From Siphonodentalium dalli (taxonomy: Eukaryota; Mollusca; Scaphopoda; Gadilida; Siphonodentaliidae), in NCBI GenBank assembly GCA_032622095.1, contig CP136062.1, positions 35,216,918 through 35,280,917 on the forward strand: 64,000 nucleotides of DNA. Reading direction: 5' to 3'. Of this stretch, positions 1-64,000 are shown piece by piece. A program made the translations under genes and the position numbers. Numbering within the stretch: position 1 is the stretch's first letter; every line of letters begins with the position of its first letter. The notes beneath the pieces are model-generated. The model worked only from the letters and a program-made list of their open reading frames with translations. It did no database searches and had not been told where the DNA came from.

Positions 1-1165
1 CAAATGGTAATAAACATTACCATTATGATCTTGTAAGTTGTAACTAAACATGCTAGAATATTGACAGTAGTGTGGCATTAACTGGTACGATTACTATTAT
101 TACTAATAGTACTAGTCTATCATAATAAATCTGCAAATTATGTATGGGAAATAAGGACAATAACAATAGTTATATGACAATTATAACAAATTTTGTCAAT
201 TGTAATTCAAAAATGTTCCAAAAAAATAACATTGAATGATTGCATGCGTGCAATAAGGTCATCTCTAATCTCTAACAGGGGATATTTAATTGCGCTTAAG
301 TGCAATAAGTAATCTCTTATTGAGCTTAAACGTAATAAGAAGTATTCTTATTGCACTTAAGCACAATAAGGAATATTCTTATTGCGCTTAAGTTTAAGGA
401 TGTAATTGCGCTTAAGCGCAATTAGGAATTTCACTTCACTTCAATAAGTACAGAACCTCCGAGAATTCCTGCAAGTCTTCACAGAAGCTCCTGTGCAAAC
501 AAAGCAATAGATGCATACATGTAATTAAGATCGGACTATTAAATCCCTTCATAAAGTAAAACGCTTCCGAGCAGAATTCATCTTCAAGCGAGATATCATG
601 TACGATTTGAACTTGATTTCATGCGTTTTCCCCAACTTAACTCTTTTGCGTTCCAACGGCGTTTCAATTGGTTGAAATTGAAAATTTCTCAAGTTTGAGC
701 TCTACCTGAATATCGTTACCAAATTGGCAGAAATACCTTAGCAGATCTACTTAATTTATCAATTAGAACTCTAATTTAATTGGATCAACATCATACTATG
801 AAACTGTTTATGACGCTGGTGCAGCATTAAATATCGTATGCCAATACATTATCTTACCAGATCAAGGTAAAATTTCAAAAGTTCAGGAAGCTACAGTCAT
901 AGAAGGGTTAAATTAACACACTACCGGACCAATTGTTAGTATTTAATCGTGCATGTTCCATGTCTACAGTTTGTGAAACAATTACGCTTTGTCACTTCCA
1001 AATGATATCAATAATTTTCGAATCATCGTCTGTTTTCATTTTGCGTTATTTAGTAATACTAGTATATATGTTATATAAAGAGTCATAAGTATGTTAGCCC
1101 TGCTAGGAGTACGGTGTCCGGCTTTATCGATCGTGACTGTTCGATGTCCCTTTCAATAAAGTACT
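1..1165. other. AT-rich stretch with no recognisable gene
   Basis: No convincing coding region is seen on either strand. The stretch is AT-rich and holds a cluster of CTTAAG-centred palindromes (listed separately). It probably includes intron sequence of the lectin gene whose last exon follows, but no matching upstream lectin exon was recognised. Confidence 0.5.
288..430. repeat. Cluster of CTTAAG-centred palindromes
   Basis: Several copies of an imperfect palindrome lie within about 140 bases. Its form is roughly TTATTGCRCTTAAGYGCAATAA, centred on CTTAAG. Copies occur near 291-308, 320-340, 347-370, 378-398 and 405-421. Each could form a short hairpin, and neighbouring copies can pair with one another. 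Similar CTTAAG palindromes recur at 24988-25097 and 29755-29795. Confidence 0.6.
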
Positions 1166-1215
1166 TATGCTCTCGTCGAATTTTTTTACATATTTTTTTA
1201 ACGTGAATATTACAG

Positions 1216-1418
1216 ATGTATGGATCGATGGCTTCCGGTGCGGTGGACTCAACGACTTCTGCAACAGAAATAATACCCCTCTAGCCTGGATTCCGTGGGC
1301 GCCTGGTCAGCCTAATTTTCTGTCGGAAGATTGTCTGCTATTACACCAAACCGAAGCCTGGCTTGTCCACGACGGGCTGTGTAGCCACGGTCTTCATTTC
1401 ATCTGCCAGTGGCCATAG
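1216..1418 (+). CDS. C-type lectin-like domain, terminal exon (partial gene)
   Basis: This exon encodes the C-terminal half of a C-type lectin-like domain, usually a secreted or membrane sugar-binding module. It reads WIDG (the WIGL-type strand), then a WIPWAPGQPN stretch corresponding to the W..W..GxPN loop. It continues with SEDCLLLH, WLVHDGLC (the WND-type strand with a cysteine) and HFICQ with the last conserved cysteine, then a TAG stop. The QPN tripeptide sits where EPN or QPD usually contacts calcium and sugar, so binding specificity cannot be read reliably. The open frame begins at 1167, but a T-rich tract followed by TTACAG at 1210-1215 looks like a splice acceptor, so the exon is placed from 1216. 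Upstream exons were not found. The domain call is firm; whether the gene is intact is unknown. Confidence 0.75.
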
Positions 1419-2529
1419 GTGGGACCAGATAACGTAGATGATGTTTTGTCAGTCAAAAACTCCTGATATATCAAAATGAATTTTCTCGAAATTTGTCTGG
1501 AATTTCTCTTTAAAATTGTATACAAGCAAGTACTGTGACATAATATTAATTATATATAATTATAACCAAGCTGCTATACTTTGTGGCAAGACAATTATCT
1601 AAATGTTCTGTATCTTACCCATAACTTCAGTAAAATAGAACGTTTTTGGACACGCAGTTTATATATCAGGTATATCACATCTGAAGGTCAATAGGGGATG
1701 CATATTTTTTCTTGATTCACGAGACTTCTTAATTATCTTAATTTAAATTAAATTAAATTAATTTATGCTTACCCAGGGGACAAGTTAACATAAAATGCTT
1801 TGCGAGTATTTTCTGGACGCCTGACTAGTTTATACGTAATTATGTTGTAACTCGCTTTTCGCTCGACTATACATATATTACTGTTGGAATAACTAAACAA
1901 AATGCATGATCTTATATACACTTTAATGAACCAACTCAAGTGAGGCGATAGCTATCGTTCGCAGACGATCAGGTACGCATACCAATTCCGAAGACTTCAC
2001 GAACATAATGTTATAATATTCAATTCAATTCAACAGCCAAAACCAAACTGGACAATTTCCGACACTGTCAGGGGCATAAAACAAAATCTATGGATCAATG
2101 TTGAAATGTTCAGTACCCGCTATCCTGAGAAAGCAAGTTGTTTTTCCTGCTACATCCATAACAATTACATTACCCCTCCAGCGCCTGGTTTACCAAGGTA
2201 AATTGCAGACCGACCACGGAGTGATATGTTTTAAATAACCATCAAGATGGAATGCCAATAAGCCAATAAGCCTAATAGCACCAAAACTCGTTAATAATCA
2301 CTTGATCAAAACTAACTAATGAAACTTATCAATAAAGGTTCAGCATCCATACATAAATTTTACCTACATCGCCGGTATATGGTGCGACTCAGATGTGTAT
2401 GCATGGCGAGTAGCTCCGTCTACAATTGAGATGGCCAAATGCTCGCCCAATTGTCCATCTGTACTCTTTTCCAATAACCAATAGCAAGTAAAACATTGAA
2501 GAAGAGACAGACAAATTACATGTATGCAT
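1419..2529. other. No gene seen
   Basis: AT-rich sequence downstream of the lectin exon. It has short AATTAAATT repeats near 1735-1760 and no open frame with recognisable protein character. Confidence 0.45.
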
Positions 2530-2633
2530 TTAGTCTGGTCGTTGAAGCATTGGATCTAGAACAAATTGTTTACAAGCTGTTTTTGGTGTCATATTGTCGG
2601 GCAGAATGTAGGGAACAACATATCCAAAATCCG
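2530..2633 (-). repeat. Inverted copy of the 4303-4417 coding-like repeat
   Basis: Read on the minus strand, this segment closely matches 4303-4417 on the plus strand, including the terminal CAACGACCAGACTAA. Both encode DFGYVVP, a variable stretch, then MTPKTACKQFVL in the same frame. The match ends at ACTAA on one side and near CGGATT on the other. The shared frame suggests two diverged copies of one exon or gene, or ends of a roughly 1.9-kb element, in opposite orientation. The protein was not recognised. An open frame on the minus strand spans 2530-2769. Confidence 0.6.
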
Positions 2634-4293
2634 CTAAAATCCGCTTTGGGTAAAATTCTCTATTGAAGATGGCGTCCATAATGTCTGTTGTTATCGGAAA
2701 ATACTGAATTCTGCGGCAGGTGCTCCAATTAATGCCATATTCGTAATAAATTGAAATATACACAAACATTGCTTAGTCGTAACCCATATATGTAGAATAT
2801 TTTTCCCAAAATGGACAAAATCGAATGAAATTTACTTTTAGTGCAAAATTGAATAGCTAGTCCTATACGAGTGAACAAACGCTCGAATATTGCGAGGAAG
2901 AATGACTACAAGTATAAGAGAAACTTTTGATTAGAGATGTACGAATTATTGCTGATGTATCTCACGAGAGAGCAAGCGAAATCAGGGTCTTGTGGAACGG
3001 TTAAATCTGAACTTTTGGGCGCCCAGAAACGGAAAAATGACGCAGTTTTATCTGTATCGCTAATCTTGAATCGTGTGATATATGTGTAATTAAACAGCTA
3101 AACGGGATTTAGTAGGGATGTATTGACTATGCGGCCTTTCTCTAGAAGCAGAAATATATGTATTCAGAGCAGTCTCACTAATGAGACCAATCACCATTTA
3201 TTTTGATATCTACGGTATAAAACCTTAACAAAATAATTGCTATAAAACGGTATTAATTGTGTTCATATTGTACTGGGGAGAATGCGTAGATCCTGTTGTA
3301 CGTGTCTCAAAATAGTAGTTATAGTTGCCTCAGATCAAGTGATAAAACACGAATATTTCGCTTGTATCACAAGAATGCGTGATGGTGTACCATGAACTAA
3401 ATGTATTAAATCACAAATGAGTACCATAGACTGTCTTCAATAAATTCAAAACTTTACCAAAATTGCCTACATAATCTGTGACAGAGACTGTGTTTATACC
3501 TGGAAATTATATTTGGTTGAATTCACCAAGGCCACATCTACGCGAAACTTACTACGTTGTCTTCAACCGCATCACCGCGTTTACCCATTTTCCATAACGT
3601 TACAGATGTCTGTTGCACACAGAACCACAACTAACAATATTGGGTGTATGTTCAACGTAGGAATAACATCTTAAACGATGATCACCTAATATTTAGCACG
3701 ATTACGTGGGTGGTAATGGTAATATATGTTCAAACAAAAAATATACTGAAACTAATAGTGTGCATTGCGCTGTAAATTATTCTAGTTGTAAAGTGGCCAC
3801 TGAAGTAATTTTAACAAAATTGTCTACTAAGAAACCGGGTTTGTAGCAGAATGAAAATTAGTCTTACATACAATGTACTATGTACAGTCTCTTTGACCTG
3901 GTGAGATTCGTTGCTAATCCATTGAAGATATGAGTGTTTCTTTACAGTATAATAACCATTGCGACATACGTGTATCGTTTATTATCACCGGGAGTGTTGA
4001 CAATTCCGTAAATATAACTAGTTTTTATACCTCTAAAAATATTTAACAACCGACTTGTATATTGCCAATACGTATTTCACTCTTATGTGGTTACCCAATT
4101 ATGTTGCTTTCTACGTGGTATGGTTTGGAGTTGCGGCCATTTTGACAGCCATTTCATGGCCACGATTGTATAATTTTCTGTCCGTGTCACTCCCGCATTC
4201 TAATTTAACACAAACTGATATAACGGCATAATTCTGATGCCACTATATATCGTATAATGACTTATATCGAGAACTGATGTAGTATAGACAACC
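2634..4293. other. No gene seen between the inverted repeat copies
   Basis: About 1.7 kb of AT-rich sequence without a recognisable coding region, lying between the two inverted coding-like copies. If those copies were element termini this would be the interior, but no transposase-like protein is visible. Confidence 0.4.
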
Positions 4294-4443
4294 ATGGGGG
4301 ACGCGGATTTTGGATATGTTGTTCCTGATGCTTTTCCGCGTCGAATGACCCCGAAAACAGCTTGTAAACAATTTGTTCTAGGTTCACCTCAAAATCGAGT
4401 CTCAACGACCAGACTAATTACAGAAACAGGAATCCCGAAATAA
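4294..4443 (+). CDS. Short ORF (49 aa), diverged inverted paralogue at 2530-2633
   Basis: A 49-codon frame starts at an ATG in a good Kozak context (accATGG) and ends at TAA. Its product begins MGDADFGYVVP and contains MTPKTACKQFVL. The same peptide motif is preserved in frame in the inverted copy at 2530-2633, which argues that this was once coding. No domain, signal peptide or membrane segment is visible and the family was not recognised. It may be a lone exon or a relic rather than a complete small gene. Confidence 0.3.
   Translation: MGDADFGYVVPDAFPRRMTPKTACKQFVLGSPQNRVSTTRLITETGIPK
4303..4417 (+). repeat. Plus-strand copy of the inverted coding-like repeat
   Basis: Partner of 2530-2633 in opposite orientation. 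The most conserved core is ACAGCTTGTAAACAATTTGT, with flanking conserved blocks GATTTTGGATATGTTGTTCC and CAACGACCAGACTAA. The centre is more diverged. Confidence 0.6.
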
Positions 4444-6192
4444 AAAGTAAATTACCCTCACAAAGATGACGATTTATTTTTTAATGGTGAGCATGTTATG
4501 TTCAATTACTCGAATTTTCATTATATGTATAGGTCCCAGCAGTTACATACATGTACATGTATATATCTAGCCAAGGATCTACATCGTTCAATAATACAGG
4601 AAATATGTATATATGTCAATATTCATACCACGTAAAGTACTAGAATAATGAAACGAGCTTGCATGGCCAAACAGAGGTAACTGGAGATCAAAATGAAAAT
4701 GAAAACCAGTCGAGAGCTGACGGGATTCCATCTTTTCTGTGCTTGTTTTTCTCGTAAGAAACGGGACCCGCCCCGTGATATGTAATGGTTAGAGCACACT
4801 AATTGTTCTTTACCAGAATCAATCGAGCCGAAGACGAGATTTATTCTGGTAAAGAACTATTCGCGTGCTCTTGCCGACTTAGAGCACAATTTATCCCACA
4901 TAATTCAATCAACTGGAACTGTGCCGTTGAGCGTGTTTTGACCACGACGCACAATCCGTGCGCTGGCTGGATTGGATACAATGGCCGGTTAGCCACGCCC
5001 AACAACGTGATTAACATGAACTGATCGCCGTTGAATGTTAATATATATGTCCGAAATAACACGGACTGGCTCCACATTGAAGCGCTCGTGTGATTTGTCT
5101 GTTATGAGTTGCGTATGCCTAACAATGGGATAATCACTGAACTATTCCTTCGCCAGCCTTGGGATTTGGTGTGCTTTACACAGAACCAGGGAACGATTGC
5201 AACAATGGGATTATGATCTAATTTGTAAGACACGAACAAATAGTGAGTAAAAATTGAAACTGAGATCCCCCTTCACATGATTCATATATAATCTATTGTG
5301 GCCCAGCGTGTTAGTCTGAATAGCTATAGTAGCCATAATTTGTCTTCAAACATGGATTTGGAAAACAATTAAATGGGATTGGAAAACAATGTGTGATCGG
5401 GGTCTCAGCGACATAATCACCCACCCAGACCGTGTATTCTTGAACATTGTCACGCCCACGTGGCCCTAACATATTCGACGGGCGTCAACAAATACAAGTG
5501 TTGCGTTGGAGGCTATCCAAAACCAGGTACGATCTTAAATTATTAAGGTGCTTATACTTAAGGCAGGTGAATGACGTCATATTTTTTCTATATCCATCAG
5601 TGATTTTCAAGATCGCGGGTATGGATTTTGGAGAAATTGTCACGTGACTTCCGGTTAGCAACCGTGTGGAGATTGCAAAACACGCGGAATTGGAAATGAA
5701 GCATCGCAATAAAAATGAAAGTAACTACTTCCCAACTTACGAAGAATTCACATGTGATTTAAGTCAAATAATTGCATTTAGACCAATTTCGTTGGTCAGC
5801 TTAATGAAAACTAAAAATGAAGAAGTCATGACGATAATCCAGACAAGATTGTACAATCCAAGACACGTCTTGTCAATTTGTCATGTCGTCTCCGTCGTGA
5901 CCACTGTATGATGTTATATAAACTATTCCTAGCGTTATGTCGCCGAAAAAAGTGTGGTTGCTCCACTACGTGTCACGTACGATTCATATTATCGTGTGTC
6001 TGTTCAACAGGTCGGAAATTCCACGATTAATATACTACATCTCGTGCTTGGTTGATATGTTGACAATCAATTACATTTCATGTATGACTGTATTATAGCA
6101 GCTACATTTATGTAAGAAAATATTGATAAACAGTCAATATTAATTTACAGACGCGTTTATGGACAGCTGTCTTCCACGCATATATTATAACT
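4444..6192. other. No firmly identified gene
   Basis: This stretch contains the hairpin at 4805-4857 and overlapping open frames of 60-80 codons on both strands near 4803-5077 and 5447-5911. None shows a recognised domain, and the plus and minus frames overlap without codon-like bias. The plus-strand frame 5666-5911 (81 codons) is the least repetitive but remains unassigned. Confidence 0.4.
4805..4857. repeat. Hairpin-forming inverted repeat, 15-bp arms
   Basis: GTTCTTTACCAGAAT at 4805-4819 is the exact reverse complement of 4843-4857, with a 23-base spacer. Flanking GAGCAC and GTGCTC extend the symmetry outward. Function unknown. Confidence 0.7.
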
Positions 6193-6225
6193 AGCAGGGA
6201 TACCCGGCGTTGCCCAGGTTCAAGT
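6192..6225 (+). repeat. Diverged element head (ACTAGCAGG...CCCGGCGTTGCCC)
   Basis: The segment reads ACTAGCAGGGATACCCGGCG, then TTGCCCAGG. It resembles the heads at 22163, 33275 and throughout the array after 34324, which read ACTAG, a few bases, GACCCGACTTCGTCCGGG or a close variant. It may mark the 5' end of a relative of that repeat superfamily. Confidence 0.4.
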
Positions 6226-6693
6226 GATGTGAAACTCTCTGCATGCTCTGGATATTGGTTTGGAATAAAGAATACTCTTGCTCAAAGTGTTAGTCGTATT
6301 CTCATAAATTGTATATTCAAATAGCATCACAACACATGAGTCTTACAAAATCATGGAATATAAGTAGTGGCTCACCTTGTCGATTGTCACTTTGTTTATC
6401 GCGATTAATCCGTTCCACCAATAATGCATATTTATGTATTCCATAACTGCGTATAATTTAGACGTTATAATATGATACTTCTGTTCAGACGTTATACTAC
6501 GATACATGAACATCATAAACACATTAGTTCGCAAAAATAAAAGACGGCAATTAGGTTTTACATATAGAGATGTATCGATCAATCTTGTGGGTTGGACTAA
6601 GATCTTTAGGACACCTGGCTATCATATCTCTATGAAGATACAGATGTTTAAAAGAAATATCCAGGTGCTCCTCTGTTCATGGTGCTATATATT

Positions 6694-7394
6694 GGCTGCG
6701 GACACACGTATCACAGTAGCGATGGCATAGTAGGTGTGACAGTTTATTATGGTGGAGTTTGGTGACAATTGGTCGTCACAATTAATATGCCATAGCCGGC
6801 CATGTCGCCCGCTGCATATTCGCACAATGAGTCTTCCAAAGTTCGTTATGATCAGCCTTTTTCTTGTTTTGGTCCTTGTATATATTGTTCGCTTTGTTTA
6901 TTCCAGATACTTTCTCTCAGATCAATTTCTCCCAACAATTCCGACACAGCTTCATCGGCCCACATGATAATGTTAGCGGAATTATGCGTAGAACTAAACG
7001 TCGCAAAATTAAAAATGCAATTGGGAAACTGTCTTAATACGCATGAAATTAATATAAGTAGATAAACATGCAGTGATATCATGTCAATAAAATACTACGT
7101 GCATGAGATGTAAGTGAATGAGGGATTGCCATGGTCAAACACAATTATGGACGATCGATCGTGCAATTATATTATATCGTAGATAATACAATGTAGCAAA
7201 ACGTAACGAGTAGAGACCAACCATGGTAAAACGCAATGGGTTAATTGGTCGAGTCGACTCATTGAGCGGAAACTCAGCGGGCAACATGGGGAGCTATGGC
7301 ACAGAATTATGACGATCAATTGTCACCAAACTCCACCATAATAAATTGTCACACCTTCTATGGCATCGCTACTGTGATGCGTGTGTCCGCAGCC
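6694..7394. mobile_element. Fold-back element with arms of about 140 bp
   Basis: 6694 to about 6833 and about 7255-7394 are inverted copies. The outer 78 bases, starting GGCTGCGGACACACG and including TGGTGGAGTTTGGTGACAATTG, match with only about four mismatches. Similarity then decays toward the loop but still includes TGCCATAGC, GCCCGCTG and CAATGAGT. The interior of about 420 bases has no recognised gene. The structure fits a non-autonomous terminal-inverted-repeat (fold-back or MITE-type) element. Only a weak ATT is repeated on both flanks, so the target duplication is not established. The open frames inside are on both strands and not convincing. Confidence 0.65.
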
Positions 7395-7431
7395 ATTGGC
7401 TAAATATTCTCAGTTTAAAAGAAATGTTGCT

Positions 7432-7436
<5 letters not shown>

Positions 7437-7463
<27 letters not shown>
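7437..7463. repeat. (TA)n microsatellite
   Basis: An uninterrupted AT dinucleotide run of about 27 bases, just outside the right arm of the fold-back element. Confidence 0.9.
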
Positions 7464-7466
<3 letters not shown>

Positions 7467-7859
7467 CTACATGTGCCCGACACAGACGAGATTTTGAGTT
7501 TATGTCAGTTGATAAGACTGTTCTAAAAAAAAATCTGCTGTATCTGGCAGATATACCCTTGTCAGATGTCAGTATTGGATGATACTCAAAAATCATGTAC
7601 TATTTTCTTTTATATCAGAAGAAAACATATTTGACTGCACACTGTGACCACTATTTTTACTCAATTGTGTTTTAATATATACATGAACCATTCTAATGTA
7701 CAATCCTCTGACGGTTAGAGGTCTCTCAGTTGCAAGAATATATGTATCTCTTAAATAGAATGATAAATACACTTTTAATGCTTCTCCTATGTGTCTGTTT
7801 TTGCTAGCTCATTATGTGAATACCAGGATTGCCATCCCCATATAAATATGACAGTTGAG

Positions 7860-9610
7860 AAGATATAATTGTTCAAGTGACTTAATTGGCTCACCATTTG
7901 TCGAGATTGTGAAAACGATATGGGGATGGCCTGGGTGACTATATATAAATTATAGGTGGACATCGGCGAATAGCAATCTTAACAATGATAGTGCATATCC
8001 TTTCGCCATCCATGACCCAAACGACACCAACTGTGATTTAATTCATCGTATCAGAGAAGAATGTGTATGAATTTGGTGGAAATTAGTGATAAATATATTT
8101 ATGTCAGCTTTGGTGCAACTGCCATCCCCATGCATGACTTTAACGGCGCCACTGTTGACATATTTAAACCACGTCCATGGATGCATTATATACTGGAGAT
8201 ATATAGGTTTGGTGATAATCGGCAACTAAACAAATTCTTATCATTGGTATGACCCCCATCAAATCTCTCACCCAAACGGCAGCAATTTGGCGACTTTAAA
8301 TTACACGAATATATTGCTTGTATCATAGAGAAGAATAATATATCAATTTGATGGAATTCTTCGCTAAAAATAGTCAATTGTTGATGCCCCACTGCAACGC
8401 TGACTCGAACAGCGCCACATTGCGTGGGTGATTATGTATGCGTTTGGTGGAAATCGGCGACAAAACTATTTCACCATATTTTTTTAATGTTACTGACCTC
8501 CCATTTTCTTCCCCTGACACCAACAGCGTCACTTTAGAAAATTTTTACCCACACCATTATTTTCCTCGTAAAAAGTTACCCATTTATAACGCCTGGTGCT
8601 ATCTCGATTGTAACCCGCGAATTTATATATAGAACACATACAGAAAGACACACAGCACGATTTGATTTTTCGTATCATTTGAGAAGAACGTGTCTGAATT
8701 TGATGGTAATTGGTACTAAACAATATTTGTAAATCAGTTTTGTTGACTCTCCCGTCCCTATTTCGGACTCAAGCGGCGCCACTTTTATCACCGATAAACC
8801 ACGCACTTAGACTCATTAGGGATTAGATATGCATATATATAAAATTGGTGAAAATTGGCGAATATACACATTTGTATAAACTTTAAGGTGTATCTAAACA
8901 ACACGATTATGTTTCTCGTATCATGGAGATGAATATATATCAATCTGGTGGAAATCGGCGCTAAACATATTGTTATAATTTGATTGTGTCCCGCTCACCT
9001 CTATGCACCACTGACTCGAATGGCCCCACTTGCGACGTCCTTAAACCACAAAATTATACGCCTGACATTATGGATATGATTATTTATAAGTTTGGTGCTA
9101 ATCGGCGACTAAATTTTTGTTATCAAATTTGGTGGCCATCCCTCCACTCCCCATCTCTCACCCAAACAGCACCAATATGGCGTCTTTAAATCAAATGAGA
9201 TTGGATTCGTCATATCATGGATAAGAACGTGTATCAATATGGTGGAAATTGCCGCTAAAATAGTGTGTATCAATTTCGGTGCCCCTCTCCCTTTCAGTGC
9301 ACCCCTGACTCGAATGAGGCCGACTTTGACATGTTTAAACCACACCATTAGATTCCTCATATCATGGGAATTATTATATATAAGTTTGATGGCAAACGGC
9401 AACAAAACAAATTTCTGCCCCTCCCCTTTTCTGACGCTGACAACAACGGCGTTACTTTAGAAAATTTGAACCTGCGCCATTATCTTTCTCGTAAAAAGAA
9501 ACCCCTTATATACCTCTTTGGTGTCATCTAGATGTCCCCTGTGAATTTATATAGAACACAGACAGACAATCAGACAGACAGATAGACATTCGCAAATATA
9601 GATATCTTTA
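7860..9610 (+). repeat. Degenerate tandem repeat, ~145-bp unit, with CAGA-rich tails
   Basis: At least ten degenerate copies of a unit carry TTTGGTGGAAATCGGCGACT or close variants, near 8074, 8206, 8347, 8441, 8697, 8846, 8944, 9089, 9239 and 9386. Spacing is mostly 95-150 bases. Between them recur CCCAAACGGC...GGCGACTTTAAA-type and CGTATCATGGAGAAGAA-type blocks. Two subarrays end in microsatellite-like tails: one near 8630-8655 (ACACATACAGAAAGACACAC) and one near 9550-9600 (GACAGACAATCAGACAGACA). The latter closely resembles the tail in the 34-64 kb array. Open frames here are translations of the repeat. Confidence 0.65.
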
Positions 9611-11487
9611 AGCGATACAATTTTTGTTCTCTTCAGCGTTAATACCTTTGTACACCGCCTCAAATTATGTTGTATTTCCAATCTTTGAAATAGAAGCCAC
9701 ATAAAGTCGGTTATAACCATTTATTCTGATTCTCTTTATTACATACATATAATAGCCCACGTTAATTAATTATCTGCATGCGAACCTCGAAATCGCGACA
9801 GGGCTTCGTTGAACGACAATTCAGCTTTCGGTGTTTTGGTGGAAAAACCCCAACGCAGTGAATTTTAACAAAGAGTGTTTACAAATAAAGGCGTTTTTTA
9901 TATATTTTCAATCATTCAATAAAACTGACACTCGACACATATTTAAGGCTTTCACACTACGTTTTCAACATAATACATGTGTACATATATGATCTTTAAC
10001 GACCAAACTATGATCGACAATTTTCAAAACTGTCGGTGTTAAAACAAATATTTAACATTAAACTTTGGTTGAACAATACAACTACGTGACCATTACCTTG
10101 TCTGTTGTATTCATTTTTTAAGCATACATGTTGAAAATTAAAAAAAAGGGTTGAGATAGGGTCGCGAAAACAATCCAAGGTCCGTGTAGGTGAGGTCTAT
10201 GCCCACAATCGCAAAAGTTTAGCAATACCATGTAATATGTTTTCAAAATCCAATGTTTAAAGACAAATTATGAATATGAATACCAAACTGAATACCTTAA
10301 TTGTTCATGCTTATATACTAGACTCAAATATAATATTAATCAATGGAAGGGGTCTGCTTTTGTAGCATGCAGAAAGCAATATGCGTTCCCGGTGTGGTGG
10401 GTCGCAAAAATACAAAAATACAAAAAAAATTCAACATTGTATCCCGGATTTTGTCCAGACCTGGTTAAGACAGATCGCCCTTCCAACACATTCCTTGTTG
10501 TCACACCCCTGCGCCGTACTCGTTGCGTATAAATATGTAACTATTTGAATATGTGTTATCTCAATTTAATTTCAGGATGGAGTCATCATGTTTGTACGTT
10601 TAATAATATTCAATTTGGAATAATGATCCTTTAATAAAAAATACATCGGAATTCGAAAATGTGACGAGTGGCCATCCGTCGATCCGTGTCACTCGCATGC
10701 TATAATTAGAACCATGGGTTGGTTATGGTGTTACAATCTACGATGGCTTCGGAGAAACGGACATACTGGACACATTACTTGCGCAAGTTATGAGTAATGA
10801 TATGTGAAATACATTATTTTGCGGTGGATGAATACAGATAAATTATGTGTTGAAAATGTCTTGCGGTTTTAGGTAAAAATGCTTTTCCGGCGGCACCAGC
10901 CAATTAGCGTTACATAAAAGCTGGTAATTGAGCAGATACGATACTATATCTAGTATGTTTAACTCCGACGTTCTCGGGATTGATCGGGAAAACGATGTGG
11001 TACGTATGCTTCTTACTACATATAGTAATCAATGCAGTCAGAAACACTACCAAACCTATCTACTGCAAAATCTTCTCACACATTTGGAGAATGTGATTAT
11101 TAGTACTGTTGAATATGAATACGTTTTTCCTGTAATTGTTTGCACTGCATTATAAATTGTGACTAAATTAATGTAAAGCATTTGCATGCAATGTGATTAT
11201 TGCTGATTTTTATGTTGATAGACGAATTGTATTACTAAGTGGGCACAACAAGGGGAGATATCCCAACTTTTGGAATAACACCCCTGTCTAAGATATAGAG
11301 ATTGACTCCCTTTAAACGTTTGACATATCAACACATCTGTTCATCTAAATATTGTGCTTACCGACAAAACACGTAATTGAAACATAAACATATAAAACCT
11401 CTGGATTCTTCATTGTTCCCATACACGGCCATCGTCACACTTACCACTGCACGATAGGATACAGACCGGTCACGTCGTCACTCCCAC
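9611..11487. other. No gene seen; contains one diverged dispersed repeat
   Basis: AT-rich sequence without a recognised gene. The part at about 10240-10365 resembles about 19925-20030: both have a TCCAATGTTTAAAGACAAATTATGA-like block followed some 80 bases later by ATTAATCAANNGNAGGGGTC. This indicates a dispersed repeat. A 75-codon frame at 10928-11155 is unassigned. Confidence 0.4.
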
Positions 11488-12549
11488 GATTTGTACATTA
11501 TGGATATTGACTTATGATTTGTATATTATGGATATTGACTTATGATTTGTACATTATTGATATTGACTTATGATGTGTACAGTATGGATATTGACTTATG
11601 ATTTGTACATTATGGATATTGACTTATGATTTGTACATTATGGATATTGACTTATGTGTACATTATTGATATTGACTTATGATTTGTACATTATTGATAT
11701 TGACTTATGATGTGTACATTATTGATATTGACTTATGATTTGTACCTAATGAATATTGACTTATGATTTGTACATTATGGATATTGACTTATGATTTGTA
11801 CCTAATGAATATTGACTTATGATTTGTACATTATGGATATTTACTTATGATTTGTACATTATTGATATTGACTTATGATGTGTACATTATGGATATTGAC
11901 TTATGATTTGTACCTAATAAATATTGACTTATGATTTGTACATTATGGATATTGACTTATGATTTGTACATTATGGATATTGACTTATGTGTACATTATT
12001 GATATTGACTTATGATTTGTACATTATGGATATTTACTTATGATTTGTACATTATTGATATTGACTTATGATGTGTAGATTATGGATATTGACTTATGAG
12101 TTCTACCTAATAAATATTGACTTATGATTTGTACATTATGGATATTGACTTATGATTTGTACATTATGGATATTGACTTATGTGTACATTATTGATATTG
12201 ACTTATGATTTGTACATTATGGATATTGACTTATGATTTGTACTTTATGGATATTAACTTATGATTTGTACATTATGGATATTGACTTATGATTTGTACA
12301 TTATGGATATTGACTTATGATGTGTACATTATGGATATTGACTTATAATTTGTACCTAATAAATATTGACTTATGATTTGTACTTTATTGATATTGACTT
12401 ATGATTTGTACATTATGGATATTGACTTATGATTTGTACTTTATGGATATTGACTTATGATTTGTACATTATGGATATTGACTTATGATTTGTACATTAT
12501 GGATATTGACTTATGATTTGTACATTATGGATATTGACTTATGATTTGT
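11488..12549 (+). repeat. 28-bp minisatellite, about 38 copies
   Basis: Head-to-tail copies of a 28-base unit: GATTTGTACATTATGGATAT followed by TGACTTAT. Variants include TTATTGATAT, GATGTGTACA and CCTAATGAAT or CCTAATAAAT, plus several shortened units lacking GATTT. Variant types recur in a patterned order (for example blocks ending in the short GTGTACATTATTGAT unit), which suggests multi-unit duplications. No coding potential. Confidence 0.95.
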
Positions 12550-14561
12550 TTATAATTTGACAAAATGTGCCTTATTCTTAAGATTTATTGTATTTCATGA
12601 AAATATGTTTTGATTCAAATACTGATGGTTTAACATAAAGGAAAGAACGTCTGAATATATATCAGGGATAATACATATCACATATAACTAATATGCTATT
12701 TTAAAACAATTTGCTACAAATAATTGCAAAATAATGTTTTGGTGGAACACACATTGACTGAAAGTATGGCATGTGGTATTGATCGCAACTAAATTAATAA
12801 CCTAATTAATATGTCATGTTTGTTCTTGATGGACATTATGTCACTGACTAAATATTGTTACATCCCCATGATGTGTTATGAGTGGAGATGCCACTCTATA
12901 TATAATCTCCCACTGTCAATAGAATTATCACATGGTTGTGGACGAACACTGGTGGCGTTACAGTTCTTGTGTTCGGTATGGTGCACTACAATATATGTTA
13001 TATATAGACAGTTATACATAATTACAAATACTGCAACACAGGTGTTGTACAGCAATGACAAATATGTAATGACATCATTATTTTATCTGTATCATAAATT
13101 ATATTGCAAAGTATGAATATTTTGGATTATAAATATTTGTTTTGTATTTGAATGCTACTGACGGTGTGAGTAATCTAAATTACTATATGTTGATTGTATA
13201 TTGGAATTTTAATATATGAATTGTATTACAAAAGAAACTGGTGCAGATACTTGGAACTGGCTACGGGTAGGACAATAACACATATTTAAACGATGAAATG
13301 ACAATTATTCCAGACATTGTCAATTCATCGTATATGTCAACTCACTATAAACAATATAAATAGTACCGGCCATGTATCCAGTTTTCGCTGCATTGTCCAC
13401 CCCAATGTATACTCTCTTGCTAAACATGTAGTATCTATACAAGTGTGCATGCATGCTTTTAAAACATTTTATACATAATTGTATGATACGATGGCAACAA
13501 TATACCATGCATGTTATGCTGTGACTGACTTAATGTACATACACATTGGTGTATGCTTTCCTATGTCATTATGCATTTCTATCGCCATTATTTGTATACA
13601 TTTATTCTAAGCTCTCCGTTATATGGGGGAAATATACTATAGTCCCTGCAAGTACATGGTTTCTGTAGCCATGAACTATTTGATCCGACCAGTGTCTTCT
13701 TTCTAAAGAGAGAAAGCCCGATAACTTACCACTGTCTGGCAGCCCAGACTACACATGCTAGGATTATTGTATCAATGAGTGTTTATATCTAAACAACAAG
13801 TGGTTATCATTCTAGATTGATCTTGTTTCATATCTGCTTTGATTCAAACAGAATACGACAAATTAAAATATTGACTTCTTAAAATGAAGACTATCTTCAT
13901 AAATTATTTGCAATATGGTTGTATGGTGTGAAGCTCAGTAATAATACACTTTTAATTAGTAACAATATTAAAATTATCTACTTTGAAAACAACATGTTGA
14001 TTATTATATATGCATATAATTGTGTTAAAACTGTATGTTGAGTGTCGTTATAATTTTTAAATAATTTTTTTGAAATCGTCATGGTTTCAGTGACCCGTCA
14101 ATGTTAGTGTATCATGGGTCCGATACTCTCCAATACCTTTATCAGCATTCAACAGCATGTGTATTGTATTTATTGGCGTATACCATTTTAAGTGGACCAA
14201 CAACATACGAAGTAATTTAATTTCCCAATTGTAATGTTAACAACATATTGATTGTCAACTTATACTTGTACTGCTTATAATTAATCAGTAATTTTAAGTT
14301 ATTAGAAAGATGTTTTATCAAATGCCTTTGTAGTGAAACGTTGTGGTTAAACCGAGTGTGAACAATAAGATGTTTTTTTATTTGGATATATGACCTAACC
14401 GCTATATTGATATGTAACACCATTAACGCGTGTTGTGCGATTGACGTTTGTTCCTGGCTTCAATATCCGAATTAAGGAAAACTTAAAATCGGAGTCGAAC
14501 AGAATGTTTGCAATTGTTTGTTCGGTAAACTCTTTTGGAACGATCTCGGTGTATAGGCGTG
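12550..14561. other. No firmly identified gene
   Basis: AT-rich sequence. A 101-codon frame at 12811-13116 has no recognised domain and low complexity. No RNA gene or repeat with clear structure was recognised. Confidence 0.4.
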
Positions 14562-14936
14562 TTACGTCCATTGGGTGTTGGTTACGATGTTTATAATCAT
14601 CATCATCATTGTGTCCACTGCGACACTGTCAAAATCGTTGTGTGCGCGTTTATATCCATTCCCCGAATGTCCGTCGGTAATACGAGCTTTAGAGTTATCG
14701 CTCCTGTGTCGCTGAATGGTGTAACTGCGTTCATCATATCTCAAAGATATGTCACTGCACAAGTCTGCTCCCTGGGATTGAGCGTTGGCAGTATACTCTC
14801 TATTTGTGTATCGGAACTTTTCGGGAATCTCATCCAAGAGTTGATACATGTAGATCTCTGCATGTGCTTCGTCGTCTTGGTGTGATGGATGTGCACTATC
14901 ATTATTAGGAGATTCATCTGGATTGCACATGGCATC
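14562..14936 (-). pseudogene. C-terminal part of the coiled-coil ORF split by an insertion
   Basis: A minus-strand open frame begins at the ATG at 14930, reads MCNPDESPNNDS, and ends at a stop at 14562. It is acidic and polar with a short methionine run from an ATG repeat. Its upstream edge coincides with the target duplication ATGGCATC (14929-14936, plus strand) of the inserted element. Without the element and one duplication copy, the frame joins the upstream fragment in register (...CLRDA-MCNPDE...). It is therefore read as the 3' part of one interrupted ORF. The family was not recognised. Confidence 0.5.
14929..14936. repeat. Target site duplication, left copy (ATGGCATC)
   Basis: ATGGCATC here is identical to 17908-17915. 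The two copies flank the 14937-17907 element exactly. Confidence 0.7.
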
Positions 14937-15013
14937 TAAGGGTCAATCCACACCATCCGTAGCGGTCCAAAGCGCGCGATTTTTATATTCACACCGCAAG
15001 CGACTGGATCGCT
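14937..15013 (+). repeat. Left terminal inverted repeat of the recombinase element
   Basis: About 77 bases, imperfectly inverted relative to 17794-17907. Conserved blocks are GGTCAAT, ACACC, TCCGTAGC, GCGCGATTTTTATATTCACAC (in part) and GCGACT.GATCGCT. Confidence 0.65.
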
Positions 15014-15165
15014 TCGTCGCGCGCGATGGTTCGGGTAGTTACTCGTTTGGGTGCATCATTTACATGCAGGTGACAAATACAATTTATATGGACATTTTAA
15101 TCAGAATTTGCTAAACATGTACATGTAAGACTTTTTCAAAGTCATTTAATTGTCAAATATTATAA

Positions 15166-15309
15166 GTTATTGTGGTTGATTGACGGTAACATGGTGTGAC
15201 ATTGACGGCTTGGAGCCTATGTTCAACCGAGTCGCGCTAGCGACGAGGTTGAACATAGGCTCCAAGCCGTCAATGTCACACCATGTTACCGTCAATCAAC
15301 CACAATAAC
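15166..15309. repeat. Perfect long palindrome, two 63-bp arms, 18-bp spacer
   Basis: 15166-15228 and 15247-15309 are exact reverse complements over 63 bases, starting GTTATTGTGGTTGATTGACG. The 18-base spacer (15229-15246) is itself nearly symmetric around CGCTAGCG. The structure would form a very stable cruciform or RNA hairpin. It lies about 360 bases downstream of the recombinase stop codon, inside the element. It could be a recombination or replication site, a nested fold-back element, or an inverted duplication artefact. Confidence 0.95.
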
Positions 15310-15667
15310 GTATATGTTCCATTGACAGCCCTTTAATTTTGTGGTGACAGCTAGAATCAGTTTCATACTGGAACCGATGCGTCATATTATATAGCATTCT
15401 CATGTTTACGCTATAAACCCGTTGCGCCCCCCAGTGAATGACGTCACGAAAAAATCAATGATGTAGTTTTATAAATAGAACAAGAAAATCACAGGAAGTT
15501 TTGAATGATCGTAGCACAATTTGCAAGTGGATTTCTCTTGATTTCTCATCAATTATGTGGAGGACTGCTGAAGTGAATGTTGTGAATGGTACATCCACTT
15601 AACATTGGAGCTCCCATGCAATGGCCAGTGCTGCCGAGGGACATTTGGACGTTTTCAATGGATAGGC

Positions 15668-16900
15668 CTACTTTGTCCAAAACACCACCGCCATTTCCTG
15701 CAAATTTTCAATTTGTTGTGTTGTTGTTGAACATTTTTGCTGTATTTGCCGAGTTATTTGGGTTCCCGACATTACTGGTCGAACTTGAGGAATGTTCATG
15801 TCATCATGAGGCGGACACGCATATCTCGGATTTACGGGCGGATTGTATGGCACAAGTGAGTCACGTGAAACACTACCACCGATGGCCTCACCCATCGCCA
15901 TTTTCTCCCTGTCAGAAACTCGTTGATACACAGAGAGGGACGAGACTGACTTATGCCCTGTTACAGCCATTATTTGTAATGGGCTGAAATTTACCATGCC
16001 CAGAATTGTAACTCCTGTATCACGGATACTGTGATTGGTGTAACGTTTGGATATGAGGATTTTTTCGCTCAGATTTGGCATGAAAAGACGGAGTTTATCA
16101 CGCCCTACTGGCTTATTTTGGTACCATATTTCACCAGGATAATCCTCGAAACTGTCTTTAGGATACTGCCAGAGACGCCCACATGCCGGATTTAATTTCC
16201 TGAGGTAAGTTTCAAATGTTTTTACTGGACAGTTGTCATTTTCATCTAAGTCTGCGGGCATGTGACCAGAAAAAGTCTCTTTGTCGCCACCTCGGTGATT
16301 TTTTGTCAATTCGTCCTTTTTTTTAAGGACATATTTTCTGCCATCAGGATATTGGTGTATGGAAAATGAATCTTTGGTCATGAGTTCCATGTTTTCGTTT
16401 GCACGACGACAAAAGTATAATCTGATGTTCATTTGCACTCGATTGAATAACCCGTATGGTGTTCTCGGTGATAAATACAGGCTGTTATATATTTGTTTCA
16501 AATCATCATCTTCAATTTGGTCATGGTGTGTGATATCCCCTTTCCCGTGTAGCTTTATTTCAGACATGGCCGTTTTGAAACACTCATTAGCTTCAGCAAA
16601 TTCAGCATTGGTAATGATGTCGATTTTTTTCATCTGTGGTGGCGACTTTAAATATCTATTCAAAGCATGTCTCATGTTTTCAAACGTGCTTGCCTTATAC
16701 ATCTCCCCCTTTTTCGAGCGAGCGTCCATGTAAAAATGACACAAGTGCTCATTCAACTTTACAGCATCAAACGTTTCGAAATTAGTGTCCTGCTTTTTTT
16801 CTTGCAAATACTCCCTTAGTGTTCTGGCAGCTACCGCATTTGAACTCTGTGTATTTTTCGGAATATTATTCGCACGTTTGGAAATTATTTCATCCATCAA
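15668..16900 (-). CDS. Tyrosine recombinase, Crypton-like (DUF3504-type)
   Basis: A 410-residue minus-strand frame with the catalytic pattern of tyrosine recombinases, enzymes that cut and rejoin DNA through a covalent phosphotyrosine. The first arginine lies in FCRRANEN (about residues 163-170). Next come HSIR (H290, R293), GHKS (H316) and the nucleophile in LSVYQRV (Y325). The N-terminal 1-120 region, with TLREYLQEKK and an all-helical pattern including AFxNMRHALNRYL-like spacing, fits the core-binding domain. The arrangement resembles invertebrate DUF3504/Crypton recombinases and the ZMYM/QRICH1/KCTD1-type domesticated relatives. A basic, glutamine-rich tail follows residue 345. No frameshift or missing catalytic residue is seen. 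It lies alone inside the 14937-17907 element, with no reverse transcriptase nearby, which argues against DIRS or Ngaro elements. Confidence 0.85.
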   Translation of the reverse strand: MMDEIISKRANNIPKNTQSSNAVAARTLREYLQEKKQDTNFETFDAVKLNEHLCHFYMDARSKKGEMYKASTFENMRHALNRYLKSPPQMKKIDIITNAEFAEANECFKTAMSEIKLHGKGDITHHDQIEDDDLKQIYNSLYLSPRTPYGLFNRVQMNIRLYFCRRANENMELMTKDSFSIHQYPDGRKYVLKKKDELTKNHRGGDKETFSGHMPADLDENDNCPVKTFETYLRKLNPACGRLWQYPKDSFEDYPGEIWYQNKPVGRDKLRLFMPNLSEKILISKRYTNHSIRDTGVTILGMVNFSPLQIMAVTGHKSVSSLSVYQRVSDREKMAMGEAIGGSVSRDSLVPYNPPVNPRYACPPHDDMNIPQVRPVMSGTQITRQIQQKCSTTTQQIENLQEMAVVFWTK

Positions 16901-17266
16901 TGATCGGCGAAGCGCTTCAATTTGTCGTATTTTGTTACTAAATGCAGACGACGTAATTTGTTTACATCACCTATACAACAGGTGCGAATACTAACACCCC
17001 CAAGAGTGAGTAGAACCACCCAACTTGACAAACGATGAACACTACAATTTGGATTAATCCATTAAAGTTAGGGACCGCTTAGTATAAGAAAAAACGTTCA
17101 TTTCTATAATCAATGATTTTATAGTGAACCTATTACATAAAACAGATCGATCGCCGTCAATTGTTATCTGAATTGTCAAACAAATTATTTGCAACACGGT
17201 CTTACACGTTTACGTGCCGGTAACGTTATTCCCCCAGATGGAGCCTCTTGCTCTATGCAAATTATA

Positions 17267-17274
17267 TGACGTCA
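17267..17274. promoter_or_regulatory. CRE-like site TGACGTCA upstream of the recombinase gene
   Basis: A full palindromic CRE (TGACGTCA), about 370 bases upstream of the recombinase start on its strand. A second identical TGACGTCA lies at 15439-15446 downstream of the gene. Use as a promoter element is inference. Confidence 0.35.
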
Positions 17275-17793
17275 CCCGCCAACATAAGAACCTTCGCACG
17301 CGCGAAAGCCGTAAACATGGGATATGTTGCGCGAGCGTTAACCAATTGAATGCCGAGGATTTAGCTGGAAATGGAACATAGTATGTTAAGTGGAATGGTG
17401 CACGGGTTCCTAAATTCTCATAGGAATTGCGTTTAATTGAATTTCATTCTATAATTCCAGTTTGTGAGGGTTTTTTTTTATAGATGATGGGGGCAAATTG
17501 TGGGCAAAGAGACTTCAGAAGCTCGGAATGGATTGGCACCAAAATTAACCCGACGATCCTGTTATTACGTCGAGCTCTTGTCAGGCATTTTCTCTTTTAT
17601 CATTGCACTTCAGTTATCAGCATGTCGCTATAAGTCCTCCACCACCTTTGTTATCGCGACGAGGAATGAATCTGTCGCCTTGAAATAGGAAGAATAAATA
17701 TCCTATTTGACAGCGACCCAATTATCCCGCTGGTTTGTCACAAAGCGAGAAATCGACGAAGCATAAAATCACTGCTGTGATCGCCTCGTGTTC

Positions 17794-17907
17794 AGCGATT
17801 CAGTCGCCTGCGTGTGAATATAAAAATCGCGCACTTTGAACTGCTACGGACGACAGAAAACGGCCGTTATAATCGCGCGCTCGCGTCCGGTGTATATTGA
17901 CCTTTAG
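17794..17907 (-). repeat. Right terminal inverted repeat of the recombinase element
   Basis: About 114 bases, imperfectly inverted relative to 14937-15013, with about 40 extra bases that include AACGGCCGTT and GCGCGCTCGCG. The terminal bases are TTGACCTTTAG. Confidence 0.65.
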
Positions 17908-17915
17908 ATGGCATC
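17908..17915. repeat. Target site duplication, right copy (ATGGCATC)
   Basis: Identical to 14929-14936. It lies immediately outside the right inverted terminus. Confidence 0.7.
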
Positions 17916-18640
17916 GCGTAGACAGTCTAAATTGATGCACACGCCGTGACCAAAGTCGATTATAGTTTGCTTTTGTTTGTCGAATTGTTGTGCATCCTTG
18001 GAGTCTGGTTTGTTAGAAAGTTTCTGGAAATTGTACTTAGGGGTACCGATGGTGCCAGAGTTTCGGTTAACTGCTTTGACAACACCCTGCGCTGTCAGCG
18101 ATATCAGACTCAATAGATTTTATTTTGGATGGGGCATCACATTTCTCATCTATATACCTTTGTAGTTTCAGATCAGTGTCATCCATTTTCTTCGAATTGT
18201 CAGTCGCTATCTCATTTGTTTCAAGAACAGTACGCTTCATTTCGGCAAGGTCATTGCCTACATATGTATGTTTGTATTTGTCTCTATCGTCAAGTCTGAT
18301 CTCTATGCCAGATAATCGAGCGCCCAGTTGCATAACTGTGTCCTCTATGGGATATAGTTTTAGACGAATCATCTGAGTAACATCTTGATTTTGTTTCATG
18401 ATTGCTAAAATGTCGGAGCGAAAGTTACTCTCGCTGATGAAGTTTGTAAATTTTTGGCCAGTGATACAAGAAGAGCGATCACAAGTACTAGCCACCTCGT
18501 TTCGATTTTGGGATAGCGGGGTGTTTTTACTCAAGCTAATCATCTCAGTTATATGTGTGGAATCATCGTTAAGGAACATGAGTAATGTAAATATGTCATC
18601 TGCAGTTTGTCGTGGGCAGACGTTCCACCTACTTTGGAAC
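17908..18640 (-). pseudogene. N-terminal and middle part of a split coiled-coil ORF
   Basis: Minus-strand coding sequence upstream of the inserted element. The frame open from about 18640 and containing the ATG at 18579 encodes a polar, heptad-rich segment (MIRLKLYPIEDTVMQLGARL through SIESDIADSAG), likely a coiled coil. It stops near 18067. The neighbouring frame continues from about 18110 as VVKAVNRNSGTIGTPKYNFQ through INLDCLRDA up to the target duplication, so a frameshift or small intron near 18085-18110 is implied. The last codons join in register to the fragment at 14562-14930 once the element is removed. The overall look recalls ORF1-type retrotransposon proteins, but no diagnostic motif was found and the family is unrecognised. 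Confidence 0.45.
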
Positions 18641-18740
18641 TTGTATCACGACGTTTCTTGAGAATAACCGATTTTTCAAAATTGAATGATTTATCTGTTT
18701 TCACTTCGGAGAAGATAACATCCCGTATTAGACGCATGTA

Positions 18741-21700
18741 GACTCGCCTGGAATCTCGTCATTTGTAGCAGAAAGTTGTATAGGTTTAACGATGACGTAT
18801 TTTGGGTCTGAACTCAGACGGCTGAATTCTGGTCTCAGGTCTAGACCACCCTAATAACCACGGTGTTCCATGTCAGGACATGGTCTCGCGAAACCACCTG
18901 GTCGCAAGCTGGGATCGGCGCATTATTGTACAATTAACGACAATCAGGGACAATCTCAAACTCCATACAGCGCCATCTACGCTATCGCTGCGGTATCTCA
19001 GCGGAGCGATGGGAGATAACTCTGCCTGGAGTTTGGGACAATCTATGGACAAAAGCGTGCTGAGCGCTGCGTCGAAATTTGTGTGTTGGTGTCTCCAAAC
19101 CTGAGCACGTGAAAGCGGCTTATCTCCGTGTTGTATAGCGGTATCTGTATGCTGTCGCCGTTCGACAGCGATCAAGGGGCATGGGTGGTGCGGATTTTTC
19201 ACCCCCTATGTGGATGTCACGACGTTGTCAGTTTTACTGGTGGAGGAAAGTCTACGCAGAGAGTAAATTTCACCGAGAAATCACTCCGATGTGTGTAGAA
19301 ACCACCGACTACGGAAAGGGACCGACAAACTTGCCCAGATACACGAATCAGATTATCCTCAGTTAGAGTGGGTCGCGAATCCGCGCTTGTCTGCATTCGA
19401 ACCAGCTTCGTCAGCTCTAGACGGCAAATGGCGACATAATGCCCCGAGCATTCTACCGATGGAACCACAGACGTCCTTTACAATCAATGTATAGTGTAAA
19501 CTATTGTTTGTTCAGATTAAGAACCAACTATATATTGTTCAACTTTGAGTCAAAATATTACACAGAAATTACATTCAGCTCTTGAAAACATTTCGAACCA
19601 TTTGTATAGGGGATATCAGGTGGGAATTTCCAACAACTGGAAATAGTGAGGTACCTGTTGGAAATTTTCAATTAATTTGGGGTGAGGGGGGTGACAAATG
19701 CAATGTAATTTCGCGGTCTTGGGAATTTGCAATAAGTTGAAAATTATGAAAGATTCTGAAAAATTATCGCTGTGATTGAAGTTATTGAACATTATTTTCC
19801 AGAAAATGTAATGGTCACAACGGGGGGGGGGGGGGGGGGGGGGGGGTATCGGAACAAAATCCAGATGGGTGCGTTGTATCACACTCCCGATAGCAGTTAT
19901 TTCCATTGCCATGTAATTTTTTTCCAAATCCATGTTTCAAGATAAATTATGACAAATAAACCAATTTGAAATGTCAAGGCTTAAGAAACTGGACCAAATA
20001 TATCATTAATCAAGAGCAGGGGTCCCATTTAATTTAATTTAATCGGACATTTCCTTATTTTGAACCACAATTTTTCGTTTTGTCTTAATATAATTTTGAG
20101 AGTTTTTGCTGTTATATTGTATATCCAGTCAATCAATAATTTATTCTCAAATAATGAATTAGTACTTTCAAAACTAGCTCCGACCTCAATTCATTTCAGA
20201 AACACGGAACGAAAGACACTCGCATCCAATGCGGATTACGTTCCGATTGCAAAACTACTATCATTCCCTATTTATGCGTGTCAACCACACCCATCGATAA
20301 CATGTTGCGCGTAGAAATAATAGCACGAAAATCTGACTTAATCCATCTAACGGCAATATGCTTTCAAACAAGGCAAGAATGTTTTAAATAAAACTCCACC
20401 GTAAAGCCAGATAAACGCACTCATGATTTACAATCAAATTACCAGTCTATTTCGTTACTGCGGAACCAGAAATAGGTATTCTCGTCTCAGGTTCAAGTCT
20501 CGGTTTATACAAACATCTCAGACCAGGGGGGTACGAGGTCTCAGTTGTAGACTGTTACCTATAACAAACATAATTATCGATTATATTAAAATTTTGTCCA
20601 GTTCATATATAATTATAATCTTTCCTCTTCACGGCATATCAATAAAACACAATACCTATTTTGTTAACATAAAGATAAATGCTTCTGTTACCAGAACTTG
20701 TACGTTACCACATGGTTCGAATTATGAACATACCGACACAGGCTTGAATGACAATAAGAAGGCAAACCTTGGTTTACGTAAACCTGATTTTAAAAAAGAC
20801 GAACCAGTACGGACCAATAATCTCAGCTTCTCGCTAGAATCATGGTAACACATCGCGATCACCGTGGTTTGGGCCTCACGAGTTCAGTAAACGTTTCTCC
20901 AGTCAAAGGGTCAGTGATAATTTTATCCATATTACCACCGTTATCTTCGGAAGTCGCCGTTGAGTTTATTTGACCGTTACTGTCATTCACGATTGGATTA
21001 TTGAGCCAGTGGAATGCTCCCAGTATGATTGGTGTGTTCGTAATTACTGTTCATTCACATGTACATATGTGCTATACTATTGTATTGAGCGTGAACATTG
21101 ATTATGGCGCATGGTCTCAATGAATAACTTTGGAATTACAACAGCAAGATATAAATGTAAATTAACATTGTTAAAATTTATTGTTTTATGGATATGGATA
21201 CACGGCGTATTAGGGTCGTTTACATTGCTGTGGATCTGTATACAGTTCTAAATGCATATTGGTGTAAACGGGTTGATATAGAAATGCACACAGAAAGAAA
21301 ACGGTATTCGTTCGTGTGAGCAAAACTCGTGTCCGTTATAAGTCACTGTCAACACTCACTGATGCAAATCTGATTTGATTAATTGTTACTCGGGTTTGGC
21401 GAATGTGCTCAATCTTTCTTTGTCATTTCAACCAATGTATTTCACACGGTGTAAGCAAGAACCTGCGTGCTGGGGCATGTGCATGGTGCGAATATTGAAC
21501 GCGGGATACTTAAAGTAAAGTTTTTACAATATACAGTGTATCTTACTAGTATTGGTTCTTCCTGGAGTTCGGTAATACATTAGTACACTCAGTGAACAAC
21601 AGGGCGACCGCAAACGCATATCATAAGAAGGCCGATATCACTGACGTTGACAAGCGTAGCATATAACCTACATGTAGGTCATGTGGTTATTATGCTCACA

Positions 21701-22162
21701 AAGTTGTGATTATAGATGGGAAATTCCGCACATTTCTATGATAGGGATCGTAGATGAAGTAGCCCGTTGGTGAGGTTATCAATCTCGCAGTAGCCCACGA
21801 CCGGGCCCGCCATCTCCTGCTTCTCTTAGACTTGAACTGGGTTTATCGGCAACGATGCTGACGCGGCACAGATCATATCGCTTTGGTTGATTCAGTTGAT
21901 TAATTTTTTTTGTCTGGACTAAACTGACATGACTCACAGTGAATTGTCAATTACCAGAGTACCGATGAGCGCGTTCACAATCAGTAATCATGTTGTGATC
22001 ACAGTAATCCGCGACACGTGACTTCACACAGATCTGTTTACAGATATACAATCAAATCAAATCAGTAAAATGTACAGCAATGTAAACGTACTCTTACAAC
22101 ATTACTATTAAATCCTATTTATTCTGGAAGTGAACTAATCGCTGCGTGTATTATATATATAT
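18741..22162. other. No firmly identified gene
   Basis: Mostly unassigned sequence. It contains a G25 tract (19822-19846), a dispersed repeat copy (about 19925-20030) related to 10240-10365, and a short inverted repeat near 19622-19670 (GGAAATTTCCAACAACTGGAA with TGTTGGAAATTTTC). A 141-codon plus frame at 20423-20848 has no recognised domain. Short frames around 18873-19494 overlap on both strands and are unassigned. Confidence 0.4.
19822..19846 (+). repeat. Poly-G tract (25 G)
   Basis: An uninterrupted run of 25 guanines. It could form a G-quadruplex. The length should be treated cautiously because such homopolymers are prone to sequencing error. Confidence 0.9.
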
Positions 22163-22372
22163 ACTAGAAGGTGACCCGACTTCGTCCGGGCTATTCAAAA
22201 ACCAAATTTCAAGTCGATAGCTCCACCCGTTTACGAGATCTGGTCTGCGCATGCGCGAAGCTGGCGTCGCACGGGCTCGGCGACCCGATAAAATTCGTAT
22301 CCGGGGCAAGATACATACACATACCAAATTTCAAGTCGATAGCTCCACCCGTTTTCGAGATATATAGCACAA
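22163..22372 (+). mobile_element. Solo copy of the 122-bp-monomer repeat family
   Basis: It starts ACTAGAAGGTGACCCGACTT immediately after a TA run and continues CGTCCGGGCTATTCAAAAAC. One full 122-bp monomer follows (including TCTGCGCATGCGCGAAGCTG and ATTCGTATCCGGGGCAAGAT), then the start of a second ending CCCGTTTTCGAGATATATAG. This is the same head and monomer as the array at 34324-64000, so the array derives from a dispersed element. It lacks the CAGA tail. Confidence 0.8.
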
Positions 22373-22743
22373 TGTCATTTGCGGATACCTCGGCCGGTGA
22401 TGAGTTAACGCGACATCGGCCGGTTAAGAGTTAACGCAATCACGCCACGATCTGTTGATGGCGTAATATATTTACGCAATGTTTTTCGATGAGCGAAGCA
22501 TGGTCCTGTGTTCTTCCCGATAATTAAGGTAGAAACTTTAAACGTACACAGGCGTGTGATACATCATTGGAAAGATGAAGCGCCACAGATTCTAACCGTG
22601 CAAATTATATGACTGGCAATTTATTATTCGCGCTATATCGAATCGATTTGTGAGCACCGAACTGATATATATTAGCGCAAAACGGCGTAAAAACAAAATT
22701 GACCTCGGCACGTGAAAAGTTGAGCTCGGATCTGAAAATTAAT
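22373..22743. other. No gene seen; short CGGCCGGT...GAGTTAACGC duplication
   Basis: Two adjacent near-copies of CGGCCGGT, a few bases, GAGTTAACGC occur at about 22392-22440. No coding region was recognised in the rest. Confidence 0.4.
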
Positions 22744-22781
22744 AGGCCCATGCCACCCCCGGCCGAAAATACCCCCACATA
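22744..22781 (+). mobile_element. Fragment of the GGCCCATGCCACCCCCGG tail family
   Basis: AGGCCCATGCCACCCCCGGC followed by CGAAAATACCCCCACAT is identical to the start of the tail element at 30349 and nearly identical to 34194. The match ends at ACATA. Confidence 0.65.
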
Positions 22782-22959
22782 TATATCTTTATTCCTCCAT
22801 ATAATGAAGAGCATATATATAAACATTATAAATAAATTGAGAACACAAATACATCCTGCATGCAGGAATTTGGCTATATATACAATATAGAGGGTTATAT
22901 AATTTGACTGACAAAGACAAATACGAACATATTTGAGGGCATATAAGTATGCATACCCT

Positions 22960-23340
22960 CACGAGCACCGGCACGGTCACACATCCGCACACTCACATAC
23001 ACCCCCACCCTCACACACATACATACATACACATACATACACACATACATACATATACATACACATGTATATACTCATATATACATATATTTACGAAAAT
23101 ATACATGAAAACACATATAAATGCGCGCGAGAGCGCAAATGCACGTACACAGCCGCGCCAGAACTCGTGAATATATGCATGGTTATATACATATATATAT
23201 ATGTTCATTTACATATATATGCTTATATTCATATACATACATTCACGTAGACATACACACACCAACACACACATATATGAATACATATGTAACGGTCAGG
23301 TACCTATATATGCACGTTTATATGTGCATGTATATCTGAT
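22960..23340. repeat. CA/TACA/TA-rich microsatellite region
   Basis: Interspersed CACA, ACATACAT and ATATAC tracts. Several overlapping open frames on both strands are low-complexity translations of this DNA and are not genes. Confidence 0.85.
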
Positions 23341-23581
23341 TAAATATACACCAAGGCATATATGGAACATGGCTGTATGATGAAGTAAAGGGTATGGAAT
23401 AATTCGCATTGAGCTGAAGCGGGACGTTTTATGCTGTGTTAAAGAAAGGTTATGCTTTGTTAAGACGGTTATCTGAAGTGCAAGCGAGATAACTCCAAAG
23501 TTTGGATAATTGCGAAAGTTATATGGCATGAATATACATATATATATATACACATGCATATGTATATATACACCTATACAC

Positions 23582-23584
<3 letters not shown>

Positions 23585-23631
<47 letters not shown>
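23585..23631. repeat. (TA)n microsatellite
   Basis: About 47 bases of uninterrupted TA repeat. Further TA-rich tracts lie at 23530-23580. Confidence 0.9.
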
Positions 23632-23633
<2 letters not shown>

Positions 23634-23665
23634 TTACGCCTATATATGTATACACACATACAATT

Positions 23666-23747
23666 ACACATGGGTATGGATTGTGTTATCATGCATCCGG
23701 GAGAATACACATGGGTATGGTTTGTGTGATCATGCATCCGGGAGAAT
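23666..23747 (+). repeat. Tandem duplication, two 41-bp units
   Basis: Two adjacent copies of a unit starting ACACATGGGTATGG and ending ATCATGCATCCGGGAGAAT. They differ at two positions. Confidence 0.85.
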
Positions 23748-23996
23748 ACTAAGATTCATGGATGTCCGTTGAAGTGAGCTTAGTGAGGCTATGTGAAGTG
23801 TATAGTACGTAAACTGTAAACAGTGTATACATGTAGGAAATATGGGTAATTTTAAATATATACATATTTGGCGGAAGGATGCATGGTACTGAATTGGCCA
23901 ATGCTACATGTGACAGAGATAATTTACCAAATAACAGTAAATGAATTAATAGAACATTAACGCTATTCTACTCCGAAAGAGCGCTGGTCACTTTAG

Positions 23997-24175
23997 TTAA
24001 CCATTATCAAAATGAAACCGTTTCCACATAAATGCAGATGTCCTAACGAGCAAGCGAGACAGATTAGAGTGGTTATCTGAGAGTAGAGCGAGATCTCTAG
24101 GTGGCGATCCCAGAAGGGCAGACAGTAGCTGCAGACGGGGTATTTGGTCTAGGTAGAGGAAACAGTCAATGCCAT
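23997..24175 (-). pseudogene. Non-LTR retrotransposon protein, extreme C-terminus (interrupted)
   Basis: On the minus strand this encodes GIDCFLYLDQIPRLQLLSAL through RTSAFMWKRFHFDNG and a stop. The leucine-rich, FMWKRF-like end resembles the last part of many LINE ORF2 proteins. It abuts the left terminus of the 24176-30018 transposon. The matching upstream part is at 30019-30348 on the same strand, and the two join in frame through a shared CATTGAC (IID/GID). Confidence 0.55.
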
Positions 24176-24215
24176 AATTCGTCGCATCGGTGCTAAAGTG
24201 TTCTATATCCATTTT
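24176..24215 (+). repeat. Left terminal inverted repeat (40 bp)
   Basis: It starts AATTCGTCGCATCGGTGCTA and ends CTATATCCATTTT. It is the exact reverse complement of 29979-30018. Confidence 0.9.
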
Positions 24216-24687
24216 GGCGGGAAAATGAGTTATGGGTACCATTGCGCTCAGCGTGGGATTCTGCATCAGAAAACACGTAGTTATCATGCAAGCTATGCCC
24301 TATTTCCCTACAAAACGCTGTGCAAAACTGTTCCAAGATGAGATTGATCATTTTTACCAGTGCTAGATTGTTCTAACTCCAGAGCCAATGAAACACACGC
24401 GATTGAGCACGTGACGTAAGTTTGGCGAATGGCGTGTTCGATACTGTCAACAAATTTCGCTGGATGTTCCAGGTGAGTTTTCTCAATTATCTTGTGTTCT
24501 ATTCACCCAATACGCGAGCTAAACTGAAAATAAAATATTCCTCTTCAATCGGTTAGCATTGTGTTTACTATAATTCGTACATAAAGCGAGTTTTAGCATG
24601 AATTGGAGATAGAACAGTTAAGCACGGAAGAAATTAATGTTACCAAGGGTGCATGTAGTTGATTTTTGGAGATAGAACAGTATAACA
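24191..24687. promoter_or_regulatory. Left subterminal motif cluster (four copies)
   Basis: Copies of a 21-bp motif (TGCTNAANTGTTCTATM then TCCA) occur at 24191-24211 (+, within the inverted terminus), 24361-24381 (+), 24604-24624 (-) and 24667-24687 (-). Such subterminal repeats are typical binding sites for the element's own transposase; that role is inferred. Confidence 0.65.
24385..24419 (+). promoter_or_regulatory. Putative promoter motifs before the F-box gene
   Basis: A CCAAT box (24385-24389), an E-box CACGTG (24408-24413) and an overlapping CRE-like TGACGTAA (24412-24419) stand just upstream of the proposed initiator ATG at 24429. No TATA box was identified. Assignment is by motif and position only. 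Confidence 0.35.
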
Positions 24688-26337
24688 CTGAATCTATACT
24701 ACAATGAAATGAGTACCCTACAGCATTGTCCATTAATTATTTAAAACTATTTGTATTAAACACAATGATTGCAGCTAATATGTGTATACATCGTGGCCAG
24801 ATGCGCGCACCGTGTATATATATATCCGTATGTGTGTCCGGATTGGGGATGAAAAAAGCCAGAGTCAAGTTATTGCCATGTCACGAGTTAATGCCATGTT
24901 CAACGTACGTCCTGCGTACGTCCGTTTGTATATTAATATATTATACATTGGTTTGTGATTGGGTACTATGGCAAGCCAAACTAAAATAATTGGACTTAAG
25001 TCTAATTGTTTTCGACATAATGGCAATTGTTCTGACTATCAATTTGGCGAGCAGGTGCACTTAAGTCAAATTAACCTAATTGGACTTAAGTCCAATTAAT
25101 TGCCACAATGTACAAGTTATAATGTACTCGATCACGACTCGTTTAATAGGCACAATGGGCCATACAATGGACCATACCATTAATGTGTGACGGGTGTACG
25201 GCGACACTCCAGTTATTAAGAGAAATACACATAATGTCAATCAATTGGAATTAAGTCAATTATTTGAAATTATGTGCAGCATTCCATTGTCTATAGCTAT
25301 ATGTTCAATTTATGATAGCATGATTTTGACAAGTCGGCAATACATGACCGGATAGAAGCATGCATTTATTTTTAATTGTTCCAATAAAGCTTTGCAAACT
25401 GAAAAAAATGAGTATGTGTTTCGAAATAGTTTGGAGGTCAGTTTGTCGAATTTCTTGATTGTATTAATGTATTAATTGTATTAATTGTGTTATACACTAT
25501 TTTCTAGATAGTCCTGTAGCCTGCCTGTAAATCCATGTCAGTTTGAGCTCAAGAAATCTTAGTATGTGGTGTATTATACAACTTAATTTTTCTTGTATTT
25601 TCAGATCTGTCTCGGAACCTCTCTCGCTTGATGACTTCCCGGAGTGCCTTGTGGTAAAGATATTCGCATTCCTACCTCTCGTCGAACTCATACAACGAGT
25701 GTCTAGGTGTTGTAAGCGTTTTGGAGAGATAATTAAATATAACGGACAGTTATGGAGACACTTCGAGTTCCACGATGGGATTTCGTTAACCAATCTGGAT
25801 CTGAACTATATAATGTTACATTCCAACTTCTTCATTCACTTTGAGATCGCAAACGCCTACATTAATTGCGAGAGGTGGAACATTGACTTTCAGATTACAC
25901 GTGGTCTGCTTCGAGCTAAACGACTCATATCTCTTAACCTATCTGCATGCGAGCTGTCAACGTTATGTTTCCTGCCCTTGCTTACGAGATTAGAATTTCT
26001 TGATGTATCGGAATGCACCAACATACAAGACGCTGATTTTACGACTATTAAATGTTGTGTAAACTTGAAACATTTATATATTTCTTTCACTGGTATTCGC
26101 TCTGGAACTGTCTTCTTGATCACACAACACCTGACAAGTTTGCAAACACTAGACATATCAGGAATCCCGTTCTCTTTGCTTGATGCTTTCAGTTTACTAA
26201 ACCTTGTCATTAACAGTTCAATCACCTACCTTCAACTAACACTTGAGAACAAATCGTCGCTTGAGTCATTTCGCAGAGAAGCTAAGCGGCATACCAACTG
26301 TTGTGTTTCTGTTGATTCTATCGACCTGTACAGGTGA
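24429..26337 (+). CDS. F-box/LRR protein, two exons, carried by the transposon
   Basis: Proposed exons are 24429-24472 and 25605-26337, giving 258 residues. The donor is CCAG|GTGAGT at 24472 and the acceptor TTGTATTTTCAG ends at 25604; the phase matches, joining ...AGCSR to SVSEPLSLDDF. Residues about 22-68 form an F-box (LDDFPECLVVKIFAFLPLVE, then CCKRF and LWRHFEF). This domain normally binds SKP1 within an SCF ubiquitin ligase. Leucine-rich repeats follow (LISLNLSACELSTL, LEFLDVSECTNI, LKHLYISFTGI, LQTLDISGIPF), a likely substrate-binding surface. The stop codon lies nine bases before the transposase-like ATG. Role is inferred: turnover of a host or transposase protein, or an accidentally captured host gene. 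The F-box exon is secure, exon 1 less so. Confidence 0.75.
24988..25097. repeat. CTTAAG palindromes in the F-box gene intron
   Basis: AATTGGACTTAAGTCCAATT at 25078-25097 is a perfect 20-base palindrome. 24988-25007 differs by one base, and a half-matching GTGCACTTAAGTCAAATT lies near 25056. They resemble the cluster at 288-430 in core but not in flanks. Confidence 0.75.
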
Positions 26338-26345
26338 ACACCACC

Positions 26346-28527
26346 ATGGACGTTCAAGAAGCTTTGGAACTGTTCGACAACATACCTGAAACTGCCTTGG
26401 AAGATTCCGATATTGATGACTGCATTGTTAGCGTAGATCCTGTGATCAATTTCAATGACGACCAAGCACCGTCTGATAGTGACTGCATGCTTAATGCTGG
26501 GTCTAGTGAAACTCTATTAGACAAGTTTTCTCACGTGCAAACAATCGTTGACATTTTTCAAGATGTCATAGTTCCAGAGGTGTGCCCTATCAGTAACCTT
26601 CGCCCGACTTCAGAGTTATGTATTGATGAGTATCGCGATATCCCGGATCACGAGGAAGATGAAACTGCAACTGCCGGCACCAGTACACCGGCAGTTGATA
26701 CATTGCCACACATTAGTGTGACTGGTCCAAGTGTTGATCCAGGGGAAACTACAACACGGAGTGTATCTACAGATACATGTACCGCCCAAAATGATAAGCC
26801 TACTAGAAAATCGCGCAAGCGGGTTCGGGACCCGGTAGCATGGACAAGAAATGTGCGCAAACGGATGCGGCAGGCTGGCGAAAACTATAATGATTATAAG
26901 GGCAGAGGAAAAGAAGCAAAACGCGTGAAGAAAAAAAAAGATTGTAATGGAAAATGTCGGTACAAATGTTCAATAATGATTACAGAGGACGAGAGACAAT
27001 CCGTACATACAAAATTTTGGGAGCTAACTGACACAGAAAAAAATGGATTCTACGCGCGCAACACAGAACGCGTAAACACAGAACGTGCGCGCCCTAGTTC
27101 AAAATCTGATGAACACACCCCGAAAAGGAGAAATTTCTCAATTAAATACTATTTCACAGTCAATGATTCAAAAATTCGTGTATGTAAGGAGTACTTTCTG
27201 ACCACCCTGGACATTAGTCAGCGAAGGATCAGCTATTTCCACGAACGGTGCGACGATGGTGGTTTTGAGGATAGAAGAGGTAGACATATTAAAAAAAAAG
27301 TACCAGATCATGTTGTTCAGCACGTACGGGACCACATAAATTCCTTTCCAAGAATACCGTCTCACTACTGTAGGAGTACGACAAAGAGGGAATACCTTGA
27401 ACCAGGATTATCACTGTCAAAAATGTATCAGATATATACCGAATGGTGCTCACAACACGGCTTCACTGTGATCAATCAAAATTATTACAGAAATGTTTTC
27501 AACTACGAATTTAACCTTGGATTCCATGTTCCCAAAAAGGATTTGTGTGATAAGTGTTCTCTGTATAATGCCAGTGTGAAAAATTCCGAAAATATTTCCG
27601 ACAATGTAATGTCGTTATACCTGGCACATATGAATGATAAGGATAATACACGCGCACAGAGAAAAAGAGATCGTGATGGTGGAGACGTAGTAATATGTTT
27701 TGACATGCAAAACGTAATAACATTACCAAAATCGAACGTCTCTAATTTTTTTTACAAAAGGAAGCTCACTACATTCAACCTAACTGCCAATTGTTCTAAA
27801 AATAAAATTAACTACAACGCTATATGGACAGAGAATCAGTCGGGTAGAGACGGCAATTCAATCGCAAGCGCATTGATTAAACTTTTGAAACGAATACTAG
27901 TGGATTTGCCCGAAACTAAAACAGTCATACTGTGGAGTGATTCTTGTGTTCCACAAAATCGGAATTCACACATGTCGCTAGCGTTAAAGCATTTTCTTGA
28001 TACCCACCCAAACATAGACAGGATTGAACAGAAGTTTTCCACTCCAGGTCACTCCTCAGTGCAGGAGGTGGACAACGCACACTCGCATTTCGAAAAAATG
28101 ATGTCTGTGTCGGAAATAATGAGCCCAATGGCTTTAATAAGGGTGCTTACACATGTACGTGAAAATTACACCCGCGTTATACAAATGCAGAATGATGATT
28201 TCTTTAATTATCAAAAAGCAGCCTCACACTTTAAGTTTAACCGGGGTACCATTCACTCAAGTGAAACATGTGGTGTATGAAAAACTAAAGCCAAACACGT
28301 GTGCATTTAAGTTGGATTTTGCGGCGTTGGATTTCAGTGAGGCGTCTCTAATTCCAGCTAGTCGCCGACAGAGAACTATCGCTATACCGACACCAGAAAT
28401 TGTACAAAAGCGACCGAAGCTCTCCAAAGAAAAACTCGCCGATCTCAAGAGTATGCTGAAATACATGTCCACGTTCGATAGGGAATATTATGAAGCAGTC
28501 TTTTTCAAGAAGAAGAGGAGGGGATAG
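26346..28527 (+). CDS. Transposase-like protein (DUF7869-type), one probable frameshift
   Basis: The ATG at 26346 has an ideal Kozak context (caccaccATGG). The frame runs 644 codons to 28280. The acidic N-terminus is followed by a basic KRVRDPVAWTRNVRKRMRQA segment, a cysteine cluster CNGKCRYKC (about residue 200) with FWELTD, and CDKC (about 400). The C-terminal core has VICFDMQNVITLPK (D453), LWSDSC.PQNRN (D532) and GHSSVQEVDNAH (D576). This pattern matches invertebrate DUF7869-type proteins (from memory), likely an RNase H-like catalytic core; the acidic triad is inferred. The frame breaks in GGGG at 28243-28246. In the next frame, family-like sequence (VPFTQVKHVVYEKLKP) continues to 28527, ending KKKRRG. 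A one-base insertion or sequencing error explains this; corrected length would be 726 residues. Confidence 0.7.
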
Positions 28528-28574
28528 TGGTTCATTCACAGACTTCAAGTGTACTTGTATAATTATATTGTCCA

Positions 28575-28639
28575 TTGAGTGCAATAATGTACCGACTACA
28601 TTTATAATATGAATACAGTTGGCACCTTATTGCACTCAA
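28575..28639. terminator. Hairpin shortly after the transposase-like gene
   Basis: TTGAGTGCAATAA at 28575-28587 is the exact reverse complement of 28627-28639. The loop is 39 bases, and the left arm begins 48 bases after the stop codon. It could be a 3'-end structure or a nested repeat. The nearest AATAAA seen is at 29047-29052. Confidence 0.35.
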
Positions 28640-29727
28640 GGGATGATAAACGGTAACGCTTCACGCATACATGTACATGTAGCGCTACATAATCTGGTGT
28701 TGTTATAAAGAAGTTCATTGTGTTCTGTTGATTTGTTCTGGTGAAAAACGGTTAAACTTGTTGTTTCCATGAGACCAATATGTACTATGTTTTAGAACCC
28801 GTGGATGAGGATCCGGGTTCCAGTTAATTTTGTATAATGACTTCCCCAAGTACCGGGGTATAGGACATATATTATTGAGTTTCTATTTCTCCATGTGGTT
28901 TCGAATTAAAGGTTTTGAGTATTAGCAGCAATTTTTAGATACAAATCTCTCCCCAAAACGGTGAACCGGAACAAAAGAATTGACCTATCCTGATTTGACA
29001 TAATGCATGATTAAAGGTCCATTTTTATTCGAATCACCAAATTACAAATAAACATACTCCATATTATACCATTGTATAACATATACCATGTATCAGAAGA
29101 AGCTCCAACAACGTTGCATTTTTAACTTATCCGGTTGATTAAACTGTGAACATGTCCTTTTGTCGAGGTACGGTTGTGTGGTCTGTGCTTATTTTTTATC
29201 CAGACTGAATAGTCAATAACAATTATTTTGTATAGGCATAATCGGTGACTCGAGCAACAAATGGACATTTAAATTTAAGATGCAGTTGGTATCAATCGGG
29301 CTTGTTGAACTGCATGCTTGTAATATGGTCGGGTATACCACAACTTAATGACATAATCCCAACGTGTATTGGTAAAGTCAGAAAACACCGGTTAAGAGGT
29401 CAGAAGTCAATGTGGAACATTTCTAAACACTTTCTGTTGTCGCATTATTCTGGAACTTGTCAGCTTTTTTTTGCTGTTTCCGTGACATAAAGCAGCGATT
29501 CTTCACGAAACTAACAATATTAAGATGCATTAGCTGGTTTTTAATCGCATTATAGAAATGTCCCAATTAATGTGACCTCTGACCTCTAAACTGGTGTTGA
29601 TATTGACTTTACGAATGGGCTTGATGAATGATTAATTGCGTTGGATTTATTTGTAATATTGAATGAAATGGCAGCGTATCGACGATGTTCCCATTTTAGT
29701 ATGTATTATTAACTGGGCTGATACACG
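28640..29727. other. Right interior of the transposon, no gene recognised
   Basis: AT-rich sequence between the transposase-like gene and the right subterminal repeats. An 81-codon frame at 29245-29490 has no recognised domain. Confidence 0.4.
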
Positions 29728-30003
29728 TGCTATAATGTTCTATATCCATACCCACTTAAGCACACAACAAATCCGGGTCAAATAGCGCTTAAGTGTTCTA
29801 TCTCCAAACACGTTTTATTGAATAATTTGGACGACAGTTCGTTTCTACCACGGAAACTATGTCAGTATTATTGTTTTATGGTCCGACATCGATAGCTAAT
29901 GCGTTTTTACGAAATGATACCTCTGGGTGTGCCCCATGGCACGCCAAAATTTCAATGTCGATTTCCCACAAAAATGACAAAATGGATATAGAACACTTTA
30001 GCA
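29728..30003. promoter_or_regulatory. Right subterminal motif cluster (three copies)
   Basis: Copies of the 21-bp motif with core TGTTCTATMTCCA occur at 29728-29748 (+), 29786-29806 (+) and 29983-30003 (-, within the inverted terminus). They match those at the left end. Confidence 0.65.
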
Positions 30004-30018
30004 CCGATGCGACGAATT
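29979..30018 (-). repeat. Right terminal inverted repeat (40 bp)
   Basis: It is the exact reverse complement of 24176-24215 and ends CGATGCGACGAATT. Confidence 0.9.
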
Positions 30019-30348
30019 GTCAATGATGTGGTACCACATGTCATTCCGAATATGTAGCAATGACGGGCAGTCTAACAAGATATGTTGTACTACACATGAG
30101 TAGGTCGCTAAACAATGTTTGCATATATCATTTTGTCCGAAAGCTGTATGTGCGATTATGCGACCGATCAAGAGGAATACAAATTTTTCCTCCGGAAATT
30201 GTGAGCATAGTTTCCATATACCGATCGTCCGTAGCGTGGGGTGAATGGTACGGAATGCTGTTAAAGAGGAGTCGTCGGAGATACGATTATACCAGTCAAG
30301 TTCATCTAACTCCTTTACAGCTGTCCTTACCAAGCGTTTCCACACCAT
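30019..30348 (-). pseudogene. Non-LTR retrotransposon protein, C-terminal zinc-binding region (fragment)
   Basis: Minus-strand coding sequence reads WKLCSQFPEEKFVFLLIGRI, then CKHCLATYSCVVQHILLDCP and LHIRNDMWYHIID. The C..C...H...C pattern followed by CP.L...R is typical of the zinc-binding C-terminus after the reverse transcriptase domain in LINE ORF2 proteins. It continues in frame into 23997-24175 once the 24176-30018 transposon is removed. The upstream end is truncated where the GGCCCATGCCACC tail element begins, so no reverse transcriptase motifs are present. Confidence 0.65.
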
Positions 30349-30433
30349 AGGCCCATGCCACCCCCGGCCGAAAATACCCCCACATACCAAGTTTCATCGA
30401 AATCGGCTCGGTCGTTTTCGAGTCCATCGCGAT

Positions 30434-30464
<31 letters not shown>

Positions 30465-30490
30465 ACAGATCTTCCAAAATATATAATAGA
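30349..30490 (+). mobile_element. Tail element: GGCCCATGCC...TTTCATCGAAATCGG...(CA)n...CTTCCAAAATATATA
   Basis: It begins GGCCCATGCCACCCCCGG, continues through TTTCATCGAAATCGGCTCGG and TTTTCGAGTCCATCGCG, then a CA microsatellite and GATCTTCCAAAATATATAATAG. It matches the last part of the 33275-34323 element almost throughout. The blocks resemble 3' ends found in many invertebrate retroposons, but the parent family was not identified. Confidence 0.7.
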
Positions 30491-30719
30491 TATATAAATT
30501 GACTATGCAGGTACCGTATATAACAAGACTTATATGAGTAAAGTGGTTAACTGACCAGGTATTGGTACTCCGTGTCTTATGTATATTGTGGATTTATTAA
30601 ATATGATAACTTAATATGAATAAAGCGCATACATTAATGCTGAAATTGAAGCGAATATAAGTGATTTCCCCAACGGATGATTTTGTGTTATTTTGTATCG
30701 AATGTATGTTGTGTCAAAC

Positions 30720-30750
<31 letters not shown>

Positions 30751-31340
30751 ATTCTCTTTCATTCCCTTTCTCACCCTTAACTTCCGTATTACAATGTAAT
30801 ACCGTATCTCAATCCTAAATAATATTCCAATCAATCAAAATTATATATCCCGTCTGCTTTACCCCAAGTGATATTTTTGTCACTTGAGGTAACATTTATT
30901 CCACGAGGAGAGGACTTTAAAAAAGCATTTTGCTTGTTGTCCAATCCTCTTCATAAATCTATATATTTCTACATGTATATTATGTTTATGTCATATGTTT
31001 GATTTTTTTGAAATAAATATTGTTTACACCAATATAAGTGAATTGGTCGTTTTGATAAATATGGGCGCGTTAAATATATGATGGGGGTTACACTATATAT
31101 ATGTAAAAATACATGCATTTTGATATATATTGAAGCGGATCTAAATCAAGTGGTTGTTCGGACGTGTATAGGTACTTAAAAATATAATGGTGGGAGGGGT
31201 TATATAGGGCGTATACTCTATATGTATACATAATTGTTTCAATTGAAATGGATATATGTAAAGTGGTTATTTGAGTATACGGATAGGTATTTATATAATG
31301 ACTAGAGTGTAACATATGTATTATGTACGGCATGTAGTAT
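30491..31340. other. No gene seen; (CT)n microsatellite at 30724-30751
   Basis: AT-rich sequence with a CT dinucleotide run and TATATG-rich stretches. Minus-strand frames are low complexity. Confidence 0.5.
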
Positions 31341-31559
31341 ACTCATATATTATTCTTGTACATTAATACAGACATTTGGGCGAATCCTGGGCCAGTGATC
31401 AGCATTGGAGTAAAAGATACAAGAAATGCATGCGTTTTGGGAAATTCAATTTACGATTGGTATCATGATATCCGTAATAATGATGATTCTATATTTATCT
31501 CAACTACGTGGCCATCCTATAAATCCAACTATAGATCATTTCATGAATCTCTACTCTAG
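31341..31559 (+). pseudogene. Non-LTR retrotransposon ORF2 N-terminus with NPGP motif (decayed)
   Basis: The plus frame reads LYINTDIWANPGPVISIGVK, then NACVLGNSIYDWYHDIRNND and SIFISTTW, and stops at 31559. Many invertebrate CR1-like LINE proteins start with a GDIExNPGP segment, a 2A-like sequence. They then enter the apurinic endonuclease domain, with an N..SL.NK..D...I...DI..I.ETW pattern. This segment follows that order but lacks the usual E before NPGP, has no initiator ATG, and is truncated. It is read as a relic. Confidence 0.4.
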
Positions 31560-33274
31560 CTACGCATGTAGAGATCATATTCCACATGGGAACTTTTGCA
31601 TGTTCTGACCCGTCTTGACGGTATATATATATATGTTGTTTTGTGAGCCGATATCGCAATAAACAGAAAATTAATTTCCCAGGAGAAATTCCATGATGTA
31701 AGCGAATCAAAGCAAATAAAATGGCACAGAAATTCACATAAATCATGCAATCTCGAACTGGGACCTTCACCAATTGTGAAATACATTGTGAAGGAACAGG
31801 TATTAACTAAGAAAGATAACACCTGCTTTGTTTTCGAATATTAAAGATAAAGATAAAGATACCCGCCTGAACATCTAACAGTTCACATGTACAGTAATAC
31901 CGGTGAGAGCTTTCCGATGAATGGCAACATGCCATATTTCCGACTAAATCCAGAAAAGTTACCCATAATTCTGCTCTGGTTAAGGAGTCGATTACTTAAG
32001 ACATTGCTGTATATATTGAACGGTGGAATAAGATAGGATATTGTATTTCAATATACACATATTAATACATAATACATTTGACAAATATTGTATTGTATAT
32101 TCGATGGGGTGGCATAGTCAGGCTAGACTGTGGAATGTGGTCACTGCATGCGTAGGTAAAGAGTAGAGATGCATGGCATGATCTAAAATGCAATCAGAAA
32201 ATTCAGGCTTTACGCGGCGTTTCATACCTAAGATGGATTAGTAATTTCCATGCCACAAAATAATGACGATCTTCCAGAACGAAGTATTGTCCAAGTACAA
32301 CAAGCGGCTGTACGGGTGCTGGCTCGCCCGGAATTTAAGATCAACAATAGAACAATTACTTTAACCCTTTCTATACTCAATACTCATTGGCGGGTTGTCC
32401 CTTAGGCAATATTCAGACAACAAGTTCAACGTCGTTTGTTGAACTTGATGTCTGAATATTTCCCACCAATGAATATGAATCCTTCTGCAATTGAAATTTT
32501 TTTTTTTGGCTGTCGACGTGTATCCTTAATATATATCCAAAGCACCTTCCCAGTGCATACTGTTTGAACAGAATGGGAGAATCCATTTAATATAGCCAGG
32601 GTTAAAGACGAAAGCCCGTGCAATAGTGAGCAAACATACTTAGGCGAATGGACATAACACATTGTTTCAAGATAAAGAAAGATAATTCTAGAACGGAAAA
32701 TGCAAACAACGACATATGGTCCTCGTTTGAAAGCGTGCATACTAAATTTTATTGAAATTCAAAAATGTACCCCACGCGGACACCAAATCGATTCTCCGCA
32801 GAACAATAGTTACATTATAATCAGCGCACTCGTCTGCCCTCTGCGCGCATAAGTGCGGATGTGTAGTTTTATACGTTAAATATATTGATAACAAATTCCC
32901 CAACCAGACATCCGAGCAACTCGATGCCGATGAGCACCCACCAACCCAGCCTTTCAAATATGTGTATAAATGTATGTTATCTCAAATCACTTAGCGGATT
33001 AATTACACAGTGTATGAACTCTTCGCAAATCTCTCGTTATGCATACCTTATTGGACAAAAGCAGACAAACCCTCTTTGTTGTCTCGTGATGAAAAACGGG
33101 AACTATCTCTCTTTCAGAGACACTAATTACATTTCATAATAAAGTATGACAACAGAGAGTAATTATCACTAAATAGAACATGGAAATTCACATGAACCAC
33201 CAACCCATGAGACGACCCCCCCCCCCCATGAAGTGAAATATCCACCGTTATGTTCACACTCAAGATTATATCAT
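31560..33274. other. No firmly identified gene
   Basis: AT-rich intergenic sequence holding the hairpin at 32385-32473, a short AAAGAT repeat near 31843-31860 and a C12 tract at 33216-33227. Frames of 70-104 codons on both strands show no recognised domain. Confidence 0.4.
32385..32473. repeat. Imperfect inverted repeat (small MITE-like hairpin)
   Basis: AATATTCAGACAACAAGTTC plus AAC (32408-32430) pairs with 32438-32460 with one mismatch across a 7-base loop. An outer block CATTGGCGGG near 32385 pairs with CCCACCAATG near 32463. There is no coding content. Confidence 0.7.
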
Positions 33275-34323
33275 ACTAGCAGGTGGACCCGACTTCGTGC
33301 GGGCTGTTTCACCTCTGCTTTTCGGCGAATTGCGCGATTTGACCTTGAATTGTCCATTTTGAAGGTCAAGGTGAGGTGGGGTCACGATTTGACCCGTCCA
33401 AAACACTGCCCGGACAAAAGTACCCGAAAAAAGTACCCGTCGAAATCCATCAGGTTTTACCCGATTTGACCTCGAATTGATCATGTTGAAGGTCAAGGTC
33501 AGGTCGGGGTCACGAATTGACCCGTCCAAAACACTCAGTAGACAAAAGTAACCCCATGTATCAAATTTCGTCGAAATCCCATCAAAATTCGAGATTTGAC
33601 ATTGAATTGACCCGATGTCAAGGTCAAGGTCACGTCGCACGGGCAAACGAATAGGCTTACGACACTCCCCATACGAAAATATCGCCAGAAACTAATTTTC
33701 ATCGAAATCCCGTGATACTCGGGCGTTTGACCTGGAAATGACTCGATTTCAAGATCAAGGTCACGTCGCACGGGCAAATTAATAAGCACAGAAGGTCAAG
33801 ATCATGTGGGGGTCATGATTTGACACGTCCAAAACACTGCTTGGACAAAAGTTCCCGACAAAAGTACCCGTCGAAATCCATCCGGTTTTACCCGATTTGA
33901 CCTCGAATTGATCATTTTGAAGGTCAAGGTCAGGTCGAGGTCACACTCATTGGACAAAAGTAACCCGACGTTTCAAATTTCGTCGAAATCCCATCAAAAT
34001 TCGCGATTTGACCTTGAATTGACCCGATTTCAAGGTAAATGTCACGTCGCACGGGCAAACGAATAGGCTTACGACACTTCCCATACGAAAGTATCTCCAG
34101 ACACTACTTTCATTGAAATCCCGTGATACTCGGGCGTTTGACCTGGAAATAACCCGATTTCAAGGTCAAGGTCACGTCGGACGGGCAAATTAACAGGCCC
34201 ATGCCACTCCACGGCCGAAAGTACCCCCACGTACCAAGTTTCATCGAAATCGGCCCGGCCGTTTTCGAGTCCATCGGGAACACACAGACAGACACACACA
34301 CAGAGTTCCCAAAATATATAATA
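33275..34323 (+). mobile_element. Repeat element rich in AAGGTCAAGGTCA, head-related to the array family
   Basis: The head is ACTAGCAGGTGGACCCGACT then TCGTGCGGGCTGTTTC, closely related to the heads at 22163 and 34324. The body is a degenerate tandem repeat of roughly 120-130 bases with GATTTGACCTCGAATTGA, GAAGGTCAAGGTCAGGTC, CAAATTTCGTCGAAATCCC and CACGTCGCACGGGCAAA blocks. The final part (from about 34194) matches the tail element at 30349, ending AGACACACACACAGAGTTCC then CAAAATATATAATA. It abuts the array directly. Open frames inside are repeat translations. Confidence 0.7.
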
Positions 34324-37300
34324 GACTAGCCGATGAGACCGACGTTGTCCGGGCTATTCAAAAACCAAATTTCAAGTCGATAGCTCTACCCGTTTCCGAG
34401 ATCTGGTCTGCGCATGCGCGAAGCTGGCGTCGCACGTGCTCTGCGACCCGATAAAAGTCGTATCCGGGGCAATATCCGGGCAAGATACATTCACATAGCA
34501 AATTTCAAGTCGATAGCTCCACTCGTTTCCGATATCTCGTCTGCGCATGCGCGAATCTGGCGTCGCACGGGCTCGACGACCCCATCCAAAATTCGTATCC
34601 GGGGCAAGATACATTCACAAATTTCAAGTCGATAGCTCCACCCGTTTCCGAGATCTCGTCTGCTCATGCGCGAATCGGGCGCCGCACGGGCTCGCCAATA
34701 CGACAACGACGACCGCCTGGTCAAAATACACATACGTACCAAGTTTCGTCCCGATCGGTCGAGAATCGTCGATTTGAATAAATGACATACATACAGACAG
34801 ACAGATGTCTTCAAAATATATAGGAGACTAGCCGATGAGCCCGACGTTGTCCGGACTATTCAAAAACCAAATTTCAAGTCGATAGCTCTACCCGTTTCCG
34901 AGATCTGGTCTGCGCATGCGCGAAGCTGGCGTCGGACGGGCACGACGACCCGATAAAATTCGTATCCGGGGCAAGATACATTCACATACGAAATTTCAAG
35001 TCGATAGCTCCACCCGTTTCCTCCACCCGTTTCCGAGATCTCGTCTGCGCATGCGCTGCACGGGCGTCGCACGGGCTCGCCAATACGACGTTGACGACCG
35101 CCTGGTCAAACTGCACACACGTACCAAGTTTCGTCCCGATCGGTCGAGAATCGTAGATTTGTATAAACGTTGTCCGGGCTATTCAAAAACCAAATTTCAA
35201 GTCGATAGCTCTACCCGTTTCCGAGATCTGGTCTGCGCATGCGCGAAGTTGGCGTCGCACGTGCTCGGCGACCCGATAAAATTCGTATCCGGGTCAAGAT
35301 ACATTCATATACCAAATTTCAAGTCGATAGCTCTACCCGTTTCCGAGATCTCGTCTGCGCATGCGCGAAGCTGGCGTCACACGGGCTCGGCGACCCGATA
35401 AAATTCGTATCCGGGGTAAGATACATTCACATACCAAATTTCAAGTCGATAGCTCCACCAGTTTCCGAGATCTCGTCTGCGCATGCGCGAAGTGGGCGCC
35501 GCACGGGCTCGCCAATACGACCTCAACGACCGTCTGGTCAAACTACAATCACGTACCAAGATTCGTCCCGATCGGTCGTGAATCGTAGATTTGTATAAGT
35601 GACAGACAATCAAACATACAGACAGACAGAGGTCTTCAAAATATATATGAGACTAGCCGATGAACCCGACGTTGTCCGGGCTATTTAAAAACCAAATTTC
35701 AAGTCGATAGCTCCACCCGTTTCCGAGATCTGGTCTACGCATGCGCGAAGCTGGCGTCGCACGGCTCGGCGACCCGATAAAATTCGTATCCGGGGCAAGA
35801 TACATTCACATAGCAAATTTCAAGTCGATAGCTCCAGCCGTTTCCGATATCTCGTCTGCGCATGCGCGAAGCGGGCGCCGCATGGGCTCGCCAATACGAC
35901 ATTGTCGACCGCCTGGTCAAACTACACAAACGTACCAAGTTTCGTCCCGATCGGTCGAGAAACGTAGATTTGTATAAATGACATACAGACAGACAGAGTT
36001 CTTCAAAATATATAAGAGACTAGCCGATGAGACAGACGTTGTCCGGGCTATTCAAAAAACAAATTTCAAGTCGATAACTCTACCCGTTTCCGAGATCTGG
36101 TCTGCGCATGCGCGAAGCTGGCGTCGCACGGGCTCGGCGACCCGATAAAATTAGTATCCGGGGCAATATCCGGGGCAAGATACATTCACATAGCAAATTT
36201 CAAGTCGATAGCTCCACCCGTTTCCGATATCTCGTCTGCGCATGGGCGAATCTGGCGTCGCACGGGCTCGACGACCCCATAACAAATTCGTATCCGGGGC
36301 AAGATACATTCACATAGCAAATTTCAAGTCGATAGCTCCACCCGTTTCCGAGATCTCGTCTGCTCATGCGCGAATCGGGCGCCGCACGGGCTCGCCAATA
36401 CGACAACGACGACCGCCTGGTCAAAATACACATACGTACCAAGTTTCGTCCCGATCGGTCGAGAATCGTAGATTTGTATAAACGTTGTCCGGGCTATTCA
36501 AAAACCAAATTTCAAGTCGATAGCTCTACCCGTTTCCGAGATCTGGTCTGCGCATGCGCGATGCTGGCGTCGCACGTGCTCGGCGACCCGATAAAATTCG
36601 TATCCGGGGCAAGATACATTCACATACCAAATTTCAAGTCGATAGCTCCACCAGTTTCCGAGATCTCGTCTGCGCATGCTCGAAGCTTGCGTCGCACGGG
36701 CTCGGCGACCCGATAAATTTCGTATCCGGGGCAAGATACATTCACATAGCAAATTTCAAGTCGATAGCTCCACCCGTTTCCGAGATCTCGTCTGCGCATG
36801 CGCGATGTGGGCGCCGCACGGGCTAGCCAATACGACCTCAACGACCGTCTGGTCAAACTACAATCACGAACCAAGATTCGTCCCGATCGGTCGAGAATCG
36901 TAGATTTGTATAAGTGACAGACAATCAAACATACAGACAGACAGATGTCTTCAAAATATATAGGAGACTAGCCGATGAGCCCGACGTTGTCCGGACTATT
37001 CAAAAACCAAATTTCAAGTCGATAGCTCTACCCGTTTCCGAGATCTGGTCTGCGCATGCGCGAAGCTGGCGTCGGACGGGCACGACGACCCGATACAATT
37101 CGTATCCGGGGCAAGATACATTCACATACGAAATTTCAAGTCGATAGCTCCACCCGTTTCTTCCACCCGTTTCCGAGATCTCGTCTGCGCATGCGCTGCA
37201 CGGGCGTCTCACGGGCTCGCCAATACGACGTTGACGACCAGGCGACAAACTGCACACACGTACCAAGTTTCGTCCCGATCGGTCGAGAATCGTAGATTTG

Positions 37301-37946
37301 TTTAAACGTTGTCCGGGCTATTCAAAAACCAAATTACAAGTCGATAGCTCTACCCGTTTCCGAGATCTGGTCTGCGCATGCGCGAAGCTGGCGTCGGACG
37401 GGCACGACGACCCGATAAAATTCGTATCCGGGGCAAGATACATTCACATTCGAAATTTCAAGTCGATAGCTCCACCCGTTTCCTCCACCCGTTTCCGAGA
37501 TCTCGTCTGCGCATGCGCTGCACGGGCGTCTCACGGGCTCGCCAATGCGACGTTGACGACCAGGCGTCAAACTGCACACACGTACCAAGTTTCGTCCCGA
37601 TCGGTCGAGAATCGTAGATTTGTATAAACGTTGTCCGGGCTATTCAAAAACCAAATTTCAAGTCGATAGCTCTACCCGTTTCCGAGATCTCGTCTGCGCA
37701 TGCGCGAAGCTGGCGTCACACGGGCTCGGCGACCCGATAAAATTCGATTCCGGGGCAAGATACATTCACATACCAAATTTCAAGTCGATAGCTCCACCAG
37801 TTTCCGAGATATCGTCTGCGCATGCGCGAAGCTTGCGTTACACGGGCTCGGCGACCCGATAAATTTCGTATCCGGGGCAAGATACATTCACATAGCAAAT
37901 TTCAAGTCGATAGCTCCACCCGTTTCCGAGATCTCGTCTGCGCATG

Positions 37947-40900
37947 CGCGATGTGGGCGCCGCACGGGCTCGCCAATACGACCCCAACGACCGTCTGTTC
38001 AAACTACAATCACGTACCAAGATTCGTCCCGATCGGTCGAGAATCGTAGATGTGTATAAGTGACGGACAATCAAACATACAGACAGACAGAGGTCTTCAA
38101 AATATATATGAGACTAGCCGATGAGCCCGACGTTGTCCGGGCTATTTAAAAACCAAATTTCAAGTCGATAGCTCCACCCGTTTCCGAGATCTGGTCTACG
38201 CATGCGCGAAGCTGGCGTCGCACGGCTCGGCGACCCGATAAAATTCGTATCCGGGGCAAGATACATTCACATAGCAAATTTCAAGTCGATAGCTCCACCT
38301 GTTTCCGAGATATCGTCTGCGCATGCGCGAAGCTGGCGTCGCACGGGCTCGGGGATCCCATAAAATTCGTATCCGGGGCAAGATACATTCACATAATAAA
38401 TTTCAAGTCGATAGCTCCAGCCGTTTCCGAGATCTCGTCGGCGCATGCGCGAAGCGGGCGCCGCATGGGCTCGCCAATACGACATTGTCGACCGCCTGGT
38501 CAAACTACACAAACGTACCAAGTTTCGTCCCGATCGGTCGAGAAACGTAGATTTGTATAAATGACATACAGACAGACAGAGGTCTTCAAAATATATAAGA
38601 GACTAGCCGATGAGACAGACGTTGTCCGGGCTATTCAAAAACCAAATTTCAAGTCGATAACTCTACCCGTTTCCGAGATCTGGTCTGCGCATGCGCGAAG
38701 CTGGCGTGGCACGGGCTCGGCGACCCGATAAAATTAGTATCCGGGGCAATATCCGGGGCAAGATACATTCACATAGCAAATTTCAAGTCGATATCTCCAC
38801 CCGTTTCCGATATCTCGTCTGCGCATGCGCGAATCTGGCGTCGCACGGGCTCGACGACCCCATAACAAATTCGTATCCGGGGCAAGATACATTCACATAG
38901 CAAATTTCAAGTCGATAGCTCCACCCGTTTCCGAGATCTCGTCTGCTCATGCGCGAATCGGGCGCCGCACGGGCTCGCCAATACGACAACGACGACCGCC
39001 TGGTCAAAATACACATACGTACCAAGTTTCGTCCCGATCGGTCGAGAATCGTAGATTTGTATAAATGACATACATACAGACAGACAGATGTCTTCAAAAT
39101 ATATAGGAGACTAGCCGATGAGCCCGAGGTTGTCCGGACTATTCAAAAACCAAATTTCAAGTCGATAGCTCTACCCGTTTCCGAGATCTGGTCTGCGCAT
39201 GCGCGAAGCTGGCGTCGGACGGGCACGACGACCCGATAAAATTCGTATCCGGGGCAAGATACATTCACATACGAAATTTCAAGTCGATAGCTCCACCCGT
39301 TTCCTCCACCCGTTTCCGAGATCTCGTCTGCGCATGCGCGAAGTGGGCGCCGCACGGGCTCACCAATACGACCACAACGACCGTCTGGTCACACTACAAT
39401 CAGGTACCAAGATTCGTCCCGATCGGTGGAGAATCGTAGATTTGTATAAGTGACAGACAATCAAACATACAGACAGACAGACAGAGGTCTTCAAAATATA
39501 TATGAGACTAGCCGATGAGCCCGACGTTGTCCGGGCTATTCAAAAAACAAATTTCAAGTCGATAGCTCCACCCGTTTCCGAGATCTGGTCTACGCATGTG
39601 CGAAGCTGGCGTCGCACGGCTCAGCGACCCGATAAAATTCGTATCCGGGGCAAGATACATTCACATAGCAAATTTCAAGTCGATAGCTCCACCAGTTTCC
39701 GAGATCTCGTCTGCGCATGCGCGAAGCTTGCGTCGCACGGGCTCGGCGACCCGATAAATTTCGTATCCGGGGCAAGATACATTCACATAGCAAATTTCAA
39801 GTCGATAGCTCCACCCGTTTCCGAAATCTCGTCTGCGCATGCGCGAAGTGGGCGCCGCACGGGCTCGCCAATACGACCTCAACGACCGTCTGGTCACACT
39901 ACAATCACGTACCAAGATTCGTCCCGATCGGTCGAGAACCGTAGATTTGTATAAGTGACAGACAATCAATCAAACATACAGACAGACAGAGGTCTTCAAA
40001 ATATATATGAGACTAGCCGATGAGCCCGACGTTGTCCGGGCTATTCAAAAACCAAATTTCAAGTCGATAGCTCCACCCGTTTCCGAGATCTGGTCTACGC
40101 ATGCGCGAAGCTGGCGTGGCACGGCTCGTCGACCCGATAAAATTCGTATCCGGGGCAAGATACATTCACATAGCAAATTTCAAGTCGATAGCTCCACCTG
40201 TTTCCGAGATCTCGTCTGCGCATGCGCGAAGCTGGCGTCGCACGGGCTCGGCGATCCCATAAAATTCGTATCCGGGGCAAGATACATTCACATAGCAAAT
40301 TTCAAGTCGATAGCTCCAGCCGTTTCCGAGATCTCGTCTGCGCATGCGCGAAGCGGGCGCCGCAAGGGCTCGCCAATACGACATTGTCGACCGCCTGGTC
40401 AAACTACACACACGTACCAAGTTTCGTCCCGATCGGTCGAGAAACGTAGATTTGTATAAATGACATACAGACAGACAGCGGTCTTCAAAATATATAAGAG
40501 ACTAGCCGATGAGACCGGCGTTGTCCGGGCTATTCAAAAACCAAATTTCAAGTCGATAGCTCTACCCGTTTCCGAGATCTGGTCTGCGCATGCGCGAAGC
40601 TGGCGTCGCACGGGCTCGGCGACCCGATAAAATTCGTATCCGGGGCAATATCCGGGGCAAGATACATTCACATAGCAAATTTCAAGTCGATAGCTCCACC
40701 CGTTTCCGATATCTCGTCTGCACATGCGCGAATCTGGCGTCGCACGGGCTCGACGACCCCATAAAAAATTCGTATCCGGGGCAAGATACATTCACATAGC
40801 AAATTTCAAGTCGATAGCTCCACCCGTTTCCGAGAGCTCGTCTGCTCATGCGCGATGTGGGCGCCGCACGGGCTCGCCAATACGACCCCAACGACCGTCT

Positions 40901-43433
40901 GTTCAAACTACAATCACGTACCAAGATTCGTCCCGATCGGTCGAGAATCGTAGATGTGTATAAGTGACAGACAATCAAACATACAGACAGACAGAGGTCT
41001 TCAAAATATATATGAGACTAGCCGATGAGCCCGACGTTGTCCGGGCTATTTAAAAACCAAATTTCAAGTCGATAGCTCCACCCGTTTCCGAGATCTGGTC
41101 TACGCATGCGCGAAGCTGGCGTCGCACGGCTCGGCGACCCGATAAAATTCGTATCCGGGGCAAGATACATTCACATAGCAAATTTCAAGTCGATAGCTCC
41201 ACCTGTTTCCGAGATATCGTCTGCGCATGCCCGAAGCTGGCGTCGCACGGGCTCGGGGATCCCATAAAATTCGTATCCGGGGCAAGATACATTCACATAA
41301 TAAATTTCAAGTCGATAGCTCCAGCCGTTTCCGAGATCTCGTCGGCGCATGCGCGAAGCGGGCGCCGCATGGGCTCGCCAATACGACATTGTCGACCGCC
41401 TGGTCAAACTACACAAACGTACCAAGTTTCGTCCCGATCGGTCGAGAAACGTAGATTTGTATAAATGACATACAGACAGACAGAGGTCTTCAAAATATAT
41501 AAGAGACTAGCCGATGAGACAGACGTTGTCCGGGCTATTCAAAAACCAAATTTCAAGTCGATAACTCTACCCGTTTCCGAGATCTGGTCTGCGCATGCGC
41601 GAAGCTGGCGTGGCACGGGCTCGGCGACCCGATAAAATTAGTATCCGGGGCAATATCCGGGGCAAGATACATTCACATAGCAAATTTCAAGTCGATAGCT
41701 CCACCCGTTTCCGATATCTCGTCTGCGCATGCGCGAATCTGGCGTCGCACGGGCTCGACGACCCCATAACAAATTCGTATCCGGGGCAAGATACATTCAC
41801 ATAGCAAATTTCAAGTCGATAGCTCCACCCGTTTCCGAGATCTCGTCTGCTCATGCGCGAATCGGGCGCCGCACGGGCTCGCCAATACGACAACGACGAC
41901 CGCCTGGTCAAAATACACATACGTACCAAGTTTCGTCCCGATCGGTCGAGAATCGTAGATTTGTATAAATGACATACATACAGACAGACAGATGTCTTCA
42001 AAATATATAGGAGACTAGCCGATGAGCCCGAGGTTGTCCGGACTATTCAAAAACCAAATTTCAAGTCGATAGCTCTACCCGTTTCCGAGATCTGGTCTGC
42101 GCATGCGCGAAGCTGGCGTCGGACGGGCACGACGACCCGATAAAATTCGTATCCGGGGCAAGATACATTCACATACGAAATTTCAAGTCGATAGCTCCAC
42201 CCGTTTCCTCCACCCGTTTCCGAGATCTCGTCTGCGCATGTGCGAAGTGGGCGCCGCACGGGCTCACCAATACGACCACAACGACCGTCTGGTCACACTA
42301 CAATCAGGTACCAAGATTCGTCCCGATCGGTGGAGAATCGTAGATTTGTATAAGTGACAGACAATCAAACATACAGACAGACAGACAGAGGTCTTCAAAA
42401 TATATATGAGACTAGCCGATGAGCCCGACGTTGTCCGGGCTATTCAAAAAACAAATTTCAAGTCGATAGCTCCACCCGTTTCCGAGATCTGGTCTACGCA
42501 TGTGCGAAGCTGGCGTCGCACGGCTCGGCGACCCGATAAAATTCGTATCCGGGGCAAGATACATTCACATAGCAAATTTCAAGTCGATAGCTCCACCAGT
42601 TTCCGAGATCTCGTCTGCGCATGCGCGAAGCTTGCGTCGCACGGGCTCGGCGACCCGATAAATTTCGTATCCGGGGCAAGATACATTCACATAGCAAATT
42701 TCAAGTCGATAGCTCCACCCGTTTCCGAAATCTCGTCTGCGCATGCGCGAAGTGGGCGCCGCACGGGCTCGCCAATACGACCTCAACGACCGTCTGGTCA
42801 CACTACAATCACGTACCAAAATTCGTCCCGATCGGTCGAGAATCGTAGATTTGTATAAGTGACAGACAATCAATCAAACATACAGACAGACAGAGGTCTT
42901 CAAAATATATATGAGACTAGCCGATGAGCCCGACGTTGTCCGGGCTATTCAAAAACCAAATTTCAAGTCGATAGCTCCACCCGTTTCCGAGATCTGGTCT
43001 ACGCATGCGCGAAGCTGGCGTGGCACGGCTCGTCGACCCGATAAAATTCGTATCCGGGGCAAGATACATTCACATAGCAAATTTCAAGTCGATAGCTCCA
43101 CCTGTTTCCGAGATCTCGTCTGCGCATGCGCGAAGCTGGCGTCGCACGGGCTCGGCGATCCCATAAAATTCGTATCCGGGGCAAGATACATTCACATAGC
43201 AAATTTCAAGTCGATAGCTCCAGCCGTTTCCGAGATCTCGTCTGCGCATGCGCGAAGCGGGCGCCGCAAGGGCTCGCCAATACGACATTGTCGACCGCCT
43301 GGTCAAACTACACACACGTACCAAGTTTCGTCCCGATCGGTCGAGAAACGTAGATTTGTATAAATGACATACAGACAGACAGAGGTCTTCAAAATATATA
43401 AGAGACTAGCCGATGAGACCGGCGTTGTCCGGG
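37947..43433 (+). repeat. Higher-order repeat, period 2904 bp
   Basis: The segment 37947-40529 recurs at 40851-43433 with only a few base differences, including rare variants such as the GTCTGTTCAAACTAC tail and the GTCGGCGCATGCG monomer. At 40530/43434 the copies diverge (GGCTATTC versus GGATATTC). The unit holds about six composite units. Confidence 0.85.
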
Positions 43434-43586
43434 ATATTCAAAAACCAAATTTCAAGTTGATAGCTCTACCCTTTTCCGTGATCTGGTCTGCGCATGCGCG
43501 AAGCTGGCTTCGCACGGGCTCGGCGACCCGATAAAATTCGTATCCGGGGCAATATCCGGGGCAAGATACATTCACATAGCATATTT

Positions 43587-46500
43587 CAAGTCGATAGCTC
43601 CACCCGTTTCCGAGAGCTCGTCTGCTCATGCGCGAATCGGTCGCCGCGCGGGCTCGCCAATACGACAACGACGACCGCCTGGTCAAAATACACATACGTA
43701 CCAAGTTTCGTCCCGATCGGTCGAGAATCGTCGATTTGTATAAATGACATACATACAGACAGACAGATGTCTTCAAAATATATAGGAGACTAGCCGATGA
43801 GCCCGACGTTGTCCGGACTATTCAAAAACCAAATTTCAAGTCGATAGCTCCACCCGTTTCCGAGATCTGGTCTGCGCATGCGCGAAGCTGGCGTCGCACG
43901 TGCTCGGCGACCCGATAAAATTCGTATCCGGGTCAAGATACATTCACATACCAAATTTCAAGTCGATAGCTCTACCGTTTCCGAGATCTCGTCTGCGCAT
44001 GCGCGAAGCTGGCGTCACACGGGCTCGGCGACCCGATAAATTTCGTATCCGGGGCAAGATACATTCACATAGCAAATTTCAAGTCGATAGCTCCACCCGT
44101 TTCCGAGATCTCGTCTGCGCATGCGCGAAGTGGGCGCCGCACGGGCTCGCCAATACGACCTCAACGACCGTCTGGTCAAACTACAATCACGTACCAAGAT
44201 TCGTCCCGATCGGTCGAGAATCGTAGATTTGTATAAGTGACAGACAATCAAACATACAGACAGACAGAGGTCTTCAAAATATATATGAGACTAGCCGATG
44301 AGCCCGACGTTGTCCGGGCTATTCAAAAACCAAATTTCAAGTCGATAGCTCCACCCGTTTCGGAAATCTGGTCTACGCATGCGCGAAGCTGGCGTCGCAC
44401 GGCTCGGCGACCCGATAAAATTCGTATCCGGGGCAAGATACATTCACATAGCAAATTTCAAGTCGATAGCTCCACCTGTTTTCGAGATCTCGTCTGCGCA
44501 TGCGCGAAGCTGGCGTCGCACGGGCTCGGCGATCACATAAAATTCGTATCCGGGGCAAGATACATTCACATAGCAAATTTCAAGTCGATAGCTCCAGCCG
44601 TTTCCGAAATCTCGTCTGCGCATGCGCGAAGCGGGCGCCGCATGGGCTCGCCAATACGACATTGTCGACCGCCTGGTCAAACTACACACACGTACCAAGT
44701 TTCGTCCCTATCGGTCGAGAAACGTAGATTTGTATAAATGACATACAGACAGACAGAGGTCTTCAAAATATATAAGAGACTAGCCGATGAGACCGGCGTT
44801 GTCCGGGATATTCAAAAACCAAATTTCAAGTTGATAGCTCTACCCTTTTCCGTGATCTGGTCTGCGCATGCGCGAAGCTGGCGTCGTAGGGCTCGGCGAC
44901 CCGATAAAATTCGTATCCGGGGCAATATCCGGGGCAAGATACATTCACATAGCATATTTCAAGTCGATAGCTCCACCCGTTTCCGATATCTCGTCTGCGC
45001 ATTCGCGAATCTGGCGTCGCACGGGCTCGACGACCCCATAACAAATTCGTATCCGGGGCAAGATACATTCACATAGCAAATTTCAAGTCGATAGCTCCAC
45101 CCGTTTCCGAGAGCTCGTCTGCTCATGCGCGAATCGGTCGCCGCGCGGGCTCGCCAATACGACAACGACGACCGCCTGGTCAAAATACACATACGTACCA
45201 AGTTTCGTCCCGATCGGTCGAGAATCGTCGATTTGTATAAATGACATACATACAGACAGACAGATGTCTTCAAAATATATAGGAGACTAGCCGATGAGCC
45301 CGACGTTGTCCGGACTATTCAAAAACCAAATTTCAAGTCGATAGCTCCACCCGTTTCCGAGATCTGGTCTGCGCATGCGCGAAGCTGGCGTCGGACGGGC
45401 ACGACGACCCGATAAAATTCGTATCCGGGGCAAGATACATTCACATACGAAATTTCAAGTCGATAGCTCCACCCGTTTCCTCCACCCGTTTCCGAGATCT
45501 CGTCTGCGCATGCGCTGCACGGGCGTCGCACGGCTCGCCAATACGACGTTGGCGACCGCCTGGTCAAATTGCACACACGTACCAAGTTTCGTCCCGATCG
45601 GTCGAGAATCGTAGATTTGTATAAACGTTGTCCGGGCTATTCAAAAACCAAATTTCAAGTCGATAGCTCTACCCGTTTCCGAGATCTGGTCTGCGCATGC
45701 GCGAAGCTGGCGTCGCACGTGCTCGGCGACCCGATAAAATTCGTATCCGGGTCAAGATACATTCACATACCAAATTTCAAGTCGATAGCTCTACCCGTTT
45801 CCGAGATCTCGTCTGGGCATGCGCGAAGCTGGCGTCACACGGGCTCGGCGACCCGATAAAATTCGTATCCGGGGCAAGATACATTCACATACCAAATTTC
45901 AAGTCGATAGCTCCACCCGTTTCCGAGATCTCGTCTGCGCATGCGCGAAGTGGGCGCCGCATGGGCTCGCCAATACGACATTGTCGACCGCCTGGTAAAA
46001 CTACAATCACGTACCAAGTTTCGTCCCGATCGGTCGAGAAACATAGTTTTGTATAAGTGACAGACAATCAAACATACAGACAGACAGACCGAGGTCTTCA
46101 AAATATATGTGAGACTAGCCGATGAGCCCGACGTTGTACGGGCTATTCAAAAACCAAATTTCAAGTCGATAGCTCCACCCGTTTCCGAGATCTGGTATAC
46201 GCATGCGCGAAGCTGGCGTCGCACGGCTCGGCGACCCGATAAAATTCGTGTCCGGGGCAAGATACATTCACATAGCCAATTTCAAGTCGATAGCTCCACC
46301 CGTTTCCGAGATCTCGTCTGCGCATGCGCGAAGCTGGTGTCGCACGGGCTCGGCGATCCGATAAAATTCGTATCCGGGGCAAGATACATTCACATAGCAA
46401 ATTTCAAGTCGATAGCCCCACCAGTTTCCGATATCTCGTCTGCGCATGCGCGAAGCGGGCGCCGCATGGGCTCGCCAATACGACATTGTCGACCGCCTGG

Positions 46501-49500
46501 TCAAACTACAATCACGTACCAAGTTTCGTCCCGATCGGTCGAGAAACGTAGATTTGTATAAATGACATACAGACAGACAGAGGTCTTCAAAATATATAAG
46601 AGACTAGCCGATGAGACCGGCGTTGTCCGGGCTATTCAAAAACCAAATTTCAAGTCGATAGCTCTACCCGTTTCCGAGATCTGGTCTGCGCATGCGCGAA
46701 GCTGGCGTCGCACGTGCTCGGCGACCCGATAAAATTCGTATCCGGGTCAAGATACATTCACATACCAAATTTCAAGTCGATAGCTCTACCGTTTCCGAGA
46801 TCTCGTCTGCGCATGCGCGAAGCTGGCGTCACACGGGCTCGGCGACCCGATAAATTTCGTATCCGGGGCAAGATACATTCACATAGCAAATTTCAAGTCG
46901 ATAGCTCCAGCCGTTTCCGAAATCTCGTCTGCGCATGCGCGAAGCGGGCGCCGCATGGGCTCGCCAATACGACATTGTCGACCGCCTGGTCAAACTACAC
47001 ACACGTACCAAGTTTCGTCCCGATCGGTCGAGAAACGTAGATTTGTATAAATGACATACAGACAGACAGAGGTCTTCAAAATATATAAGAGACTAGCCGA
47101 TGAGACCGGCGTTGTCCGGGATATTCAAAAACCAAATTTCAAGTTGATAGCTCTACCCTTTTCCGTGATCTGGTCTGCGCATGCGCGAAGCTGGCGTCGC
47201 ACGGGCTCGGCGACCCGATAAAATTCGTATCCGGGGCAATATCCGGGGCAAGATACATTCACATAGCATATTTCAAGTCGATAGCTCCACCCGTTTCCGA
47301 TATCTCGTCTGCGCATTCGCGAATCTGGCGTCGCACGGGCTCGACGACCCCATAACAAATTCGTATCCGGGGCAAGATACATTCACATAGCAAATTTCAA
47401 GTCGATAGCTCCACCCGTTTCCGAGAGCTCGTCTGCTCATGCGCGAATCGGTCGCCGCGCGGGCTCGCCAATACGACAACGACGACCGCCTGGTCAAAAT
47501 ACACATACGTACCAAGTTTCGTCCCGATCGGTCGAGAATCGTCGATTTGTATAAATGACATACATACAGACAGACAGATGTCTTCAAAATATATAGGAGA
47601 CTAGCCGATGAGCCCGACGTTGTCCGGACTATTCAAAAACCAAATTTCAAGTCGATAGCTCCACCCGTTTCCGAGATCTGGTCTGCGCATGCGCGAAGCT
47701 GGCGTCGCACGTGCTCGGCGACCCGATAAAATTCGTATCCGGGTCAAGATACATTCACATACCAAATTTCAAGTCGATAGCTCTACCGTTTCCGAGATCT
47801 CGTCTGCGCATGCGCGAAGCTGGCGTCACACGGGCTCGGCGACCCGATAAATTTCGTATCCGGGGCAAGATACATTCACATAGCAAATTTCAAGTCGATA
47901 GCTCCACCCGTTTCCGAGATCTCGTCTGCGCATGCGCGAAGTGGGCGCCGCACGGGCTCGCCAATACGACCTCAACGACCGTCTGGTCAAACTACAATCA
48001 CGTTCCAAGATTCGTCCCGATCGGTCGAGAATCGTAGATTTGTATAAGTGACAGACAATCAAACATACAGACAGACAGAGGTCTTCAAAATATATATGAG
48101 ACTAGCCGATGAGCCCGACGTTGTCCGGGCTATTCAAAAACCAAATTTCAAGTCGATAGCTCCACCCGTTTCCGAAATCTGGTCTACGCATGCGCGAAGC
48201 TGGCGTCGCACGGCTCGGCGACCCGATAAAATTCGTATCCGGGGCAAGATACATTCACATAGCAAATTTCAAGTCGATAGCTCCACCTGTTTCCGAGATC
48301 TCGTCTGCGCATGCGCGAAGCTGGCGTCGCACGGGCTCGGCGATCACATAAAATTCGTATCCGGGGCAAGATACATTCACATAGCAAATTTCAAGTCGAT
48401 AGCTCCAGCCGTTTCCGAAATCTCGTCTGCGCATGCGCGAAGCGGGCGCCGCAAGGGCTCGCCAATACGACATTGTCGACCGCCTGGTCAAACTACACAC
48501 ACGTACCAAGTTTCGTCCCGATCGGTCGAGAAACGTAGATTTGTATAAATGACATACAGACAGACAGAGGTCTTCAAAATATATAAGAGACTAGCCGATG
48601 AGACCGGCGTTGTCCGGGATATTCAAAAACCAAATTTCAAGTTGATAGCTCTACCCTTTTCCGTGATCTGGTCTGCGCATGCGCGAAGCTGGCGTCGTAC
48701 GGGCTCGGCGACCCGATAAAATTCGTATCCGGGGCAATATCCGGGGCAAGATACATTCACATAGCATATTTCAAGTCGATAGCTCCACCCGTTTCCGATA
48801 TCTCGTCTGCGCATTCGCGAATCTGGCGTCGCACGGGCTCGACGACCCCATAACAAATTCGTATCCGGGGCAAGATACATTCACATAGCAAATTTCAAGT
48901 CGATAGCTCCACCCGTTTCCGAGAGCTCGTCTGCTCATGCGCGAATCGGTCGCCGCGCGGGCTCGCCAATACGACAACGACGACCGCCTGGTCAAAATAC
49001 ACATACGTACCAAGTTTCGTCCCGATCGGTCGAGAATCGTCGATTTGTATAAATGACATACATACAGACAGACAGATGTCTTCAAAATATATAGGAGACT
49101 AGCCGATGAGCCCGACGTTGTCCGGACTATTCAAAAACCAAATTTCAAGTCGATAGCTCCACCCGTTTCCGAGATCTGGTCTGCGCATGCGCGAAGCTGG
49201 CGTCGGACGGGCACGACGACCCGATAAAATTCGTATCCGGGGCAAGATACATTCACATACGAAATTTCAAGTCGATAGCTCCACCCGTTTCCTCCACCCG
49301 TTTCCGAGATCTCGTCTGCGCATGCGCTGCACGGGCGTCGCACGGCTCGCCAATACGACGTTGACGACCGCCTGGTCAAATTGCACACACGTACCAAGTT
49401 TCGTCCCGATCGGTCGAGAATCGTAGATTTGTATAAACGTTGTCCGGGCTATTCAAAAACCAAATTTCAAGTCGATAGCTCTACCCGTTTCCGAGATCTG

Positions 49501-50427
49501 GTCTGCGCATGCGCGAAGCTGGCGTCGCACGTGCTCGGCGACCCGATAAAATTCGTATCCGGGTCAAGATACATTCACATACCAAATTTCAAGTCGATAG
49601 CTCTACCCGTTTCCGAGATCTCGTCTGGGCATGCGCGAAGCTGGCGTCACACGGGCTCGGCGACCCGATAAAATTCGTATCCGGGGCAAGATACATTCAC
49701 ATACCAAATTTCAAGTCGATAGCTCCACCCGTTTCCGAGATCTCGTCTGCGCATGCGCGAAGTGGGCGCCGCATGGGCTCGCCAATACGACATTGTCGAC
49801 CGCCTGGTAAAACTACAATCACGTACCAAGTTTCGTCCCGATCGGTCGAGAAACATAGATTTGTATAAGTGACAGACAATCAAACATACAGACAGACAGA
49901 CCGAGGTCTTCAAAATATATGTGAGACTAGCCGATGAGCCCGACGTTGTCCGGGCTATTCAAAAACCAAATTTCAAGTCGATAGCTCCACCCGTTTCCGA
50001 GATCTGGTATACGCATGCGCGAAGCTGGCGTCGCACGGCTCGGCGACCCGATAAAATTCGTGTCCGGGGCAAGATACATTCACATAGCCAATTTCAAGTC
50101 GATAGCTCCACCCGTTTCCGAGATCTCGTCTGCGCATGCGCGAAGCTGGCGTCGCACGGGCTCGGCGATCCGATAAAATTCGTATCCGGGGCAAGATACA
50201 TTCACATAGCAAATTTCAAGTCGATAGCCCGAGCCGTTTCCGATATCTCGTCTGCGCATGCGCGAAGCGAGCGCCGCATGGGCTCGCCAATACGACATTG
50301 TCGACCGCCTGGTCAAACTACAATCACGTACCAAGTTTCGTCCCGATCGGTCGAGAAACGTAGATTTGTATAAATGACATACAGACAGACAGAGGTCTTC
50401 AAAATATATAAGAGACTAGCCGATGAG
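43587..50427 (+). repeat. Higher-order repeat, period about 3811-3812 bp
   Basis: The segment from about 43587 to 46615 recurs at about 47398-50427, nearly identical and sharing rare variants (GCGCATTCGCGAATCTGG, GGCCATGCC-free GTCTGGGCATGCG, CGTGTCCGGGGC). The shift changes from 3811 to 3812 within the block because of a one-base difference. Confidence 0.8.
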
Positions 50428-53400
50428 CTCGACGTTGTCCGGGCTATTCAAAAACCAAATTTCAAGTCGATAGCTCCACCCGTTTCCGAGATCTGGTCGG
50501 CGCATGCGCGAAGCTGGCGTCGCACGGGCTCCGCTACTCGATAAAATTCGTATCCGGGGCAAGATACATTCACATAGCAAATTTCAAGTCGATAGCTCCA
50601 CCTGTTTCCGAAATCTCGTCTGCGCATGCGCGAAGCTGGCGTCGCACGGGCTCCGCGATCCGATAAAATTCGTATCCAGGGCAAGATACATTCACATAGC
50701 AAATTTCAAGTCGATAGCTCCAGCCGTTTCCGAGATCTCGTCTGCACATGCGCCAAGCGGGCGCCGCATGGGCTCGCCAATACGACATTGTCGACCGCCT
50801 GGTCAAACTACACACACGTACCAAGTTTCGTCCCGATCGGTCGAGAAACGTAGATTTGTATAAATGACATACAGACAGACAGAGGTCTTCAAAATATATA
50901 AGAGACTAGCCGATGAGACCGGCGTTGTCCGGGCTTTTCAAAAACCAAATTTCAAGTCGTTAGCTCTACCCGTTTCCGAGATCTGGTCTGCGCATGCGCG
51001 AAGCTGGCGTCGCACGGGCTCGGCGACCCGATAAAATTCGTATCCGGGGCAATATCCGGGGCAAGATACATTCACATAGCAAATTTCAAGTCGATAGCTC
51101 CACCCGTTTCCGATATCTCGTCTGCGCATGCGCGAATCTGGCGTCGCACTGGCTCGACGACCCCATAAAAAATTAGTATCCGGGGCAAGATACATTCACA
51201 TAGCAAATTTCAAGTCGATAGCTCCACCCGTTTCCGAGAGCTCGTCTGCTCATGCGCGAATCGGTCGCCGCACGGGCTCGCCAATACGACAACGACGACC
51301 GCCTGGTCAAAATACACATACGTACCAAGTTTCGTCCCGATCGGTCGAGAATCGTCGATTTGTATAAATGACATACATACAGACAGACAGATGTCTTCAA
51401 AATATATAGGAAACTAGCCGATTGGCCCGACGTTGTCCGGACTATTCAAAAACCAAAATTCAAGTCGATAGCTCCACCCGTTTCCGAGATCTGGTCTGCG
51501 CATGCGCGAAGCTGGCGTCGGACGGGCACGACGACCAGATAAAATTCGTATCCGGGGCAAGATACATTCACATACGAAATTTCAAGTCGATAGCTCCACC
51601 CGTTTCCTCCACCCGTTTCCGAGATCTCGTCTGCGCATGCGCTGCACGGGCGTCGCATGGGCTCGCCAATACGACGTTGACGACCGCCTGGTCAAACTGC
51701 ACACACGTACCAAGTTTCGTCCCGATCGGTCGAGAATCGTAGATTTGTATAAACGTTGTCCGGGCTATTCAAAAACCAAATTTCAAGTCGATAGCCTTAC
51801 CCGTTTCCGAGATCTGGTCTGCGCATGCGCGAAGCTGGCGTCGCACGTGCTCGGCGACCCGATAAAATTCGTATCCGGGTCAAGATACATTAACATACCA
51901 AATTTCAAGTCAATAGCTCTACCCGTTTCCGAGATCTCGTCTGCGCATGCGCGAAGCTGGCGTCACACGGGCTCGGCGACCCGATAAAATTCGTATCCGG
52001 GGCAAGATACATTCACATACCAAATTTCAAGTCGATAGCTCTACCCGTTTCCGAGATCTCGTCTGCGTATGCGCGAAGCTGGAGTCGCACGGGCTCGGCG
52101 ATCCGATACAATTCGTATGCGGGGCAAGATACATTCACATAGCAAATTTCAAGTCGATAGCCCCAGCCGTTTCCGAGATCTCGTATGCGCATGCGCGAAG
52201 CGGGCGCCGCATGGGCTCGCCAATACGACATTGTCGACCGCCTGGTCAAACTACACACACGTACCAAGTTTCGTCCCGATCGGTCGAGAAACGTAGATTT
52301 GTATAAATGACATACAGACTGACAGAGGTCTTCAAAATATATAAGAGACTAGCCGATGAGCTCGACGTTGTCCTGGCTATTCAAAAACCAAATTTCAAGT
52401 CGATAGCTCTACCCGATTCCGAGATCTGGTCTGCTCATGCGCGAAGCTGGCGTCGCACGGGCTCCGCTACTCGATAAAATTCGTATCCGGGGCAAGATAC
52501 ATTCACATAGCATATTTCAAGTCGATAGCTCCACCCATTTCCTAGATCTCGTCTGCGCATGCGCGAAGCTGGCGTCGCACGGGCTCGGCGATCCCATAAA
52601 ATTCGTATCCGGGGCAAGATACATTCACATAGCAAATTTCAAGTCGATAGTTCCAGCCGTTTCCGAGATCTCGTCTGCGCATGCGCGAAGTGGGCGCCGC
52701 ACGCGTTCGCCAATACGACCTCAACGACCGTCTGGTCAAACTACAATCACGTACCAAGATTCGTCCCGATCGGTCGAGAATCGTAGATTTGTATAAGTGA
52801 CAGACAATCAAACATACAGACAGACAGAGGTCTTCAAAATATATATGAGACTAGCCGATGAGCCCGACGTTGTCCAGGCTATTCAAAAACCAAATTTCAA
52901 GTCGATAGCTCCACCCGTTTCCGGGATCTGGTCTACGCATGCGCGAAGCTGGCGTCGCACGGCTCGGCGACCCGATAAAATTCGTATCCGGGGCAAGATA
53001 CATTCACATAGCAAATTTCAAATCGATAGCTCCACCTGTTTCCGAGATCTCGTCTGCGCATGCGCGAAGCTGGCGTCGCACGGGCTCGGCGATCCCATAA
53101 AATTCGTATCCGGGGCAAGATACATTCACATAGTAAATTTCAAGTCGATTGCTCCAGCCGTTTCCGAGATATCGTCTGCGCATGCGCGAAGCTGGCGCCG
53201 CATGGGCTCGCCAATACGACATTGTCGACCGCCTGGTCAAACTACACACACGTACCAACTTTCGTCACGATCGGTCGAGAAACGTAGATTTGTATAAATG
53301 ACATACAGACAGACAGAGGTCTTCAAAATATATAAGACACTAGCCGATGAGGCCGGCGTTGTCCGGGATATTCAAAAACCAAATTTCAAGTCGATAGCTC

Positions 53401-53681
53401 TACCCGTTTCCGAGATATGGTCTGCGCATGCGCGAAGCTGGCGTCGCACGGGCTCGGCGACCCGATAAAATTCGTATCCGGGGCAAGATACATTCACATA
53501 CGAAATTTCAAGTCGATAGCTCCACCCGTTTCCTCCACCCGTTTCCGAGATCTCGTCTGCGCATGCGCTGCACGGGCGTCGCACGGCTCGCCAATACGAC
53601 GTTGACGAACGCCTGGTCAAATTGCACACACGTACCAAGTTTCGTCCCGATCGGTCGAGAATCGTAGATTTGTATAAACGT

Positions 53682-56600
53682 TGTCCGGGCTATTCAAAAA
53701 CCAAATTTCAAGTCGATAGCTCTACCCGTTTCCGAGATCTGGTCTGCGCATGCGCGAAGCTGGCGTCGCACGTGCTCGGCGACCCGATAAAATTCGTATC
53801 CGGGTCAAGATACATTCACATACCAAATTTCAAGTCGATAGCTCTACCCGTTTCCGAGATCTCGTCTGCGCATGCGCGAAGCTGGCGTCACACGGGCTCG
53901 GCGACCCGATAAAATTCGTATCCGGGGCAAGATACATTCACATACCAAATTTCAAGTCGATAGCTCCACCCGTTTCCGAGATCTCGTCTGCGCATGCGCG
54001 AAGTGGGCGCCTCATGGGCTCGCCAATACGACCACGACGACCGTCTGGTCAAACTACAATCACGTACCAAGATTCGTCCCGATCGGTCGCGAATCGTAGA
54101 TTTGTATAAGTGACAGACAATCAAACATACAGACAGACAGACAGAGGTCTTCAAAATATATATGAGACTAGCCGATGAGCCCGACGTTGTCCGGGCTATT
54201 CAAAAACCAAATTTCAAGTCGATAGCTCCACCCGTTTCCGAGATCTGGTCTACGCATGCGCGAATCTGGCGTCGCGCGGCTCGGCGACCCGATAAAATTC
54301 GTATCCGGGGCAAGATACATTCACATAGCAAATTTCAAGTCGATAGCTCCACCCGTTTCCGATATCTCGTCTGCGCATGCGCGAAGCTGGCGTCGCACGG
54401 GCTCGGCGATCCGATAAAATTCGTATCCGGGGCAAGATACATTCACATAGCAAATATCAAGTCGATAGCCCCAGCCGTTTCCGAGATCTCGTCTGCGCAT
54501 GCGCGAAGCGGGCGCCGCATGGGCTCGCCAATACGACATTGTCGACCGCCTGGTCAAACTACACACACGTACCAAGTTTCGCCCCGATCGGTCGAGAAAC
54601 GTAGATTGGTATAAATGACATACAGACAGACAGAGGTCTTCAAAATATATAAGAGACTAGCCGATGAGCCCGACGTTGTCCGGGCTATTCAAAAACCAAA
54701 TTTCAAGTCGATAGCTCCACCCGTTTCCGAGATCTGGTCTGCGCATGCGCGAAGCTGGCGTCGCACGGGCTCCGCTACTCGATAAAATTCGTAGCCGGGG
54801 CAAGATACATTCACATAGCAAATTTCAAGTCGATAGCTCCACCTGTTTCCGAGATCTCGTCTGCGCATGCGCGAAGCTGGCGTCGGACGGGCACGACGAC
54901 CCGATAAAATTCGTATCCGGGGCAAGATACATTCACATACGAAATTTCAAGTCGATAGCTCCACCCGTTTCCGAGATCTCGTCTGCGCATTCGCTGCACG
55001 GGCGTCGCACGGCTCGCCAATACGACGTTGACGACCGCCTGGTCAAATTGCACACACGTACCAAGTTTCGTCCCGATCGGTCGAGAATCGTAGATTTGTA
55101 TAAACGTTGTCCGGGCTATTCAAAAACCAAATTTCAAGTCGATAGCTCTACCCGTTTCCGAGATCTGGTCTGCGCATGCGCGAAGCTGGCGTCGCACGTG
55201 CTCGGCGACCCGATAAAATTCGTATCCGGGTCAAGATACATTCACATACCAAATTTCAAGTCGATAGCTCTACCCGTTTCCGAGATCTCGTCTGCGCATG
55301 CGCGAAGCTGGCGTTACACGGGCTCGGCGACCCGATAAAATTCGTATCCGGGGCAAGATACATTCACATACCAAATTTCAAGTCGATAGCTCCACCCGTT
55401 TCCGAGATCTCGTCTGCGCATGCGCGAAGTGGGCGCCGCATGGGCTCGCCAATACGACCACGACGACCGTCTGGTCAAACTACAATCACGTACCAAGATT
55501 CGTCCCGATCGGTCGAGAATCGTAGATTTGTATAAGTGACAGACAATCAAACATACAGACAGACAGACAGAGGTCTTCAAAATATATATGAGACTAGCCG
55601 ATGAGCCCGACATTGTCCGGGCTATTCAAACACCAAATTTCAAGTCGATAGCTCCACCCGTTTCCGAGATCTGGTCTGCGCATGCGCGAAGCTGGCGTCG
55701 CACGTGCTCGGCGACCCGACAAAATTCGTATCCGGGTCAAGATACATTCACATACCAAATTTCAAGTCGATAGCTCTACCCGTTTCCGAGATCTCGTCTG
55801 CGCATGCGCGAAGCTGGCGTCACACGGGCTCGGCGACCCGATAAAATTCGTATCCGGGGCAAGAAACATTCACATACCAAATTTCAAGTCGATAGCTCCA
55901 CCCGTTTCCGAGATCTCGTCTGCGCATGCGCGAAGTGGGCGCCGCATGGGCTCGCCAATACGACCACGACGACCGTCTGGTCAAACTACAATCACGTACC
56001 AAGATTCGTCCCGATCGGTCGCGAATCGTAGATTTGTATAAGTGACAGACAATCAAACATACAGACAGACAGACAGAGGTCTTCAAAATATATATGAGAC
56101 TAGCCGATGAGCCCGACGTTGTCCGGGCTATTCAAAAACCAAATTTCAAGTCGATAGCTCCACCCGTTTCCGAGATCTGGTATACGCATGCGCGAATCTG
56201 GCGTCGCGCGGCTCGGCGACCCGATAAAATTCGTATCCGGGGCAAGATACATTCACATAGCAAATTTCAAGTCGATAGCTCCACCCGTTTCCGAGATCTC
56301 GTCTGCGCATGCGCGAAGCTGGCGTCGCACGGGCTCGGCGATCCGATAAAATTCGTATCCGGGGCAAGATACATTCACATAGCAAATATCAAGTCGATAG
56401 CCCCAGTCGTTTCCGAGATCTCGTCTCCGCATGCGCGAAGCGGGCGCCGCATGGGCTCGCCAATACGACATTGTCGACCGCCTGGTCAAACTACACACAC
56501 GTACCAAGTTTCGTCCCGATCGGTCGAGAAACGTAGATTTGTATAAATGACATACAGACAGACAGAGGTCTTCAAAATATATAAGAGACTAGCCGATGAG

Positions 56601-57604
56601 CCCGACGTTGTCCGGGCTATTCAAAAACCAAATTTCAAGTCGATAGCTCCACCCGTTTCCGAGATCTGGTCTGCGCATGCGCGAAGCTGGCGTCGCACGG
56701 GCTCCGCTACTCGATAAAATTCGTATCCGGGGCAAGATACATTCACATAGCAAATTTCAAGTCGATAGCTCCACCTGTTTCCGAGATCTCGTCTGCGCAT
56801 GCGCGAAGCTGGCGTCGGACGGGCACGACGACCCGATAAAATTCGTATCCGGGGCAAGATACATTCACATACGAAATTTCAAGTCGATAGCTCCACCCGT
56901 TTCCGAGATCTTGTCTGCGCATGCGCTGCACGGGCGTCGCACGGCTCGCCAATACGACGTTGACGACCGCCTGGTCAAATTGCACACACGTACCAAGTTT
57001 CGTCCCGATCGGTCGAGAATCGTAGATTTGTATAAACGTTGTCCGGGCTATTCAAAAACCAAATTTCAAGTCGATAGCTCTACCCGTTTCCGAGATCTGG
57101 TCTGCGCATGCGCGAAGCTGGCGTCGCACGTGCTCGGCGACACGATAAAATTCGTATCCGGGTCAAGATACATTCACATACCAAATTTCAAGTCGATAGC
57201 TCTACCCGTTTCCGAGATCTCGTCTGCGCATGCGCGAAGCTGGCGTTACACGGGCTCGGCGACCCGATAAAATTCGTATCCGGGGCAAGATACATTCACA
57301 TACCAAATTTCAAGTCGATAGCTCCACCCGTTTCCGAGATCTCGTCTGCGCATGCGCGAAGTGGGCGCCGCATGGGCTCGCCAATACGACCACGACGACC
57401 GTCTGGTCAAACTACAATCACGTACCAAGATTCGTCCCGATCGGTCGAGAATTGTAGATTTGTATAAGTGACAGACAATCAAACATACAGACAGACAGAC
57501 AGAGGTCTTCAAAATATATATGAGACTAGCCGATGAGCCCGACATTGTCCGGGCTATTCAAACACCAAATTTCAAGTCGATAGCTCCACCCGTTTCCGAG
57601 ATCT
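53682..57604 (+). repeat. Higher-order repeat, period 1932 bp
   Basis: 53682-55613 recurs from 55614, with matching continuing to about 57604. Shared features include four-unit CAGA tails, the CGGGTCAAGATACATTC variant and the CTCCGCTACTCG monomer. Confidence 0.8.
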
Positions 57605-60600
57605 GGTATACGCATGCGCGAAGCTGGCGTCGCACGGCTCGGCGACCCGATAAAATTCGTATCCGGGGCAATATACATTCACATAGCAAATTTCAAGTCG
57701 ATAGCTCCACCCGTTTCCGAGATCTCGTCTGCGCATGCGCGAAGCTGGCGTCGCACGGGCTCGGCGATCCGATAAAATTCGTATCCGGGGCAAGATACAT
57801 TCACATAGCAAATTTCAAGTCGATAGCCCCAGCCGTTTCCGAGATCTCGTCTGCGCATGCGCGAAGCGGGCGCCGCATGGGCTCGCCAATACGACATTGT
57901 CGACCGCCTGGTCAAACTACACACACGTACCAAGTTTCGTCCCGATCGGTCGAGAAACGTAGATTTGTATACATGACATACAGACAGACAGAGGTCTTCA
58001 AAATATATAAGAGACTAGCCGATGAGCCCGACGTTGTTCGGGCTATTCAAAAACCAAATTTCAAGTCGATAGCTCCACCCGTTTCCGAGATCTGGTCTGC
58101 GCATGCGCGAAGCTGGCGTCGCACGGGCTCCGCTACTCGATAAAATTCGTATCCGGGGCAAGATACATTCACATAGCAAATTTCAAGTCGATAGCTCCAC
58201 CTGTTTCCGAGATCTCGTCTGCGCATGCGCGAAGCTGGCGTCGCACGGGCTCGGCGATCCGATAAAATTCGTATCCGGGGCAAGATACATTCACATAGCA
58301 AATTTCAAGTCGATAGCTCCAGCCGTTTCCGAGATCTCGTCTGCGCATGCGCGAAGCGGGCGCCGCATGGGCTCGCCAATACGACATTGTCGACCGCCTG
58401 GTCAAACTACACACACGTACCAAGTTTCGTCCCGATCGGTCGAGAAACGTAGATTTGTATAAATGACATACAGACAGACAGAGGTCTTCAAAATATATAA
58501 GAGACTAGCCGATGAGACCGGCGTTGTCCGGGCTATTCAAAAACCAAATTTCAAGTCGATAGCTCTACCCGTTTCCGAGATCTGGTCTGCGCATGCGCGA
58601 AGCTGGCGTCGCACGGGCTCGGCGACCCGATAAAATTCGTATCCGGGGCAATATCCGGGGCAAGATACATTCACATAGCAAATTTCAAGTCGATAGCTCC
58701 ACCCGTTTCCGAGATCTGGTCTGCGCATGCGCGAAGCTGGCGTCGCACGGGCTCCGCTACTCGATAAAATTCGTATCCGGGGCAAGATACATTCACATAG
58801 CAAATTTCAAGTCGATAGCTCCACCTGTTTCCGAGATCTCGTCTGCGCATGCGCGAAGCTGGCGTCGCACGGGCTCGACGATCCGATAAAATTCGTATCC
58901 GGGGCAAGATACATTCACATAGCAAATTTCAAGTCGATAGCCCCAGCCGTTTCCGAGATCTCGTCTGCGCATGCGCGAAGCGGGCGCCGCATGGGCTCGC
59001 CAATACGACATTGTCGACCGCCTGGTCAAACTACACACACGTACCAAGTTTCGTCCCGATCGGTCGAGAATCGTCGATTTGTATAAATGACATACATACA
59101 GACAGACAGATGTCTTCAAAATATATAGGAGACTAGCCGATGAGCCCGACGTTGTCCGGACTATTCAAAAACCAAAATTCAAGTCGATAGCTCCACCCGT
59201 TTCCGAGATCTGGTCTGCGCATGCGCGAGGCTGGCGTCGGACGGGCACGACGACCCGATAAAATTCGTATCCGGGGCAAGATACATTCACATAGCAAATT
59301 TCAAGTCGATAGCTCCACCTGTTTCCGAGATCTCGTCTGCGCATGCGCGAAGCTGGCGTCGCACGGGCTCGGCGATCCCATAAAATTCGTATCCGGGGCA
59401 AGATACATTCACATAGTAAATTTCAAGTCGATAGCTCCACCCGTTTCCGAGATCTGGTATACGCATGCGCGAAGCTGGCGTCGCACGGCTCGGCGACCCG
59501 ATAAAATTCGTATCCGGGGCAATATACATTCACATAGCAAATTTCAAGTCGATAGCTCCACCCGTTTCCGAGATCTCGTCTGCGCATGCGCGAAGCTGGC
59601 GTCGCACGGGCTCGGCGATCCGATAAAATTCGTATCCGGGGCAAGATACATTCACATAGCAAATTTCAAGTCGATAGCCCCAGCCGTTTCCGAGATCTCG
59701 TCTGCGCATGCGCGAAGCGGGCGCCGCATGGGCTCGCCAATACGACATTGTCGACCGCCTGGTCAAACTACACACACGTACCAAGTTTCGTCCCGATCGG
59801 TCGAGAAACGTAGATTTGTATACATGACATACAGACAGACAGAGGTCTTCAAAATATATAAGAGACTAGCCGATGAGCCCGACGTTGTTCGGGCTATTCA
59901 AAAACCAAATTTCAAGTCGATAGCTCCACCCGTTTCCGAGATCTGGTCTGCGCATGCGCGAAGCTGGCGTCGCACGGGCTCCGCTACTCGATAAAATTCG
60001 TATCCGGGGCAAGATACATTCACATAGCAAATTTCAAGTCGATAGCTCCACCTGTTTCCGAGATCTCGTCTGCGCATGCGCGAAGCTGGCGTCGCACGGG
60101 CTCGGCGATCCGATAAAATTCGTATCCGGGGCAAGATACATTCACATAGCAAATTTCAAGTCGATAGCTCCAGCCGTTTCCGAGATCTCGTCTGCGCATG
60201 CGCGAAGCGGGCGCCGCATGGGCTCGCCAATACGACATTGTCGACCGCCTGGTCAAACTACACACACGTACCAAGTTTCGTCCCGATCGGTCGAGAAACG
60301 TAGATTTGTATAAATGACATACAGACAGACAGAGGTCTTCAAAATATATAAGAGACTAGCCGATGAGACCGGCGTTGTCCGGGCTATTCAAAAACCAAAT
60401 TTCAAGTCGATAGCTCTACCCGTTTCCGAGATCTGGTCTGCGCATGCGCGAAGCTGGCGTCGCACGGGCTCGGCGACCCGATAAAATTCGTATCCGGGGC
60501 AATATCCGGGGCAAGATACATTCACATAGCAAATTTCAAGTCGATAGCTCCACCCGTTTCCGAGATCTGGTCTGCGCATGCGCGAAGCTGGCGTCGCACG

Positions 60601-61290
60601 GGCTCCGCTACTCGATAAAATTCGTATCCGGGGCAAGATACATTCACATAGCAAATTTCAAGTCGATAGCTCCACCTGTTTCCGAGATCTCGTCTGCGCA
60701 TGCGCGAAGCTGGCGTCGCACGGGCTCGACGATCCGATAAAATTCGTATCCGGGGCAAGATACATTCACATAGCAAATTTCAAGTCGATAGCCCCAGCCG
60801 TTTCCGAGATCTCGTCTGCGCATGCGCGAAGCGGGCGCCGCATGGGCTCGCCAATACGACATTGTCGACCGCCTGGTCAAACTACACACACGTACCAAGT
60901 TTCGTCCCGATCGGTCGAGAATCGTCGATTTGTATAAATGACATACATACAGACAGACAGATGTCTTCAAAATATATAGGAGACTAGCCGATGAGCCCGA
61001 CGTTGTCCGGACTATTCAAAAACCAAAATTCAAGTCGATAGCTCCACCCGTTTCCGAGATCTGGTCTGCGCATGCGCGAGGCTGGCGTCGGACGGGCACG
61101 ACGACCCGATAAAATTCGTATCCGGGGCAAGATACATTCACATAGCAAATTTCAAGTCGATAGCTCCACCTGTTTCCGAGATCTCGTCTGCGCATGCGCG
61201 AAGCTGGCGTCGCACGGGCTCGGCGATCCCATAAAATTCGTATCCGGGGCAAGATACATTCACATAGTAAATTTCAAGTCGATAGCTCCA
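57571..61290 (+). repeat. Higher-order repeat, period 1851 bp
   Basis: 57571-59421 recurs at 59422-61272 with essentially no differences seen. Even rare variants are shared (GTATACATGACATAC tail, GACGTTGTTCGGGC head, GGCAATATACATTC). This is the youngest-looking duplication in the array. Confidence 0.85.
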
Positions 61291-64000
61291 GCCGTTTCCG
61301 AGATCTCGTCTGCGCATGCGCGAAGCTGCGCCGCATGGGCTCGCCAATACGACATTGTCGACCGCCTGGTCAAACTACACACACGTACCAACTTTCGTCA
61401 CGATCGGTCGAGAAACGTAGATTTGTATAAATGACATACAGACAGACAGAGGTCTTCAAAATATATAAGACACTAGCCGATGAGACCGGCGTTGTCCGGG
61501 CTATTCAAAAACCAAATTTCAAGTCGATAGCTCTACCCGTTTCCGAGATCTGGTCTGCGCATGCGCGAAGCTGGCGTCGCACGGTCTCGGCGACCCGATA
61601 AAATTCGTATGCGGGGCAATATCCGGGGCAAGATACATTCACATAGCAAATTTCAAGTCGATAGCTCCACCCGTTTCCGAGATCTCGTCTGCGCATGCGC
61701 GAAGATGGCGTCGCACGGGCTCGGCGATCCGATAAAATTCGTATCCGGGGCAAGATACATTCACATAGCAAATTTCAAGTCGATAGCCCCAGCCGTTTCC
61801 GAGATCTCGTCTGCGCATGCGCGAAGTGGGCGCCGCATGGGCTCGCCAATACGACATTGTCGACCGCCTGGTCAAACTACCCACACGTACCAAGTTTCGT
61901 CCCGATCGGTCGAGAAACGTAGATTTGTATAAATGACATACAGACAGACAGAGGTCTTCAAAATATATAAGAGACTAGCCGATGAGCTCGACGTTGTCCG
62001 GACTATTAAAAAACCAAATTTCAAGTCGATAGCTCTACCCGTTTCCGAGATCTGGTCTGCGCATGCGCGAAGCTGGCGTCGCACGGTCTCGGCGACCCGA
62101 TATAATTCGTATGCGGGGCAATATCCGGGGCAAGATACATTCACATAGCAAATTTCAAGTCGATAGCTCCACCCGTTTCCGATATCTCGTCTGCGCATGC
62201 GCGAATCTGGCGTCGCACGGGCTCGACGACCCCATAAAAAATTCGTATCCGGGGCAAGATACATTCACATAGCAAATTTCAAGTCGATAGATCCACCCGT
62301 TTCCGAGATCTCGTCTGCTCATGCGCGAATCGGTCGCCGCACGGGCTCGCCAATACGACAACGACGACCGCATGGTCAAAATACACATACGTACCAAGTT
62401 TCGTCCCGATCGGTCGAGAATCGTCGATTTGTATAAATGACATACATACAGACAGACAGATGTCTTCAAAATATATAGGAGACTAGCCGATGAGCCCGAC
62501 GTTGTCCGGACTATTCAAAAACCAAATTTCAAGTCGATAGCTCTACCCGTTTCCGAGATCTGGTCTGCGCATGCGCGAAGCTGGCGTCGGACGGGCACGA
62601 CGACCCGATAAAATTCGTATCCGGGGCAAGATACATTCACATACGAAATTTCAAGTCGATAGCTCCACACGTTTCCTCCACCCGTTTCCGAGATCTCGTC
62701 TGCGCATGCGCTGCACGGGCGTCGCACGGGCTCGCCAATACGACGTTGACGACCGCCTGGTCAAACTGCACACAAGTACCAAGTTTCGTCCCGATCGGTC
62801 GAGAATCGTAGATTTGTATAAACGTTGTCCGGGCTATTCAAAAACCAAATTTCAAGTCGATAGCTCTACCCGTTTCCGAGATCTGGTCTGCGCATGCGCG
62901 AAGCTGGCGTCGCACGTGCTCGGCGACCCGATAAAATTCGTATCCGGGGCAAGATACATTCACATACCAAATTTCAAGTCGATAGCTCTACCCGTTTCCG
63001 AGATCTCGTCTGCGCATGCGCGAAGCTGGCGTCACACGGGCTCGGCGACCCGATAAAATTCGTATCCGGGGCAAGATACATTCACATAGCAAATTTCAAG
63101 TCGATAGCTCCACCCGTTTCCGAGATCTCGTCTGCGCATGCGCGAATCTGGCGTCGCAGGGGCTCGACGACCCCATAAAAAATTCGTATCCGGGGCAAGA
63201 TACATTCACATAGCAAATTTCAAGTCGATAGCTCCACCCGTTTCCGAGATCTCGTCTGCTCATGCGCGAATCGGTCGCCGCATGGGCTCGCCAATACGAC
63301 ATTGTCGACCGCCTGGTCAAACTACAATCACGTACCAAGATTCGTCCCGATCGGTCGAGAATCGTAGATTTGTATAAGTGACAGACAAACATACATACAG
63401 ACAGACAGAGGTCTTCAAAATATATATGAGACTAGCCGATGAGACCGACGTTGTCCGGGCTATTCAAAAACCAAATTTCAAGTCGATAGCTCCACCCGTT
63501 TCCGAGATCTGGTATACGCATGCGCGAGGCTGGCGTCGCACGGCTCGGCGACCCGATAAAATTCGTATCCGGGGCAAGATACATTCACATAGCAAATTTC
63601 AAGTCGATAGCTCCACCCGTTTCCGAGATCCCGTCTGCGCTTGCGCGAAGCTGGCGTCGCACGGGCTCGGCGATCCGATAAAATTCGTATCCGGGGCAAG
63701 ATACATTCACATAGCAAATTTCAAGTCGATAGCCCCAGCCGTTTCCGAGATCTCGTCAGCGCATGCGCGAAGCGGGCGCCGCATGGGCTCGCCAATACGA
63801 CATTGTCGACCGCCTGGTCAAACTACACACACGTACCAAGTTTCGTCCCGATCGGTCGAGAAACGTAGATTTGTATAAATGACATACAGACAGACAGAGG
63901 TCTTCAAAATATATAAGAGACTAGCCGATGAGCTCGACGTTGTCCGGACTATTCAAAAACCAAATTTCAAGTCGATAGCTCTACCCGTTTCCGAGATCTG

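What the first reader, a model, noticed from the sequence alone, without database searches (positions are those of the whole stretch)
24176..30018. DNA transposon that pairs an F-box/LRR gene with a DUF7869-type transposase
Exact 40-bp inverted termini, seven subterminal motif copies and an in-frame interrupted LINE define one 5.84-kb unit. Inside are a spliced F-box/LRR gene and, nine bases after its stop, a large transposase-like ORF. Cut-and-paste elements rarely carry a ubiquitin-ligase adaptor gene. An element-borne F-box protein could control degradation of a host silencing factor or of the transposase itself. This could be an undescribed two-gene transposon family.
Basis: partly seen in the sequence, partly recalled or inferred. 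Interest (0 to 1): 0.92.

Follow-up and report, generated by a model that had tools for sequence, protein, structure and literature searches.

The report
Transposon carrying its own F-box gene
This is a recently active cut-and-paste jumping gene of an animal genome that carries, right in front of its transposase gene, a long-kept gene for an F-box protein (the part of a ubiquitin ligase that picks what is destroyed), which suggests that a transposon can bring its own protein-degradation tool.

Summary
The window carries a 5.84-kb DNA transposon: 37-bp perfect terminal inverted repeats plus a 4-bp target duplication (AATT), subterminal motifs, a spliced F-box/LRR gene and, 8 nt after its stop, a DDE-type transposase ORF (frame-shifted near its 3' end in this copy). 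The 13 F-box-bearing copies put into the transposase tree form one clade. The F-box gene is under purifying selection (omega 0.19); its splice acceptor, position and tight junction with the transposase start codon are conserved. No close cellular homologue was found among 5.8 billion proteins; nearest named relatives and best structural match are SKP2/FBXL proteins. Ten paper searches found no F-box gene described in a DNA transposon. The target is unknown; an SCF adaptor acting on a host factor is the likeliest role, control of its own transposase the main rival. Not tested: a genome-wide TIR count, expression, and other species.

The parts
24176..24179 (.). left copy of the 4-bp target-site duplication AATT
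   Evidence: other copies have AGCT, ATAT, AGAT, ATAT, CTAT
24180..24216 (+). left terminal inverted repeat, 37 bp
24360..24381 (+). subterminal motif copy (4 mismatches)
24604..24625 (-). subterminal motif copy (3 mismatches)
24667..24688 (-). subterminal motif copy (4 mismatches)
24429..24472 (+). F-box gene, coding exon 1 (MACSILSTNFAGCS, then GTGAGT donor)
   Evidence: same exon in L021, L023, L025
24473..25604 (+). intron of the F-box gene; acceptor TTTTCAG
   Evidence: a pyrimidine-rich CAG acceptor sits at this place in five of five subfamilies
25605..26337 (+). F-box gene, exon 2: F-box (about 25627-25767) and LRR part, stop included
26346..28280 (+). transposase ORF as it reads here (644 aa; RNase H-like DDE domain; frame shifts near 28.24 kb)
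27702..27704 (+). candidate catalytic Asp 453 (invariant in 64 sequences)
   Evidence: on strand 448-454 of the model
27939..27941 (+). candidate catalytic Asp 532 (90% or more)
28071..28073 (+). candidate third catalytic Asp 576 (90% or more), in helix 573-588
28250..28527 (+). conserved transposase C-terminus, in another frame in this copy (start approximate)
29727..29748 (+). subterminal motif copy (2 mismatches)
29785..29806 (+). subterminal motif copy (3 mismatches)
29978..30014 (-). right terminal inverted repeat, 37 bp
30015..30018 (.). right copy of the target-site duplication AATT
30019..30393 (-). upstream part of the interrupted host-side ORF; continues leftwards at 23997-24179

Best explanation
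A recently active, autonomous-type cut-and-paste DNA transposon family in which an F-box/LRR gene is a standing second gene, not a chance passenger. Shown here: several copies with the same TIRs and 4-bp target duplications, a transposase with a predicted RNase H-like DDE core, the F-box gene in a fixed place before it in five diverged subfamilies, and purifying selection on both genes. Inferred: the transposase binds the TIRs and the subterminal motifs and moves the element. The F-box protein binds Skp1 through its F-box, joins a host SCF (Skp1-Cul1-F-box) ubiquitin ligase, and its LRR brings in one target for degradation; the most likely target is a host protein that restrains the element or the cell state it needs. 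Odds on the target: host restriction, silencing or repair factor 0.4; the element's own transposase 0.25; a cell-cycle brake, SKP2-like, 0.15; something else or no SCF role 0.2. Both proteins are probably made from one promoter; the second ORF is reached either by reinitiation after the nearby stop or by alternative splicing past the F-box exon (not decided).
Against: No expression, binding or transposition data. Foldseek itself found no PDB match at E<=0.001 for the transposase; its best was a TnsABCD chain at 3e-3. The F-box model (pLDDT 71.8) was built with an alignment that includes SKP2 sequences, which favours SKP2 as a match. Synonymous sites are saturated between subfamilies, so omega is rough. 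F-box ORFs are broken or cut in L024, L025, L028, L032, L034 and L042. 33 of 47 F-box loci have no detected transposase. Three of nine two-ended copies lack a matching TSD (L022, L033, L041). The transposase list is a lower bound (69 of 366 candidates scored).
Confidence: 0.8

Rival explanations
1. Self-limitation: the F-box protein targets the element's own transposase for degradation, so that one transcript makes both the enzyme and its brake.
For: The two ORFs are fixed in order and separated by -5 to 12 nt in five of five subfamilies, which couples their dosage; both are kept together along the same clade. Pairwise identities of the two proteins over 10 pairs of subfamilies correlate at r = 0.62, though shared ancestry alone gives this.
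Against: A brake that acts in trans would lower the spread of the copy that carries it and so be lost easily; yet a transposase-deleted copy keeps the F-box. No interaction was tested.
Confidence: 0.25
2. Passenger: a host F-box gene was captured once and is carried along without use by the element.
For: DNA transposons do pick up host genes (general knowledge; one search listed such papers). The gene has an intron, as a host gene would. F-box frames are broken in L024, L025 and L034.
Against: Omega 0.19, over 106 lnL units better than omega 1, across subfamilies with 27-45% F-box identity; F-box ORF intact in window, L021, L022, L023, L026, L027, L029, L031 and L041; same place in every subfamily seen. 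Relaxed change would have destroyed it over that depth.
Confidence: 0.07
3. Host gene family: the F-box genes are host genes into which, or beside which, transposons repeatedly inserted.
For: 33 of 47 F-box loci lie without a detected transposase.
Against: The F-box gene lies between the TIRs, inside the part that moved: the four full-length copies sit at four unlinked places with different target duplications or flanks. The two transposase-less loci that were read are element derivatives: L041 keeps both TIRs and is 97-98% identical to L027 with the transposase deleted, L042 is 89-94% identical to L031 over F-box and upstream sequence.
Confidence: 0.04
4. F-box function outside SCF: the protein binds DNA or the transposase as a structural helper of the transpososome, without ubiquitin ligation.
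For: Two-gene DNA transposons with helper proteins exist (Kolobok lineages, PMC9587614, Background section).
Against: The F-box is the best conserved part of the protein (mean pairwise identity 43% at residues 8-54 against 30-37% elsewhere, five subfamilies), with the LP..., ELh, C+RF and LW motifs kept; that fits Skp1 binding.
Confidence: 0.12

Closest known systems
Ginger1 DNA transposons with OTU or Ulp1 domains (PMC2836005, passages)
   Same: DDE cut-and-paste element of several kb, TIRs of about 40 bp and more, 4-bp TSD, carries a ubiquitin/SUMO-pathway activity; found in a mollusc too (Aplysia).
   Different: Ginger1 carries cysteine proteases fused to the transposase C-terminus, which remove ubiquitin-like marks; here a separate upstream gene for an F-box adaptor, which would add them. 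Ginger1 termini TGTNR and targets CCGG; here CGTYGC and AT-rich targets.
Helentrons/Helitrons with VTD or OTU deubiquitinase domains (PMC9741609, passages)
   Same: Transposons that carry a ubiquitin-system protein kept with its active site.
   Different: Rolling-circle elements, domain fused in the RepHel ORF, deubiquitinase and not an E3 adaptor.
Sola superfamily (PMC10741241, passages; Bao et al. 2009 not held)
   Same: DDD transposase, 4-bp TSD, 2-9 kb, TIRs of 11 bp and more.
   Different: Whether the transposase is a Sola transposase could not be tested (no reference sequence at hand); no F-box gene is mentioned in the passages seen.
Kolobok lineages with accessory proteins, e.g. KolobokP (PMC9587614, abstract and Background section)
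   Same: Two-gene DNA transposons in molluscs and other animals; some with 4-bp TSD.
   Different: TTAA-specific target and 5'-RR termini; accessory proteins are KolX, nucleases or a helicase, not an F-box protein.
SKP2 / FBXL17 / FBXL2 (cellular F-box/LRR proteins)
   Same: F-box followed by LRR solenoid; best profile and fold matches.
   Different: At 243-258 aa it is shorter, its sequence is only distantly related (best named hit 2.2e-5 with the profile), and it lies in a transposon.

Membership tests
DNA transposon with TIRs (class II) | inverted termini and target duplication in several independent copies | tested here: met
   6 of 9 two-ended copies with exact 4-bp TSD
DNA transposon with TIRs (class II) | DDE transposase with RNase H-like fold | tested here: met
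   (prediction and structural match; no activity test)
Pfam DUF7869 (PF25273) | score above the gathering cut-off | tested here: inconclusive
   23.5 against 26 for the window ORF, 22.6 for L021; relatives L036 (37.1) and L039 (28.4) pass; homologues such as P0004 carry the label precomputed
Sola superfamily | 4-bp TSD | tested here: met
Sola superfamily | DDD catalytic triad | tested here: inconclusive
   D453, D532, D576 conserved and in the right secondary-structure elements; catalysis not tested
Sola superfamily | significant sequence similarity to Sola transposases | not testable with these tools
   no Sola sequence at hand; the defining paper is not held
Ginger1 | TGTNR termini and CCGG-type 4-bp targets | tested here: not met
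   termini CGTCGC/CGTTGC; targets AATT, AGCT, ATAT, AGAT, ATAT, CTAT
Ginger1 | OTU or Ulp1 domain in the transposase | tested here: not met
   Pfam scan of the window ORF and of L021's full frame shows neither
Kolobok / piggyBac | TTAA target duplication | tested here: not met
   0 of 6 TSDs are TTAA
F-box/LRR (FBXL) proteins | F-box domain above cut-off | tested here: met
   4 of 4 members match at E<=0.01
F-box/LRR (FBXL) proteins | LRR solenoid after the F-box | tested here: met
   model and fold match to SKP2 and FBXL2; Pfam LRR_4 just under its cut-off
F-box/LRR (FBXL) proteins | Skp1 binding and ubiquitin ligase activity | not testable with these tools
   needs an experiment

The most novel reading that the evidence does not exclude
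A DNA transposon lineage that encodes its own SCF substrate adaptor and uses the host's ubiquitin ligase to destroy a host genome-defence, repair or cell-cycle protein, from a two-cistron transcript whose second ORF (the transposase) is translated by coupled termination and reinitiation: a counter-defence by targeted proteolysis of the kind known from viruses (recalled), now in a cut-and-paste transposon.
Probability: 0.35. Interest if true: 0.92.

Novelty: new variant of a known kind. Interest (0 to 1): 0.77.

Why it matters
Transposons that carry deubiquitinases or SUMO proteases are known (PMC2836005, PMC9741609, passages), but I found none described that carries an F-box adaptor, the part that chooses what a ubiquitin ligase destroys. 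Finding this gene kept by selection through a whole transposon clade makes a long-standing question testable: do cut-and-paste transposons act on host proteins to help themselves? The LRR of the F-box protein is a bait with which the target could be found directly. The tight two-cistron arrangement, unusual for an animal gene, is a second testable point.

Tried and rejected
Tried without result: the search for related loci with the transposase alignment in viral contigs (83 stretches, none a relative) and genome contigs (34, none): these collections hold little animal DNA. Single-sequence search for F-box homologues: none at E<=1e-3. PDB sequence search for the transposase: none. Foldseek for the transposase: no match at E<=0.001. 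Foldseek of the F-box model in the viral library gave viral F-box and LRR proteins (103 at E<=0.001), best E 9.2e-07, 12-18% identity in the top ten: a shared fold, not used as evidence of origin. Paper searches for DUF7869, for F-box genes in transposons and for ubiquitin genes in transposons gave no description of an F-box transposon; searches were for Sola and 4-bp TSD. Recurrence of this element in Repbase or other species could not be checked.

Considered and rejected: leaky scanning to the transposase ATG, because the spliced F-box ORF holds 11 further ATGs. An alternative splice acceptor before the transposase ATG is possible (TACAG, GTAG, CTAG, GAAG near the junction in W, L027, L031, L029) but L034 shows no obvious one close by, so neither it nor reinitiation is settled. 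Exon 1 is found only in the window's subfamily (L021, L023, L025); a simple pattern search for a first exon in L027, L031, L034, L029 gave no clear equivalent. F-box in the more distant DUF7869 elements: none in L030 and L036-L040.
Full report
What is there. The element spans 24176-30018 with its target duplications. Its 41-nt exact inverted arms consist of a 37-bp TIR and the 4-bp duplication AATT, as shown by other copies whose TIRs start at the same base but are flanked by other tetramers. All seven copies of the 22-nt TIR-related motif found in the window lie in its two ends. Taking the element and one AATT out of the flanks gives a continuous 185-aa ORF, so the insertion is recent relative to that ORF. 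Whether that ORF is a LINE was not established.

Other copies. The own genome has 2.23 Gb in 9 contigs. A protein search gave 73 matches, merging to 60 loci; only 69 of 366 candidates were scored, so this is a lower bound. Twenty loci were read with 10-kb stretches. L021, L022 and L023 are full length at 99.7-99.8% identity; L025 and L026 are about 96-97%, L024 lacks its 5' part. Target duplications are exact in 6 of 9 copies with both ends defined: AATT, AGCT, ATAT, AGAT, ATAT (the diverged L027) and CTAT (L031); L022, whose last three right-end bases differ, L033 and L041 have no matching pair.

The F-box gene recurs. Of the 20 loci read, 12 contain it by profile search: L021-L029, L031, L032 and L034, with L028 only a fragment; L030, L033, L035 and L036-L040 do not, of which L033 and L035 lack the N-terminal part of the transposase as well. 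Over the match lists, 14 of 60 transposase loci have an F-box match within 4 kb upstream. Among loci with 44% identity or more and a match from residue 160 or before it is 12 of 15. The three misses are L028 (fragment present), L030 and one locus not read. Among loci at 40% identity or less it is 0 of 29. In a 100-tip tree the 13 F-box-bearing copies, with the truncated L033 and L035, form one clade (support 100), sister to two Lottia gigantea proteins (91); L030 falls elsewhere. The simplest history is one capture in this lineage, after or before its split from the Lottia lineage, followed by retention. Across the five subfamilies F-box proteins share 27-45% and transposases 47-57% identity.

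Selection and anatomy. A codon model gives omega 0.190 for the F-box gene (9 sequences, 237 codons; lnL -4406.2, against -4512.7 with omega 1) and 0.126 for the transposase (10 sequences, 554 codons; -10069.0 against -10567.7). Synonymous sites are saturated, so the value is rough, but the difference is large. A pyrimidine-rich CAG acceptor lies just before the F-box exon in five of five subfamilies. The distance from F-box stop to transposase ATG is 8, 3, 4 and 12 nt, and in L029 the two overlap; A stands at -3 of the transposase ATG in five of five. With 11 further ATGs inside the F-box ORF, leaky scanning is unlikely; reinitiation or alternative splicing must be at work if the transposase is made from the same promoter. 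Both are inference.

Where the F-box gene comes from. The single sequence finds nothing at E<=1e-3 in 5.8 billion proteins. A four-member profile finds 12 proteins at E<=0.1: P0080, a 163-aa ORF on an unnamed 748-bp contig (1.3e-19), then distant LRR proteins and SKP2 or SKP2-like proteins of fishes and amphibians from 2.2e-5. P0080 also begins just before its F-box with what looks like the end of an intron (inference from its first residues), so it may be a relative from another genome. In solved structures the profile matches FBXL17 and SKP2 best, and the model matches Skp1-bound SKP2 best, with the caution that SKP2 sequences were in its alignment. An FBXL-type host gene is thus the likely source; which one is open.

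F-box loci without a transposase. 47 F-box loci were found, 33 without a detected transposase downstream. Two were read. L041 is a copy of the L027 type with both TIRs, most of the transposase deleted and the F-box ORF intact. L042 resembles the L031 type over the F-box exon and upstream DNA and is cut off at about residue 170.

How it most likely works. The transposase does cut-and-paste with a 4-bp staggered insertion. The F-box protein most likely acts as adaptor of a host SCF ligase: its F-box is the best conserved part (43% mean identity against 30-37%). What it degrades is unknown. A host factor that restrains the element is my first choice (0.4), because selection kept the gene over deep divergence in a selfish element; control of its own transposase comes next (0.25), favoured by the fixed coupling of the two ORFs; an SKP2-like push on the cell cycle is a third (0.15).

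Comparison with the known. Transposon-borne ubiquitin-system genes are described: OTU or Ulp1 proteases in Ginger1 (PMC2836005, passages) and VTD or OTU deubiquitinases in Helitrons (PMC9741609, passages). Those remove ubiquitin-like marks and are fused to the main ORF. A separate, spliced F-box gene ahead of a DDE transposase was not found in ten paper searches; subscription journals and Repbase were not covered. The superfamily is open: 4-bp TSD and a DDD-type transposase fit Sola as described in PMC10741241 (passages), but sequence membership could not be tested. Ginger1, Kolobok and piggyBac are excluded by termini or target.

Noticed in passing
window 34000-64000: 30 kb of 51% G+C, strand-skewed satellite with units of about 122 and 490 bp.
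   Followed up: no
window 11488-12549: 28-bp tandem repeat, 38 copies, 90% matches.
   Followed up: no
L036, L037, L039, L040 (own genome): More distant DUF7869 transposases (about 33% identical) in long ORFs with a 280-490-residue stretch before the transposase part that has no convincing Pfam match.
   Followed up: partly
P0055: A DUF7869 homologue with a precomputed OTU domain: a second ubiquitin-linked domain in this transposase family.
   Followed up: no
L041 (G000:C4:254553300-254561300): Copy with both TIRs and most of the transposase deleted that keeps the F-box ORF intact.
   Followed up: yes
L042 (G000:C6:173405000-173409000) and similar loci: F-box ORF cut at about residue 170; several other genome loci match over the same residues 7-170, as if one truncated form had spread.
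   Followed up: partly
window 28071-28082 (D576 to H579): Conserved D-x-x-H in the third catalytic helix, similar to the C/DxxH signature of the hAT/P/MuDR/Kolobok/Dada group.
   Followed up: no
right flanks of L026, L033, L041: All three have CAAT next to the right end without a matching left duplication; chance or a shared event is open.
   Followed up: no
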